Origin: Chitinophaga pinensis
GTDB taxonomy: Bacteria; Bacteroidota; Bacteroidia; Chitinophagales; UBA10324
Direction of reading: 5' to 3'
Assembly (NCBI GenBank): GCA_945903305.1
Contig: CAMDOA010000017.1
Location: 1-44,554, forward strand
DNA length: 44,554 nucleotides
Part shown: positions 1 to 44,554 of the stretch, one piece after another
Position numbering within the stretch: the stretch's first letter is position 1
How the letters are laid out: the number at the start of each line of letters is the position of its first letter
Made by a program: the position numbers and the translations under genes
The notes under the pieces: model-generated
What the model saw: the letters and a program-made list of their open reading frames with translations, nothing else
What the model was told of the DNA's origin: nothing
The model's database searches: none

Positions 1-122
1 CATTTGTTAATATTTGAATAAAATAGTTTTAGTTAAAGCAAGTTGAATAAAATCATTTCAATGACCGAAATATTTTAAGAGGGTAAAATTTTCTTTTTAA
101 ATAAGAATATTCGATTGTCTGG

Positions 123-1406
123 TCAGCTTTCATTATTTGATTTCAAAATAGAATGTCCGATTGAGCAACTCAGGCACAATTTATTATCACAATAATTTTT
201 ACGAAGTTGAATTAATGCTTGTGAATCGAAAGCTGATTTGGAGTTAATGCCTGCCTGATTCCAGTTTTTAATTACGAAATTATTTTCCGATGGAATTTCA
301 TCAAGCCAGTTCAGTGCTTTAGCAGTAACTGCTTCATCTCCTTTAGTTTTTCCGTATAGAAATACAATTGGAATTACGATGTTTATTAAAAGCAAATCGA
401 TAAAGGATTTACTTAATGCAGAATTGTGTTTCACCACTTTTTTATCGGGCAGAAAATGCGTATTCCAGTATTCATGACAACCGGAGCCGAATAAATTTCT
501 TATCTCACTCACACTTTTTGCATTCAGAATCTGGCTGAACAGGTGCGTTGATTGATTTATAACTCCGGCAAATTGCACTAATCGAAGTGTTGGAAAGGAA
601 GCTGGTCTGATTCTCAATAATTTCCAATGCTGTTTATTTATAGCAGTTAGTTGATACTTGTTTTGTTGATACAAAAACTCTTTTTTCAACTGCAACATAT
701 ATTCATCATGAAATGAATCATTTAACCAACCGGCGCAACCAAGTAAAAGCGATTCAAGAATAAACAGGCTCTTTTTGTTTTTTGCCAGAATGTGAATTGG
801 CAATGATTCAGCTGTGGCTTGAAAGGCTTCGGCATTTAATCTTGTCCCAAATGCCCTTGCCAATAAATGATAAAATGTTATTTCCCAATCGCCTTTATTT
901 TTATTTAAAACTGCTTGAGCAAAATTTGTTTTTTCCTCCAATCGCTCAATCATAAGCCGCTGCAACCAGGCTTGAATGGTTACCGCTTTTACTCTCGAAA
1001 TAAGCTGAAAGCATGGAATCGGTTGATTGGATGATTGCAGTTTTTCGTAACGGGTTAATAAATTTCTATCAAACAATCCATTCACTTCCAAAGCGGGTAG
1101 TATCACCCCATTTCTGGTTTTCGCTTCAGCATTATTTTTATAAACAATATGTAAAATTACATTTTCATAAGCGGCATCATGCTGATGTTTGTGTTGATTC
1201 CATTCAGAAGACTGAACATGAATTTCTATGTTTCCTGCCCATGTTGTTTCACCGATTTTAATTTTTGCATTTAAGAAATCGGGCCCGGCATCCGTATTAT
1301 GTTCTCCGGATTTTAGTACAGAAATACTTTCACCATGTGTGGTTTTCAACTGCAGCATATCCAGCAATTTCATTTTCCATAGATAATGAATGAATGATTC
1401 AGTCAT
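123..1406 (-). CDS. DUF2851 family protein
   Basis: The 427-residue product matches the Bacteroidota-typical DUF2851 family. It opens with MTESFIHYLWKMKLLD, followed by the conserved segment GEHNTDAGPDFLNAKI (about residues 34-49) and GNIEIHVQSSEWNQH (about 58-72). The C terminus carries a cysteine cluster in NYCDNKLCLSCSIG. No signal peptide or membrane segment is visible, so it is probably cytosolic. The biochemical role of the family is not established. The gene is divergent from the TonB-like gene at 1504, with about 100 bp of very AT-rich DNA between them. Its length is normal and no frameshift is seen. The family assignment is firm from motif memory; no function is claimed. Confidence 0.88.
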   Translation of the reverse strand: MTESFIHYLWKMKLLDMLQLKTTHGESISVLKSGEHNTDAGPDFLNAKIKIGETTWAGNIEIHVQSSEWNQHKHQHDAAYENVILHIVYKNNAEAKTRNGVILPALEVNGLFDRNLLTRYEKLQSSNQPIPCFQLISRVKAVTIQAWLQRLMIERLEEKTNFAQAVLNKNKGDWEITFYHLLARAFGTRLNAEAFQATAESLPIHILAKNKKSLFILESLLLGCAGWLNDSFHDEYMLQLKKEFLYQQNKYQLTAINKQHWKLLRIRPASFPTLRLVQFAGVINQSTHLFSQILNAKSVSEIRNLFGSGCHEYWNTHFLPDKKVVKHNSALSKSFIDLLLINIVIPIVFLYGKTKGDEAVTAKALNWLDEIPSENNFVIKNWNQAGINSKSAFDSQALIQLRKNYCDNKLCLSCSIGHSILKSNNES

Positions 1407-1503
1407 AGTAATTTTTTTAATGTTAATATTTTTATTTCAATTGAAAAAAAGTTATTGCCGGAAAGATAATTTGTAGTTCCTTTATGGAAAGAAAAAACTG
1501 CTT

Positions 1504-1917
1504 ATGTTAAAAATTTTAAGTTCAATAATAGCCACCTTTTTTTTGTTTGATTTTTGTTTGGCACAACTTCCTGATAATAAAAATGCAGCTGTATATGTTG
1601 AGCAAATGCCCGAATTTCCGGGTGGGCAAGATTCCTTAGTTAATTTTCTTGCCCGGAATATTATTTATCCTGAAAGAGCGATAGCTGATTCGGTGGAAGG
1701 AAAAGTAGTGGCGAAATTTATTGTTAATACCAATGGAAGTATTTCTGACATTTCTATTTTGTATGATATTGGCAGTGGTTGTGGCGATGAAGTTCTTCGC
1801 GTTTTAAAACTTATGCCGAAGTGGAACGCAGGAAAGCAGAATGGCAGAACGGTGGCTGTTTATTATAATTTACCGGTTGCATTTTATCTGGAAGATCTTT
1901 TACCTGAAAAAAAATAA
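1504..1917 (+). CDS. TonB-like C-terminal domain secreted protein
   Basis: This 137-residue protein starts with a signal peptide of about 20 residues ending in FCLAQ. One TonB C-terminal fold follows: EQMPEFPGGQDSLVNFLARN, then IIYPERAIADSVEGKVVAKF and the conserved strand VNTNGSISDISILYDI. In classical TonB this domain contacts outer-membrane receptors after a membrane anchor and a proline-rich linker. Here the anchor and linker are absent and the domain is exported alone, as is common among Bacteroidota stand-alone TonB-C proteins. It may be a periplasmic accessory of TonB-dependent transport or an unrelated binder. No ExbB, ExbD or TonB-dependent receptor gene is nearby. Domain identity is confident; the role is inferred. 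Confidence 0.85.
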   Translation: MLKILSSIIATFFLFDFCLAQLPDNKNAAVYVEQMPEFPGGQDSLVNFLARNIIYPERAIADSVEGKVVAKFIVNTNGSISDISILYDIGSGCGDEVLRVLKLMPKWNAGKQNGRTVAVYYNLPVAFYLEDLLPEKK

Positions 1918-2173
1918 ACAATCGAATTTATTGTCAGCATCGAATACTATTTTTTAGGGCAAAAACTATTTTAGATCAGTTTAATTATTAACTCTTTTTC
2001 ACGATATTTTAACCAACTAATTTTTAGAATGAAAATTTAATCCGGGCTGTTTTTTTATGTAAAGCATTTTTTATTTACTGTTGAAAAAAAATATTCATTC
2101 AACTTTAACATTTTATTTTTTAAAGTTCCTTTTTAACTTCGTTTTAAAGTTTTACAAATTAAAATCAAACGAA

Positions 2174-3121
2174 ATGAAAAAATTTTTTAAAGTTTTAATT
2201 ATCATTTTAGTTGCAGTTGTTTTAATAGCCGGATGTTTTGCATTGTTTCTTTCAGTTAGAGGAATTCCAAACTACGAGGCAGTGGATCCCGGAATTAAAA
2301 TTGTTTCAGATTCTGCGCGAATCGAACGAGGTAGAATTTTAGCAAATATGCTTTGTGCTGATTGCCATAAGAATCCTGAAACAGGCAAGCTGACTGGTGC
2401 TAATATGGATCCGCTCGGAAAATTGCCTTTTGGAAAATTGATGTCGCAAAATATTACACAAGACAAAACAGTAGGTATTGGTAATTGGACTGATGGTGAA
2501 ATTGTTTATTTGTTAAGAACCGGAATAAAAAAGGATGGTCAGTATTCGCCTCCGTGGATGGCAAAATTGCCGCACATGAGCGATGAGGATGTGGCTTCAA
2601 TTATTTCTTTTCTCAGGTCAGATGATGTGATGGTTAATGCAGATGCAACTCCCGATATTCCATGTGAACCATCGTTCTTCGCTAAGTTTTTGTGTCTGGT
2701 GGCTTTTAAACCACTTCCATATCCCGATAAAGTAATTGAGCAACCGGATACTTCGAATAAAATTGATTGGGGTAAATACCTTGTTTGGAATTTAGATTGC
2801 TTTACCTGTCATTCTGCAGATTTTGCAAAGCTTAATTCTATGGAGCCTCAGTTATCTGCAGGATATCTTGGTGGAGGAAATTTTATGGATTCATTGTTTA
2901 CCCCCAATATTACCCCTGATAAAGAAACCGGAATTGGTATGTGGACAGAAGAAAAATTTATCAATTCATTGCGTTATGGAATAAAACCAGGAGGTGGTGT
3001 TAACCGGATGCCAATGAAACCTTATAATTTGTTAAGCGAATCAGAATGCAAGGCTATTTATGCATATTTACAAACAGTACCGCCAATTAAAAATGCAGTT
3101 AGCAGAAACGCGGTTTATTAA
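2174..3121 (+). CDS. Membrane-anchored di-heme cytochrome c
   Basis: The protein has 315 residues from this ATG. An N-terminal hydrophobic segment (about residues 5-27) should anchor or export it. Two c-type heme sites follow: CADCH at 61-65 and CFTCH at 209-213, each at the start of a cytochrome c domain. Candidate axial methionines lie in WMAKLPHM and in NRMPMKPY. The two domains share the pattern NIT-D---GIG-WT, which indicates an internal duplication. A longer reading from a TTG at 2081 adds 31 hydrophobic and basic residues in front of a normal signal anchor, so ATG 2174 is preferred. It is probably a periplasmic electron carrier or the cytochrome subunit of a dehydrogenase, but no dehydrogenase gene lies beside it. 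It converges on rpoB. Confidence 0.85.
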   Translation: MKKFFKVLIIILVAVVLIAGCFALFLSVRGIPNYEAVDPGIKIVSDSARIERGRILANMLCADCHKNPETGKLTGANMDPLGKLPFGKLMSQNITQDKTVGIGNWTDGEIVYLLRTGIKKDGQYSPPWMAKLPHMSDEDVASIISFLRSDDVMVNADATPDIPCEPSFFAKFLCLVAFKPLPYPDKVIEQPDTSNKIDWGKYLVWNLDCFTCHSADFAKLNSMEPQLSAGYLGGGNFMDSLFTPNITPDKETGIGMWTEEKFINSLRYGIKPGGGVNRMPMKPYNLLSESECKAIYAYLQTVPPIKNAVSRNAVY

Positions 3122-3143
3122 AATTTAAGATTTTTCATAAAAT

Positions 3144-3180
3144 AAAAATGCCGTTTCAATCAGATTGAAACGGCATTTTT
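3144..3180. terminator. Bidirectional intrinsic terminator between cytochrome c gene and rpoB
   Basis: A perfect 17-bp stem (3144-3160 with 3164-3180) encloses a 3-base loop, with A-runs on one side and T-runs on the other. It can therefore stop transcription from both strands. It lies between the convergent cytochrome c gene and rpoB, only 18 bases beyond the rpoB stop codon. It marks the physical end of the rpoB transcript where rpoC would normally follow. Confidence 0.92.
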
Positions 3181-3198
3181 TTTTTAAAAGTTAATTTA

Positions 3199-6100
3199 TT
3201 AATCGAACTTCAAATCCAATGCTAATCCGCGCAACTCGTGCACCAATACATTGAAAGATTCAGGCACAGTAGGCTTTGGAGGATTTTCACCCTTCACAAT
3301 AGCTTCGTATGCTTTCGAGCGACCAACAATATCATCTGATTTAATAGTCAACAATTCCTGAAGAATGTTTGCAGCACCATAAGCTTCGAGCGCCCAAACC
3401 TCCATCTCTCCAAAACGCTGACCTCCGAATTGTGCTTTACCACCAAGCGGTTGTTGTGTAATAAGTGAGTAAGGACCAATTGAACGCGCATGCATTTTAT
3501 CATCAACCATGTGTGCCAGTTTCAGCATGTAAATAACTCCTACAGTGGCTTTCTGATGGAAACGATCTCCGGTTTCACCATCGAATAGGAAGGTTTGACC
3601 AAACAATGGTAAGTCGGCCTTTTTAATGTAAGAATCTATTTCAGCAAGATTTGCTCCGTCAAAAATTGGTGTACCGAATTTAATTCCCAATTTTTTTCCG
3701 GCCCATCCAAGAACTGTTTCATAAATCTGACCCAGGTTCATTCGCGATGGTACACCAAGTGGATTCAGAACAATATCAACCGGAGTACCGTCTTCAAGGA
3801 AAGGCATGTCTTCAACACGCACAATCTTGGCAACGATTCCCTTATTACCGTGACGACCAGCCATTTTATCACCAACTTTCAGCTTACGCTTTTTAGCAAT
3901 ATAAACTTTAGCTAATTTTAAAACACCGGAAGGTAATTCATCACCAATGCTGATGTTAAATTTCTCGCGTTTGAAACGACCAAGTTCTTCGTTGTACTTG
4001 ATTTGAAAATTATGCAGTAATATTTTTATTAAAGTATTATCCCCTTCATCAGCAGTCCATTCATTCGGATCTACCTGCAGGAAATCTACATCACTAAAAG
4101 CCTTAGCTGTAAATTTTACACCTTTGGCAATCATGACTTCACGGTATAAATTGTTAATACCTTTTGAAGTTTTATCCTTCAATATTTTTAACAGTTTTTC
4201 AATTAAAATGTCTTTTAATTTATCAGCACTTTTTTCGAAATCCTTATCTAATTTGTCAAGAGCGGTTTTCTCTTTTACTTTCGAATTTTTATCCTTTTTA
4301 GCGCGGGAAAATAATTTTTTATCAATCACAACTCCGTCGGTGCTTGGAGGCGCTTTTAATGAAGCATCTTTTACATCACCGGCTTTATCACCAAAAATTG
4401 CTCTTAATAATTTCTCTTCAGGTGTCGGGTCAGTTTCTCCTTTCGGGGTAATTTTTCCAATCAAAATATCACCTTCACCTACATGCGCACCCACTCTGAT
4501 TATTCCGTTTTCGTCCAAATTGCGGGTAGCATCTTCACTAACATTCGGAATATCCTGAGTTAATTCTTCTTCACCGAGTTTGGTATCGCGAACTTCAATT
4601 TCATATTCATCAATGTGAATACTGGTGAAAATATCTTCGAGAACCACTCTTTCAGAAATAACTATCGCATCCTCATAGTTGTAACCTTTCCAAGGCATGA
4701 AGGCAACCTGCAAATTCTGACCAAGAGCTAATTCACCTTTATCGGTTGCATAACCTTCGCAAAGAATAGTTCCGGTCTTAACCTTGTCACCTTTTTTAAC
4801 AATTGGTTTAATGTTAATACAAGTGCTTTGGTTGGTCTTACGGAATTTTAACAGTTTATAAATCTTAACATCATCTTCAAAACTTATCAATTGTTGTTCA
4901 GAAGTTCTTTCGTAACGAACATGAATTTCATTTGCATCAACATATTCAACCACACCATTTCCTTCAGCATTAATCAACATGCGACTGTCCAATGCGGTTT
5001 TGCGTTCGAGTCCGGTTCCAACAATAGGAGAGGAAGGACGAAGAAGCGGAACTGCCTGGCGCTGCATATTCGAACCCATCAGGGCACGGTTAGCATCGTC
5101 ATGTTCTAAGAACGGAATTAACGAAGCACTCACACCAACAATCTGGTTCGGAGCCACATCCATGTATTCCACTTTCTCAGGTTCAACAATCGGGAAATCT
5201 CCCTGCTGACGGCATTTTACTTTTTCTTCTTCAAATTTTCCTTTCGAATCAATCGGAATATTTGCCTGTGCAATTACTTTATCATCTTCCTCTTCAGCAG
5301 TAAGGAACTGAACTTTCTTTTTATCAACTCCACCTCCTATAACTTTTAAATAAGGAGTTTCAATAAATCCTTTATCGTTCACTTTAGCATGAACGCAAAG
5401 CGTAGAAATCAAACCGATGTTTGGTCCTTCAGGTGTTTCAATGGTACAGAGTCTTCCGTAGTGAGAATAGTGAACATCTCGAACCTCAAAACCAGCACGC
5501 TCTCTTGATAAACCGCCGGGCCCAAGTGCCGAAATACGGCGCTTGTGAGTGATCTCAGAAAGAGGATTCGTTTGATCTAAGAACTGTGATAACTGACTTG
5601 TTCCAAAGAATGAATTAATTACTGAAGAAAGAGTTCTCGCATTAATCAAATCAATTGGAGTAAATACTTCATTGTCACGAACATTCATACGCTCGCGAAT
5701 GGTACGCGCCATACGCGCAAGACCAACTCCGAACTGTGCATACAATTGTTCTCCAACAGTACGAACACGACGATTGCTCAAATGGTCAATGTCATCAATC
5801 TCCGCTTTACCATTTACCAACTGAACCAGGTACTTAACAATGGCAATAACATCGTTCTTGGTTAATACTTTTTTCTCGATATGCTCTTGTGTTCCAAGTT
5901 TGCGGTTGATTTTATATCGACCAACTTCCCCTAAATCATAACGCTTATCAGAGAAGAACAACTTGTCAATTATTCCACGAGCTGTTTCATCATCCGGTGC
6001 ATCTGTTCCACGCAACTGGCGATAAATGTACTGGCATGCTTCCAACTCAGAGTTAGAAGTATCCTTGTTTAAAGTGTTATAAATAATTGAATAATCAATA

Positions 6101-6996
6101 CCGGCAGTTTCTTTCTGAAGAATGATTGTTTCAATCTTAGTTTCAAGAATCTGTTCAATGTTCTTTTCAGTTAAAACAACATCGCGTTCAAGGATAACCT
6201 CGTTACGCTCAATAGTTACAACTTCACCTGTATCTTCATCCACGAAATCTTCCACCCAACTTCTTAAAACACGGGCAGCCAGACGGCGACCAATTTGTTT
6301 CTTAAGTGATTCTCTTTTTGCAGAAACTTCATCAGACAGGTCAAACAATTTCAGAATCTCGCTATCCGTATCATAACCGATAGAGCGCAATAAAGTGGTA
6401 ACCGGGAATTTCTTCTTACGGTCTATATAAGCGAACATCACATTGTTAATGTCAGTCGCAAATTCCATCCATGCTCCCTTGAAAGGAATTACACGGGCAG
6501 AATAAATTTTAGTACCATTTGGGTGCAATGATTGTCCAAAGAACACTCCCGGTGAACGGTGTAACTGGCTGACAACTACTCGTTCAGCACCATTAACCAC
6601 AAATGTTCCCTTAGGTGTCATGTACGGAATGTTTCCAAGGAAAACATCCTGAACAATGGTCTGGAAATCGATATGCTCTTCATCGTTACACGACAATCTG
6701 AGTCTTGCCTTTAACGGCAAACTATAAGTTAATCCACGCTCAATACACTCCTCAATATCATACCGTGGCGGATCAATGTAGTAATCTAAAAATTCCAATA
6801 CGAAAATATTCCGTGCATCAGAAATAGGGAAGTTCTCCTGAAACACACGAAAAAGACCTTCACCCTTTCTGCTTTCGGGAGTAGTCTCTAACTGAAAAAA
6901 GTCCTTAAAGGACCCGACCTGAATATCTAAAAAATCAGGATAATCTATTCCGAATTGCAGCTTGCCGAAATTTATTCTTTCTTTAGTTGATGCCAT
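3199..6996 (-). CDS. rpoB: DNA-directed RNA polymerase subunit beta
   Basis: The beta subunit of RNA polymerase has 1265 residues from ATG 6996 ([16 protein letters not shown]). Diagnostic parts are the rifampicin-pocket segment [15 protein letters not shown] and [13 protein letters not shown] (about residues 460-490), [14 protein letters not shown], the active-site segment [16 protein letters not shown], and the C-terminal [20 protein letters not shown]. The rifampicin-contact Asp, His and Ser positions have the usual sensitive residues. An in-frame ATG at 7044 would add 16 residues, but it lies inside a terminator-like hairpin, so it is rejected. The gene follows rplL. It is not followed by rpoC: a terminator and a convergent cytochrome gene come next. 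Identity is certain. Confidence 0.99.
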
Positions 6997-7030
6997 GAAT
7001 TGGAAAAGTGCTTTTATTAAAAATGAAAAA

Positions 7031-7059
7031 AGTAGGCATGGCAAAAAGCCATACCTACT
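7031..7059 (-). terminator. Terminator or attenuator hairpin between rplL and rpoB
   Basis: Read on the minus strand, a 12-bp stem with one mismatch (7059-7048 with 7042-7031) closes a loop of five T and is followed at once by a T-rich run. It sits 21 bases beyond the rplL stop and about 35 bases before the rpoB start. No promoter-like TAnnTTTG lies between it and rpoB. It is therefore likely to be a partial terminator, like the known attenuator at the same place in Escherichia coli, that lowers rpoB expression relative to rplL. Confidence 0.75.
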
Positions 7060-7080
7060 GTACTATTTCAAAAGTAGAAA

Positions 7081-7458
7081 TTACTTAATTTCAACTTCGG
7101 CTCCCGCTTCAGTTAACTTAGCTTTCAAAGATTCAGCATCTTCTTTTGATACACCTTCTTTAACTGGTTTTGGTGCTCCGTCAACTAAGTCTTTAGCTTC
7201 TTTCAACCCTAAACCGGTTAATTCTTTTACAATTTTAACAACTGTTAATTTTTGTGGTCCACCGCTTTTCAAAATAACATCAAATGATGTTTTTTCTTCA
7301 GCTGCTGCAGCGCCACCGCCAGCACCACCGGCCATCATAACGGGAGCTGCTGCTGCCGGTTCGATGCCATATTCGTCTTTCAATATTTTTGCAAGATCGT
7401 TAACCTCTTTAACGGTTAAGCTTACTAGTTGCTCAGCAAATGCTTTTAAGTCTGCCAT
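7081..7458 (-). CDS. rplL: 50S ribosomal protein L7/L12
   Basis: The 125-residue stalk protein of the large subunit recruits translation factors. The N-terminal dimerisation domain is residues 1-40. A hinge rich in Ala and Gly ([17 protein letters not shown]) follows, then the C-terminal factor-binding domain with [20 protein letters not shown] and [20 protein letters not shown]. Length is standard. It lies 32 bases after rplJ and is separated from rpoB by a terminator-like hairpin, which would favour excess L7/L12 over RpoB, consistent with its multiple copies per ribosome. Confidence 0.98.
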
Positions 7459-7490
7459 TTTAAATTTAATTTAATTTGTTGTTTTAAAAA

Positions 7491-8012
7491 TTAGTTAGTT
7501 CGGTTTTCCAATGTTTTAAGTATGCCGGCCAATTTGCCTCCACTGGATTTGAGAGCAGAAACCACATTCTTAGCAGGTGACTGTAACAAGCCGATAATTT
7601 CTCCGATGAGTTCATTTTTCGACTTGAGTGAAGCGAGCGAGTCAATCTGCGTATCGCCAATGAATATAGCCGATTCAATGTAGGCGGCTTTCAGAATGGG
7701 TTTTTCGTTTGTTTTGCGGAACTCCTTAATAACTTTTGCAGGAGCATTGGCCACTTCCGAGAACCAGATAGATGTTGGACCATGAAGTGCATTGAGCAAA
7801 TCAGCATCTGTAACATTATTGGCTTCAAGAGCTTTGCGTATCAATGTGTTCTTAGCTACTCTGATTTGCACACCGCTTTTAAAACAAAGGCGGCGGAGTT
7901 TATTAATATTTGCAACACTTAAGTTGGATGTATCGGCAAGGTAAAAAGTAGTTTTGGTTGAAAACTCCTCTTTTAGCTCGGCAAGCGTTACATTCTTTTC
8001 TGCTTTTGTCAT
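7491..8012 (-). CDS. rplJ: 50S ribosomal protein L10
   Basis: The 173-residue L10 is the base of the ribosomal stalk and binds L7/L12 dimers and 23S rRNA. It begins MTKAEKNVTLAELKEEFS and contains the conserved RVAKNTLIRKALE and LHGPTSIWFSE segments. The C-terminal helix (SPAKNVVSALKSSGGKLAGI) is the expected L12-binding region. The gene is five bases downstream of rplA and 32 bases upstream of rplL, in the usual order A-J-L. Identity is certain. Confidence 0.98.
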   Translation of the reverse strand: MTKAEKNVTLAELKEEFSTKTTFYLADTSNLSVANINKLRRLCFKSGVQIRVAKNTLIRKALEANNVTDADLLNALHGPTSIWFSEVANAPAKVIKEFRKTNEKPILKAAYIESAIFIGDTQIDSLASLKSKNELIGEIIGLLQSPAKNVVSALKSSGGKLAGILKTLENRTN

Positions 8013-8017
8013 ATCAA

Positions 8018-8713
8018 TTAGTTAGAGCTTAGAGTTTTAACATCCACAGCAAGACCGGGACTCATGGTGCTTGCCAATGTAACCGACTTCAGGTATTGTC
8101 CTTTGGCTGAAGAGGGTTTCATCTTAATCACTATGTTTATTAGCTCGTGAGCGTTTTCGTTTATTTTTTCTTTGGTAAAAGATACACGACCAATAGAGGC
8201 GTGAATGATTCCCTGCTTGTCAACACGGAAAGATATTTTTCCGCCTTTTACTTCTTTAACCGCATCAGCAACATTTTCAGTAACTGTTCCTGATTTAGGA
8301 TTCGGCATTAAGTTACGGGGACCCAAAATTTTTCCAAGCTTCGCAATCTTAGGCATCACTGATGGTGTTGCAATAATCACATCAATATCAGTCCAGCCTT
8401 TTTCTACTTTCTCAACATACTCTGCTAAGCCAGCGAAATCAGCTCCGGCTCCTAATGCTTCAGCTTCTTTATCGGGATTGCAAAGAACCAATACTCTTTT
8501 TGTTTTACCTGTACCGTGTGGCAGGGCAACAGTGCCGCGGATACTTTGGTCAGCTTTACGCGGATCAATTCCGAGGCGAATGTGTAAATCAATTGACGCA
8601 TCAAACTTTGGCGTTGATACTTCTTTTATCAATGAAGATGCTTGTTCTAAAGTATATTGAACACCGTCTTTCGCTTTGGCATTAACGGCCTTTCTTTTCT
8701 TGGTAATTTGCAC
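8018..8713 (-). CDS. rplA: 50S ribosomal protein L1 (GTG start)
   Basis: L1 binds 23S rRNA at the E-site stalk. The diagnostic blocks are [58 protein letters not shown] and [11 protein letters not shown]. The reading frame stays open up to a GTG at 8776. A promoter with a -7 element at 8755-8762 would start RNA near 8748, downstream of that codon. The GTG at 8713 gives 231 residues beginning [13 protein letters not shown], which agrees with the usual family length and N terminus. The normal upstream partner rplK is absent. The next minus-strand gene upstream is a damaged T9SS surface protein gene. Identity is certain; the start is an inference from promoter position and homologous length. Confidence 0.95.
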
Positions 8714-8754
8714 GGATTCAGACGATTTATTAGTAAGGTTAAAATTTGGGAACG

Positions 8755-8784
8755 CAAAAATAGAATTATTTCTCACATCAACAA
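8755..8784 (-). promoter_or_regulatory. Bacteroidota-type promoter for rplA-rplJ-rplL-rpoB
   Basis: On the minus strand, TATTTTTG (8762-8755) is an exact match to the -7 element TAnnTTTG. It is preceded after 19 bases by TTG (8784-8782), the core of the -33 TTTG. Geometry is the same as in the rpsJ promoter of this window. The implied start is about 35 bases before the GTG of rplA. The promoter explains how this fragment is expressed without the rplK-nusG genes. Confidence 0.7.
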
Positions 8785-8902
8785 CTGTGCAGAGAAATTT
8801 CTTTCAGATTCTTATACAACTCAGTGGAAGCCAAAATTGCGTGCGCAATAGTAAGTGCTCTGAACAGATAATCAAAGAAATATTTTATGATGGCTTAATG
8901 TT
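8785..8902. other. Intergenic segment upstream of rplA promoter
   Basis: About 118 bases separate the stop of the T9SS gene from the rplA promoter, where rplK would normally end. One short minus-strand open stretch of about 36 codons without an ATG (it contains FRALTIAHAILAS) runs through it. I do not recognise it; it may be chance or the tail of a deleted gene. No rplK remnant is seen. Confidence 0.4.
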
Positions 8903-10684
8903 TTAACCCTTCACCAACTTTTTAACCGAACTGAATTTATCGGAGCGGAGCGCGATGAAGTATATTCCTTTTGGCAATGATTGAAGATTGAAAATTGAAG
9001 ATTGAAAAATTACTTTGTCGCTTATAAGTAATTGCCCGAGTGTATTAGTTATTTCTATCCGACAATTATTACAGGGTTGCGAAAGTGATATGGTTATGTT
9101 TTCGTCCGCAGGATTGGGAGAAATTGTAAATTTTGAATTTTGAATTTTGAATTCGTTTATTGAGGTGAATACTTGTGTGCATGCTGTTGTATCAACGCAA
9201 TTGCCTTCGGTGATGATGGCTGCATACATTCCTGATGTGGATGGAATAAATACATGTTGTGTTGCTCCTGAGATGATTTGTTGTGTGTTGCAATCAAACC
9301 ATTGAATGCTGTTGCCGCTTACTGATAAGGTGTCGTTTGCTTGTGTTATAGTGGTGTTGATTGTTTCTACGGTGAGATTGAGGTTTACTATTGAATCGCA
9401 ACCATTTACTGCATTCAGAGTTGCAGAATAATTTCCTGCGTTTGTTATTGTGGCTCCGTTGAAGATGAATGATTCTCCGGCGCAAATGGTTTCTGAAATA
9501 GTGGTTGGTATAATTGGATTGCAAATAACATTGCTCACTGTATTGGTTACAATGGGTGCATTGAAATCAAAATAAATACTTGCGGTGTTTTCTATGGTGG
9601 TGCCTAATGGAAGATTTGGTAGTGGTTTTATTCTGTAACTCACATAGCCCTTACTTGCTTCTGCATCTGTTGTGCTGTCAACTAAATTGATGTTGACAAA
9701 ATTGAAATGCACTTTACTGCCAAACAACTGCACCATTGGAGTATGAGAATAAGAAAGCAACTGAAATGTGCTTGCATCTAAATCAGCATCGAGTGTATCA
9801 AGTACTTGTATGTGTTGTGCGGGTGCGGTGCCTGTGTTTTGAAAATGGATGGTGTAGGTGAGCCAATCATTAAAAGGAAATTCCAAACTCCCAACCGGAC
9901 TTACTTCTTTTTCATTCGGGTCATAAGAATTGCTGACTGCAAAACAATGCGTGAGTGTGTTGTTTGAAATATTATTATCTCCTGCTGGTGGTGTTACTGT
10001 TACATCAAAACAAATCTGATTTCCGATTTGAGCAGTTGTATCTGTTATAACATTAAATGCAAAATCAGTTGTTGCATTTACCAATGAGAAATCAGCAATG
10101 CTATAAATCAATGTGTCTCCAATTACTGTTGGAGTTAGTGCTCCTGATAATGGAGAAACATAATCTGCAAGCCCATTGATAACCACTTTTACTTCTCCGC
10201 TTATTCCTGTATTGCAACTGACATTGTAAATGCTTTGTGTTATATCTCCTGCAATCACATGAACCGAAGATGTATTTCCGGGAAAGAAATTATTTCCTCT
10301 ATAAACATTCCAAACTCCAATATCAAATCCTGATTTGCAAACCAATCTGAAATCAACATTGTAATCCATTGAATCAATTGCAGTGAGATTACTTGCTGTG
10401 CTATTACTTGAAGGACACAATATATTGAATGGAATGTTTACTGTATCAACTGAAGTTGAATAATTTCCAAGTTGAGTATCGAATGAATAATCTCCTCCCC
10501 AGTTTGCAATTACTTGTTGAATTAGGTTGCCTCCTGAATCATATAATTTTGTCTTAACTAATGGAATTCCAGTGCTATCATTTGTTGTAACGCAACTGCT
10601 GTCGCCATCTAAAAATATTTTGCCCTTTATATTCCATGACAATCCGCAATTGCTTGGATTAAATATTAAATCACAAATTGGCAT
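8903..10684 (-). CDS. T9SS-sorted surface protein with DUF7619 domain, 5'-truncated
   Basis: The 593-residue product has no signal peptide although it is clearly a cell-surface protein. It starts inside a Cna-B/SdrD-like region (WNIKGKIFLDGDSSC, then YDSGGNLIQQ). Next comes a DUF7619 domain at about 251-385 (YDPNEKEVSP, LTYTIHFQNTGTAPAQHIQV, ASIYFDFNAPIVTNT). An Ig-like module with CDSIVNLNLTVE follows, and a Por C-terminal sorting domain begins near residue 520 (SKFTISPNPADENITISL). Ten codons before the first ATG the frame hits a stop inside a CT/GA-rich repeat (10694-10738). The gene has therefore probably lost its N-terminal half and signal peptide and may be a pseudogene. It lies on the same strand as rplA but has no evident functional link to it. 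Confidence 0.8.
   Translation of the reverse strand: MPICDLIFNPSNCGLSWNIKGKIFLDGDSSCVTTNDSTGIPLVKTKLYDSGGNLIQQVIANWGGDYSFDTQLGNYSTSVDTVNIPFNILCPSSNSTASNLTAIDSMDYNVDFRLVCKSGFDIGVWNVYRGNNFFPGNTSSVHVIAGDITQSIYNVSCNTGISGEVKVVINGLADYVSPLSGALTPTVIGDTLIYSIADFSLVNATTDFAFNVITDTTAQIGNQICFDVTVTPPAGDNNISNNTLTHCFAVSNSYDPNEKEVSPVGSLEFPFNDWLTYTIHFQNTGTAPAQHIQVLDTLDADLDASTFQLLSYSHTPMVQLFGSKVHFNFVNINLVDSTTDAEASKGYVSYRIKPLPNLPLGTTIENTASIYFDFNAPIVTNTVSNVICNPIIPTTISETICAGESFIFNGATITNAGNYSATLNAVNGCDSIVNLNLTVETINTTITQANDTLSVSGNSIQWFDCNTQQIISGATQHVFIPSTSGMYAAIITEGNCVDTTACTQVFTSINEFKIQNSKFTISPNPADENITISLSQPCNNCRIEITNTLGQLLISDKVIFQSSIFNLQSLPKGIYFIALRSDKFSSVKKLVKG
8979..9152 (-). repeat. Short A/T-rich quasi-repeats inside the T9SS gene
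   Basis: Two stretches in the 3' part of the surface-protein gene are built from short repeats: GAAGATTGAAAATT-like units at about 8979-9008 and ATTTTGAA units at about 9124-9150. Read as protein they give the linker EFKIQNSKF and the loop QSSIFNLQS around the sorting domain. Such simple repeats are also common between genes in this phylum. Confidence 0.6.
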
Positions 10685-10693
10685 AAATAGACA

Positions 10694-10738
10694 GTTCCCC
10701 TCTCCGTGTATTCATGGATAGGGGTTAGGGGTGAGGTT
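10694..10738. repeat. CT/GA-rich interspersed repeat at broken 5' end of T9SS gene
   Basis: GTTCCCCTCTCC, a 13-base spacer, then TAGGGGTTAGGGGTGAGG form an imperfect foldback. A related copy is at 41082-41120 and a half copy (GGAAGGAGAGGGGTTA) at about 17046-17061. It resembles a repeat family widespread in Bacteroidota genomes. Its position at the point where the T9SS frame is lost suggests that it marks the breakpoint. Confidence 0.65.
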
Positions 10739-10825
10739 TTTCGGTGCCGGAAAGATTACATTATGAAGAATCCTGCTTTCATTTTGCAATTAGCATTTAA
10801 GGTAAATCAGCTGCCCTGAAAAATG

Positions 10826-10945
10826 AAAAATGAAAAAGCCGCCCCGTAAAGGAGGTGGCTTTTTTTATTTGCTTCGGTCTCCGTAGGGTTACTGTAATGA
10901 TATCCCTGCGTTCAATTAGCAGGGTTCACTTTGTGTAACCCAGTT
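10826..10945 (-). ncRNA. Candidate small structured RNA with terminator
   Basis: On the minus strand, a possible promoter (TTTTG near 10975, 17 bases, AACTTTTG at 10957-10950) is followed by nested complementary segments. GGGTTAC (10941-10935) pairs with GTAACCC (10892-10886) and CCCTGC with GCAGGG (10924-10919 with 10909-10904). They enclose a central bubble of about 10-11 bases on each side. A terminator hairpin at 10867-10833 and a T-rich run follow. The result would be an RNA of about 120 nt. The bubble hairpin resembles 6S-type RNA architecture, but no conserved sequence was recognised, and the hairpin could also be a DNA-level regulatory site. Confidence 0.4.
10833..10867. terminator. 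Intrinsic terminator hairpin
   Basis: AAAAAGCC-GCC at 10834-10843 pairs with GG-TGGCTTTTT around a short purine-rich loop. A T-run follows on the plus strand and another on the minus strand. It could end the minus-strand candidate RNA at 10945, or an unknown plus-strand transcript from the preceding 100 bases, which holds only an 18-codon frame. Confidence 0.7.
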
Positions 10946-10967
10946 GAGACAAAAGTTGTAAAATCTG

Positions 10968-10998
10968 TTTGCGGCAAAATTTCAATTAATTACTTTTG
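10968..10998 (+). promoter_or_regulatory. Promoter of pspC-like and osmC genes
   Basis: TTTG (10968-10971), 19 bases, then TACTTTTG (10991-10998) is a perfect fit to the Bacteroidota consensus TTTG-N19-TAnnTTTG. The start codon of the pspC-like gene follows only four bases after the -7 element, so transcription should begin at or within a base or two of the ATG. That would make a leaderless mRNA. Confidence 0.75.
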
Positions 10999-11002
10999 AT
11001 AC

Positions 11003-11218
11003 ATGGAACGGATAAAACTTTTAATTGAACAAAAAATATTTGGTGTTTGCTCCTTCATTGGCGAGCGCATCGGAATTGCCCCTTCTACTGTCCGGTTATA
11101 TTTTATTTATACCACTTTCATTAGTGTTTCAAGTCCAATTATTATTTATCTCGTGATGGCTTTCTGGCTCAATCTGAAAAAATATATTTCGTCGCACCGC
11201 AATCCTACCTTGGAATAG
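11003..11218 (+). CDS. PspC domain membrane protein
   Basis: This 71-residue protein is made of a single PspC-like domain. A basic start (MERIKLLIEQKIFGVCSFIGE) is followed by the conserved G-APSTVRLYFIY and a hydrophobic segment (about 33-54) that crosses the membrane. PspC-family proteins are linked to envelope-stress responses; no pspA or sensor gene is visible here. The ATG is only four bases after a promoter -7 element, so the message is probably leaderless. The stop is seven bases before the osmC-like gene, so both are likely co-transcribed. Confidence 0.82.
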   Translation: MERIKLLIEQKIFGVCSFIGERIGIAPSTVRLYFIYTTFISVSSPIIIYLVMAFWLNLKKYISSHRNPTLE

Positions 11219-11225
11219 TTTTGGA

Positions 11226-11702
11226 ATGAAAACACATCATTATAAAATCAATATTAACTGGACCGGCAATCTCGGCACCGGCACTTCAGGTTACACGGCT
11301 TATAATCGTAATCATATTTTATCGGCTGAAAATAAAACGGAGCTAATAAAACTTTCGTCTGATCCTGCATTCAAAGGCGATGCTTCGCTTTACAATCCTG
11401 AAGAATTATTAGTAGCATCCATTGCCTCGTGTCACATGCTCTGGTACCTTCACTTGTGTGCCGATGCCGGAATAGTAGTTGTTGACTATAAAGATTCGCC
11501 CGAAGGATTTATGGAAGAAGGAGGAGATGCTCCAGGTAAATTTGTAAAAGTTATTCTTCATCCAGCAATAATTATTAAACAAGGTGGCGATTCACAAAAG
11601 GCAATTGAACTGCATCATTTAGCAAATGCAAAATGTTTTATCTCCAACTCCTGCAATTTTCCAATTGAACATAAACCGGAAATTAGTTTCGAAACCAGTT
11701 GA
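11226..11702 (+). CDS. OsmC family peroxiredoxin-like protein
   Basis: The 158-residue OsmC/Ohr-type protein would reduce organic hydroperoxides using two cysteines. The first lies in LLVASIASCHMLWYL (Cys69), the conserved helix motif of the family. The second is in ANAKCFISNSCNFP (Cys137, with Cys143 nearby). The start MKTHHYKININWTGNLGTGT is typical of the subgroup found in Bacteroidota. The N-terminal part has a GYTAYNRNH strand and no export signal, so it is cytosolic. It is seven bases behind the pspC-like gene, suggesting one stress-response unit. The substrate is not deducible. Confidence 0.9.
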   Translation: MKTHHYKININWTGNLGTGTSGYTAYNRNHILSAENKTELIKLSSDPAFKGDASLYNPEELLVASIASCHMLWYLHLCADAGIVVVDYKDSPEGFMEEGGDAPGKFVKVILHPAIIIKQGGDSQKAIELHHLANAKCFISNSCNFPIEHKPEISFETS

Positions 11703-11796
11703 TGTATTTTTTAATTTAACTTTTTTAAAATCATAAAATATATTTTGCACTTTACAGTTTTTATTTAAAGAATTATAAAAAAGTTAAATCCTGAAA

Positions 11797-13710
11797 ATGT
11801 TCGTTCCGCGCAGCTACCTTGTTTTTACATTTTTAATAATGGTGGTTGCTGCATTTTCATATTGCGGACAAATTCGTAAAAAAGAAAGCAACGAATTTTA
11901 CTGGCGCAATCACAGCGACTCGGCGCACTATGTGGGCATGAGTACCTGTAAGCAATGTCATTCTTCTGTTCATTCATCATTTATGCATACCGGAATGGGT
12001 GAGAGTTGGAATTATGCAACTATGCAAAAATCGAAAGCAAAATTTGACAAGCATGCAATTGTTTATGATAAAATCAAAAATTTTTATTACAAACCTTTCT
12101 GGAAAGATTCAACCTTTTACATTTTAGAATTTCGGTTAAACGGAAGCGATACTATTTATAAGCGAATTGAAAAAATAGAATTCATTGTTGGAAGTGGTCA
12201 GCATACGAATTCGCACATCTGGAATTCGGGTGGTTATTTATTTCAGGCGCCACTTACATTTTATACCCAAATGGGAATCTGGGATTTGCCACCTGGCTTT
12301 GAGGATGGAGAGAACAGCCGATGGTCAAGAACAATTTCTACCGAGTGCATGAACTGTCACAACATGTATCCTGATTTTAATTTAACTGCTGAAAATAAAT
12401 TTACTTCAGTTAAAACAGGAATTGAATGTGAGCGTTGTCATGGACCCGGCTCTATTCATGCAGTAGAAAAACTTACCGGAATTTTAATTGATACTTCAAA
12501 GGAAGCTGACCGATCCATTGTAAATCCACGAAGACTTTCGTTGGAATTGCAAACTGAATTATGCCAGCGTTGTCACCTGCAAGGCATCAGTGTTTTGAAT
12601 GAAGGAAAATCATTTTTTGATTTTAAGCCCGGCATGTTTTTGAATGAAGTAGAAAATGTTTTTATGCCGAGATATAAAGGCGGCAAAGAAACTTTCATCA
12701 TGGCTTCTCACGCTGATAGAATGAAGCAGAGTAAATGTTTTATTGAATCAAAAAAAATGAGTTGTCTTACATGTCATAATCCGCACAAGAGTGTAAAAGT
12801 TACGGCGAACGAAGTGTTTAATGCGGAGTGTAAAAATTGCCACACCGGAATTAATAATTCATGTACACAGGATTTAGCAATACGCATGAAACAAAATGAT
12901 AATTGTTTTAATTGCCACATGCCGGTTTCGTCTACGATGGATATCCCGCATGTAACAGTGCATGACCATCGCATTCAAATTCCAATTGCTAAATCGGAAG
13001 TGGAAAGCATAAAACGATTTGTGGGATTAGAATGTATGACTACCAAAAACCCATCGGCATTGTTAATGGCACAGGGTTATTTAGCCATGTATGAATCTTT
13101 TACTGCCAAGTCATTTTTACTGGATTCAGCTTTTTATTTTCTGCAAAAAGATAAGGATAGAAACACTTTGTTGTTTAAGAAAACTTTTATTCAATATTAT
13201 TTTTTGAAGAATGATTTCAGTTCAGAAATTTTATGGGCTCAGAAATTTTCGATAACTGATACTTTGGACGCATGGTCCAATTACAGAATTGGTGAAGCAT
13301 ACTTGCGCAAACAACAAAGCAAAATTGCGGAAGATTATTTTGCGAAAGCAGTAAAACAAAAACCGGAAGAATTACAATTCATTAACAAGTTAGGAGTGGC
13401 GCAACTTACAAATGGTAAAGTGGAAGAAGCAAAAACTGCCTTCGAGAAAATAATTTCGTTACAACCCAAGTACGCACCTGCGCTTTCCAATCTTGCTTAC
13501 ATCTATATGTTGCGAAGTGATTGGAAGTATTCATTGAAGTTGGTGAACGAGGCATTGGCGCTCGACCCCGATTATGTTGAAGCGCTGATGAATAAAGCTG
13601 CGATACTTTTTTCGACCGAAATGAATTTGGAGGCAAAAAAAATAATTCAACAGGTTTTAATTCTTGAACCTGATAATGAAAAAGCAAAAATAGCATTGAA
13701 GAATATGTGA
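11797..13710 (+). CDS. Seven-heme cytochrome c with C-terminal TPR repeats
   Basis: The 637-residue protein has an N-terminal hydrophobic signal (about 8-22) ending near Cys23; the context FSYC is a poor lipobox, so lipidation is uncertain. Seven CXXCH sites are present: CKQCH (51-55), CMNCH, CERCH, CQRCH, CLTCH, CKNCH and CFNCH. The order and the segment CERCHGPGSIH resemble multiheme cytochromes of the c554/NrfA superfamily. From about residue 490 to the end there are tandem TPR helices (YRIGEAYLRKQQSKIAEDYF, LSNLAYIYMLRSDWKYSLKL). Heme number and TPR tail suggest a periplasmic or outer-surface electron-transfer protein that also binds partners. No nitrite reductase catalytic lysine-heme motif (CXXCK) is seen. 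Confidence 0.88.
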   Translation: MFVPRSYLVFTFLIMVVAAFSYCGQIRKKESNEFYWRNHSDSAHYVGMSTCKQCHSSVHSSFMHTGMGESWNYATMQKSKAKFDKHAIVYDKIKNFYYKPFWKDSTFYILEFRLNGSDTIYKRIEKIEFIVGSGQHTNSHIWNSGGYLFQAPLTFYTQMGIWDLPPGFEDGENSRWSRTISTECMNCHNMYPDFNLTAENKFTSVKTGIECERCHGPGSIHAVEKLTGILIDTSKEADRSIVNPRRLSLELQTELCQRCHLQGISVLNEGKSFFDFKPGMFLNEVENVFMPRYKGGKETFIMASHADRMKQSKCFIESKKMSCLTCHNPHKSVKVTANEVFNAECKNCHTGINNSCTQDLAIRMKQNDNCFNCHMPVSSTMDIPHVTVHDHRIQIPIAKSEVESIKRFVGLECMTTKNPSALLMAQGYLAMYESFTAKSFLLDSAFYFLQKDKDRNTLLFKKTFIQYYFLKNDFSSEILWAQKFSITDTLDAWSNYRIGEAYLRKQQSKIAEDYFAKAVKQKPEELQFINKLGVAQLTNGKVEEAKTAFEKIISLQPKYAPALSNLAYIYMLRSDWKYSLKLVNEALALDPDYVEALMNKAAILFSTEMNLEAKKIIQQVLILEPDNEKAKIALKNM

Positions 13711-13737
13711 TTATTTTTGGAAACTCAATAACTGCGT

Positions 13738-14232
13738 ATGAAAATATTCAAAGCATCATTCGATAAGTTGACACTAATAATATCGTTTGTTTTTATTTCC
13801 TTTATTGTTGTTCTCTTTATTTTAAATTTAATAAACAACAGTTTGTTTTTACCTCAAGCAAACTTCAGTCTTTCGTTGGGGTTTTATTTCCTGGCTATTT
13901 TATTTCTGTATATTTTACTTTTTATTCCAAAGTATTATTCTGTTGATGCAAGTGCAATTAGTATTCATCGCCCAATATTTTCGTTTAAAATTAATAGGTC
14001 AGAAATAGCAGCTTGTTCTGTAATATTAAATGGAGAAATGAGAGGAGTGATTAGAGTAGCCGGAAACGGAGGACTTTTCGGATACACGGGTTTTTTCTGG
14101 AATACAAAATACGGCACAATGAGATGGTTCGCCACCCAGCGAAAAAATTATGTGTTGATAGAAAAAACAAACGGTAATAAAATAGTGATTACTCCTGATG
14201 AACCGGAAAAATTTATTGAAGCATTGGGTTGA
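13738..14232 (+). CDS. Membrane protein with bacterial PH domain
   Basis: This 164-residue protein has two hydrophobic segments (about 12-32 and 43-65) that place it in the inner membrane. A cytosolic beta-rich domain of the bacterial PH type follows (YYSVDASAISIHRPIFSFKI, then GLFGYTGFFWNTKYGTMRWF and KIVITPDEPEKFIEAL). The GLFGYTGFF stretch is characteristic of PH-domain proteins in Bacteroidota. Function is unknown; such proteins may bind lipids or proteins at the membrane. It starts 28 bases after the cytochrome stop and is 40 bases before the permease gene, so the three may share a transcript. Confidence 0.75.
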   Translation: MKIFKASFDKLTLIISFVFISFIVVLFILNLINNSLFLPQANFSLSLGFYFLAILFLYILLFIPKYYSVDASAISIHRPIFSFKINRSEIAACSVILNGEMRGVIRVAGNGGLFGYTGFFWNTKYGTMRWFATQRKNYVLIEKTNGNKIVITPDEPEKFIEALG

Positions 14233-14271
14233 AATAATAATTATTCCGGTTTAGGTTTTTATATTCATCAA

Positions 14272-15606
14272 ATGATAAAACCCCGATTAGGATTTTTTGA
14301 TTTATCCATGCTCATTATTTCAATGGTGATTGGTATTGGCATATTTCGCACACCGCAAATTGTTGCACAAAAATCAGGAACTGTTGAATTGTTTTTTGCA
14401 GCATGGATTATTGGTGCAGTAATCAGCGTATTCGGTGCATTAACCTTTGCAGAGATTGGTGCGCGCTATCCGGTTGCCGGTGGTTTTTATAAAATATTTT
14501 CATTCTGCTATCATCCGGCTTTTGCGTTTATGTTAAACTGGTCATTGGTTATTATCAACGCATCAAGTGCAGCGACTGTTGCATTAATCGGGGCTGAATA
14601 TTTAGCACCATTAATTTTTCCTTCTCCGGTTTCTACAATGAATATTCAATTTTTAGTGGTTGGAATTGTTTTGCTTTTGTACGGTGTAAACATGTTGGGC
14701 ATACGATCGGGTGCTTCAGTTCAAAATGTTTTAAGTGGATTAAAAATTTTATTGATTTTATTTTTCTCTTCAGCAATATTTTTTGCTGTTCAACTAAGTG
14801 CTTCTGAAATTAATTTATCATCAAGCTTGGAAACAACTTCATCAACTAATTTATTTTTTGCATTTGGCGCCGGATTAATTTCTGTGTTTTTTACTTATGG
14901 TGGCTATCAAAACACCATCAACTTCGGCGAAGACATTAAAGAACCGCAACGAAATATTCCACGCGCCATTTTTTTATCAATGGCAATTATTCTTCTGCTT
15001 TATATCAGCATTAATATCAGCTATGTTTTAATTCTTGGTTTTGAAAATGTAAAATCTTCTCCGCTTTTAGCCGCAGCACTGGCAAAACAAATGATGGGAA
15101 ATACCGGAGCCGCATTTACTTCAGTTGCTATTTTCATTTCAGTGCTCGGTTTTTTGAATACTGCATTAATGTATAATCCGCGCATTTGGTATGCAATGGC
15201 CGACGATAAAATTCTACCGAAAATTTTCGGCCAAGTAAATGCTAAACGGCAAGTTCAGGAATTTTCACTCACACTTTTTACCCTGCTTATTCTGGTTATG
15301 TTTTTTACACTCGGTACATTTGAAAAACTATTGAGTTATGTCATGTTCACTGATACTATTTCGCTGGCAACTGCTGCATTTTGCATTTTTATTTTGAGAA
15401 GAAAACAAAAAATAAATTATACAGGTTTTAAAGTCACCAGTTCCATTATCCCGATTGTATTTATCATCACCATTAGTTTTGTAACCATCAGTGTAGTTAA
15501 AGATGACCCGATTCGCTCGCTCTATGGTTTGTTGGTACTTGCTTTCGGATTTGTACTTTATAAAATATTTAAACACCTGTTAAAAGATAAAGAATCTGCC
15601 AACTGA
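14272..15606 (+). CDS. APC family amino acid permease
   Basis: The 444-residue protein has about 12 hydrophobic transmembrane segments. The first helix carries the family substrate-binding motif GIGIFRTPQIVA (about 21-32), followed by FGALTFAEIGARYPVAGGFY. A second hallmark is the segment FTYGGYQNTINFGEDIKEPQRNIPRAI in the middle of the protein. These features fit the amino acid-polyamine-organocation superfamily, LAT/SLC7-like branch, acting in the inner membrane. The substrate cannot be named from the sequence. The start at ATG 14272 gives a short polar N terminus before helix 1, as usual. Confidence 0.92.
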   Translation: MIKPRLGFFDLSMLIISMVIGIGIFRTPQIVAQKSGTVELFFAAWIIGAVISVFGALTFAEIGARYPVAGGFYKIFSFCYHPAFAFMLNWSLVIINASSAATVALIGAEYLAPLIFPSPVSTMNIQFLVVGIVLLLYGVNMLGIRSGASVQNVLSGLKILLILFFSSAIFFAVQLSASEINLSSSLETTSSTNLFFAFGAGLISVFFTYGGYQNTINFGEDIKEPQRNIPRAIFLSMAIILLLYISINISYVLILGFENVKSSPLLAAALAKQMMGNTGAAFTSVAIFISVLGFLNTALMYNPRIWYAMADDKILPKIFGQVNAKRQVQEFSLTLFTLLILVMFFTLGTFEKLLSYVMFTDTISLATAAFCIFILRRKQKINYTGFKVTSSIIPIVFIITISFVTISVVKDDPIRSLYGLLVLAFGFVLYKIFKHLLKDKESAN

Positions 15607-15694
15607 TTTTTCCCTTTACAAAATGTGTAAAACTTACTGCTTGCCACTATCAGGTGGAATTATATTTTTGGCGCTCTCACAAACTAAAACTCAA

Positions 15695-16519
15695 ATGAAG
15701 AAAATTGTAACGCTGGTACTTGCCATTGTATTAACAACAAATGTTTTTGCTTTAAATCCTTCGCGCGAATACGCAATAAAACCCAGCGACTTTGGTATGG
15801 ATTATAAAGAGGTAATTATATCGGCTACTGATGATGTAAAACTTGCGGCATGGATTTTTAAACCTGCAAGCGAATCAAAAAAATTTATGATTATCAGTGA
15901 TGATGGAAATGGAAACATGGCTGATAACATTGAGCTGGTTGCTCAGTTTCTTTCCGTTGGTTACAATGTAATCACTTACGATTACCGCGGTTTTGGAAAG
16001 AGCGATGATTTTGAAATCAATAAAAACTTTTTCATTTACCCACAATTTACAAAGGATGTAATAGGAGTGGTGGAGTACACCCGCAAGTATTATACTACTG
16101 TGATGGATATGTATGGAATTGGTATCGGCGCCGGACTTTCATTAGCCATTGGAGCAAACAGAATTGAGGTGAAACGAATAATTGCCGATGCGCCGTATTC
16201 TACTTTTGAAGAAACAAAAGCGCGCATGTATGATAAATTAAATGTTCAGGTGTTTATGCCCCTTGTTTACGATAAAATATTTATGGAGCCGAAATATGCA
16301 TTGGCTGAAAAAGGAAGTCACCTTTATGGAATTTTATATATCGTTGGCGAAACAGACGAAGTTTTTGGTCCGGTTGAAGCAAAACTTTTACAAAAAGTTC
16401 ACCCGAAAAATGCAGAAGTTTATGTAGTGCCGGGTGTAGAAAGCGCTGAGAATTTTACTAAAAATAAAAATGTTTATTTCGATAATATTAAAAAATTTAT
16501 TGAATCACACGGTTCATAA
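15695..16519 (+). CDS. Exported alpha/beta hydrolase fold protein without nucleophile
   Basis: The 274-residue product starts at ATG 15695, which begins a clean signal peptide (MKKIVTLVLAIVLTTNVFA). A more upstream ATG (15623) would place 24 extra residues before it and is not preferred. The fold is recognisable from VKLAAWIFKPASES, VITYDYRGFGKSDDF (about 92-106) and VGETDEVFGP. The nucleophile elbow reads YGIGIGAGLSL (140-150), so the expected G-x-S-x-G has glycine where the serine should be. The usual C-terminal catalytic histidine is also missing (VPGVESAENF). It is probably non-catalytic, with a binding or structural role in the periplasm. Confidence 0.8.
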   Translation: MKKIVTLVLAIVLTTNVFALNPSREYAIKPSDFGMDYKEVIISATDDVKLAAWIFKPASESKKFMIISDDGNGNMADNIELVAQFLSVGYNVITYDYRGFGKSDDFEINKNFFIYPQFTKDVIGVVEYTRKYYTTVMDMYGIGIGAGLSLAIGANRIEVKRIIADAPYSTFEETKARMYDKLNVQVFMPLVYDKIFMEPKYALAEKGSHLYGILYIVGETDEVFGPVEAKLLQKVHPKNAEVYVVPGVESAENFTKNKNVYFDNIKKFIESHGS

Positions 16520-16571
16520 ATCGGCTAAACTTGAAAACTCAGCCAATTTAAAATTCAAACTAAAATAATTT

Positions 16572-16604
16572 AAAAACGACTTCAGAAATTCTGAAGTCGT
16601 TTTT
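16572..16604. terminator. Bidirectional terminator between hydrolase-fold gene and hslR
   Basis: A 14-bp perfect stem (16572-16585 with 16591-16604) with a 5-base loop has A-runs before it and T-runs after it. It lies between two convergent genes and should stop both transcripts. Confidence 0.9.
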
Positions 16605-16617
16605 ATTTTAATTAAGA

Positions 16618-17019
16618 TCAGTTTTCATCTCCATCAATTAATTCATCCAACATCCGTCGGTTCTTTTTTGTAGGCCGTCCTGATTTATCTTCATACTTAT
16701 TTTCAGAATTATAAAATGAGGCTGACTTCGATTTTATTCTTTCCAATTCTTCAATTGGTGTAATGTCTTTAAAGAAAGGAGCAACATCAGTTGCTTTCAT
16801 TCGCTTATCCAGAACAGCATTTACTTTAATCAACCATTTTTTTTCTTTTGTGTTAATGAAATATTCTTCGCCTGCCTTTACAATATGAGAAGCCTTCAAT
16901 GAATTGCCATTCATTTTCACTTTGCCTGAGTCAATGGCATTGCCTGCTTGGGAGCGGGTTTTATATATTCTGATTGCCCATAAATATTTATCCAGTCTTG
17001 TTTTGTTTTCTAAGTTCAT
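16618..17019 (-). CDS. hslR: S4 domain RNA-binding protein, Hsp15-like
   Basis: This 133-residue protein has an N-terminal S4 RNA-binding domain (TRLDKYLWAIRIYKTRSQAG, then AIDSGKVKMNGNSLKASHIV). The WAIRIYKTRS-A motif is typical of Hsp15, which rescues 50S subunits carrying a stalled nascent chain. The lysine-rich C-terminal tail (GRPTKKNRRMLDEL) matches Bacteroidota Hsp15-like proteins. It is transcribed alone, with a terminator just beyond its stop. The gene symbol follows the family; orthology to Escherichia coli Hsp15 is likely but not tested. Confidence 0.85.
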   Translation of the reverse strand: MNLENKTRLDKYLWAIRIYKTRSQAGNAIDSGKVKMNGNSLKASHIVKAGEEYFINTKEKKWLIKVNAVLDKRMKATDVAPFFKDITPIEELERIKSKSASFYNSENKYEDKSGRPTKKNRRMLDELIDGDEN

Positions 17020-17042
17020 CGTTAATCGATTTTATTTTTTCA

Positions 17043-17327
17043 TCCGGAAGGAGAGGGGTTAATTATAATTTATTTTAACAAGTTATCTTAGTACTACTAT
17101 TTTCATTAGGGTAAGTAATTACCGTTTGTTTAAAAGAACTACAATTAACTGTTGCCAATTTTAACTTTCATAAATAACCGATTGATCATAATTGCGGCCG
17201 TTAATGATAATCCTCCGGCATTGAGAGTTAGTGAGAATTTAATATTCGAACTGAAAATCATCGAATAAAAAAGCCGGTTCAAATTTCTTTGAACCGGCTT
17301 AATCAAGTTTTCCATTTTGCAAATCGC
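17043..17327. other. Intergenic region with partial CT/GA repeat and terminator
   Basis: The space between hslR and the riboswitch-controlled gene contains a half copy of the interspersed repeat (GGAAGGAGAGGGGTTA, about 17046-17061). About 190 bases of AT-rich DNA with no recognisable gene follow, then the terminator at 17271-17300. Confidence 0.5.
17271..17300 (-). terminator. Terminator of the BtuG-like gene
   Basis: A 13-bp perfect stem (17300-17288 with 17283-17271) closes a 4-base loop. On the minus strand a T-run follows. It stands 28 bases past the stop of the BtuG-like gene and shows that the riboswitch controls a single-gene transcript. Confidence 0.88.
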
Positions 17328-18623
17328 TTAATACTTAACTACCTTTTGAACAAAGTTTTTGTTTTCTGATAATAAAGTAATTAAGTAAGTGCCGGCTGAA
17401 TATTCTGAAATATTCAGATGCTGAACGAAATTTTTTCCATTCACTGTTTTTGTAAATAATATTTTTCCGTCAACGGAAGTTAAAGTAATAGTTGAGTTTT
17501 CATCGGTATTTGTACCTGCAATAGTTAATTGATTGGTTGCCGGATTTGGAAATACGAGCAACTGTGAATTGGTATTAATCAAATTTGTTGCGCTTGCATT
17601 GCGATAATCAAAAGCAAATTTACCTGGAGTAACACCAGCAACAAATGCGTTTAACAAACTACCTGATTCAGTATAAATTAAAACCAGACCATACGATGTG
17701 AAATCAGTTTCAGAAGCATACAATTGCTGATTCAATATATCAGTTTCCATGGCATAAACCGTACGGTTAATAAAAAGTGAATCACTAATGCTTTGCGAGT
17801 TCAAATCAAATCGACCAATAAAATTTTCGTTATAAGTCTGGTAAGCAATTTTTGAATTTATAAATGCGGAACCCTGGCATCCTCCGGCATTATTCAAATT
17901 TGTTGTTACAACATTCGAATTAGTTATATCAACACTGCTGATGGAGGCAAACGAATAATCGCGGTTGTTGACTGTGTAAAGCATATTATTATCAATCAAA
18001 ATATTTTCAGGATTAATACCATCAGCTCCTAAAGAAATTTCTGATAAATAATTTTGTGCTGTTAAATCCACTTTTCCAACAATGCCAACCGCACCTCCCC
18101 AAACAAAGCCATTGTTAATAGCAATGTATGCTATGTTATCCTTTATTACAATTCCGTCGGAGGCATATTGAGGACCATTTAAAGTATCTAATTCATAGTC
18201 GAAACTTAAATCAGATTTATTGTAAACCTGAAAGTATGATTCGTAAGTGGTTAAATATTCACCGCGGGTTAATAATATTTTATTGTTCCATAAAGCAATT
18301 TTCCGGATACCGTTTACAATTATTGTTGAGAGTAACTGGTGTGTGTTCAAATCATATTTTAATAGCGAGTTATCTGCCGCCACATAAATATTTTCATTAT
18401 CGACAACCACATCAGAAGCAAATCGTGCATTTTCTATTGTATCAAAAACCGAATAACTATTTGTTTGCGGAATATAATAGCCAACCGTAACCGGTTTTTC
18501 AATTTGCTGTAAAATGTAATTGTACTTTCCTTCATTTAAAATAATTACCTGATTCAGAATTTGCTGTGCGTTCGACATCATAGAGCTAAGCGCAATGATG
18601 ACAATTAGGATGAATTTTTTCAT
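17328..18623 (-). CDS. BtuG-like (DUF5074-type) beta-propeller with T9SS sorting domain
   Basis: The 431-residue product begins with a signal peptide (MKKFILIVIIALSSMMSNAQ, cleavage after Ala19) and has no lipobox. A seven-blade-type propeller follows. Its first strand QVIILNEGKYN matches the N-terminal signature (VLNEG) of the DUF5074/BtuG family, and later blades read FASDVVVDNENIYVAADNSL and AYIAINNGF. From about residue 355 there is a Por sorting domain (LLVFPNPATNQLTIAG, ending FVQKVVKY). BtuG of Bacteroides is a surface lipoprotein that binds cobalamin beside the transporter BtuB. Here a cobalamin riboswitch stands in front of the gene, which supports a B12-related role. There is no btuB next to it, and the anchor type differs. 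Function is an inference from riboswitch plus fold. Confidence 0.78.
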   Translation of the reverse strand: MKKFILIVIIALSSMMSNAQQILNQVIILNEGKYNYILQQIEKPVTVGYYIPQTNSYSVFDTIENARFASDVVVDNENIYVAADNSLLKYDLNTHQLLSTIIVNGIRKIALWNNKILLTRGEYLTTYESYFQVYNKSDLSFDYELDTLNGPQYASDGIVIKDNIAYIAINNGFVWGGAVGIVGKVDLTAQNYLSEISLGADGINPENILIDNNMLYTVNNRDYSFASISSVDITNSNVVTTNLNNAGGCQGSAFINSKIAYQTYNENFIGRFDLNSQSISDSLFINRTVYAMETDILNQQLYASETDFTSYGLVLIYTESGSLLNAFVAGVTPGKFAFDYRNASATNLINTNSQLLVFPNPATNQLTIAGTNTDENSTITLTSVDGKILFTKTVNGKNFVQHLNISEYSAGTYLITLLSENKNFVQKVVKY

Positions 18624-18781
18624 GATGTTTTTTACTTGGTTTTATGATTTAATTATTTGTTGTGTTCTGTTTGCGGAATAAAGTTGCAACAGTTATCAGC
18701 GAAATAAATTTCAACTGAAAATCTGAGCAGCTCTTCCTCCGAGGGCTTTATGTTGGTGCAAGCACCAATGATCAATTTTGT

Positions 18782-18955
18782 TGTGGCAGGTCTTCTGACT
18801 CATCTGTTTTGCAAACTGCCTTCCCGAATTTAATCAGTGGCTTTTTTTAGTTTGCAATTTCAAGATTCACAGCAGCGGGGACTGTTGAAGATTTACACCT
18901 CATTCCCTTTTCATCCCATTAACCGGGAACCGCAACGGTGCGAATGTAAATACCG
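18782..18955 (-). promoter_or_regulatory. Cobalamin riboswitch
   Basis: The minus strand carries the hallmark blocks of the cobalamin aptamer in order: TTAATGGGATGAAAAGGGAA, GAGGTGTAAATCTTC, CAGTCCCCGCTGCTGTGA, then GCCACTG, CGGGAAGGC and AGTCAGAAGACCTGCC at the 3' end. The B12-box core and the conserved 3' closing strand are both present. About 155 bases of leader separate it from the ATG at 18623. They include a GC-rich foldback at 18753-18768 that may belong to the expression platform. B12 binding should repress the downstream BtuG-like gene. Confidence in the class is high. Confidence 0.95.
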
Positions 18956-19039
18956 GAAAGTAAAATAGTGAATTAAAATATTTTACTGATGAATAAAATT
19001 ATTTGGAGCAGATATTTATTTCAGTATAAAATTTTCAAC

Positions 19040-19810
19040 TTATGATTTCATTGCTTCCTGTTTCATTTCCAAAGCAAGATCAGCGCCCAGATAATTATCA
19101 ATGTAATGATGAATCAAGTACATGACAGGAGTTAAAATAATGGCTGCAATAAATTTATAGGTGTAGTTGAATAAACAAATGGCAAGCACCAGACTCATGC
19201 TCCACCCTTGCCCGATATAAAAAGCAATAAATAAAACAATAAAACTATCGACCAATTGCGAAACAAAAGTGCTGCCTGTTGCCCGGAGCCACATTTTTTT
19301 TTGTCCGGTTTTTCTTTTTATCCAATGAAAAATGGTTACATCTACAATTTGGCTTATCAGAAATGCTGATAATGATCCTAATATAATCCACATGCCTTGT
19401 CCGAAAATGGCGTTGAAAGCTGATGGCATATCCGGAACTCCTTTTTCAGCATTTACATCAATCCAAAAATCAGCAGGAGCCAGTTGCATGGAAAAATAAA
19501 ACATCATAAATGCATATAGAATCAGGCTTACCGCAATGTAAGAAACCCGTTTCACACCTTTTGGTCCAAAATATTCATTGATAATGTCGGTCATAATAAA
19601 TTCTAAAGGCCATAATAAAACCCCACATGTTAGTGTGAACGAAATTTCGGGTTGATTGAATATGGTTGCGTTCAATGGATTTAATCCGAATGTTTTTTCG
19701 AGTGAAAATATTTTCACACCTATGCACTCGGCAATTAATGCGTTGGCAACAAAGAAAGAACCCAGTATTAAAAACACTTTAGTGCCTTTATGTTGAATGG
19801 AAATATGCAT
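19040..19810 (-). CDS. Queuosine precursor transporter (YhhQ/QPTR family)
   Basis: This 256-residue membrane protein has about six hydrophobic helices. The family signatures are GSFFVANALIAECIGVKIF near the N terminus, WPLEFIMTDIINEYFGPKGV (about 67-86) and RATGSTFVSQLVDSFIVLFI (about 177-196). Members import 7-cyano-7-deazaguanine or related bases for tRNA queuosine synthesis. The gene is upstream of the riboswitch on the same strand, but the riboswitch lies after its stop and so does not control it. It is divergent from rnhA. No queuosine biosynthesis gene is adjacent. Confidence 0.92.
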   Translation of the reverse strand: MHISIQHKGTKVFLILGSFFVANALIAECIGVKIFSLEKTFGLNPLNATIFNQPEISFTLTCGVLLWPLEFIMTDIINEYFGPKGVKRVSYIAVSLILYAFMMFYFSMQLAPADFWIDVNAEKGVPDMPSAFNAIFGQGMWIILGSLSAFLISQIVDVTIFHWIKRKTGQKKMWLRATGSTFVSQLVDSFIVLFIAFYIGQGWSMSLVLAICLFNYTYKFIAAIILTPVMYLIHHYIDNYLGADLALEMKQEAMKS

Positions 19811-19911
19811 GATTAATTTTTGTTAAAATTGAAGATGCAATTTGCAGAATTTTTTATAATCGAATGATTGATTTTTAATTTTTCATATTTACTTTTTTAA
19901 TTCTTGATAAA

Positions 19912-20367
19912 ATGCATTCAATAAAAATTTATACTGATGGATCATCTCGTGGTAATCCCGGGCCCGGTGGATTTGGTGTTATATTAATTTCAGGAAAACA
20001 CCGGAAAGAATTATCGCAAGGATATAAGTTGACAACCAATAACCGTATGGAGTTGCTTGCTGTGATTGTTGGCCTCGAAGCAATTAAAAACAGCGATAGC
20101 GTTATTGATATTTATTCTGATTCAAAATATGTGGTAGAATCGGTGGAGAAGAAGTGGGTTTTTGGATGGGTAAAGAAAAATTTCGCTGGAAAGAAAAATG
20201 CCGATTTATGGAAACGATTTTTATTAATCTATGCAAAACATAAAATAAAATTTCATTGGATAAAGGGGCACAATGCGCATCCTGAGAATGAACGGTGTGA
20301 TGCGTTGGCAACTGAAGCGGCAGATGGATTTGATTTGAAAATTGATACCGGATATACATCAACATAA
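19912..20367 (+). CDS. rnhA: Ribonuclease HI
   Basis: The 151-residue enzyme cleaves RNA in RNA-DNA hybrids. The metal-binding carboxylates are all present: Asp9 (IYTDGSSRGNPGPGGFG), Glu47 (NNRMELL), Asp70 (DIYSDSKYVV) and Asp130 (NERCDALA). The conserved HWIKGHNAHPENERCD segment contains the loop histidine. The basic handle region (WVFGWVKKNFAGKKNADLWK) is retained. Length is normal. A terminator follows 26 bases after the stop. Confidence 0.97.
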   Translation: MHSIKIYTDGSSRGNPGPGGFGVILISGKHRKELSQGYKLTTNNRMELLAVIVGLEAIKNSDSVIDIYSDSKYVVESVEKKWVFGWVKKNFAGKKNADLWKRFLLIYAKHKIKFHWIKGHNAHPENERCDALATEAADGFDLKIDTGYTST

Positions 20368-20393
20368 CATTTGCGGTAATGCTATGCAAAATA

Positions 20394-20427
20394 AAAAAAC
20401 CACCCTCAAAACTGAGAATGGTTTTTT
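20394..20427 (+). terminator. Terminator after rnhA
   Basis: A stem of 9 bp (A-run plus CCA with TGG plus T-run), a 2x2 internal mismatch and 4 more bp form a hairpin with T-run on the plus strand and A-run before it. It can also act on the minus strand, where it lies beyond rpsN. Confidence 0.75.
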
Positions 20428-20476
20428 ATTATTTCTGAAAGCTGCAGACTGCTTACTGCAAACTGCCTATTGAAGA

Positions 20477-20496
20477 TCCCGGACCTTAAGTCGGGA
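20477..20496 (-). terminator. Hairpin just beyond rpsN stop
   Basis: TCCC-GGAC pairs with GTC-GGGA around a CTTAA loop with one bulged base, seven bases after the rpsN stop. No T-run follows, so it is more likely an RNA 3'-end stabiliser or a weak terminator. Simple GCAGTTT-type repeats (about 20440-20470) follow it. Confidence 0.4.
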
Positions 20497-20503
20497 CTGA
20501 TAT

Positions 20504-20773
20504 TTACCAACTAGATTTAGTCAATCCCGGAATTTTTCCGAAGAGGGCTAACTGGCGGAACATCTGGCGCGATAATCCAAACTGACGAATGTATCCGCGT
20601 GAACGACCGGTAATAGCGCAACGATTGTGCTTGCGAACCTTTGATGAGTTCTTAGGAAGTTTATCCAATCCAACTAAATCGCCTGAAGCTTTTAATTCGG
20701 CGCGCTTAGCTGCATATTTATCAACCATTCTTTCGCGCTTTCTTTCTCTGGCTTTTACTGATGATTTTGCCAT
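20504..20773 (-). CDS. rpsN: 30S ribosomal protein S14
   Basis: The 89-residue S14 has the zinc-free form, lacking the CXXC pairs of the short zinc type. The conserved C-terminal block [20 protein letters not shown] and [10 protein letters not shown] is intact. It begins one base after the rplE stop. It is the last gene of this cluster: rpsH, rplF, rplR, rpsE, rpmD, rplO and secY, which normally follow, are absent. Confidence 0.98.
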
Positions 20774-20774
20774 A

Positions 20775-21344
20775 TTAATTCTGTTCTGTTTTTAAACTTT
20801 TAAATGGTAAACCTAATTCTTTCAAAAGAGCAAATGCTTCAGCATCTGTATTGGCACTGGTTACGAAGGTGATATCCATTCCGTTCATGTGCGTTACTTT
20901 ATCAATATCAATTTCAGGGAAAATGATTTGTTCGGTAATTCCGAGTGTGTAATTTCCTCTGCCATCGAAACTCTTTTCGTTCACACCTTTGAAATCGCGA
21001 ACGCGTGGAAGCGCAACAGAGAAAAGGCGATCCATGAATTCATACATGCGGTCACCTCTTAATGTTACTCTCACTCCAACACCAACTCCTACTCTCAATT
21101 TGAAATTAGAAATATCTTTCTTTGATTTTGTTGCCATCGCTTTCTGACCGGTAATGGTGGTCATTTCAGTTACTGCAACATCAATCATTTTTTTGTCAGA
21201 AGTAGCTTTACCAACGCCCTGGTTGATTGCAATCTTTGTGATCTTAGGCACCTGCATTACACTGGTGTAGCTGAACTGCTTCATCATTGCAGGAACAACC
21301 TGATCTTTGTACTTCTTTTTTAAACGGGCAACATATCCTTCCAT
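20775..21344 (-). CDS. rplE: 50S ribosomal protein L5
   Basis: The 189-residue L5 binds 5S rRNA in the central protuberance. Motifs are [20 protein letters not shown] near the start, [17 protein letters not shown], and [20 protein letters not shown] followed by [15 protein letters not shown]. The end [20 protein letters not shown] is conserved. It sits between rplX and rpsN in the usual spc order. Identity is certain. Confidence 0.98.
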
Positions 21345-21373
21345 GATTTCCTTTTTTCTTTTTTTAGGAATTG

Positions 21374-21724
21374 TTATTTGATTTCAACTCCGGATTTTTT
21401 TGCAACTCGGGTTACCTTACCGTTTTCGCGCTTGCGGCCGATGCGGGTAGCTGTTCCACCTTTAGGATCAACCAAAGCGATATTTGAAATATGCACTTTA
21501 GCTTCCTTCTTAACGATGCCTCCGTTCGGAGTTTTAGCATCAGGTTTTGTGTGGCGTGAAACAATGTTCACTCCTTCAACCAAAGCACGCATTTCAAGTG
21601 GCAGTACTTCAATCACACGACCTTTTTTTCCTTTATCATCACCGGCGAGCATAATTACCATATCCCCTTTGCGGATATGCAACTTCGCCTTGAATCTTTT
21701 GGTTTTTGATTTATCTCTTTTCAT
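21374..21724 (-). CDS. rplX: 50S ribosomal protein L24
   Basis: The 116-residue assembly-initiator protein of the large subunit has the KOW motif at about residues 15-40 ([20 protein letters not shown]). The next block is [20 protein letters not shown], typical of L24. The basic tail ends in [14 protein letters not shown]. It starts three bases after the rplN stop, in the conserved N-X-E order. Confidence 0.98.
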
Positions 21725-21727
21725 TTT

Positions 21728-22096
21728 CTACAAAACTTCAGGGGCTAATGAAATAATTTTCATGTATTGTTTTTCGCGCAACTCTCTTGCTACAGGGCCA
21801 AAGATGCGGGTTCCGCGAGGTTCGTTTGAATCGTTGAGCAACACAACTGCATTGTCGTCGAAACGAATGTATGAACCATCCTTGCGGCGAATACGATTTT
21901 TAACACGAACGATTACAGCTTTTGTAACTGTTCCTTTTTTAACGGCACCGGCTGGTATTGCATCTTTAACAGTAACAACAACAGTATCGCCAATGCTCGC
22001 ATAACGCTGGTGTGCGTGTCCGAGAATGCGGATAACGAGCACTTCTTTTGCTCCGCTATTATCTGCTACATTCAATCTTGATTCTGTCTGTACCAT
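21728..22096 (-). CDS. rplN: 50S ribosomal protein L14
   Basis: The 122-residue L14 begins [20 protein letters not shown], the universal N terminus, and contains [20 protein letters not shown] and [16 protein letters not shown]. It is a core large-subunit protein at the subunit interface. Length is identical to most bacterial L14 proteins. It lies between rpsQ and rplX with 67 bases before it. Confidence 0.99.
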
Positions 22097-22163
22097 TTTC
22101 TTTCTTCTTTTGAATCTGTTGTTTTATTCACCATTCCACCAAGGGCAGAGAGTAAAGAATTTT

Positions 22164-22421
22164 TTATTTCGCTTTTTCGATGATAGAAACCAGGCGCCAT
22201 CTTTTTGTTTTGCTCAACGGGCGAGTTTCTTCAATTGTAACTGTGTCGCCTATTCCGCATTCATTCTTTTCATCATGCGCATGAAACTTTGTTGACTTTT
22301 TCAAATACTTACCATACTTCGGGTGCATTACTTTACGCTCCACACTTACCGTGATGGTCTTATCCATTTTGCTGCTGGTTACAAGCCCATTCCGGGTTTT
22401 TCTTAATTTTCTGTCTTCCAT
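22164..22421 (-). CDS. rpsQ: 30S ribosomal protein S17
   Basis: The 85-residue S17 contains [20 protein letters not shown] and [20 protein letters not shown], then [20 protein letters not shown], all standard for this 16S rRNA binding protein. It starts nine bases after the rpmC stop. Nothing is unusual. Confidence 0.98.
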
Positions 22422-22430
22422 TGTTCCGGA

Positions 22431-22643
22431 TTATTTATTTACTGATTTCTTAGCACGGTTTGCAGTTTCATGTGTCATGGTCGCAATTTCACGACGGAGG
22501 TGACGCATTACCATTGGGTTTTCCAACGGAGTTACTGTATGATTGAAATGCAAACGCTGCAATCTTGTTTTCTCTTCTGCCAGTTTCGCTTTCAAATCTG
22601 CATCTGAAAGTTCGTGGAGGTTTAGTTTTACTTGTTTAGCCAT
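22431..22643 (-). CDS. rpmC: 50S ribosomal protein L29
   Basis: The 70-residue L29 forms a helical pair near the exit tunnel. The signature ADLKAKLAEEKTRLQRLHFN and the second helix MRHLRREIATMTHETANRAK are present. It follows rplP by 20 bases and precedes rpsQ by nine, as in most bacteria. Confidence 0.97.
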   Translation of the reverse strand: MAKQVKLNLHELSDADLKAKLAEEKTRLQRLHFNHTVTPLENPMVMRHLRREIATMTHETANRAKKSVNK

Positions 22644-22663
22644 TGTTGCTTACTGTTTATTTA

Positions 22664-23083
22664 TCAGGCTTTGTATTCGCGACTAATAATGAATTTAGTT
22701 TTGATTGGAAGTTTTTGAGCTGCCAGCATCATTGCTTCACGAGCAATTAACATTGATACTCCTTCTGCTTCGAACAGAATTCTTCCAGGCTTTACTACTG
22801 CAACCCATCCTTCAGGTCCACCCTTTCCTTTACCCATACGAACTTCGGCTGGTTTTGCAGTTTTTGCTTTATCAGGAAAAATTCGAATCCAAACTTGTCC
22901 TTCACGCTTCATGTGACGGGTTAAAGCAACACGGGCAGCTTCAATTTGTTTATCAGTCAGCCAGATTTCATCCATTGCTTTTAATCCAAACGAACCAAAA
23001 GACAGAGTTGCTCCACGATGATCGTTTCCTTTCATCTTGCCTCTCTGCGGTCTGCGCCACTTGGTCTTTTTCGGTTGTAACAT
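22664..23083 (-). CDS. rplP: 50S ribosomal protein L16
   Basis: The 139-residue L16 helps shape the A-site and central protuberance. It starts [19 protein letters not shown] and contains [40 protein letters not shown] and [20 protein letters not shown]. The expected arginine-rich hydroxylation region is present. Located between rpsC and rpmC. Confidence 0.98.
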
Positions 23084-23120
23084 TTTGTTATCTGATTATC
23101 GTTTCAAAAAATGTTTCTTA

Positions 23121-23897
23121 TTAAGATTCTCTGTCTCTGCGTGGTTTGTTACGACGGTCGCCACCGCGATCTCCACCTCTTCCTCCTCTGTCATCACGAT
23201 CTCTTCTATCTGCTCCTTGCTTCTGTTCAGTGCCTGTTGTTTTCTGTCCTACATTTGGGCTCAAATCACGCTTTCCGAAAACTTCTCCCTTACAAATCCA
23301 GATTTTTATTCCAATCAAACCATAAACTGTTAACGCTTCAGCTACTGCATAATCAATATCAGCACGAAGTGTGTGTAATGGAACGCGACCTTGTTTCACT
23401 TCTTCAGAACGCGCTATTTCCGCTCCACCCAAACGACCACCGATTCTGATTTTAATTCCTTCAGCTCCCATTCTCATTGCAGATGCAACTGCCATTTTAA
23501 TGGCTCGACGGTAATTGATACGAGCCTCAATCTGACGGGCAATTGAATCACCAACTACTGTAGCATCAATTTCAGGACGACGAATCTCCACGATGTTGAT
23601 TTGTACTTCCTTTCCGGTTAAGCCTTTCAACTCTTCCTTGATGCGGTCAACTTCTCCACCACCTTTACCTATGATAATACCAGGGCGTGAGGTGTGAATT
23701 GTTACAGTCAGACGATTCAGCGTGCGCTCAATAACGATATTTGAAAGACCGCCTTTTGATACGCGCGCTTTTAAGTATTCGCGAACTTTGTAATCACCAA
23801 TTATTTTGTCGGCATACTTGCTGCCGCCAAACCAATTTGAATCCCATCCGCGAACGATACCGAGTCTGTTGGAAATCGGGTTTGTTTTTTGTCCCAT
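23121..23897 (-). CDS. rpsC: 30S ribosomal protein S3 with RG-rich tail
   Basis: The 258-residue S3 lines the mRNA entry channel. The KH domain shows [20 protein letters not shown] and the C-terminal domain has [20 protein letters not shown] and [19 protein letters not shown]. After about residue 213 a charged tail follows with repeated Arg-Gly-Asp clusters ([17 protein letters not shown]). It is longer than the roughly 210-230-residue core of S3 in many bacteria. Such tails are known to vary; the function here is unknown. It is followed by rplP. Confidence 0.97.
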
Positions 23898-23915
23898 TCA
23901 GTTATTGCTATTTTA

Positions 23916-24443
23916 TTAATCTACTTTTTTGGTTGATTTTTTTGCCTTTACTGGTTTCTCTTTCTCTTCGGTTTTCACTGCCGCTTTTTTTGCTGCAGGT
24001 TTCTTCGCCGCTGTTTTTTTCTTCGGTGCTGCTTCAGCCACTTCAACAGTTGGTTGTTCTACTTCTTCTACTTCAGTTACTTCTTCAACATGAGGTGAAA
24101 CACGACTGTCAACGATTAAGGTAACATGATTAGAGCGCTTGCGTTTGCGGTAAGCACGACCTTGTGGTGCAGGCAACCAACGCTTTAACATGGTGCCACC
24201 ATCCACAAATACTTCTTTCACAAACAATCCACTGTCTTCAGGATTTAAACCTTGATTTTTTTCTTTCCAGTTGTTAGTAGCAGAAAGAAGAAGTTTCTCC
24301 ACTTCGCGAGCAGGGTGCTTGGTACTGAACTTCAAAATGTTCAAAGCCTTTTCCACATCTACTCCACGAATCATGTCAACCACATATCTCATTTTACGAG
24401 GAGATGTTGGTACATTTTTCAATATTGCTTTAGCCAGTGCCAT
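23916..24443 (-). CDS. rplV: 50S ribosomal protein L22 with Lys/Ala-rich tail
   Basis: The core of L22 (about residues 1-117) has [39 protein letters not shown] and the loop of the exit tunnel [20 protein letters not shown]. An extension of about 57 residues follows: first acidic ([19 protein letters not shown]), then lysine-alanine rich ([18 protein letters not shown]). Ordinary L22 is near 110-120 residues. The tail resembles histone-H1-like sequence and would probably lie on the ribosome surface. Confidence 0.97.
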
Positions 24444-24466
24444 CGTGATTTCTTATTCTGTTATGA

Positions 24467-24739
24467 TTAACTATCTACTTTCTTAGTTGAGTGACCTCTG
24501 AAGTTTCGTGTCGGAGAAAACTCGCCGAGCTTATGACCCACCATGTTTTCGCCTACGAAAATCGGAATGAATTTATTTCCGTTGTGTACTGCGAATGTGT
24601 GACCAACAAACTCAGGAGTAATGGTTGAACGACGACTCCAAGTTTTAATCACACTCTTTTTGTTTGCCGCATTCAACACATTAATCTTACCTTGTAAGTT
24701 GTGATCTACATACGGACCTTTTTTTACTGACCTTGCCAT
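24467..24739 (-). CDS. rpsS: 30S ribosomal protein S19
   Basis: The 90-residue S19 in the head of the small subunit begins [19 protein letters not shown] and contains [20 protein letters not shown] and [19 protein letters not shown]. It lies between rplB and rplV as usual. Identity is certain. Confidence 0.98.
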
Positions 24740-24770
24740 GCTTTTTTATTTCTTTATTTAATTCGACAGG

Positions 24771-25595
24771 TTATTTTTTTCTTCTGCTTACTATGAACTT
24801 GCTACTTGGATTTTTCGGTGCACGAGTCTTCAAACCTCTTGAATAAACATTGGTTCTTGATCTTGGCTGACCACCGGATGCTTTTCCTTCTCCACCACCC
24901 ATCGGGTGATCTACCGGGTTCATCGCAACGGCACGAGTACGAGGTTTAATACCTTTCCAACGATTGGCACCTGCTTTACCTTTCACTTCTAAACTATGAT
25001 CAGGATTAGAAACCATACCAACAGTAGCCATACAGGTTAAAAGAATCTTGCGAACTTCACCTGAAGGCATTTTCAATACTGCATATTTTTCTTCTTTAGC
25101 TGCTAACTGAGCTGAAGCACCAGCACTGCGAACCAACATTCCACCTTTACCGGGGTGCAATTCTACATTATGAATGATTGTACCAAGTGGTAAGTCTTTC
25201 AATGTTAATGCATTTCCTAATTCCGGAGGCGCATCAGGTCCGCTCATTAATTTGTCTCCTACTTTTAATCCATTAGGAGAAAGGATATATCTTCTTTCAC
25301 CATCAGCATACATCACCAAGGCGATGAATCCTGAACGGTTCGGATCGTATTCAATTGTTTGTACTGCGCAGCTGATGCCATGCTTGTCGCGTTTCCAGTC
25401 AATCAAACGATACATTTGTTTGTGACCTCCACCTATGTAACGCATGCTGCGTTTACCGGTGTGATTACGACCACCCGTTCTTTGTTTCACTTCCAATAAA
25501 CTCTTTTCAGGTTTGTTGGTGGTGATTTCAGTATAAGCATTACCGATTTTAAATCGGGTGCCGGGGGTTATGGGGTTAAACTTTTTTACTGGCAT
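24771..25595 (-). CDS. rplB: 50S ribosomal protein L2
   Basis: The 274-residue L2 is needed for subunit joining and the peptidyl transferase centre. Key blocks are [40 protein letters not shown], and near the C terminus [20 protein letters not shown], which holds the functional histidine loop. Length is standard. Placed after rplW and before rpsS. Confidence 0.99.
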
Positions 25596-25624
25596 TTCTA
25601 TTTCTCTTTATCCTGTTATGCTAA

Positions 25625-25921
25625 TTACACGCTTGCGTAGAAATCAATTGTTTCACCTTTGGCAAGTGTTACAATCGCTTTTTTCTTGTATCCTTTTACT
25701 CCTTTCAGCACACCTGTTTTTGTCATGCGCTGCTTGTTTTTTCCTGGCATGATGGCTGTAGAAATGGCTTCCACTTTCACACCATACATTTTCTCGACTG
25801 CAGTTTTGATCTGAATCTTGTTTGCATCGTTCGTAACCATGAAAACATACTTATTCAGTTTTGTTCCAAGGTTGGTATTCTTTTCGGTGACCAGCGGCCT
25901 TACTAAAACTCCTGTTGACAT
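25625..25921 (-). CDS. rplW: 50S ribosomal protein L23
   Basis: The 98-residue L23 lies at the exit tunnel and is the docking site for trigger factor and SRP. It has the conserved LVRPLVTEKNTNLGTKLNKY and IKTAVEKMYGVKVEAISTAI strands. It starts 28 bases after rplD and ends 29 bases before rplB. Identity is certain. Confidence 0.97.
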   Translation of the reverse strand: MSTGVLVRPLVTEKNTNLGTKLNKYVFMVTNDANKIQIKTAVEKMYGVKVEAISTAIMPGKNKQRMTKTGVLKGVKGYKKKAIVTLAKGETIDFYASV

Positions 25922-25949
25922 TGTTATTTCTTTTGTGCGCTGTTAATTT

Positions 25950-26570
25950 TTATTTACTACCCATTGCTTTAATGGTGCCTTCAGCAAAAAGTAAATTAGT
26001 TGCTTTCAACACTTCGTATGTATTCAAGCCACCTGCAGTGGTTAAAGTAATTCCTGCAATGTTGCGGGTTGCTCTTTTCAGATTATCAGTTGAATCGTTC
26101 ACCACCACCAATGTTTTGCGAGCAGTCATTCCCAAATTTTTCAATAAGGCAAATGCTTCCTTGGTTCTGTGTGTAGGTAAATTCATATCTTCTATAACGA
26201 AAATCTGATTCTCTTTCGCCTTCTGACTCAATGCAGAACGACGGGCTAATTCTTTTTCCTTTGCGTTTACTTTGAAACTGTAGTCGCGTGGTTTCGGTCC
26301 GAATACTCTTGCACCACCACGAAGCAAACCTGCTTTTATGCTACCCTTACGAGCGCCGCCGGTTCCTTTTTGCTTAATCAGTTTGCGAGTTGAACCTGAT
26401 ACATCTGATTTCTCTTTACTGCTGTGAGTACCCTGACGCTGATTAGCGAGATACTGCTTTACAGCCAACCACATCACATGCTCATGCGGTTCAATTCCGA
26501 ATATCTCATCAGAGATTTCTACTGTGCGGCCGGTTTTGCTACCGTCTGTTTTTAATACTTCGAGTTTCAT
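25950..26570 (-). CDS. rplD: 50S ribosomal protein L4
   Basis: The 206-residue L4 has the tunnel loop containing [20 protein letters not shown] and [20 protein letters not shown], and the C-terminal [20 protein letters not shown]. Its ATG overlaps the rplC stop by four bases (ATGA), so the two genes are probably translationally coupled. In gamma-proteobacteria L4 represses its own operon through an mRNA leader; no such leader is recognisable here. Confidence 0.98.
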
Positions 26571-27190
26571 TTCGCGTTCTCAATTATTAAGTATGAACCT
26601 TTAGCACCCGGAACATTACCGTGAACAACAATCAGGTTTTGCTCAGCAAATATTTTCACTACTGTAAGGTTCTGAACCTTCACTCGGTCGCCACCCATTC
26701 TTCCTCCCATGCGCATTCCTTTGAATACACGAGCCGGATAAGATGAACCACCCAATGAACCCGGAGCGCGATTACGATCGTGCTGTCCGTGAGTTCTTCC
26801 ACCCACACCATGAAAACCATGACGCTTTACTACTCCCTGAAATCCTTTTCCCTTGGTTTTACCAATCACATTCACCACTTCACCTTCTGTAAAGATTTCG
26901 GAAGTAACGGTATCACCTAATTTTTTATCGAGCTCGCAATCGCGAAACTCCACTACCTTACGAAGTGGTGCAGTACTCGCTTTCGCGAAGTGCCCCTTCA
27001 TAGGTTTAGTAGTTGATTTTTCTTTCTTCGGGTCGAAGCCAAGCTGTAAAGCATTGTAACCGTCAATAGCAATGGTCTTCACCTGGGTAACCACACATGG
27101 TCCGGCTTCGATAACCGTACAGGCCACCTGCTTTCCCTGCTGATCAAAAATGCTGGTCATTCCGACCTTTTTTCCTAATATTCCCTTCAT
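26567..27190 (-). CDS. rplC: 50S ribosomal protein L3
   Basis: The 207-residue L3 begins [20 protein letters not shown] and carries [20 protein letters not shown] and [20 protein letters not shown], which reach toward the peptidyl transferase centre. It follows rpsJ by 64 bases; this spacer contains a GGGG/CCCC foldback of unknown role. It overlaps rplD by four bases. Confidence 0.98.
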
Positions 27191-27254
27191 GCGTTCTACT
27201 TCGTTTTATCTTGTCGGGGCTTCCTTAAAATAAAAAAACCCCACGGTTTATCAA

Positions 27255-27560
27255 TTAGCCTTTAATGCTTATCTCCACCCCGCTGGGTAATTCCAGTTTA
27301 CTCAGCGCATCCACTGTTTTGGATGATGAGGTGTAGATGTCTAACAGTCTTTTATAAGTGCAAATTTGAAATTGGTCGCGTGCCTTTTTGTTCACATGCG
27401 GTGAACGGAGAACAGTGATGATCTTCGTTTCGGTAGGTAGCGGAATTGGTCCTGCTACTACTGCGCCGGTGCTGCGAACGGTCTTTACAATCTTCTCGCA
27501 GCTTTTATCTACGAGGTTATGGTCGTACGATAACAGCTTGATTCTGATTCTTTGTGACAT
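27255..27560 (-). CDS. rpsJ: 30S ribosomal protein S10
   Basis: The 101-residue S10, also the transcription-antitermination factor NusE, begins [20 protein letters not shown] and contains [20 protein letters not shown] and [20 protein letters not shown]. It is the first gene of the cluster. The usual upstream partners rpsL, rpsG and fusA are absent, and a promoter lies within 65 bases of its ATG. Confidence 0.98.
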
Positions 27561-27593
27561 GCGATTTCAATGAGCTTTTTTAAAAGAGGACTG

Positions 27594-27623
27594 CAAAAGT
27601 AATTTTATCATCCATATAAACAA
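27594..27623 (-). promoter_or_regulatory. Promoter of the rpsJ-rpsN ribosomal protein operon
   Basis: On the minus strand TTG (27623-27621), 19 bases, then TACTTTTG (27601-27594) match the Bacteroidota consensus. RNA would start near 27588, about 28 bases before the rpsJ ATG. The geometry is identical to that of the rplA promoter in this window. Confidence 0.75.
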
Positions 27624-28071
27624 TAGCCGAATAAAAAATAATTCAGCACATATGGAGTGGTTAGGGACGAGGGCGAGAGAAAAGTGACTTAATGCTACCG
27701 AGAACTGAAGGGGAATTGAATAATTGAACAAGAGAAGAATTGAATAGTTGAAATATGAAGCGAGTTTATTGAATTGAAATAGTTTTCTGTAGATCAAATG
27801 TATTATGCAATTTAAGTTTTGTTGAAGTTGCTGTTTTTACACTCACCACAATCAGTTTATTTTATAACAGAGTTTGCACAGCAGTCAGTTTTTTAAATAA
27901 AACTGTAAAGCCTTTTACCAAAATAAAATAGCTCATTACTTTTATTCTTACTGCTTTCTCCTCTCGAACTGAGTGAGGAATTTTGTAATCATTCAGAATG
28001 AATATTGATATTACCACATCATTAACTAATGAGTGGATTTAACTGAGATAAAAAAATAGTTTGCATTTTAT
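27624..28071. other. Intergenic region without recognised gene
   Basis: About 450 bases lie between the rpsJ promoter and the SPFH gene promoter. They include low-complexity TTGAATAATTGAA-type units (about 27715-27780) and AT-rich sequence with short foldbacks near 27990-28005. I see no conserved protein, tRNA or remnant of fusA or rpsG. Confidence 0.5.
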
Positions 28072-28103
28072 TTTGAAATATGAAATCGATACCAATATCT
28101 TTG
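28072..28103 (+). promoter_or_regulatory. Promoter of the SPFH / ribbon-helix-helix unit
   Basis: TTTG (28072-28075), 20 bases, then TATCTTTG (28096-28103) fit the Bacteroidota promoter consensus. The start of RNA would fall near 28108, about 34 bases before the ATG at 28142. The -7 element lies within a set of repeated ATATC boxes. Confidence 0.68.
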
Positions 28104-28121
28104 TGATATCAAATTAATATC
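28094..28121 (+). promoter_or_regulatory. Operator-like direct repeats at 11-bp spacing
   Basis: AATATC (28094), GATATC (28105) and AATATC (28116) recur at exactly 11-bp steps, that is on one face of the helix, and cover the -7 element and predicted RNA start. Ribbon-helix-helix repressors bind such short tandem boxes cooperatively. The unit encodes one such small protein, so autoregulation is plausible but unproven. Confidence 0.5.
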
Positions 28122-28141
28122 ATTCAAAAAAAATTTAAACC

Positions 28142-28996
28142 ATGGTACAGGAAAAAAATTTCAAAGCGATGTCAGGTTATGCTTTTATCGCTTTATCACT
28201 TGCCTGCTTAACGGCAGCAATTGTTTCATTTGTGTTTTCACAATTTTTAGCAGGCGCATTGCTTGTTGTTTTGTTTCTGTTTGTAATCTCCGGCCTTTTT
28301 ATCGTGAATCCGAATGAGGCAAAGGTTGTATTGTTGTTTGGAAAATACATGGGCACAGTAAAAGACAATGGATTGTTATGGTCAAACCCATTATTTCTTC
28401 GGAAATTAATTTCATTGAGGGCACGCAACCTGAATGGGCATATGTTAAAGGTGAATGATAAAGTCGGAAACCCGATTGACATAGCCGCAGTTATTGTGTG
28501 GAATGTAACAGACACGGCGAAAGCAATATTTGAAGTGAGTGATTACAATCAGTTCGTCTCGATACAGAGTGAAGCTGCTGTTCGCCACCTTGCAGGCAGT
28601 TGCCCGTACGATAATTTTGAAGATGATCATGCCACAATCACACTACGGGGTGGTGGAGACGAAGTAAATGAATTATTAGTAAAAGAACTTAATGAAAGAT
28701 TAGCACAAGCGGGTATAGTTGTGAGTGAGGCACGGATCAGTCATTTGGCTTATGCAACAGAAATTGCGCACACAATGTTGCAACGCCAACAGGCAACTGC
28801 AATTATTGCAGCACGCAAACAGATAGTAGAAGGGGCAGTGGGTATGGTAGAAATGGCGCTTGCCAGATTATCGGAAAAGAAAATTGTAGAGCTTGATGAA
28901 GAACGCAAAGCGGCTATGGTAAGTAACCTGCTGGTTGTTTTATGCGGAGATAGAAATGTGCAACCGGTGGTGAATACCGGAACTTTATATCATTGA
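28142..28996 (+). CDS. SPFH/band 7 domain membrane protein
   Basis: This 284-residue protein has two hydrophobic segments at about 13-33 and 35-54, then an SPFH domain: [20 protein letters not shown], then [20 protein letters not shown] and [20 protein letters not shown]. The C-terminal half has helices with [20 protein letters not shown] and [20 protein letters not shown], as in stomatin/prohibitin proteins that form rings on membranes. The insertion [20 protein letters not shown] is characteristic of the bacterial subgroup often found beside small Arc-like proteins. Its cellular role is unknown; membrane-domain scaffold is the general inference. It is followed by a 54-residue ribbon-helix-helix protein. 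Confidence 0.88.
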
Positions 28997-29138
28997 AAAA
29001 AAACATGATTGTAAAATGTAAAAAATTACAATGATGGAATTCATAAATAATTTTAATCAGCAATAAAAAACTGTCATCCATTATGCAATGCATTTTCATT
29101 TTTAATTTTTATATAAATAAGTTTTAAAAACTCCATTT

Positions 29139-29303
29139 ATGCCTGCAGATAAAAAAGCATTTGTGTTGCGCATCAATCCTGATACGCTGAAAGCAATAGA
29201 GAAGTGGGCAGCTGATGATTTCAGGAGTTTGAATGGGCAAATTGAATTTTTATTGCAACAGGCATTGATTGAAAGTGGCAGAAGCAAGCTAAAGAAAAAG
29301 TGA
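29139..29303 (+). CDS. Small Arc-type ribbon-helix-helix protein
   Basis: The 54-residue product begins MPADKKAFVLRINPDTLKAI, in which FVLRI is the DNA-contacting beta strand and NPDTLKAIEKWAADDF is helix A. LNGQIEFLLQQALIE makes helix B. This is the Arc/MetJ fold. The pattern FRSLNGQIEFLL is typical of Arc-like proteins paired with SPFH genes. It starts 143 bases after the SPFH stop with no terminator between, so it is likely in the same transcript. A terminator follows its stop. Repression of its own promoter is possible, given the ATATC boxes upstream of the SPFH gene. Confidence 0.78.
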   Translation: MPADKKAFVLRINPDTLKAIEKWAADDFRSLNGQIEFLLQQALIESGRSKLKKK

Positions 29304-29329
29304 CAACTGAAGTATAAAAGGCTGAAACA

Positions 29330-29360
29330 AAAATGGCGGTTCGAAATGAACCGCCATTTT
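29330..29360. terminator. Bidirectional terminator between RHH gene and S9 peptidase
   Basis: A perfect 13-bp stem (29330-29342 with 29348-29360) with a 5-base loop is flanked by A- and T-runs. It serves both convergent genes. Confidence 0.9.
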
Positions 29361-29381
29361 TTATTTAAATGAGTTGCAAAA

Positions 29382-31496
29382 TTATTCTTCGTCGGGCTTA
29401 GGATTCAATGTATCATCAAGCCAACTGTAAAATTCGCGTTGCCACAATAGTCCATTTTGCGGTTTCATTACCCAATGACCTTCGTCGGGGAAGCGGAGGA
29501 AACGACTTTTAATTCCTTTCAACTGTGCTAACTGAAATGCTTCCATTCCTTGATTAAGTGGAACACGAAAATCCAAATCATTATGTATTACCATTATTGG
29601 TGTGTTCCACTTGTCGGCATAATTAATCGGGTTGAATTTGGTGTATGTCACCGGCACTTTTGATTGCCAGAAATTTCCTCCCATATCCCAATCGGCAAAC
29701 CACATTTCTTCGGTTGTTAAATACATGCTTTGCAAATCGAAAACACCACAGTGTGATATAAATGTTTTAAACCGCCCACCATGAATTCCGGCAAGCATAT
29801 AAACAGAATAACCACCATAGCTTGCACCAATACATCCAACACGACTTTTATCAACAAACGGAAGTTTGGCAATACTGTCAATGGCTGATAAATAATCGTC
29901 CATTGCCTGACCACCCCAATCTTTACTTATATCTTCATTCCACTTGGTACCAAACCCGGGAAGTCCGCGTCTGTTAGGAGCTACAACTATGTAATTGTTA
30001 GCCGCCATTAACTGAAAGTTCCAACGGAAAGAATAAAATTGAGAAACCGGCGACTGCGGTCCGCCCTGACAATAAAGAAGCGTTGCATATTTTTTTGCAG
30101 GATCAAAATTTGGCGGATAAATAACCCAAACTAATTCTTGTTTTTTATCAGTAGTTTTTATCCAACGCTTTTCAATTTTTCCCATTGAAAGGTTGTCGTA
30201 AATAGATTTATTTACTATGGTAAGCGGGAAAAATGAACCGGTTGCTATGTCAACTTTAAAAATCTCTGAAGCATGATTCATATCACATCGGCTGACAATA
30301 ATTGAATTGGCTGTAACGCCAACAATTCCATTTACATCCCAATCGCCATTGGTAACCTGACGAAAATTTTTAATCGATATATCAGCGATAACCGGTGGCA
30401 GTGTGATTTCAAAAATCTGTTCTGTTGCCTGAAAAGTTTCGGTGAAGAATATTTTTTTTCCATCAGTACTCCATACAATTGACGAAACCGTTTCGTCCCA
30501 ATTATTAGTTAAATCAATCCGCTGGTTGTTGGTGAAATCATATAACATGATTCTGTTTTTGTCGGCCTCGTAACCATCGCGGGCCATACTTAACCAAATA
30601 ATTTTTGTACCATCAGGTGATACAACCGGGTTGGTATCGTACCCATTTAATCCATCGGTAAAATTTGAGGTTACTCCGTTTGTTAAATCATATACATACA
30701 AATCAGAGTTGGTACTAAGTGCATATTTTTTTCCGGCTTTCTTTTTACACACATAAAATATTTTTTTTCCATCAGCACTCCACTGCACATCTTCAGCGCC
30801 GCCCATTGGTGCTTGAGGGCAATTATACCTTACACCCGACATGATATCTTTAGCTTCATTGCTGATTGTTCCGGAAGAATAATTGGTCCAGAAAATATGT
30901 GAATAAAAACCATCTTCATAACTGTTCCAATGCCGATACATTAAATCATCGTACACCTCGCCGCTTGTTTTTGGTAAATCAGGATATTTTTCTAAAGAAG
31001 TTTGATCGATTTTTACATCATGCGCATATAAAAAATATTTTCCATCGGGCGATACTTTCCCCACCGAAATTCCACCTGCAATATTTGAAATCTGTTTGGC
31101 ATTTTTCCCGGTAATATCTGCTTCCCACCATTGGTCTTTATAAATATATCCGATTCGGTTTCCTGCCAGAAATTGCACACCCGATTCCGTTCCGATTGAG
31201 TCAGTTATCTGAACAGAAACAGTAGAGGCGGTTAATGAATTTTTAAGTTTTCCGGTTGAAGCAGCAGGAAGCGAAATCGAATACAAGTTTCTTTCGCCTT
31301 TATTTTTTTGAATATCATAATTTGTAATGCCATAAATAATTGTTTTTCCATCAGGCGAAACTGCTTCGCCGCTCACGCGACCAAGTTTCCAAAGAAGTTC
31401 GGGAGTCATGACCTGCGATTGTGCAATTATGCAATTTGCAAAAAAAGAAAAGAGAATTGTGAGAAAGGAGAGGTGAACGAAAAGTTTTTTACTCAT
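29382..31496 (-). CDS. S9 family serine peptidase (dipeptidyl/acylaminoacyl peptidase type)
   Basis: The 704-residue exported enzyme has a signal peptide (FFANCIIAQ end, about 25 residues). The N-terminal part is a WD-like beta-propeller with repeated SPDGK-I motifs (VSPDGKTIIYGI, VSPDGKYFLYAH, WSADGKKIFYVC, VSPDGTKIIWLS). The catalytic alpha/beta domain contains GASYGGYSVYMLAG with the nucleophile serine (about residue 560), aspartate in HNDLDFRVP (about 641) and histidine in PDEGHWV (about 673). All three are present, so it should be active. It probably removes peptides from oligopeptides in the periplasm. It is monocistronic and convergent with the SPFH unit. Confidence 0.93.
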   Translation of the reverse strand: MSKKLFVHLSFLTILFSFFANCIIAQSQVMTPELLWKLGRVSGEAVSPDGKTIIYGITNYDIQKNKGERNLYSISLPAASTGKLKNSLTASTVSVQITDSIGTESGVQFLAGNRIGYIYKDQWWEADITGKNAKQISNIAGGISVGKVSPDGKYFLYAHDVKIDQTSLEKYPDLPKTSGEVYDDLMYRHWNSYEDGFYSHIFWTNYSSGTISNEAKDIMSGVRYNCPQAPMGGAEDVQWSADGKKIFYVCKKKAGKKYALSTNSDLYVYDLTNGVTSNFTDGLNGYDTNPVVSPDGTKIIWLSMARDGYEADKNRIMLYDFTNNQRIDLTNNWDETVSSIVWSTDGKKIFFTETFQATEQIFEITLPPVIADISIKNFRQVTNGDWDVNGIVGVTANSIIVSRCDMNHASEIFKVDIATGSFFPLTIVNKSIYDNLSMGKIEKRWIKTTDKKQELVWVIYPPNFDPAKKYATLLYCQGGPQSPVSQFYSFRWNFQLMAANNYIVVAPNRRGLPGFGTKWNEDISKDWGGQAMDDYLSAIDSIAKLPFVDKSRVGCIGASYGGYSVYMLAGIHGGRFKTFISHCGVFDLQSMYLTTEEMWFADWDMGGNFWQSKVPVTYTKFNPINYADKWNTPIMVIHNDLDFRVPLNQGMEAFQLAQLKGIKSRFLRFPDEGHWVMKPQNGLLWQREFYSWLDDTLNPKPDEE

Positions 31497-31745
31497 TAGT
31501 AGATTTGATTAAGGGTGACGAAAATAAGATTGTGATTCAAATATTTTAACTGTCAGCATTTTGTGTGGCGGTAGTTAGTGAAAAGCCCCGTAAAGATTTA
31601 GTAATTAGAATTGTATTTATTTATTTCTTGAAAAATAAATCAGATAATAAAATAATTTGCTCGGAATTGAAACTGGTTTTTTTCAATGAAATTAAATGTT
31701 AAACAACAAACAGATTAAAGCTTTCTTTTGTAAAAAAATACCGAT

Positions 31746-32138
31746 ATGAAAACGATAAAAATTGTTTCTGCCATTTATTTTGTTTCTGTTTTGTTTTTCT
31801 GGTCTTGTACTAAACCAACACCTAATACTGATTATATGTCGGCAGCCAATTGCACGGTTTTAATTGACAGCCTGAACACTTATACCCATTCCGTAAAAGC
31901 AATTTTTAATTCGCATTGTGCTTATTCTCCTTGTCATGATGCGAACACAGCAAAGAAAAAAGTAATACTTGATAGTTATGCCGGTTCTGTTGCAGCTGTC
32001 AATAAATTTCCAACAAAATTTTTGTGTTCAATACACCAGGATGCCGGAACTGTAGCAATGCCGAAGGGCGCACCAAAATTGGCCGATTCACTAATTTTAA
32101 AAATTGATTGCTGGGTTAAAAATGGAATGCAGGAATAA
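31746..32138 (+). CDS. Lipoprotein with atypical CX4CH cytochrome-like motif
   Basis: This 130-residue protein has a lipoprotein signal ending FFWSC (Cys21). The mature part contains VKAIFNSHCAYSPCHDANTA, in which C-AYSP-CH is a heme-type site with four residues between the cysteines instead of two. It is followed by VILDSYAG and a possible axial methionine in AMPKGAPKLADSL, and ends with IDCWVKNGMQE. This layout matches the cytochrome-c-like domain found in Bacteroidota and Planctomycetes lipoproteins. Whether heme is bound through the widened motif cannot be seen. It is probably a periplasmic or outer-membrane protein. The gene stands alone before tag. Confidence 0.75.
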   Translation: MKTIKIVSAIYFVSVLFFWSCTKPTPNTDYMSAANCTVLIDSLNTYTHSVKAIFNSHCAYSPCHDANTAKKKVILDSYAGSVAAVNKFPTKFLCSIHQDAGTVAMPKGAPKLADSLILKIDCWVKNGMQE

Positions 32139-32194
32139 TACATTTTACATTTTTTGATTTTAGAATTAGGATTATTTTTTTGATTTAAATATTT

Positions 32195-32794
32195 ATGAAG
32201 GAAAAAAACCGTTGCGAATGGTGTAAAAAGGGAAATCATGATATCTATATTAGGTATCACGACGAGGAATGGGGCTCTCCATTATTTGATGATCAGCTAT
32301 TGTTTGAGTTTTTGGTTTTAGAAAGTTTTCAGGCCGGCTTAAGCTGGCTGACTGTTTTGCGTAAGCGAGAAAATTTCAGAAAGGCATTTGCCAATTTTGA
32401 TGCGTTGAAAGTTTCAAAATTCAATAAGCAAAAATTTGAACAGTTGATGAATGATGCCGGAATAATCAGAAACAAATTAAAGATTGAAGCGGCCATTAAT
32501 AATGCAAAGTGTTATATTAAAATAAAAAAAGAGTTCGGTTCATTTGCAAAGTATGTTTGGTCATTTACAAATGGAAAAACAATAGTAAATCAGTATAACA
32601 ACAGTTCAGAGTATAAATCGAAAACCGAAGTAAGCGATGCCATGAGCAACGATATGGGAAAACGGGGATTTAAATTTCGTGGTTCCACTATTTGCTACGC
32701 GTTTATGCAGGCAACCGGAATTGTAGATGATCATGAGCAAAATTGTTTTAGAAAAAAGGAGTTGCAGCTGATCAGAAAAAAAATAAAAATTTAA
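32195..32794 (+). CDS. tag: DNA-3-methyladenine glycosylase I
   Basis: The 199-residue base-excision repair enzyme removes 3-methyladenine. It has the family pattern NRCEWCKKG followed by IRYHDEEWGSPLFDDQLLFE and LESFQAGLSWLTVLRKRENF, which includes the catalytic-site glutamate. The zinc ligands expected in the family are visible: Cys7, the His of YHDEEWG, and His and Cys in DDHEQNCFRK. The KRGFKFRGSTICYAFMQATG segment is typical. It may be co-transcribed with the lipoprotein gene 56 bases upstream. It is convergent with the kelch genes, with only 26 bases between the stops. Confidence 0.95.
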   Translation: MKEKNRCEWCKKGNHDIYIRYHDEEWGSPLFDDQLLFEFLVLESFQAGLSWLTVLRKRENFRKAFANFDALKVSKFNKQKFEQLMNDAGIIRNKLKIEAAINNAKCYIKIKKEFGSFAKYVWSFTNGKTIVNQYNNSSEYKSKTEVSDAMSNDMGKRGFKFRGSTICYAFMQATGIVDDHEQNCFRKKELQLIRKKIKI

Positions 32795-32820
32795 ACAGAA
32801 TACTATTTAACCGATTGATT

Positions 32821-34023
32821 TTATTTTATGATACAGATTTTCCCAGCATCCATCACTTTTTTGTTGGATGTGATTTTATAAAAATAGATACCATTTAGCA
32901 ACAGTTGTGTTTTGCATTCGTGCTTCTTTTTATTCGAATCAAGTAAAATATTCAAATAACTATTTCCATTCAAATCAAATAAGCTGAAATAATATTTTTC
33001 ATTAGAAGGGATGCAATATTTTAATGAAAAATAAGCTGCTGATGGATTCGGATATATAGAAAATAAATTTTCATCTGTATTTATTTCTTTCACTCCATCA
33101 TTTAAAGCTGAATAGTAAAATACATCTTTCAAATACAAAGAATCGTATCCAAGCCCAACATAAGCGCGTGTTGGAAATGAAAAAGCAATAGCACTGCTTC
33201 TTGCCGAACCCGGAAAAGTATCGAACGGCGACCATGAATCTGTAAGTGTATCGTATTGAAAAAAATCATTACAGTAGTTAGTGAGTGTGTCGTAACCTAA
33301 CCCAACAATGCCTTTTCCATTTAATGTAAAAGCCACGCTGCCACTGCGCGGTGTTCCGGTAAAATCAGTTTTCTGAATCCAAGTATCATTCATGGCATCA
33401 AACTGCCAGCATCCATTAGTTAAAACATCTTTGTCGCCATTCACAATAAATGCTTTGTTATCTAAGACAAACACGCAAGCTGATTTTCTTTCTGCTCCGT
33501 CAAAATCATTTTTCTGCACCCATAAATTTGTTGTGTCGTTGTATTGCCACACATCTTTTTTTAATCCGGTTGCTGCATAACCGAGTGCCACATAGCCTTT
33601 ATTGAATGCAGTAAAGGCAACAGCAGAATGGCGGGCATCGCCGGGTAAACTTGCTACCTGGCTCCATGTATTGTTGAGTGAATTGTATTTCCAGAAATCG
33701 TTGGAGTAAGTGCTGATTCCGGTTCCTGTGCCAATGAAAGCATTGGTGCCTATTACAAAATTTACAGCAGCACACCTTGGGAATCCAATAAAGTCAGGAG
33801 CATTGTACCATTGGTTTGAATAACTGTTAAAAATGTAAAACGATTTTTTAAAATCAAATCCATCGTAACCCAAACCAACAAACGCTTGTTCACCAATTAC
33901 AAAAGCTGTGCTGGCGCTTCTGCCGTTGTTAGGAAAAACAGGTGCTGCTAACCATTGAGGAATGGCGGTTGAATAATTTGAAAAGCAAACCAGAAAAATA
34001 ATTGTGCAATAATATTTTCTCAC
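32821..34023 (-). CDS. Kelch-repeat beta-propeller with T9SS sorting domain (third of three)
   Basis: This 400-residue secreted protein starts at GTG 34023, which overlaps the stop of the preceding gene by four bases (GTGA). A signal peptide (about 20 residues) is followed by six kelch units of about 48 residues each. They have the pattern W---- FPG-AR--A-AF----GYVGLGY, for example DARHSAVAFTAFNKGYVALG and SGSVAFTLNGKGIVGLGYDT. A Por sorting domain begins near residue 325 (LFSIYPNPSAAYFSLKY) and ends DAGKICIIK. It is paralogous to the next two genes but clearly diverged. Role unknown; cell-surface binding or enzyme-like propeller is possible. Confidence 0.85.
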   Translation of the reverse strand: MRKYYCTIIFLVCFSNYSTAIPQWLAAPVFPNNGRSASTAFVIGEQAFVGLGYDGFDFKKSFYIFNSYSNQWYNAPDFIGFPRCAAVNFVIGTNAFIGTGTGISTYSNDFWKYNSLNNTWSQVASLPGDARHSAVAFTAFNKGYVALGYAATGLKKDVWQYNDTTNLWVQKNDFDGAERKSACVFVLDNKAFIVNGDKDVLTNGCWQFDAMNDTWIQKTDFTGTPRSGSVAFTLNGKGIVGLGYDTLTNYCNDFFQYDTLTDSWSPFDTFPGSARSSAIAFSFPTRAYVGLGYDSLYLKDVFYYSALNDGVKEINTDENLFSIYPNPSAAYFSLKYCIPSNEKYYFSLFDLNGNSYLNILLDSNKKKHECKTQLLLNGIYFYKITSNKKVMDAGKICIIK

Positions 34024-35270
34024 AGAACAATAATTTTTTGAACAGTTGAATAAATATTTTTATCTGATGATTTTAACTGAATAAAATATTCGCCGGCGGA
34101 TTTAAAATCATCAGCAGAAATGAAAATTTTATTTTCTGAAATTGAAATTTTGTTAGTCAACTTTCCGAAGGAATCAAAAACAGTTAACTGAAAACAACCA
34201 ACAGGAATTCCTTTTAACTGAATAAAAGAATTAACAGAAATTATATTGGGATAAATTTTAAAATCAGATTTTGAAAAAACAGATTCGTTGTCATTAGTAT
34301 TTACCTGAGTTTGATAGGAGAGTTGCCACAAATCGCGCTTGGTTCCTGATTCTGATTTGCCACATGATAAATAGCCGTATTCTCCAATAGAAAATCCGGT
34401 TGCAGCTCTCCGTGCATCACCGGGAAACTGATTGGCATATCCCCATTGATTGATTGATGCATTGTAATACCAGAAATCATTGCTGTATCCACCATCGCTT
34501 CCTGTTCCAACAAAAGCTAATGAATCAATAGTGAATGCTATAGCGGCAATTCGTGGAGTGCCCGGAAAATTTTGTTTTTGCGACCACGAATTAAAAACCA
34601 CATCATACTCCCACAAATCGTTGTAGAAATAATTATCATCGCTGCCGGTTGTTAAATAAGTTTTATTACCAATGGAAAAACCCACCGCGCCATTGCGACC
34701 TCCAAACGCAGGGAAGTTCATTTTTTGTGTCCATGAATTTATAGCAGGATCATACATCCATGTTTCATAGGATGGAGCACCCCAAACTCTTCCAGTTGTT
34801 ACATATCCTTTTCCGCCAGCTGAAAATGCAGCAGCTTTAAAAACTCCATATGAATTGGCGATTCCAAATGAATCTATCTGCATCCAAAAATTCAGGTATG
34901 CATCGTATCGGTAAAAGTCCGACATGATGGTGCCCCATGCTGATGAATCATCAATACCTGTTCCTACATAAGCAAAACTGTCAATCACAAATGCTACAGC
35001 ATCGCGCCGTGCAGTTCCTGGAAAATCTGCCACCTGCGACCACGAATCAGTCAGCGTATCGTACTTCCAGAAATCAGTGCGAACTATGTTTAACGAATCT
35101 AACCCGGTGCCTACATATCCATTTCCATTTATTGAAAAGGAAACAGCACGGTCGCGTTTATTTCCTGATGGGAGTGAATTTTTTTTTGTCCAAACCCATT
35201 CTGCATGTACCAACTGTGCAGTTGTTAGAAGTAAAACAAAAGCAAAAATATTTTTCAATTTTAAAATCAT
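34020..35270 (-). CDS. Kelch-repeat beta-propeller with T9SS sorting domain (second of three)
   Basis: The 416-residue secreted protein has a signal peptide ending VHAEW and six kelch units with D-FW-YD--TDSWSQ and FPGTARRDAVAFVIDSFAYV patterns. The C-terminal sorting domain (FKIYPNIISVNSFIQLKG to VQKIIVL) has YPN followed by Ile in place of Pro, a small departure from the usual PNP. Its ATG overlaps the first kelch gene stop by four bases and its stop overlaps the third kelch gene GTG. The three are likely translated in a coupled manner. Function is not known. Confidence 0.85.
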   Translation of the reverse strand: MILKLKNIFAFVLLLTTAQLVHAEWVWTKKNSLPSGNKRDRAVSFSINGNGYVGTGLDSLNIVRTDFWKYDTLTDSWSQVADFPGTARRDAVAFVIDSFAYVGTGIDDSSAWGTIMSDFYRYDAYLNFWMQIDSFGIANSYGVFKAAAFSAGGKGYVTTGRVWGAPSYETWMYDPAINSWTQKMNFPAFGGRNGAVGFSIGNKTYLTTGSDDNYFYNDLWEYDVVFNSWSQKQNFPGTPRIAAIAFTIDSLAFVGTGSDGGYSNDFWYYNASINQWGYANQFPGDARRAATGFSIGEYGYLSCGKSESGTKRDLWQLSYQTQVNTNDNESVFSKSDFKIYPNIISVNSFIQLKGIPVGCFQLTVFDSFGKLTNKISISENKIFISADDFKSAGEYFIQLKSSDKNIYSTVQKIIVL

Positions 35271-36475
35271 AACAAAATAATTTTTCCGGTTTGAATTTTA
35301 TTTCCATGAACCGAAACTGAAAACATATAAACACCACTTAATAAATTTTTTCGCTCGAATAAATAGTTATCTGGAATATTTTTTTTCTCAAAAACTTTTT
35401 TTCCTGAAATATCAAACAACGAAAAATCAGCCGGAGAAATACTTACCTGAATGGTGGCATCATTTAAAATCGGATTCGGAAAAATTTTCACAGCATTTTT
35501 AGAGTTGAATTCTCCAATGAAATCAATTACAGTAGTATCAATAGTTGGAATGTAACAATAGAATTCCCAGAAATCTTTCAGGTTGGTTCCGTTGGTGCCG
35601 GTGCCGCAATAACCCTTGTTGCCCATATTAAAGCCGATAACATAATGCCTTCGTGACCCCGGAAAATCAGGAAGCGAATCCCATGAATTTGTAACCGGAT
35701 CATATTCATAAAAATCTTTGAAATCAGCGTAGCCATAAGTGCAACCTAAACCAACAAACCCCTTTCTATTTACTGAAAATCCCATGGCTCCAAATCGTGC
35801 ACCTCCGGGAAAAAATGCTCTCGGCAACCATGAATCAGTTGAAGGGTGATAAGCCATTAACTGCGAAGGAAAGGTGTATTCGCCGGTGCAAACATATCCG
35901 ACCGTATCAATTACAAACGATGCTGAATAAAACGGAACTGCCGCAGGATAAGGCGCTTTTACTAACCATGAATTTGTCTGCGGATCGAATTCGTACCAAT
36001 CATTATAATATCCTAACCCGAGGTAACCTTTTCCATTAATCGAAAAGCCGGTAGCCCCATCGCGCGCCACTCCAGGCATTGGGGATTTTTGAATCCATGT
36101 ATTTGATGCAGGATTGTATTCCCATAAATCATTGAAATCAACATACGATGCTGAAGTGCCTGTGCCGGCATATCCTTTTGTTCCAATAGAAAAACCAACA
36201 GCACCAAACCGCGTTCCTCCCCCAAAATCTGCTTTTTGCGACCATGAGTTTGTTGATTTATCATATTCCCAAAAGTCTGGATAGGCAATATTTACTCCTC
36301 CTGCGTTTACATGACCTAAACCCATGTAACCTTTGTCGCCAATTGAGAAACCGATAGCGCGATGACGGGCTATCGGTGGAAATTCTGCCTTCTGCACCCA
36401 CAAGTAATAACCGGTTGTGTCAGCAAATGTTTGCAGTGAAGTTGCAATGAAGAGGAAGAGTAAAATTTTTTTCAT
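35267..36475 (-). CDS. Kelch-repeat beta-propeller with T9SS sorting domain (first of three)
   Basis: The 402-residue secreted protein has a signal peptide (MKKILLFLFIATSLQTFA) and six kelch repeats with the core GFSIGDKGYMGLG, GFSIGTKGYAGTG, GFSINGKGYLGLG, GFSVNRKGFVGLG and GFNMGNKGYCGTG. The sorting domain begins near residue 335 (VKIFPNPILNDATIQVS) and ends IQTGKIILL. It begins five bases after the DUF4907 lipoprotein stop. The regular six-blade layout suggests a closed propeller that is exported and then attached to the surface by T9SS. The ligand is unknown. Confidence 0.86.
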   Translation of the reverse strand: MKKILLFLFIATSLQTFADTTGYYLWVQKAEFPPIARHRAIGFSIGDKGYMGLGHVNAGGVNIAYPDFWEYDKSTNSWSQKADFGGGTRFGAVGFSIGTKGYAGTGTSASYVDFNDLWEYNPASNTWIQKSPMPGVARDGATGFSINGKGYLGLGYYNDWYEFDPQTNSWLVKAPYPAAVPFYSASFVIDTVGYVCTGEYTFPSQLMAYHPSTDSWLPRAFFPGGARFGAMGFSVNRKGFVGLGCTYGYADFKDFYEYDPVTNSWDSLPDFPGSRRHYVIGFNMGNKGYCGTGTNGTNLKDFWEFYCYIPTIDTTVIDFIGEFNSKNAVKIFPNPILNDATIQVSISPADFSLFDISGKKVFEKKNIPDNYLFERKNLLSGVYMFSVSVHGNKIQTGKIILL

Positions 36476-36480
36476 TGATT

Positions 36481-36879
36481 TTATTTTATTGAGATTCCTA
36501 AACTATCTAATTCATGAGTAGAAATGGTTGGAGGCATTAGGTTGTTTTGAATTTTATAGCAGACAAATGAAGCAACAGTTTTTGCGGCTTCTTCGGTTTT
36601 AAAAAACTGATTTCCGCTTACAGCAGGAATGGTGGTTTGATGTATATATCGCTGATCATTCATGAGAATATCATATCCAAATCCGGCTGATTTATTGGTG
36701 GAATCAATCATGAAAATGTGGAATGAAATATTTTTATCGTCAGTGGTTTCAGAAATGATGGCGGTACTTGTTGAATTAATTTCTGCGGGTAAATTATTTT
36801 CAGAAACAGAATTGCATGAATAGATAAATGCAGGCAGAAATAATATCCATATTGTTTTTTTTATGAAATTCATTTTCAA
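36481..36879 (-). CDS. DUF4907 lipoprotein
   Basis: The 132-residue protein has a lipoprotein signal (LFLPAFIYSCNSVSEN, Cys22). The DUF4907 core follows: SAGFGYDILMNDQRYIHQTT, then IPAVSGNQFFKTEEAAKTVA and NNLMPPTISTHELDSLGI. The family has no known function. It lies directly in front of the three kelch genes with a five-base gap and is probably their first operon gene. ATG 36879 and ATG 36873 are both possible; either gives a lipoprotein signal. An anchoring or chaperone role beside the kelch proteins is an inference from position. Confidence 0.8.
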   Translation of the reverse strand: MKMNFIKKTIWILFLPAFIYSCNSVSENNLPAEINSTSTAIISETTDDKNISFHIFMIDSTNKSAGFGYDILMNDQRYIHQTTIPAVSGNQFFKTEEAAKTVASFVCYKIQNNLMPPTISTHELDSLGISIK

Positions 36880-36970
36880 AAAATCAATCGGTTTAATTGA
36901 GCGCTGAAAACTAATGTGTTTTTACTAACGGCAGTTTATTTTTTATAAATAATAAATTAAAATCTTACTC

Positions 36971-38722
36971 TTACTTGAATACTTTGAACTTACTGGTCAA
37001 AATATTTTCTTTGTTTTTTATCCGGATGAGATAAGTTCCATTCATAAAACCTGAAGTATTTAAAAATATTTTTTTTGTATGATCAGGTAAATTATTACTG
37101 AACATTTTTTTTCCGGTAATAGAATAAACTTCAATAGTACTGTTAACGACTGACTGATTGAGGTCAATAGTAAGATTATTGCTTGTCGGATTCGGATAAA
37201 CCGAAAGTGAATTATCAGTAGAAACATCCTGTACAAAGGTTGTATCAATTATTTCAGTGTCTTCAACCAATATCAAATATCCCAACCTGCCAATGAATAT
37301 ATCATCAACTCCTGATGAAAGAAAATATAAACTATCAGTAGCGCCTGTATCAATGACACAATAGAGTGTATAAAATCCTGCTGCATATACATGACCTGAA
37401 TCATCTAATGTTATTCCATTCAAACCATTTGCAAATGAACTCAGACTTCCGCGTGCCCAATGAATGGTGCCGGTATCAGTATAAGCGGCAACAAAAAAAT
37501 TCTTTACCGGTTCTAATAAAATTGAATCAATTCCGGCACCAAAAACAGGAGCAGTAGTGCCTGTATATTTTCCGGTTAAATAAATTAATGAATCGTCGTG
37601 AATGATTTGTGTTGTGGTTATGCCACCTGTTTGACTGTACCCGCAATTTTTTGCAAACAATAAATTTCCATTCGACTGATAGCCGCAAATAAAATTTTCT
37701 GCCACTGTAATTCCGGATTGAAGCACTATGCTTCCTGAATCATTTCCAAAGAAAGAGCTATCAGCATAAATGCCTGTAAGCAAAATTTCACTTGCTTCGT
37801 TTAAATCCATTGCTTGGGCAAAATCATTTTTTATTCCACCAATGTGTTGTCGCCACAATCGCTGTAAACCTGTTGAATCAGAATGAAATTTCAGAATATA
37901 AATATTGGTAAAGCTTCCGGCGTTACTAAGTTGGGCAGTGTCAGGTAAAATTCCAATTACAGGTTTTCCATAATAATTTCCTGACAAATAAAAATTTTGA
38001 TTCTGATCCAATGAAACTCCGGTGGTTATCATTTGCGAAGTGTTTTTTGCTACATCAGTTAAAAACTGAATCTGCCCATTTGTATTGTAACAAGCAGCCC
38101 AAAGATGCCAGGTAAAATCATTAGTCAAGGTATCTGAGAGTGAATCAGCAGTTGCAATTAACTGCGAAAACCGAGAACCCTGAATAATTATATTTTCATT
38201 GTTGATTCCGGAAGAAATTTTTTCATCTTCAATAGCACCTATGTGACCGGCCCAAATAAAATTTGCGTTGGCATCAAACTTCGAAATAAAAATATCGCGG
38301 CTTCCATAAGAAGTAAAAGTATTGGTTGTATTGAAACTTACATTTCCGGCATCAATAAAATCCCCAAAATAACCGGTGATTAAAATATTTCCCGAGCTGT
38401 CTTCAAAAATTTTTTGTGGTTCAATGCCAAAATCTGCTTCAGCCACTTTTTTAGCCCAGATTAAATTTCCATTGCAATTATATTTTGCTATAAACATTCC
38501 GAAATCAACAGCACCAAGTGATGTGCTTTCAAAGGATGCAGAATCTTCAAAAAAACCTGTGACCAATAAATTTCCATCGGCAGTATAAATTATTGCATTC
38601 GCACGGTCGCTGTTATTTCCGCCTGCGGTTGATGCCCAGTTCCAGTAGGGTGCCTGCGCATTTGATTGAAAGGAAAGAAAGCACATTAAAAAAATAACAC
38701 TGCTTAACTGTATTGTTTTCAT
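36971..38722 (-). CDS. SBBP-type beta-propeller protein with T9SS sorting domain
   Basis: The 583-residue secreted protein has a signal peptide (LMCFLSFQSNAQ, cleavage near residue 22). Propeller units of the SBBP type follow: WNWASTAGGNNSDRANAIIY, DGNLLVTGFFEDSASF, DSSGNILITGYFGDFID and SGHVYAAGFYTLYC. The sorting domain starts near residue 505 (LSVYPNPTSNNLTIDLNQ) and ends TSKFKVFK. It lies 91 bases upstream of the DUF4907 gene on the same strand and may share its transcript or have an own one. The role is unknown; propellers of this type occur on cell surfaces of many Bacteroidota. Confidence 0.82.
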   Translation of the reverse strand: MKTIQLSSVIFLMCFLSFQSNAQAPYWNWASTAGGNNSDRANAIIYTADGNLLVTGFFEDSASFESTSLGAVDFGMFIAKYNCNGNLIWAKKVAEADFGIEPQKIFEDSSGNILITGYFGDFIDAGNVSFNTTNTFTSYGSRDIFISKFDANANFIWAGHIGAIEDEKISSGINNENIIIQGSRFSQLIATADSLSDTLTNDFTWHLWAACYNTNGQIQFLTDVAKNTSQMITTGVSLDQNQNFYLSGNYYGKPVIGILPDTAQLSNAGSFTNIYILKFHSDSTGLQRLWRQHIGGIKNDFAQAMDLNEASEILLTGIYADSSFFGNDSGSIVLQSGITVAENFICGYQSNGNLLFAKNCGYSQTGGITTTQIIHDDSLIYLTGKYTGTTAPVFGAGIDSILLEPVKNFFVAAYTDTGTIHWARGSLSSFANGLNGITLDDSGHVYAAGFYTLYCVIDTGATDSLYFLSSGVDDIFIGRLGYLILVEDTEIIDTTFVQDVSTDNSLSVYPNPTSNNLTIDLNQSVVNSTIEVYSITGKKMFSNNLPDHTKKIFLNTSGFMNGTYLIRIKNKENILTSKFKVFK

Positions 38723-38915
38723 GCATGCAATTTAGTTTGCTTTTATCTGATACTTCACATGCCTCATTAAATTTTTATTCATTGCATTTTTCAGTTTGTA
38801 AATTTTTTGTTTGCTCCTTATTCTACAGGCATAATTTTCTGTTTAGAAATAAATGCAAATTATTAAAACCAGCATTTCAGAATTCGCTTTTATATTTTTC
38901 TATCTTGCGCCACGA

Positions 38916-41024
38916 ATGAGAAAAAAGATTTTTGTTATCTGTTATAAGTTAATTGTGTTTTATGCGGCGCTATTGACAGGATTGAACAATTCCTATGCGC
39001 AATCATCTTTTCAAAAAAAAACAGTTGATATTGGAAATACCGGAATGACTATTTCCAATTTCGGTACCATTGGTAATCCGGTAATCATCAGCAATCCCGA
39101 TGATGTTCCTTCCCTGGAATATCCGATTAACTCCGGTATTGAACATTTGTTTGAAGGCGGTTTGTGGATTGGCGCAACAATAGGAGGAACCACAGTAGTT
39201 TCTACAGCTTCGGTGGATGCTGCGAGCGGATATACTACGGGTGCGGTCGGTTTTGAGTTCAGTGCACCACCGGGAAGTATTATTAATCAGCGTTCCACAC
39301 TTACATCAAACAATTACTATTCGCCTGATGCCATTTCACACATGGATTTTGTCATGGACTTTACTGATGCCAATACCATTGTACCCGGCACCACAATTCC
39401 GATTACTGATCACACAACTCCTTTGAACGCGGGTGTTCATCTGGAAACTTATGCATGGAATTATTCGTTCGCCGATTACTTTGTAATTCTCAATTACACC
39501 ATCACCAATAATTCAGCTCAAACATGGGACAGTGTTTATATTGGCATGTGGACCGATTTGGTGGTGCGAAATGTGAATGTGGCAACCGACAATGGTTCTG
39601 CTTTTTTCAGTAAAGGAGGAGTTGGATACATTGATTCGTTGTATGCCTTGTATGCTTATGATGTAAGTGGCGACCCGGGATACACTAACTCTTATGGTGC
39701 TTCTCAATTTTTAGGAATTGTGTGGCGCGATAAATTTTTTCATCCGAAGAATGCTTCCCTGTTTTTAACTGAAGGATTACCCGAACCAAAAGTGAATGCT
39801 AACTTCTGGAAGTATAAAACCGACGATGGATTTTTAGGAACTTATCCCGCTGATGATTTATTAAAATATGGTCGGCTTACAACACCGCTTGATTTTTCCA
39901 ACACCGCTATCACCAATACTTTTTCTTCGGCATCGAACAGAACCGATTTATTAGCAGCCGGACCATTGACCGAAGTTTTACCCGGCGAAAGTTTTCAATA
40001 CACTATTGCTGTTGTTTGTGCATCGCAATTGCCAGCCAGTTCCTTGGATGCGCCGGAAGCCCGTGTTGAATTGAATCAACATTTGGGTTGGGCAAAGCGA
40101 ACTTATCTTGGTGAAGATGTAAATGAAAATGGATTACTCGATATTGACGAAGACCTCAATAATAATCTAATGCTCGATCGTTTTATTTTACCTGAACCTC
40201 CGGCAGATCCGATTGTAAAAATGATTCCATCAGATGGAGTTGTTGACATTTATTGGGATGATGCAGCCGAAAAGTCTATTGATCCGATAAGCAAACAACA
40301 AGATTTTGAAGGATACAGAATTTACAGAAGCAACGCAGGTGATGATTTGAATGTGCAAACAGCCGGTAACCTAAATCAAATTGCGCAATGGGATAAACCC
40401 GGAAACGATTTGGGTTTTAACAATGGAATGGAACCTGTAAAACTTTCAACCCCCAAAATGTTTGAAGGAGATAACACATCTTATTATTATCATTTCAGAG
40501 TTAGTGGATTACTCAATGGATGGCAATATGTATTTGCTATTACTTCATTTGACGAAGGGAATAAGGAATTGAATCTGGAGAGTTTAGAATCGTCCACCAC
40601 TGAAAATACATTTCGTGTGTTTGCAGGAACTGAAGAAAAAATTTACCATAGCAAAAAAGATTCGTTAAAACCGGGGGTGTATCCAAACCCCTATCATATA
40701 AAAGCAGCGTGGGATGGAAGCACCGCGCAAACAAGAAGAATTTGTTTTTACAACTTACCTCAGCAATGTATTATTTCAATTTATACTTCGGCAGGCGATG
40801 TGGTTGCCCAATTAAAGCATGATGAAAATTACATGGGCGAAGATGCACAATGGTTCAATAATTATGCAGGCAACGCAAATGATCGGTTGCTTTCAGGTGG
40901 CGAACATTTTTGGGATATTTTAAGTGAAAGCAAGCAGGCCGTTTCACAAGGCATTTATCTTTTTTCAGTGAAAGATTTAAAAACCAGCGTTATTAAAACC
41001 GGAAGTTTTGTGATTGAGCGGTAA
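38916..41024 (+). CDS. Large secreted protein with Fn3-like module and T9SS-type C terminus
   Basis: The product has 702 residues from ATG 38916. This start gives a signal peptide ending LNNSYAQ (cleavage near residue 28); a more upstream ATG at 38853 would add 21 residues and is less likely. The middle contains the segments FEGGLWIGATIGGTTVVSTA and LETYAWNYSFADYFVILNYT. A Fn3-like part carries PEPPADPIVKMIPSDGVVDI and DFEGYRIYRSNAG (about residue 465). The C-terminal part, from about 587 (KPGVYPNPYHIKAAW), has the shape of a FlgD-like/Por sorting domain ending VIKTGSFVIER. The domain before residue 400 is not recognised by name. A MITE-like element follows its stop. Confidence 0.8.
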   Translation: MRKKIFVICYKLIVFYAALLTGLNNSYAQSSFQKKTVDIGNTGMTISNFGTIGNPVIISNPDDVPSLEYPINSGIEHLFEGGLWIGATIGGTTVVSTASVDAASGYTTGAVGFEFSAPPGSIINQRSTLTSNNYYSPDAISHMDFVMDFTDANTIVPGTTIPITDHTTPLNAGVHLETYAWNYSFADYFVILNYTITNNSAQTWDSVYIGMWTDLVVRNVNVATDNGSAFFSKGGVGYIDSLYALYAYDVSGDPGYTNSYGASQFLGIVWRDKFFHPKNASLFLTEGLPEPKVNANFWKYKTDDGFLGTYPADDLLKYGRLTTPLDFSNTAITNTFSSASNRTDLLAAGPLTEVLPGESFQYTIAVVCASQLPASSLDAPEARVELNQHLGWAKRTYLGEDVNENGLLDIDEDLNNNLMLDRFILPEPPADPIVKMIPSDGVVDIYWDDAAEKSIDPISKQQDFEGYRIYRSNAGDDLNVQTAGNLNQIAQWDKPGNDLGFNNGMEPVKLSTPKMFEGDNTSYYYHFRVSGLLNGWQYVFAITSFDEGNKELNLESLESSTTENTFRVFAGTEEKIYHSKKDSLKPGVYPNPYHIKAAWDGSTAQTRRICFYNLPQQCIISIYTSAGDVVAQLKHDENYMGEDAQWFNNYAGNANDRLLSGGEHFWDILSESKQAVSQGIYLFSVKDLKTSVIKTGSFVIER

Positions 41025-41037
41025 TAATTTTTTTTAT

Positions 41038-41146
41038 TAGACTTCTTCGGAAAATAGCGGCATGAAAAAATTTTCATTTCTGTTCCCATCTCCTTTTCGG
41101 AGAGGGGGTTTGGATAAAGGCTAGAATGATTTTCCGAAGAAGGCTA
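41038..41146. mobile_element. MITE-like element with 18-bp terminal inverted repeats
   Basis: TAGACTTCTTCGGAAAAT (41038-41055) is repeated inverted at 41129-41146 with one mismatch, so the element spans 109 bp. Both ends have TA at the outer border, as expected for elements that duplicate a TA target (IS630/Tc1-mariner type). The interior holds a copy of the CT/GA repeat (41082-41120) with a TCTCC-GGAGA foldback, and no gene. It lies directly beyond the stop of the preceding gene and may also act as its RNA 3' end. Confidence 0.6.
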
Positions 41147-41243
41147 TTGATCAACTTGTTGTATTAATTTCTGTCTTTAAACATTTATTGGTTATTCATT
41201 TATCTTCTTATAGTTATTTTTGAATCACAAATAATAAAAAACC

Positions 41244-42254
41244 ATGAAAACAAAAATTACACTTCTCATTACATTTTTATTCAGCATCAATATTTCAAAT
41301 GCACAACTCACCATTCAAACCGGATTGAACGATACAGCCATGACCACCTTGATCGAAGGATTAGGAGTTAGCATCACCAACCTTTCAATCAATTGTAATG
41401 ATTCGGCTTTTGGTTCATTCAATGGCACATCGGAACTTTCTATTACTTCAGGAATTATTTTAAGTACCGGATTTGCAAATACTATTGCCGATTCCAATTA
41501 TATGACCGCAACTTCCGGCATGTTGAGTATGACCGGCGATTCTGATTTAACAGCCCTGTGCGGTGCCACAACTTACGATGCATGCGTGTTGGAGTTTGAT
41601 TGCATACCAACAGGCGACACACTGGAATTTAATTTTGCTTTTGGCTCTGAGGAGTATCCTGAATATGTGGGCAGTCCGTTCAACGACATTTTTGCCATCT
41701 GGCTTTCAGGTGCAGGAATAACCGGTGCAGTAAATGTCGCTGCCATTCCAGGCGGTACTCCGGTTGCCATTAATAATGTAAATGCCACTTCTAATGCTGC
41801 TTACTTTTATGATAATGAAAATCCTGCAGGGCAGTATATTTCATTAGATGGATTTACAGTAAACCTCACTGTGCTTTCAGTAGTGGTACCCAACTCACCG
41901 TATCATTTTAAAATTGCGATTGCTGATGCAAGTGATGGAGTACTCGACAGTGGTGTGTTACTCGAGGCATTCAGTTTCCGTAGTAATGGAGGCAGCAGTT
42001 CTAATGTCATTTGCACAGGTGATAAACCTTCGATTAAAATTTTTCCGAATCCAGCTGCTGACCATTTCACTATTTCTTCACCCGAACCGCTCAGTCAGGT
42101 TCGCATAATGAATTTAACCGGCCAATTGGTAAAAGAATTTTCTACCTCTGAAAAATTTTTTCAGTTATTGACAGAAAATTTTTCTTCCGGAATTTATTTG
42201 GTTGAAGCGGTTTCACCTGATCTTGTTTTGATGAGTAAACTGATAGTTCATTAA
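41244..42254 (+). CDS. Choice-of-anchor L domain protein with T9SS sorting domain
   Basis: This 336-residue protein has a signal peptide (FLFSINISNAQ, cleavage near residue 20). A choice-of-anchor L domain follows, recognisable by ITSGIILSTGFA, then CVLEFDCIPTGDTLEFNFAF, GSEEYPEYVGSPFNDIFAIW (about residue 134 on) and PYHFKIAIADASDGVLDSGV. The sorting domain starts near residue 264 (IKIFPNPAADHFTISSP) and ends SKLIVH. A TAnnTTTG match at 41215-41222 may be the promoter; its -33 element is unclear. A terminator follows. Such domains occur in surface adhesins and matrix proteins; the specific role is unknown. Confidence 0.88.
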   Translation: MKTKITLLITFLFSINISNAQLTIQTGLNDTAMTTLIEGLGVSITNLSINCNDSAFGSFNGTSELSITSGIILSTGFANTIADSNYMTATSGMLSMTGDSDLTALCGATTYDACVLEFDCIPTGDTLEFNFAFGSEEYPEYVGSPFNDIFAIWLSGAGITGAVNVAAIPGGTPVAINNVNATSNAAYFYDNENPAGQYISLDGFTVNLTVLSVVVPNSPYHFKIAIADASDGVLDSGVLLEAFSFRSNGGSSSNVICTGDKPSIKIFPNPAADHFTISSPEPLSQVRIMNLTGQLVKEFSTSEKFFQLLTENFSSGIYLVEAVSPDLVLMSKLIVH

Positions 42255-42279
42255 GAATTTAATTTCTCATATATATAAT

Positions 42280-42318
42280 CTCCACTTCTGAATTTTTTGG
42301 AGGCGGAGTTTTTTTTAA
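42280..42318 (+). terminator. Terminator after choice-of-anchor L gene
   Basis: CTCCACTTCT (42280-42289) pairs with GGAGGCGGAG (42299-42308), with one A-C mismatch and G-T wobbles, followed by a run of T. It lies 26 bases beyond the stop codon. Confidence 0.6.
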
Positions 42319-42373
42319 TCGGATTTGCTTTGATTTAGTCAATTCGTTTGTGAAACATGAAAACCGGAACTGG

Positions 42374-42568
42374 TTAGCGTTGTTTTGTCATTTTATTAAA
42401 TTTCCGAACCGAAACGATTCCGATAATCTGCATTACTAGAAAAAGAGAAAATGCCAGTAAGGCAATCATTACCGGTGTGCCCGAATTAAAATTTAAACCT
42501 GCACCACTTTCAAAATACCAGTTGTTAAAATATCCCTGACCAAAACTTGTACTAATATTCAAAAACAT
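42374..42568 (-). pseudogene. Short reading frame resembling the N terminus of a gliding/T9SS protein
   Basis: The 64-codon frame contains FGQGYFNNWYFESGAGLNFN, which resembles the first mature residues of large gliding-associated T9SS proteins. It then ends in a hydrophobic segment and RKFNKMTKQR. Upstream of the internal ATG the same frame continues as KIIFFLF, which completes a normal signal peptide but has no ATG before a stop. It may be a remnant of a large surface gene that lost start and body, or a real small membrane protein from ATG 42568. Low certainty. Confidence 0.4.
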
Positions 42569-42860
42569 GAATAGAAAAAAAATGATTTTTTAAGAAAAAA
42601 ATATTTACCGGAAAATAAGAACTCGGGATACAAATATTTCATTTTCAATGGATCGTTTAGTATTTACAATTTCATGCTGTTTAATCCTAAAATTCAAATC
42701 AAATATAAATTAGTTCTGTAAATACTTTGAATTAGTTTTTTATAATTCTTATTCATTTAAATTTCGTTATTCCATAAACAATACATGCTTCACATTAAAT
42801 GCATAAAACAAAATTAAAATTAAGCAATACTGAAAATGCAACTTATTACATTTAACGCCA
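42569..42860. other. AT-rich intergenic region
   Basis: About 290 bases before the ABC ATPase gene show no recognisable gene, repeat or clear promoter match. Confidence 0.5.
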
Positions 42861-44554
42861 ATGCAAACAGAAAGAATTTTAGATGTAAATAATCTGGAGG
42901 TATGCTTTACTTCAGATGATGGAATGATTACCGCTGTAAAAAATATTTCCTTTCACCTAAACAAAGGAGAAACATTGGGGATAGTTGGGGAGAGTGGTTC
43001 AGGAAAATCAGTTACTTCGCTATCTATTATGCGGTTAATACAGCAACCTGGTATTATTAAGAATGGAGAACTTGTTTTTAGAAATAAACAGAATGCGGAA
43101 ATCAATCTATTAGCATTAAGCGAAAAACAATTGCAGAAAATTCGGGGTGCAGAGATCGCCATGATTTTTCAAGAGCCAATGAGCTCACTAAATCCGGTTT
43201 ATACCTGTGGCGCCCAGGTGGTGGAAGCAATTCGATTACACAAAAAAGTTTCGCGTTCCGAAGCTAAGCAACTTTCAATTTCGTTGTTCGAAAAAGTTTT
43301 ATTGCCACAACCTGAAAGAATGTATAACAGTTATCCGCATCAATTAAGCGGTGGACAAAAACAACGGGTAATGATTGCAATGGCAATGAGTTGCAATCCG
43401 TCTCTTCTTATTGCCGATGAGCCAACCACCGCATTGGATGTAACTGTTCAGTCAACCATACTCGAGTTACTACGCAATTTGCAGAAGGAGCAAAACATGA
43501 GCACCATATTTATTACACATGATTTAGGTGTGATTGCCGAAATTGCGGATCGTGTTGCCGTGATGTATAAAGGAAAAATTGTGGAGACCGCTACTGTACA
43601 CGATATTTTTCATTCGCCGCAACATCCATACACAAAAGGTTTGCTTGCCTGCCGACCGCCTCTAGAAAAGCGGATTTACCGGTTGCCGGTAATTGCAGAT
43701 TTTATGGAAGAAGATTCAGTTGGAGGGTGGATAGAAAAACAGATTTCATTAGATTCCTACAAAGTTGTAGAGCCGCTTTCATGGAAAAGTGCTTCGGAAG
43801 AAAAACAAAAATCAGCTCCAGTATTGTCTCTCAGTGGAGTATGTAAATGGTATCCTGTGAATAAAGGAATGTTTTCACGCGCAAAAGAATTTGTGAAAGC
43901 AGTTGATGATATTTCATTTGATGTATTTGCGGGAGAAACCTTGGGATTAGTAGGAGAGAGTGGCTGTGGAAAAACAACACTTGGCAGAACAATATTGCAA
44001 CTGATACGACCAACCGCGGGAACTATTTTATTTGAAGGACATGATTTATCGAAGATGGATGAAAAACAATTGCGACCGATTCGAAAAAATATGCAAATCA
44101 TTTTTCAGGACCCGTATTCATCGCTAAATCCGCGTATGTCGATTGGCGATGCTATTATGGAACCTATGCAAGTTCATCACCTTCATGGCAATAATGAAAA
44201 CCGAAAAACTAAAGTGTTGGAGTTGCTGAGCAAAGTGCATTTGAAACCTGAACATTTTAATCGCTACCCGCATGAGTTTTCGGGCGGACAAAGACAACGG
44301 GTATGTATTGCCAGAGCATTGGCATTGGAACCACGCTTTATTATTTGTGACGAATCAGTTTCAGCTTTGGATGTTTCAGTACAAGCGCAGGTATTAAATC
44401 TGCTGAAAGATTTACAAAAGGATTTTGGATTCACTTATATTTTTATATCCCACGATTTATCGGTCGTAAAATTTATGAGTGATCGAATGATTGTAATGAA
44501 CAAAGGAAGAATAGAAGAGATTGGTTTATCAGATGAAATTTATTACCAACCGAA
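42861..44554 (+). CDS. ABC transporter protein with two fused ATPase domains (oligopeptide/dipeptide type), partial
   Basis: The frame is open from ATG 42861 to the window end (564 full codons), so the C terminus is missing. Two complete nucleotide-binding domains are in tandem. The first has Walker A GESGSGKS (43-50), signature LSGGQ (162-166), Walker B LLIADEPTTALD and switch THDLG. The second has GESGCGKTT (365-373), FSGGQ (473-477) and FIICDESVSALD, then SHDLS. HPYTKGLLACRPP in the linker is typical of OppD/DppD-type ATPases. It therefore powers import or export of peptides, nickel or a similar solute; the permease genes are outside the window. The CDESVSALD in domain two has Ser where Thr is usual. 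Confidence 0.93.
   Translation, partial: MQTERILDVNNLEVCFTSDDGMITAVKNISFHLNKGETLGIVGESGSGKSVTSLSIMRLIQQPGIIKNGELVFRNKQNAEINLLALSEKQLQKIRGAEIAMIFQEPMSSLNPVYTCGAQVVEAIRLHKKVSRSEAKQLSISLFEKVLLPQPERMYNSYPHQLSGGQKQRVMIAMAMSCNPSLLIADEPTTALDVTVQSTILELLRNLQKEQNMSTIFITHDLGVIAEIADRVAVMYKGKIVETATVHDIFHSPQHPYTKGLLACRPPLEKRIYRLPVIADFMEEDSVGGWIEKQISLDSYKVVEPLSWKSASEEKQKSAPVLSLSGVCKWYPVNKGMFSRAKEFVKAVDDISFDVFAGETLGLVGESGCGKTTLGRTILQLIRPTAGTILFEGHDLSKMDEKQLRPIRKNMQIIFQDPYSSLNPRMSIGDAIMEPMQVHHLHGNNENRKTKVLELLSKVHLKPEHFNRYPHEFSGGQRQRVCIARALALEPRFIICDESVSALDVSVQAQVLNLLKDLQKDFGFTYIFISHDLSVVKFMSDRMIVMNKGRIEEIGLSDEIYYQP

Follow-up and report, generated by a model that had tools for sequence, protein, structure and literature searches.

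In gut Bacteroides, BtuG is known to act as a lid on BtuB and to be held by a lipid anchor, and its homologues have been described as lipoproteins that are almost always linked to btuB (PMC6143338). How, then, should a cobalamin-controlled propeller gene be read that stands alone in the genome of a freshwater member of the Bacteroidota and encodes a protein with a secretion tail and no lipid anchor? Such a gene lies in the window, the whole 44,554-nt stretch of DNA analysed here. An earlier note on this DNA had interpreted its product as a B12-binding propeller placed on the cell surface, or released, by another export route.

Architecture and control of the propeller gene

The features of the locus, all on the minus strand, are the following:

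17328..18623 (-): CDS of a predicted T9SS-type BtuG-like propeller protein, 431 aa (ORF translation, domain profiles, fold)
18567..18623 (-): signal peptide, about residues 1-19, no lipobox cysteine (read by inspection of the translation; helix 2-15 in the model)
17598..18566 (-): predicted propeller domain, residues 20-342 (Z 34.7 to BtuG1; hhalign against BtuG2 profile, probability 99.8)
17334..17555 (-): type A T9SS C-terminal sorting domain, residues 357-430 (PF18962, TIGR04183)
18768..18949 (-): cobalamin riboswitch aptamer RF00174 (cmscan, 111.7 bits, E 2.5e-27)
18624..18767 (-): leader, from aptamer to start codon (seven leaders aligned)
17271..17300 (-): intrinsic terminator directly 3' of the gene (13-pair stem, 4-nt loop, T-rich tail)

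The Rfam scan revealed a full-length RF00174 match (model 1-189) of 111.7 bits (cut-off 31.5), the aptamer thus scoring above the gathering score over its full length, and no other RNA family exceeded its own cut-off in the window. This match, at 18949-18768 (-), is the only one in the whole 3.1 Mb draft genome. The riboswitch claimed by the earlier note is therefore present 5' of the gene, with its aptamer ending at 18949 rather than at 18955, and the gene's own terminator claimed alongside it is present as a 13-bp hairpin and T-run at 17300-17271 (-), just past the stop codon. Alignment of seven leaders uncovered a conserved GCTTTCGGAGGAAAG-like hairpin segment across the genus, and the leader at 18624-18767 has a fold z of only -0.96; a search 3' of the aptamer found no clear terminator or SD-sequestering expression platform.

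Directly 5' of the riboswitch lies a Vut_1 gene (19040-19810, minus strand), a queuosine precursor transporter by TIGR00697, with a similar gene at the matching place in G001, G004 and the distant G072. Its membership in the riboswitch unit was rejected, since it is located upstream of the riboswitch and is missing at several relatives' loci.

The 431-aa protein begins with MKKFILIVIIALSSMMSNAQQILNQVIILNEG, a signal peptide by inspection, and contains no cysteine in its first 40 residues, hence no lipobox. Its C terminus matches PF18962 (residues 357-429, E 8e-13) and TIGR04183 (E 6e-11). Both export features named in the earlier note, a signal peptide without lipobox and a C-terminal Por sorting domain, accordingly held up, and together they are those of type A T9SS cargo; in place of the lipobox cysteine and LES of BtuG surface lipoproteins, the protein carries a T9SS C-terminal domain (CTD). 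The middle part received no Pfam assignment above cut-off, and an olfactomedin match below it (E 4e-4) was set aside as generic propeller similarity. The window's genome contains 23 sorting-domain matches including the propeller gene, with CTD-only coverage among the others listed; judged from its own CTD and the 22 other matches, the propeller protein would be expected to use the T9SS. Three more T9SS sorting-domain proteins are encoded within the window, at 8903-10684 (-), 36971-38722 (-) and 41244-42254 (+), one of them with a DUF7619.

Relationship to BtuG and other cofactor-binding surface proteins

A single-sequence search of the PDB with the window protein placed BtuG entries at the top, with weak scores (E 0.003-0.04), so profiles and structure were used instead. 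Searched as a profile, alignment A2, comprising 16 relatives of the window propeller, recovered BtuG entries from the PDB at E 3e-10. Profile-profile comparison by hhalign with four lipoprotein BtuGs of the same order, which themselves match PDB BtuG at E about 1e-67, gave a probability of 99.1 (E 1.5e-18, 295 columns), rising to 99.8 (E 4.5e-27) once BtuG2 and BtuG3 were added to the lipoprotein profile. The AlphaFold2 model of the window protein (mean pLDDT 86.8, pTM 0.84) returned BtuG structures as all 16 of its best Foldseek matches, and a second structure aligner ranked BtuG1 first (Z 34.7, rmsd 2.4, 306 aligned), ahead of an archaeal YVTN S-layer propeller (Z 30.9) and of nitrous oxide reductase, the next unrelated family (Z 28.7). 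One distant relative, encoded in a btuFCD operon, gave a poorer model (pLDDT 76.8), for which BtuG again came first but in a tie at Z 29.0 with the YVTN propeller. These profile matches confirm homology of the window propeller to BtuG, and the model predicts its middle part to be a seven-bladed beta-propeller of BtuG type. The earlier note had called the protein a BtuG-like propeller and had named absence of fold similarity as what would overturn that reading; the structural comparison found the similarity.

Five aromatic residues are named in the BtuG2 pocket: W194, Y239, W272, Y316 and Y335 (PMC10404256). Residues W175, Y290 and F308 of the window protein align with W194, Y316 and Y335, positions that are aromatic in 10/10 sequences of the window's clade; neither Y239 nor W272 has an aromatic counterpart. 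With three of the five matched, the pocket is at most suggestive of corrinoid binding.

Like BtuG1/2/3, the surface lipoproteins of Bacteroides (PMC6143338, PMC10404256), the window protein comprises a predicted seven-bladed propeller of the same length with an NEG motif opening blade 1, is preceded by a cobalamin riboswitch, and belongs to a Bacteroidota host. Unlike them, it lacks a lipobox and LES, carries a T9SS tail, shares only 16-19% identity with BtuG, sits on a separate tree branch, and has no adjacent btuB, although btuB does share a locus with other propellers of the T9SS type. The classical lipoprotein BtuGs of the same order (L038, L040, L046, L167, L169, L171) have a homologous fold but are lipid anchored. 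Because the lipid anchor and the btuB linkage, two BtuG features that were tested, are both absent, we file the protein as a T9SS-delivered BtuG-like variant and not as BtuG. The defining properties of BtuG also include femtomolar cobalamin binding and a complex with BtuB. No description of a T9SS-delivered BtuG was found in open-licence papers, one of which mentions T9SS and BtuG separately.

DUF4465/BtuJ B12-binding proteins (PMC12751083, PMC13398666) are likewise accessory B12 catchers in riboswitch loci, built on a jelly roll rather than a propeller. At one locus (L069:1810-2784 onward), the genes after a cobalamin riboswitch encode first a DUF4465 (BtuJ-type) protein bearing a T9SS tail and next a TonB-dependent receptor, pointing to T9SS delivery of another B12-binding fold too. 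Contig C1 of the window's genome carries an operon-like run at ~98575-103158 (L107:8576-13159) that joins a T9SS-tailed HmuY-domain protein, a TonB-dependent receptor and an HmuY lipoprotein. The tailed HmuY protein is apparently a second cofactor binder delivered by the T9SS; it resembles the propeller as a cofactor-binding surface protein with a T9SS CTD, and differs in that its putative ligand is haem, not B12, and that no cobalamin riboswitch is present there.

Distribution, operon partners and the search for BtuB

A propeller-only profile was run on 150 genomes of the order, 38 of which contain the family at at least 125 bits; scores then drop across a gap to at most 63 bits, the range of the order's lipoprotein BtuGs. 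RF00174 occurs on the same strand in 31 of these 38 genomes, lying 136-320 nt upstream of the propeller in 30 and heading an operon that runs through btuB in one more. Since a genome usually has one such riboswitch, this pairing is far beyond chance. The riboswitch is missing at the propeller in G001, G076, G094, G126 and G143; in G002 and G020, contig ends truncate the locus. The congener G001 (L048, 8405-8698) has the orthologous gene and neighbours yet no riboswitch, and a permissive cmscan of the gap found no degenerate copy upstream of the gene. All intact propeller copies inspected lack a lipobox, and the T9SS tail profile matches all of them with two exceptions, G126 and G143, in which the C-termini score below it.

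Within the window's genus, and among the relatives closest to it, the propeller gene is solitary. Elsewhere the operons behind the riboswitch read propeller-btuF-btuC-btuD (L042-L045, L159, L160), propeller-FGE-like-small protein-btuB (L038-L040, L167, L171), and btuB-propeller (L046). Gene clusters joining the propeller with all or some of the FGE-like protein, the small protein, BtuB and lipoprotein BtuG are found at L038-L040, L046, L165-L167 and L171. These btuFCD and btuB partners tie the propeller family to B12 uptake independently of its own sequence similarity. Furthermore, a lipoprotein BtuG and a T9SS propeller share one gene cluster at six loci (L038, L040, L046, L167, L169, L171), so the two types can coexist. 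The FGE-like protein itself (L038:6305-7798 and orthologues at L039, L040, L046, L165-L167, L170 and L171) is a conserved, secreted, sulfatase-modifying-factor-like protein of ~500 aa, mostly joined by the small protein of ~120-140 aa, often T9SS-tailed, in many propeller/btuB riboswitch operons.

BtuB was searched for with three profiles built from riboswitch-linked BtuBs. The profile to which the same family's BtuBs (G006, G008, G011, G013) score 464-677 bits detected no canonical BtuB in the window's genome (G000), its congeners, or G010, G030, G043, G055 and G072, where scores reached at most 96 bits; another BtuB profile scored the same genomes far below true BtuBs, and a combined profile, run on 42 genomes, did not exceed 69 bits in G000 or 106 in the window's clade. 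The gene's position away from any btuB, as the earlier note had put it, thus extends from the window to the draft genome, in which none of the three profiles detected a BtuB-class receptor; the note's suggested search for other B12 riboswitches with btuB yielded no further RF00174 and no recognisable btuB.

The maximum-likelihood tree, with group labels assigned by the analyst before it was drawn, split off the lipoprotein BtuGs (support 100/100) and separated the T9SS propellers of mostly BtuB-bearing genomes (98/97) from those of BtuB-less genomes, the window included (93/93). The BtuB-bearing label is imperfect, as G047, G076 and G146 have fragmented contigs without an intact BtuB match. 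In all, BtuB was not recognised in 16 genomes, and their propellers form one clade.

In the window's genome, a MetH fragment lying at the edge of a contig and two B12-binding-domain matches indicate a need for B12, and in the congeners G001 and G003 matches span all of MetH; CbiC was not found above cut-off in G000 or its kin. Given B12-dependent enzymes and no CbiC, the organism should depend on imported corrinoids, and its genome would be predicted to import B12. As to the inner membrane, the genomes of the window's genus yielded no FecCD-type (BtuC-type) permease, and the search for BtuFCD elsewhere in G000 gave no FecCD match. The same holds for the btuB-bearing kin G006, G011 and G013, so this absence is not specific to the BtuB-less clade.

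Proposed function and its alternatives

Collectively, we favour, with a probability of about 0.72, the reading that the propeller is a B12-repressed, T9SS-delivered surface B12 catcher working without a canonical BtuB. The aptamer lies upstream of one gene on the mRNA; judging from its riboswitch class, high intracellular cobalamin would shut this gene off, so that the protein would be made when B12 is scarce. Its motifs predict passage through the inner membrane with the help of the signal peptide and through the outer membrane via the T9SS, which would remove the C-terminal domain and leave the propeller attached to the surface or released. Homology, predicted fold and operon partners suggest that the propeller binds corrinoids as BtuG does, and the bound B12 may then be handed to an outer-membrane transporter other than canonical BtuB, encoded elsewhere and outside riboswitch control. 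The earlier note's interpretation is supported, because the predicted fold matches BtuG, the pairing with the riboswitch is seen in 31 genomes across the order, and relatives sit with btuFCD or btuB. Counterpoints are the 16-19% identity to BtuG, the two pocket aromatics (Y239, W272) left unmatched, the functional divergence of propellers, and the congener G001, which keeps the gene without the riboswitch. More tentatively, and at somewhat less than even odds, one clade of T9SS-delivered BtuG-like propellers may work without BtuB; the riboswitch, which in other genomes controls the outer-membrane B12 transporter, would there control only the secreted catcher (plus BtuFCD in one family), and B12 would enter via a different transporter.

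The apparent lack of BtuB could instead be a detection failure, the propeller being a BtuG with a different anchor whose partner is a true but divergent BtuB with its gene lying elsewhere and lacking a riboswitch. The assemblies are drafts, and the window's genome has several TonB-dependent receptors, the best of which, on contig C1, scores 103 bits to TIGR01779 (TonB-B12), near the 111 bits that one of the order's riboswitch-linked receptors attains. This receptor was rejected as a hidden BtuB: both flanking genes carry HmuY domains, making it probably a haem receptor, and its scores with the profiles of riboswitch-linked BtuBs are only 45-87 bits, where the BtuBs found in the same family reach 464-677. 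As the absence of BtuB is also repeated across 16 genomes whose propellers form one clade, we regard a missed partner as unlikely.

A different ligand, or an enzymatic or adhesive role in which B12 gates expression only, as in a B12-saving or alternative pathway, seems still more improbable. Beta-propellers are versatile, only three of the five named pocket aromatics are matched, and cobalamin riboswitches also control B12-independent isozymes; against this, BtuG structures outrank every other propeller, and btuB and btuFCD occur in relatives' operons. The fate of the secreted protein bears on a further possibility, that it is released as a diffusible, haemophore-like B12 trap rather than forming an attached lid. 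The missing lipid anchor and the release of some T9SS cargo speak for such a trap, while type A CTD proteins are commonly surface-attached in Porphyromonas, and we consider release doubtful.

For a surface B12 catcher of this kind, the implications reach beyond one gene. A T9SS-delivered BtuG-like protein, widespread in environmental Bacteroidota, would mean a second secretion route for surface B12 capture, and it offers a functional guess for proteins otherwise recognisable only by their T9SS sorting domains. The BtuB-less clade raises the question of which path B12 takes into the periplasm in bacteria whose only gene under B12 control encodes the catcher.
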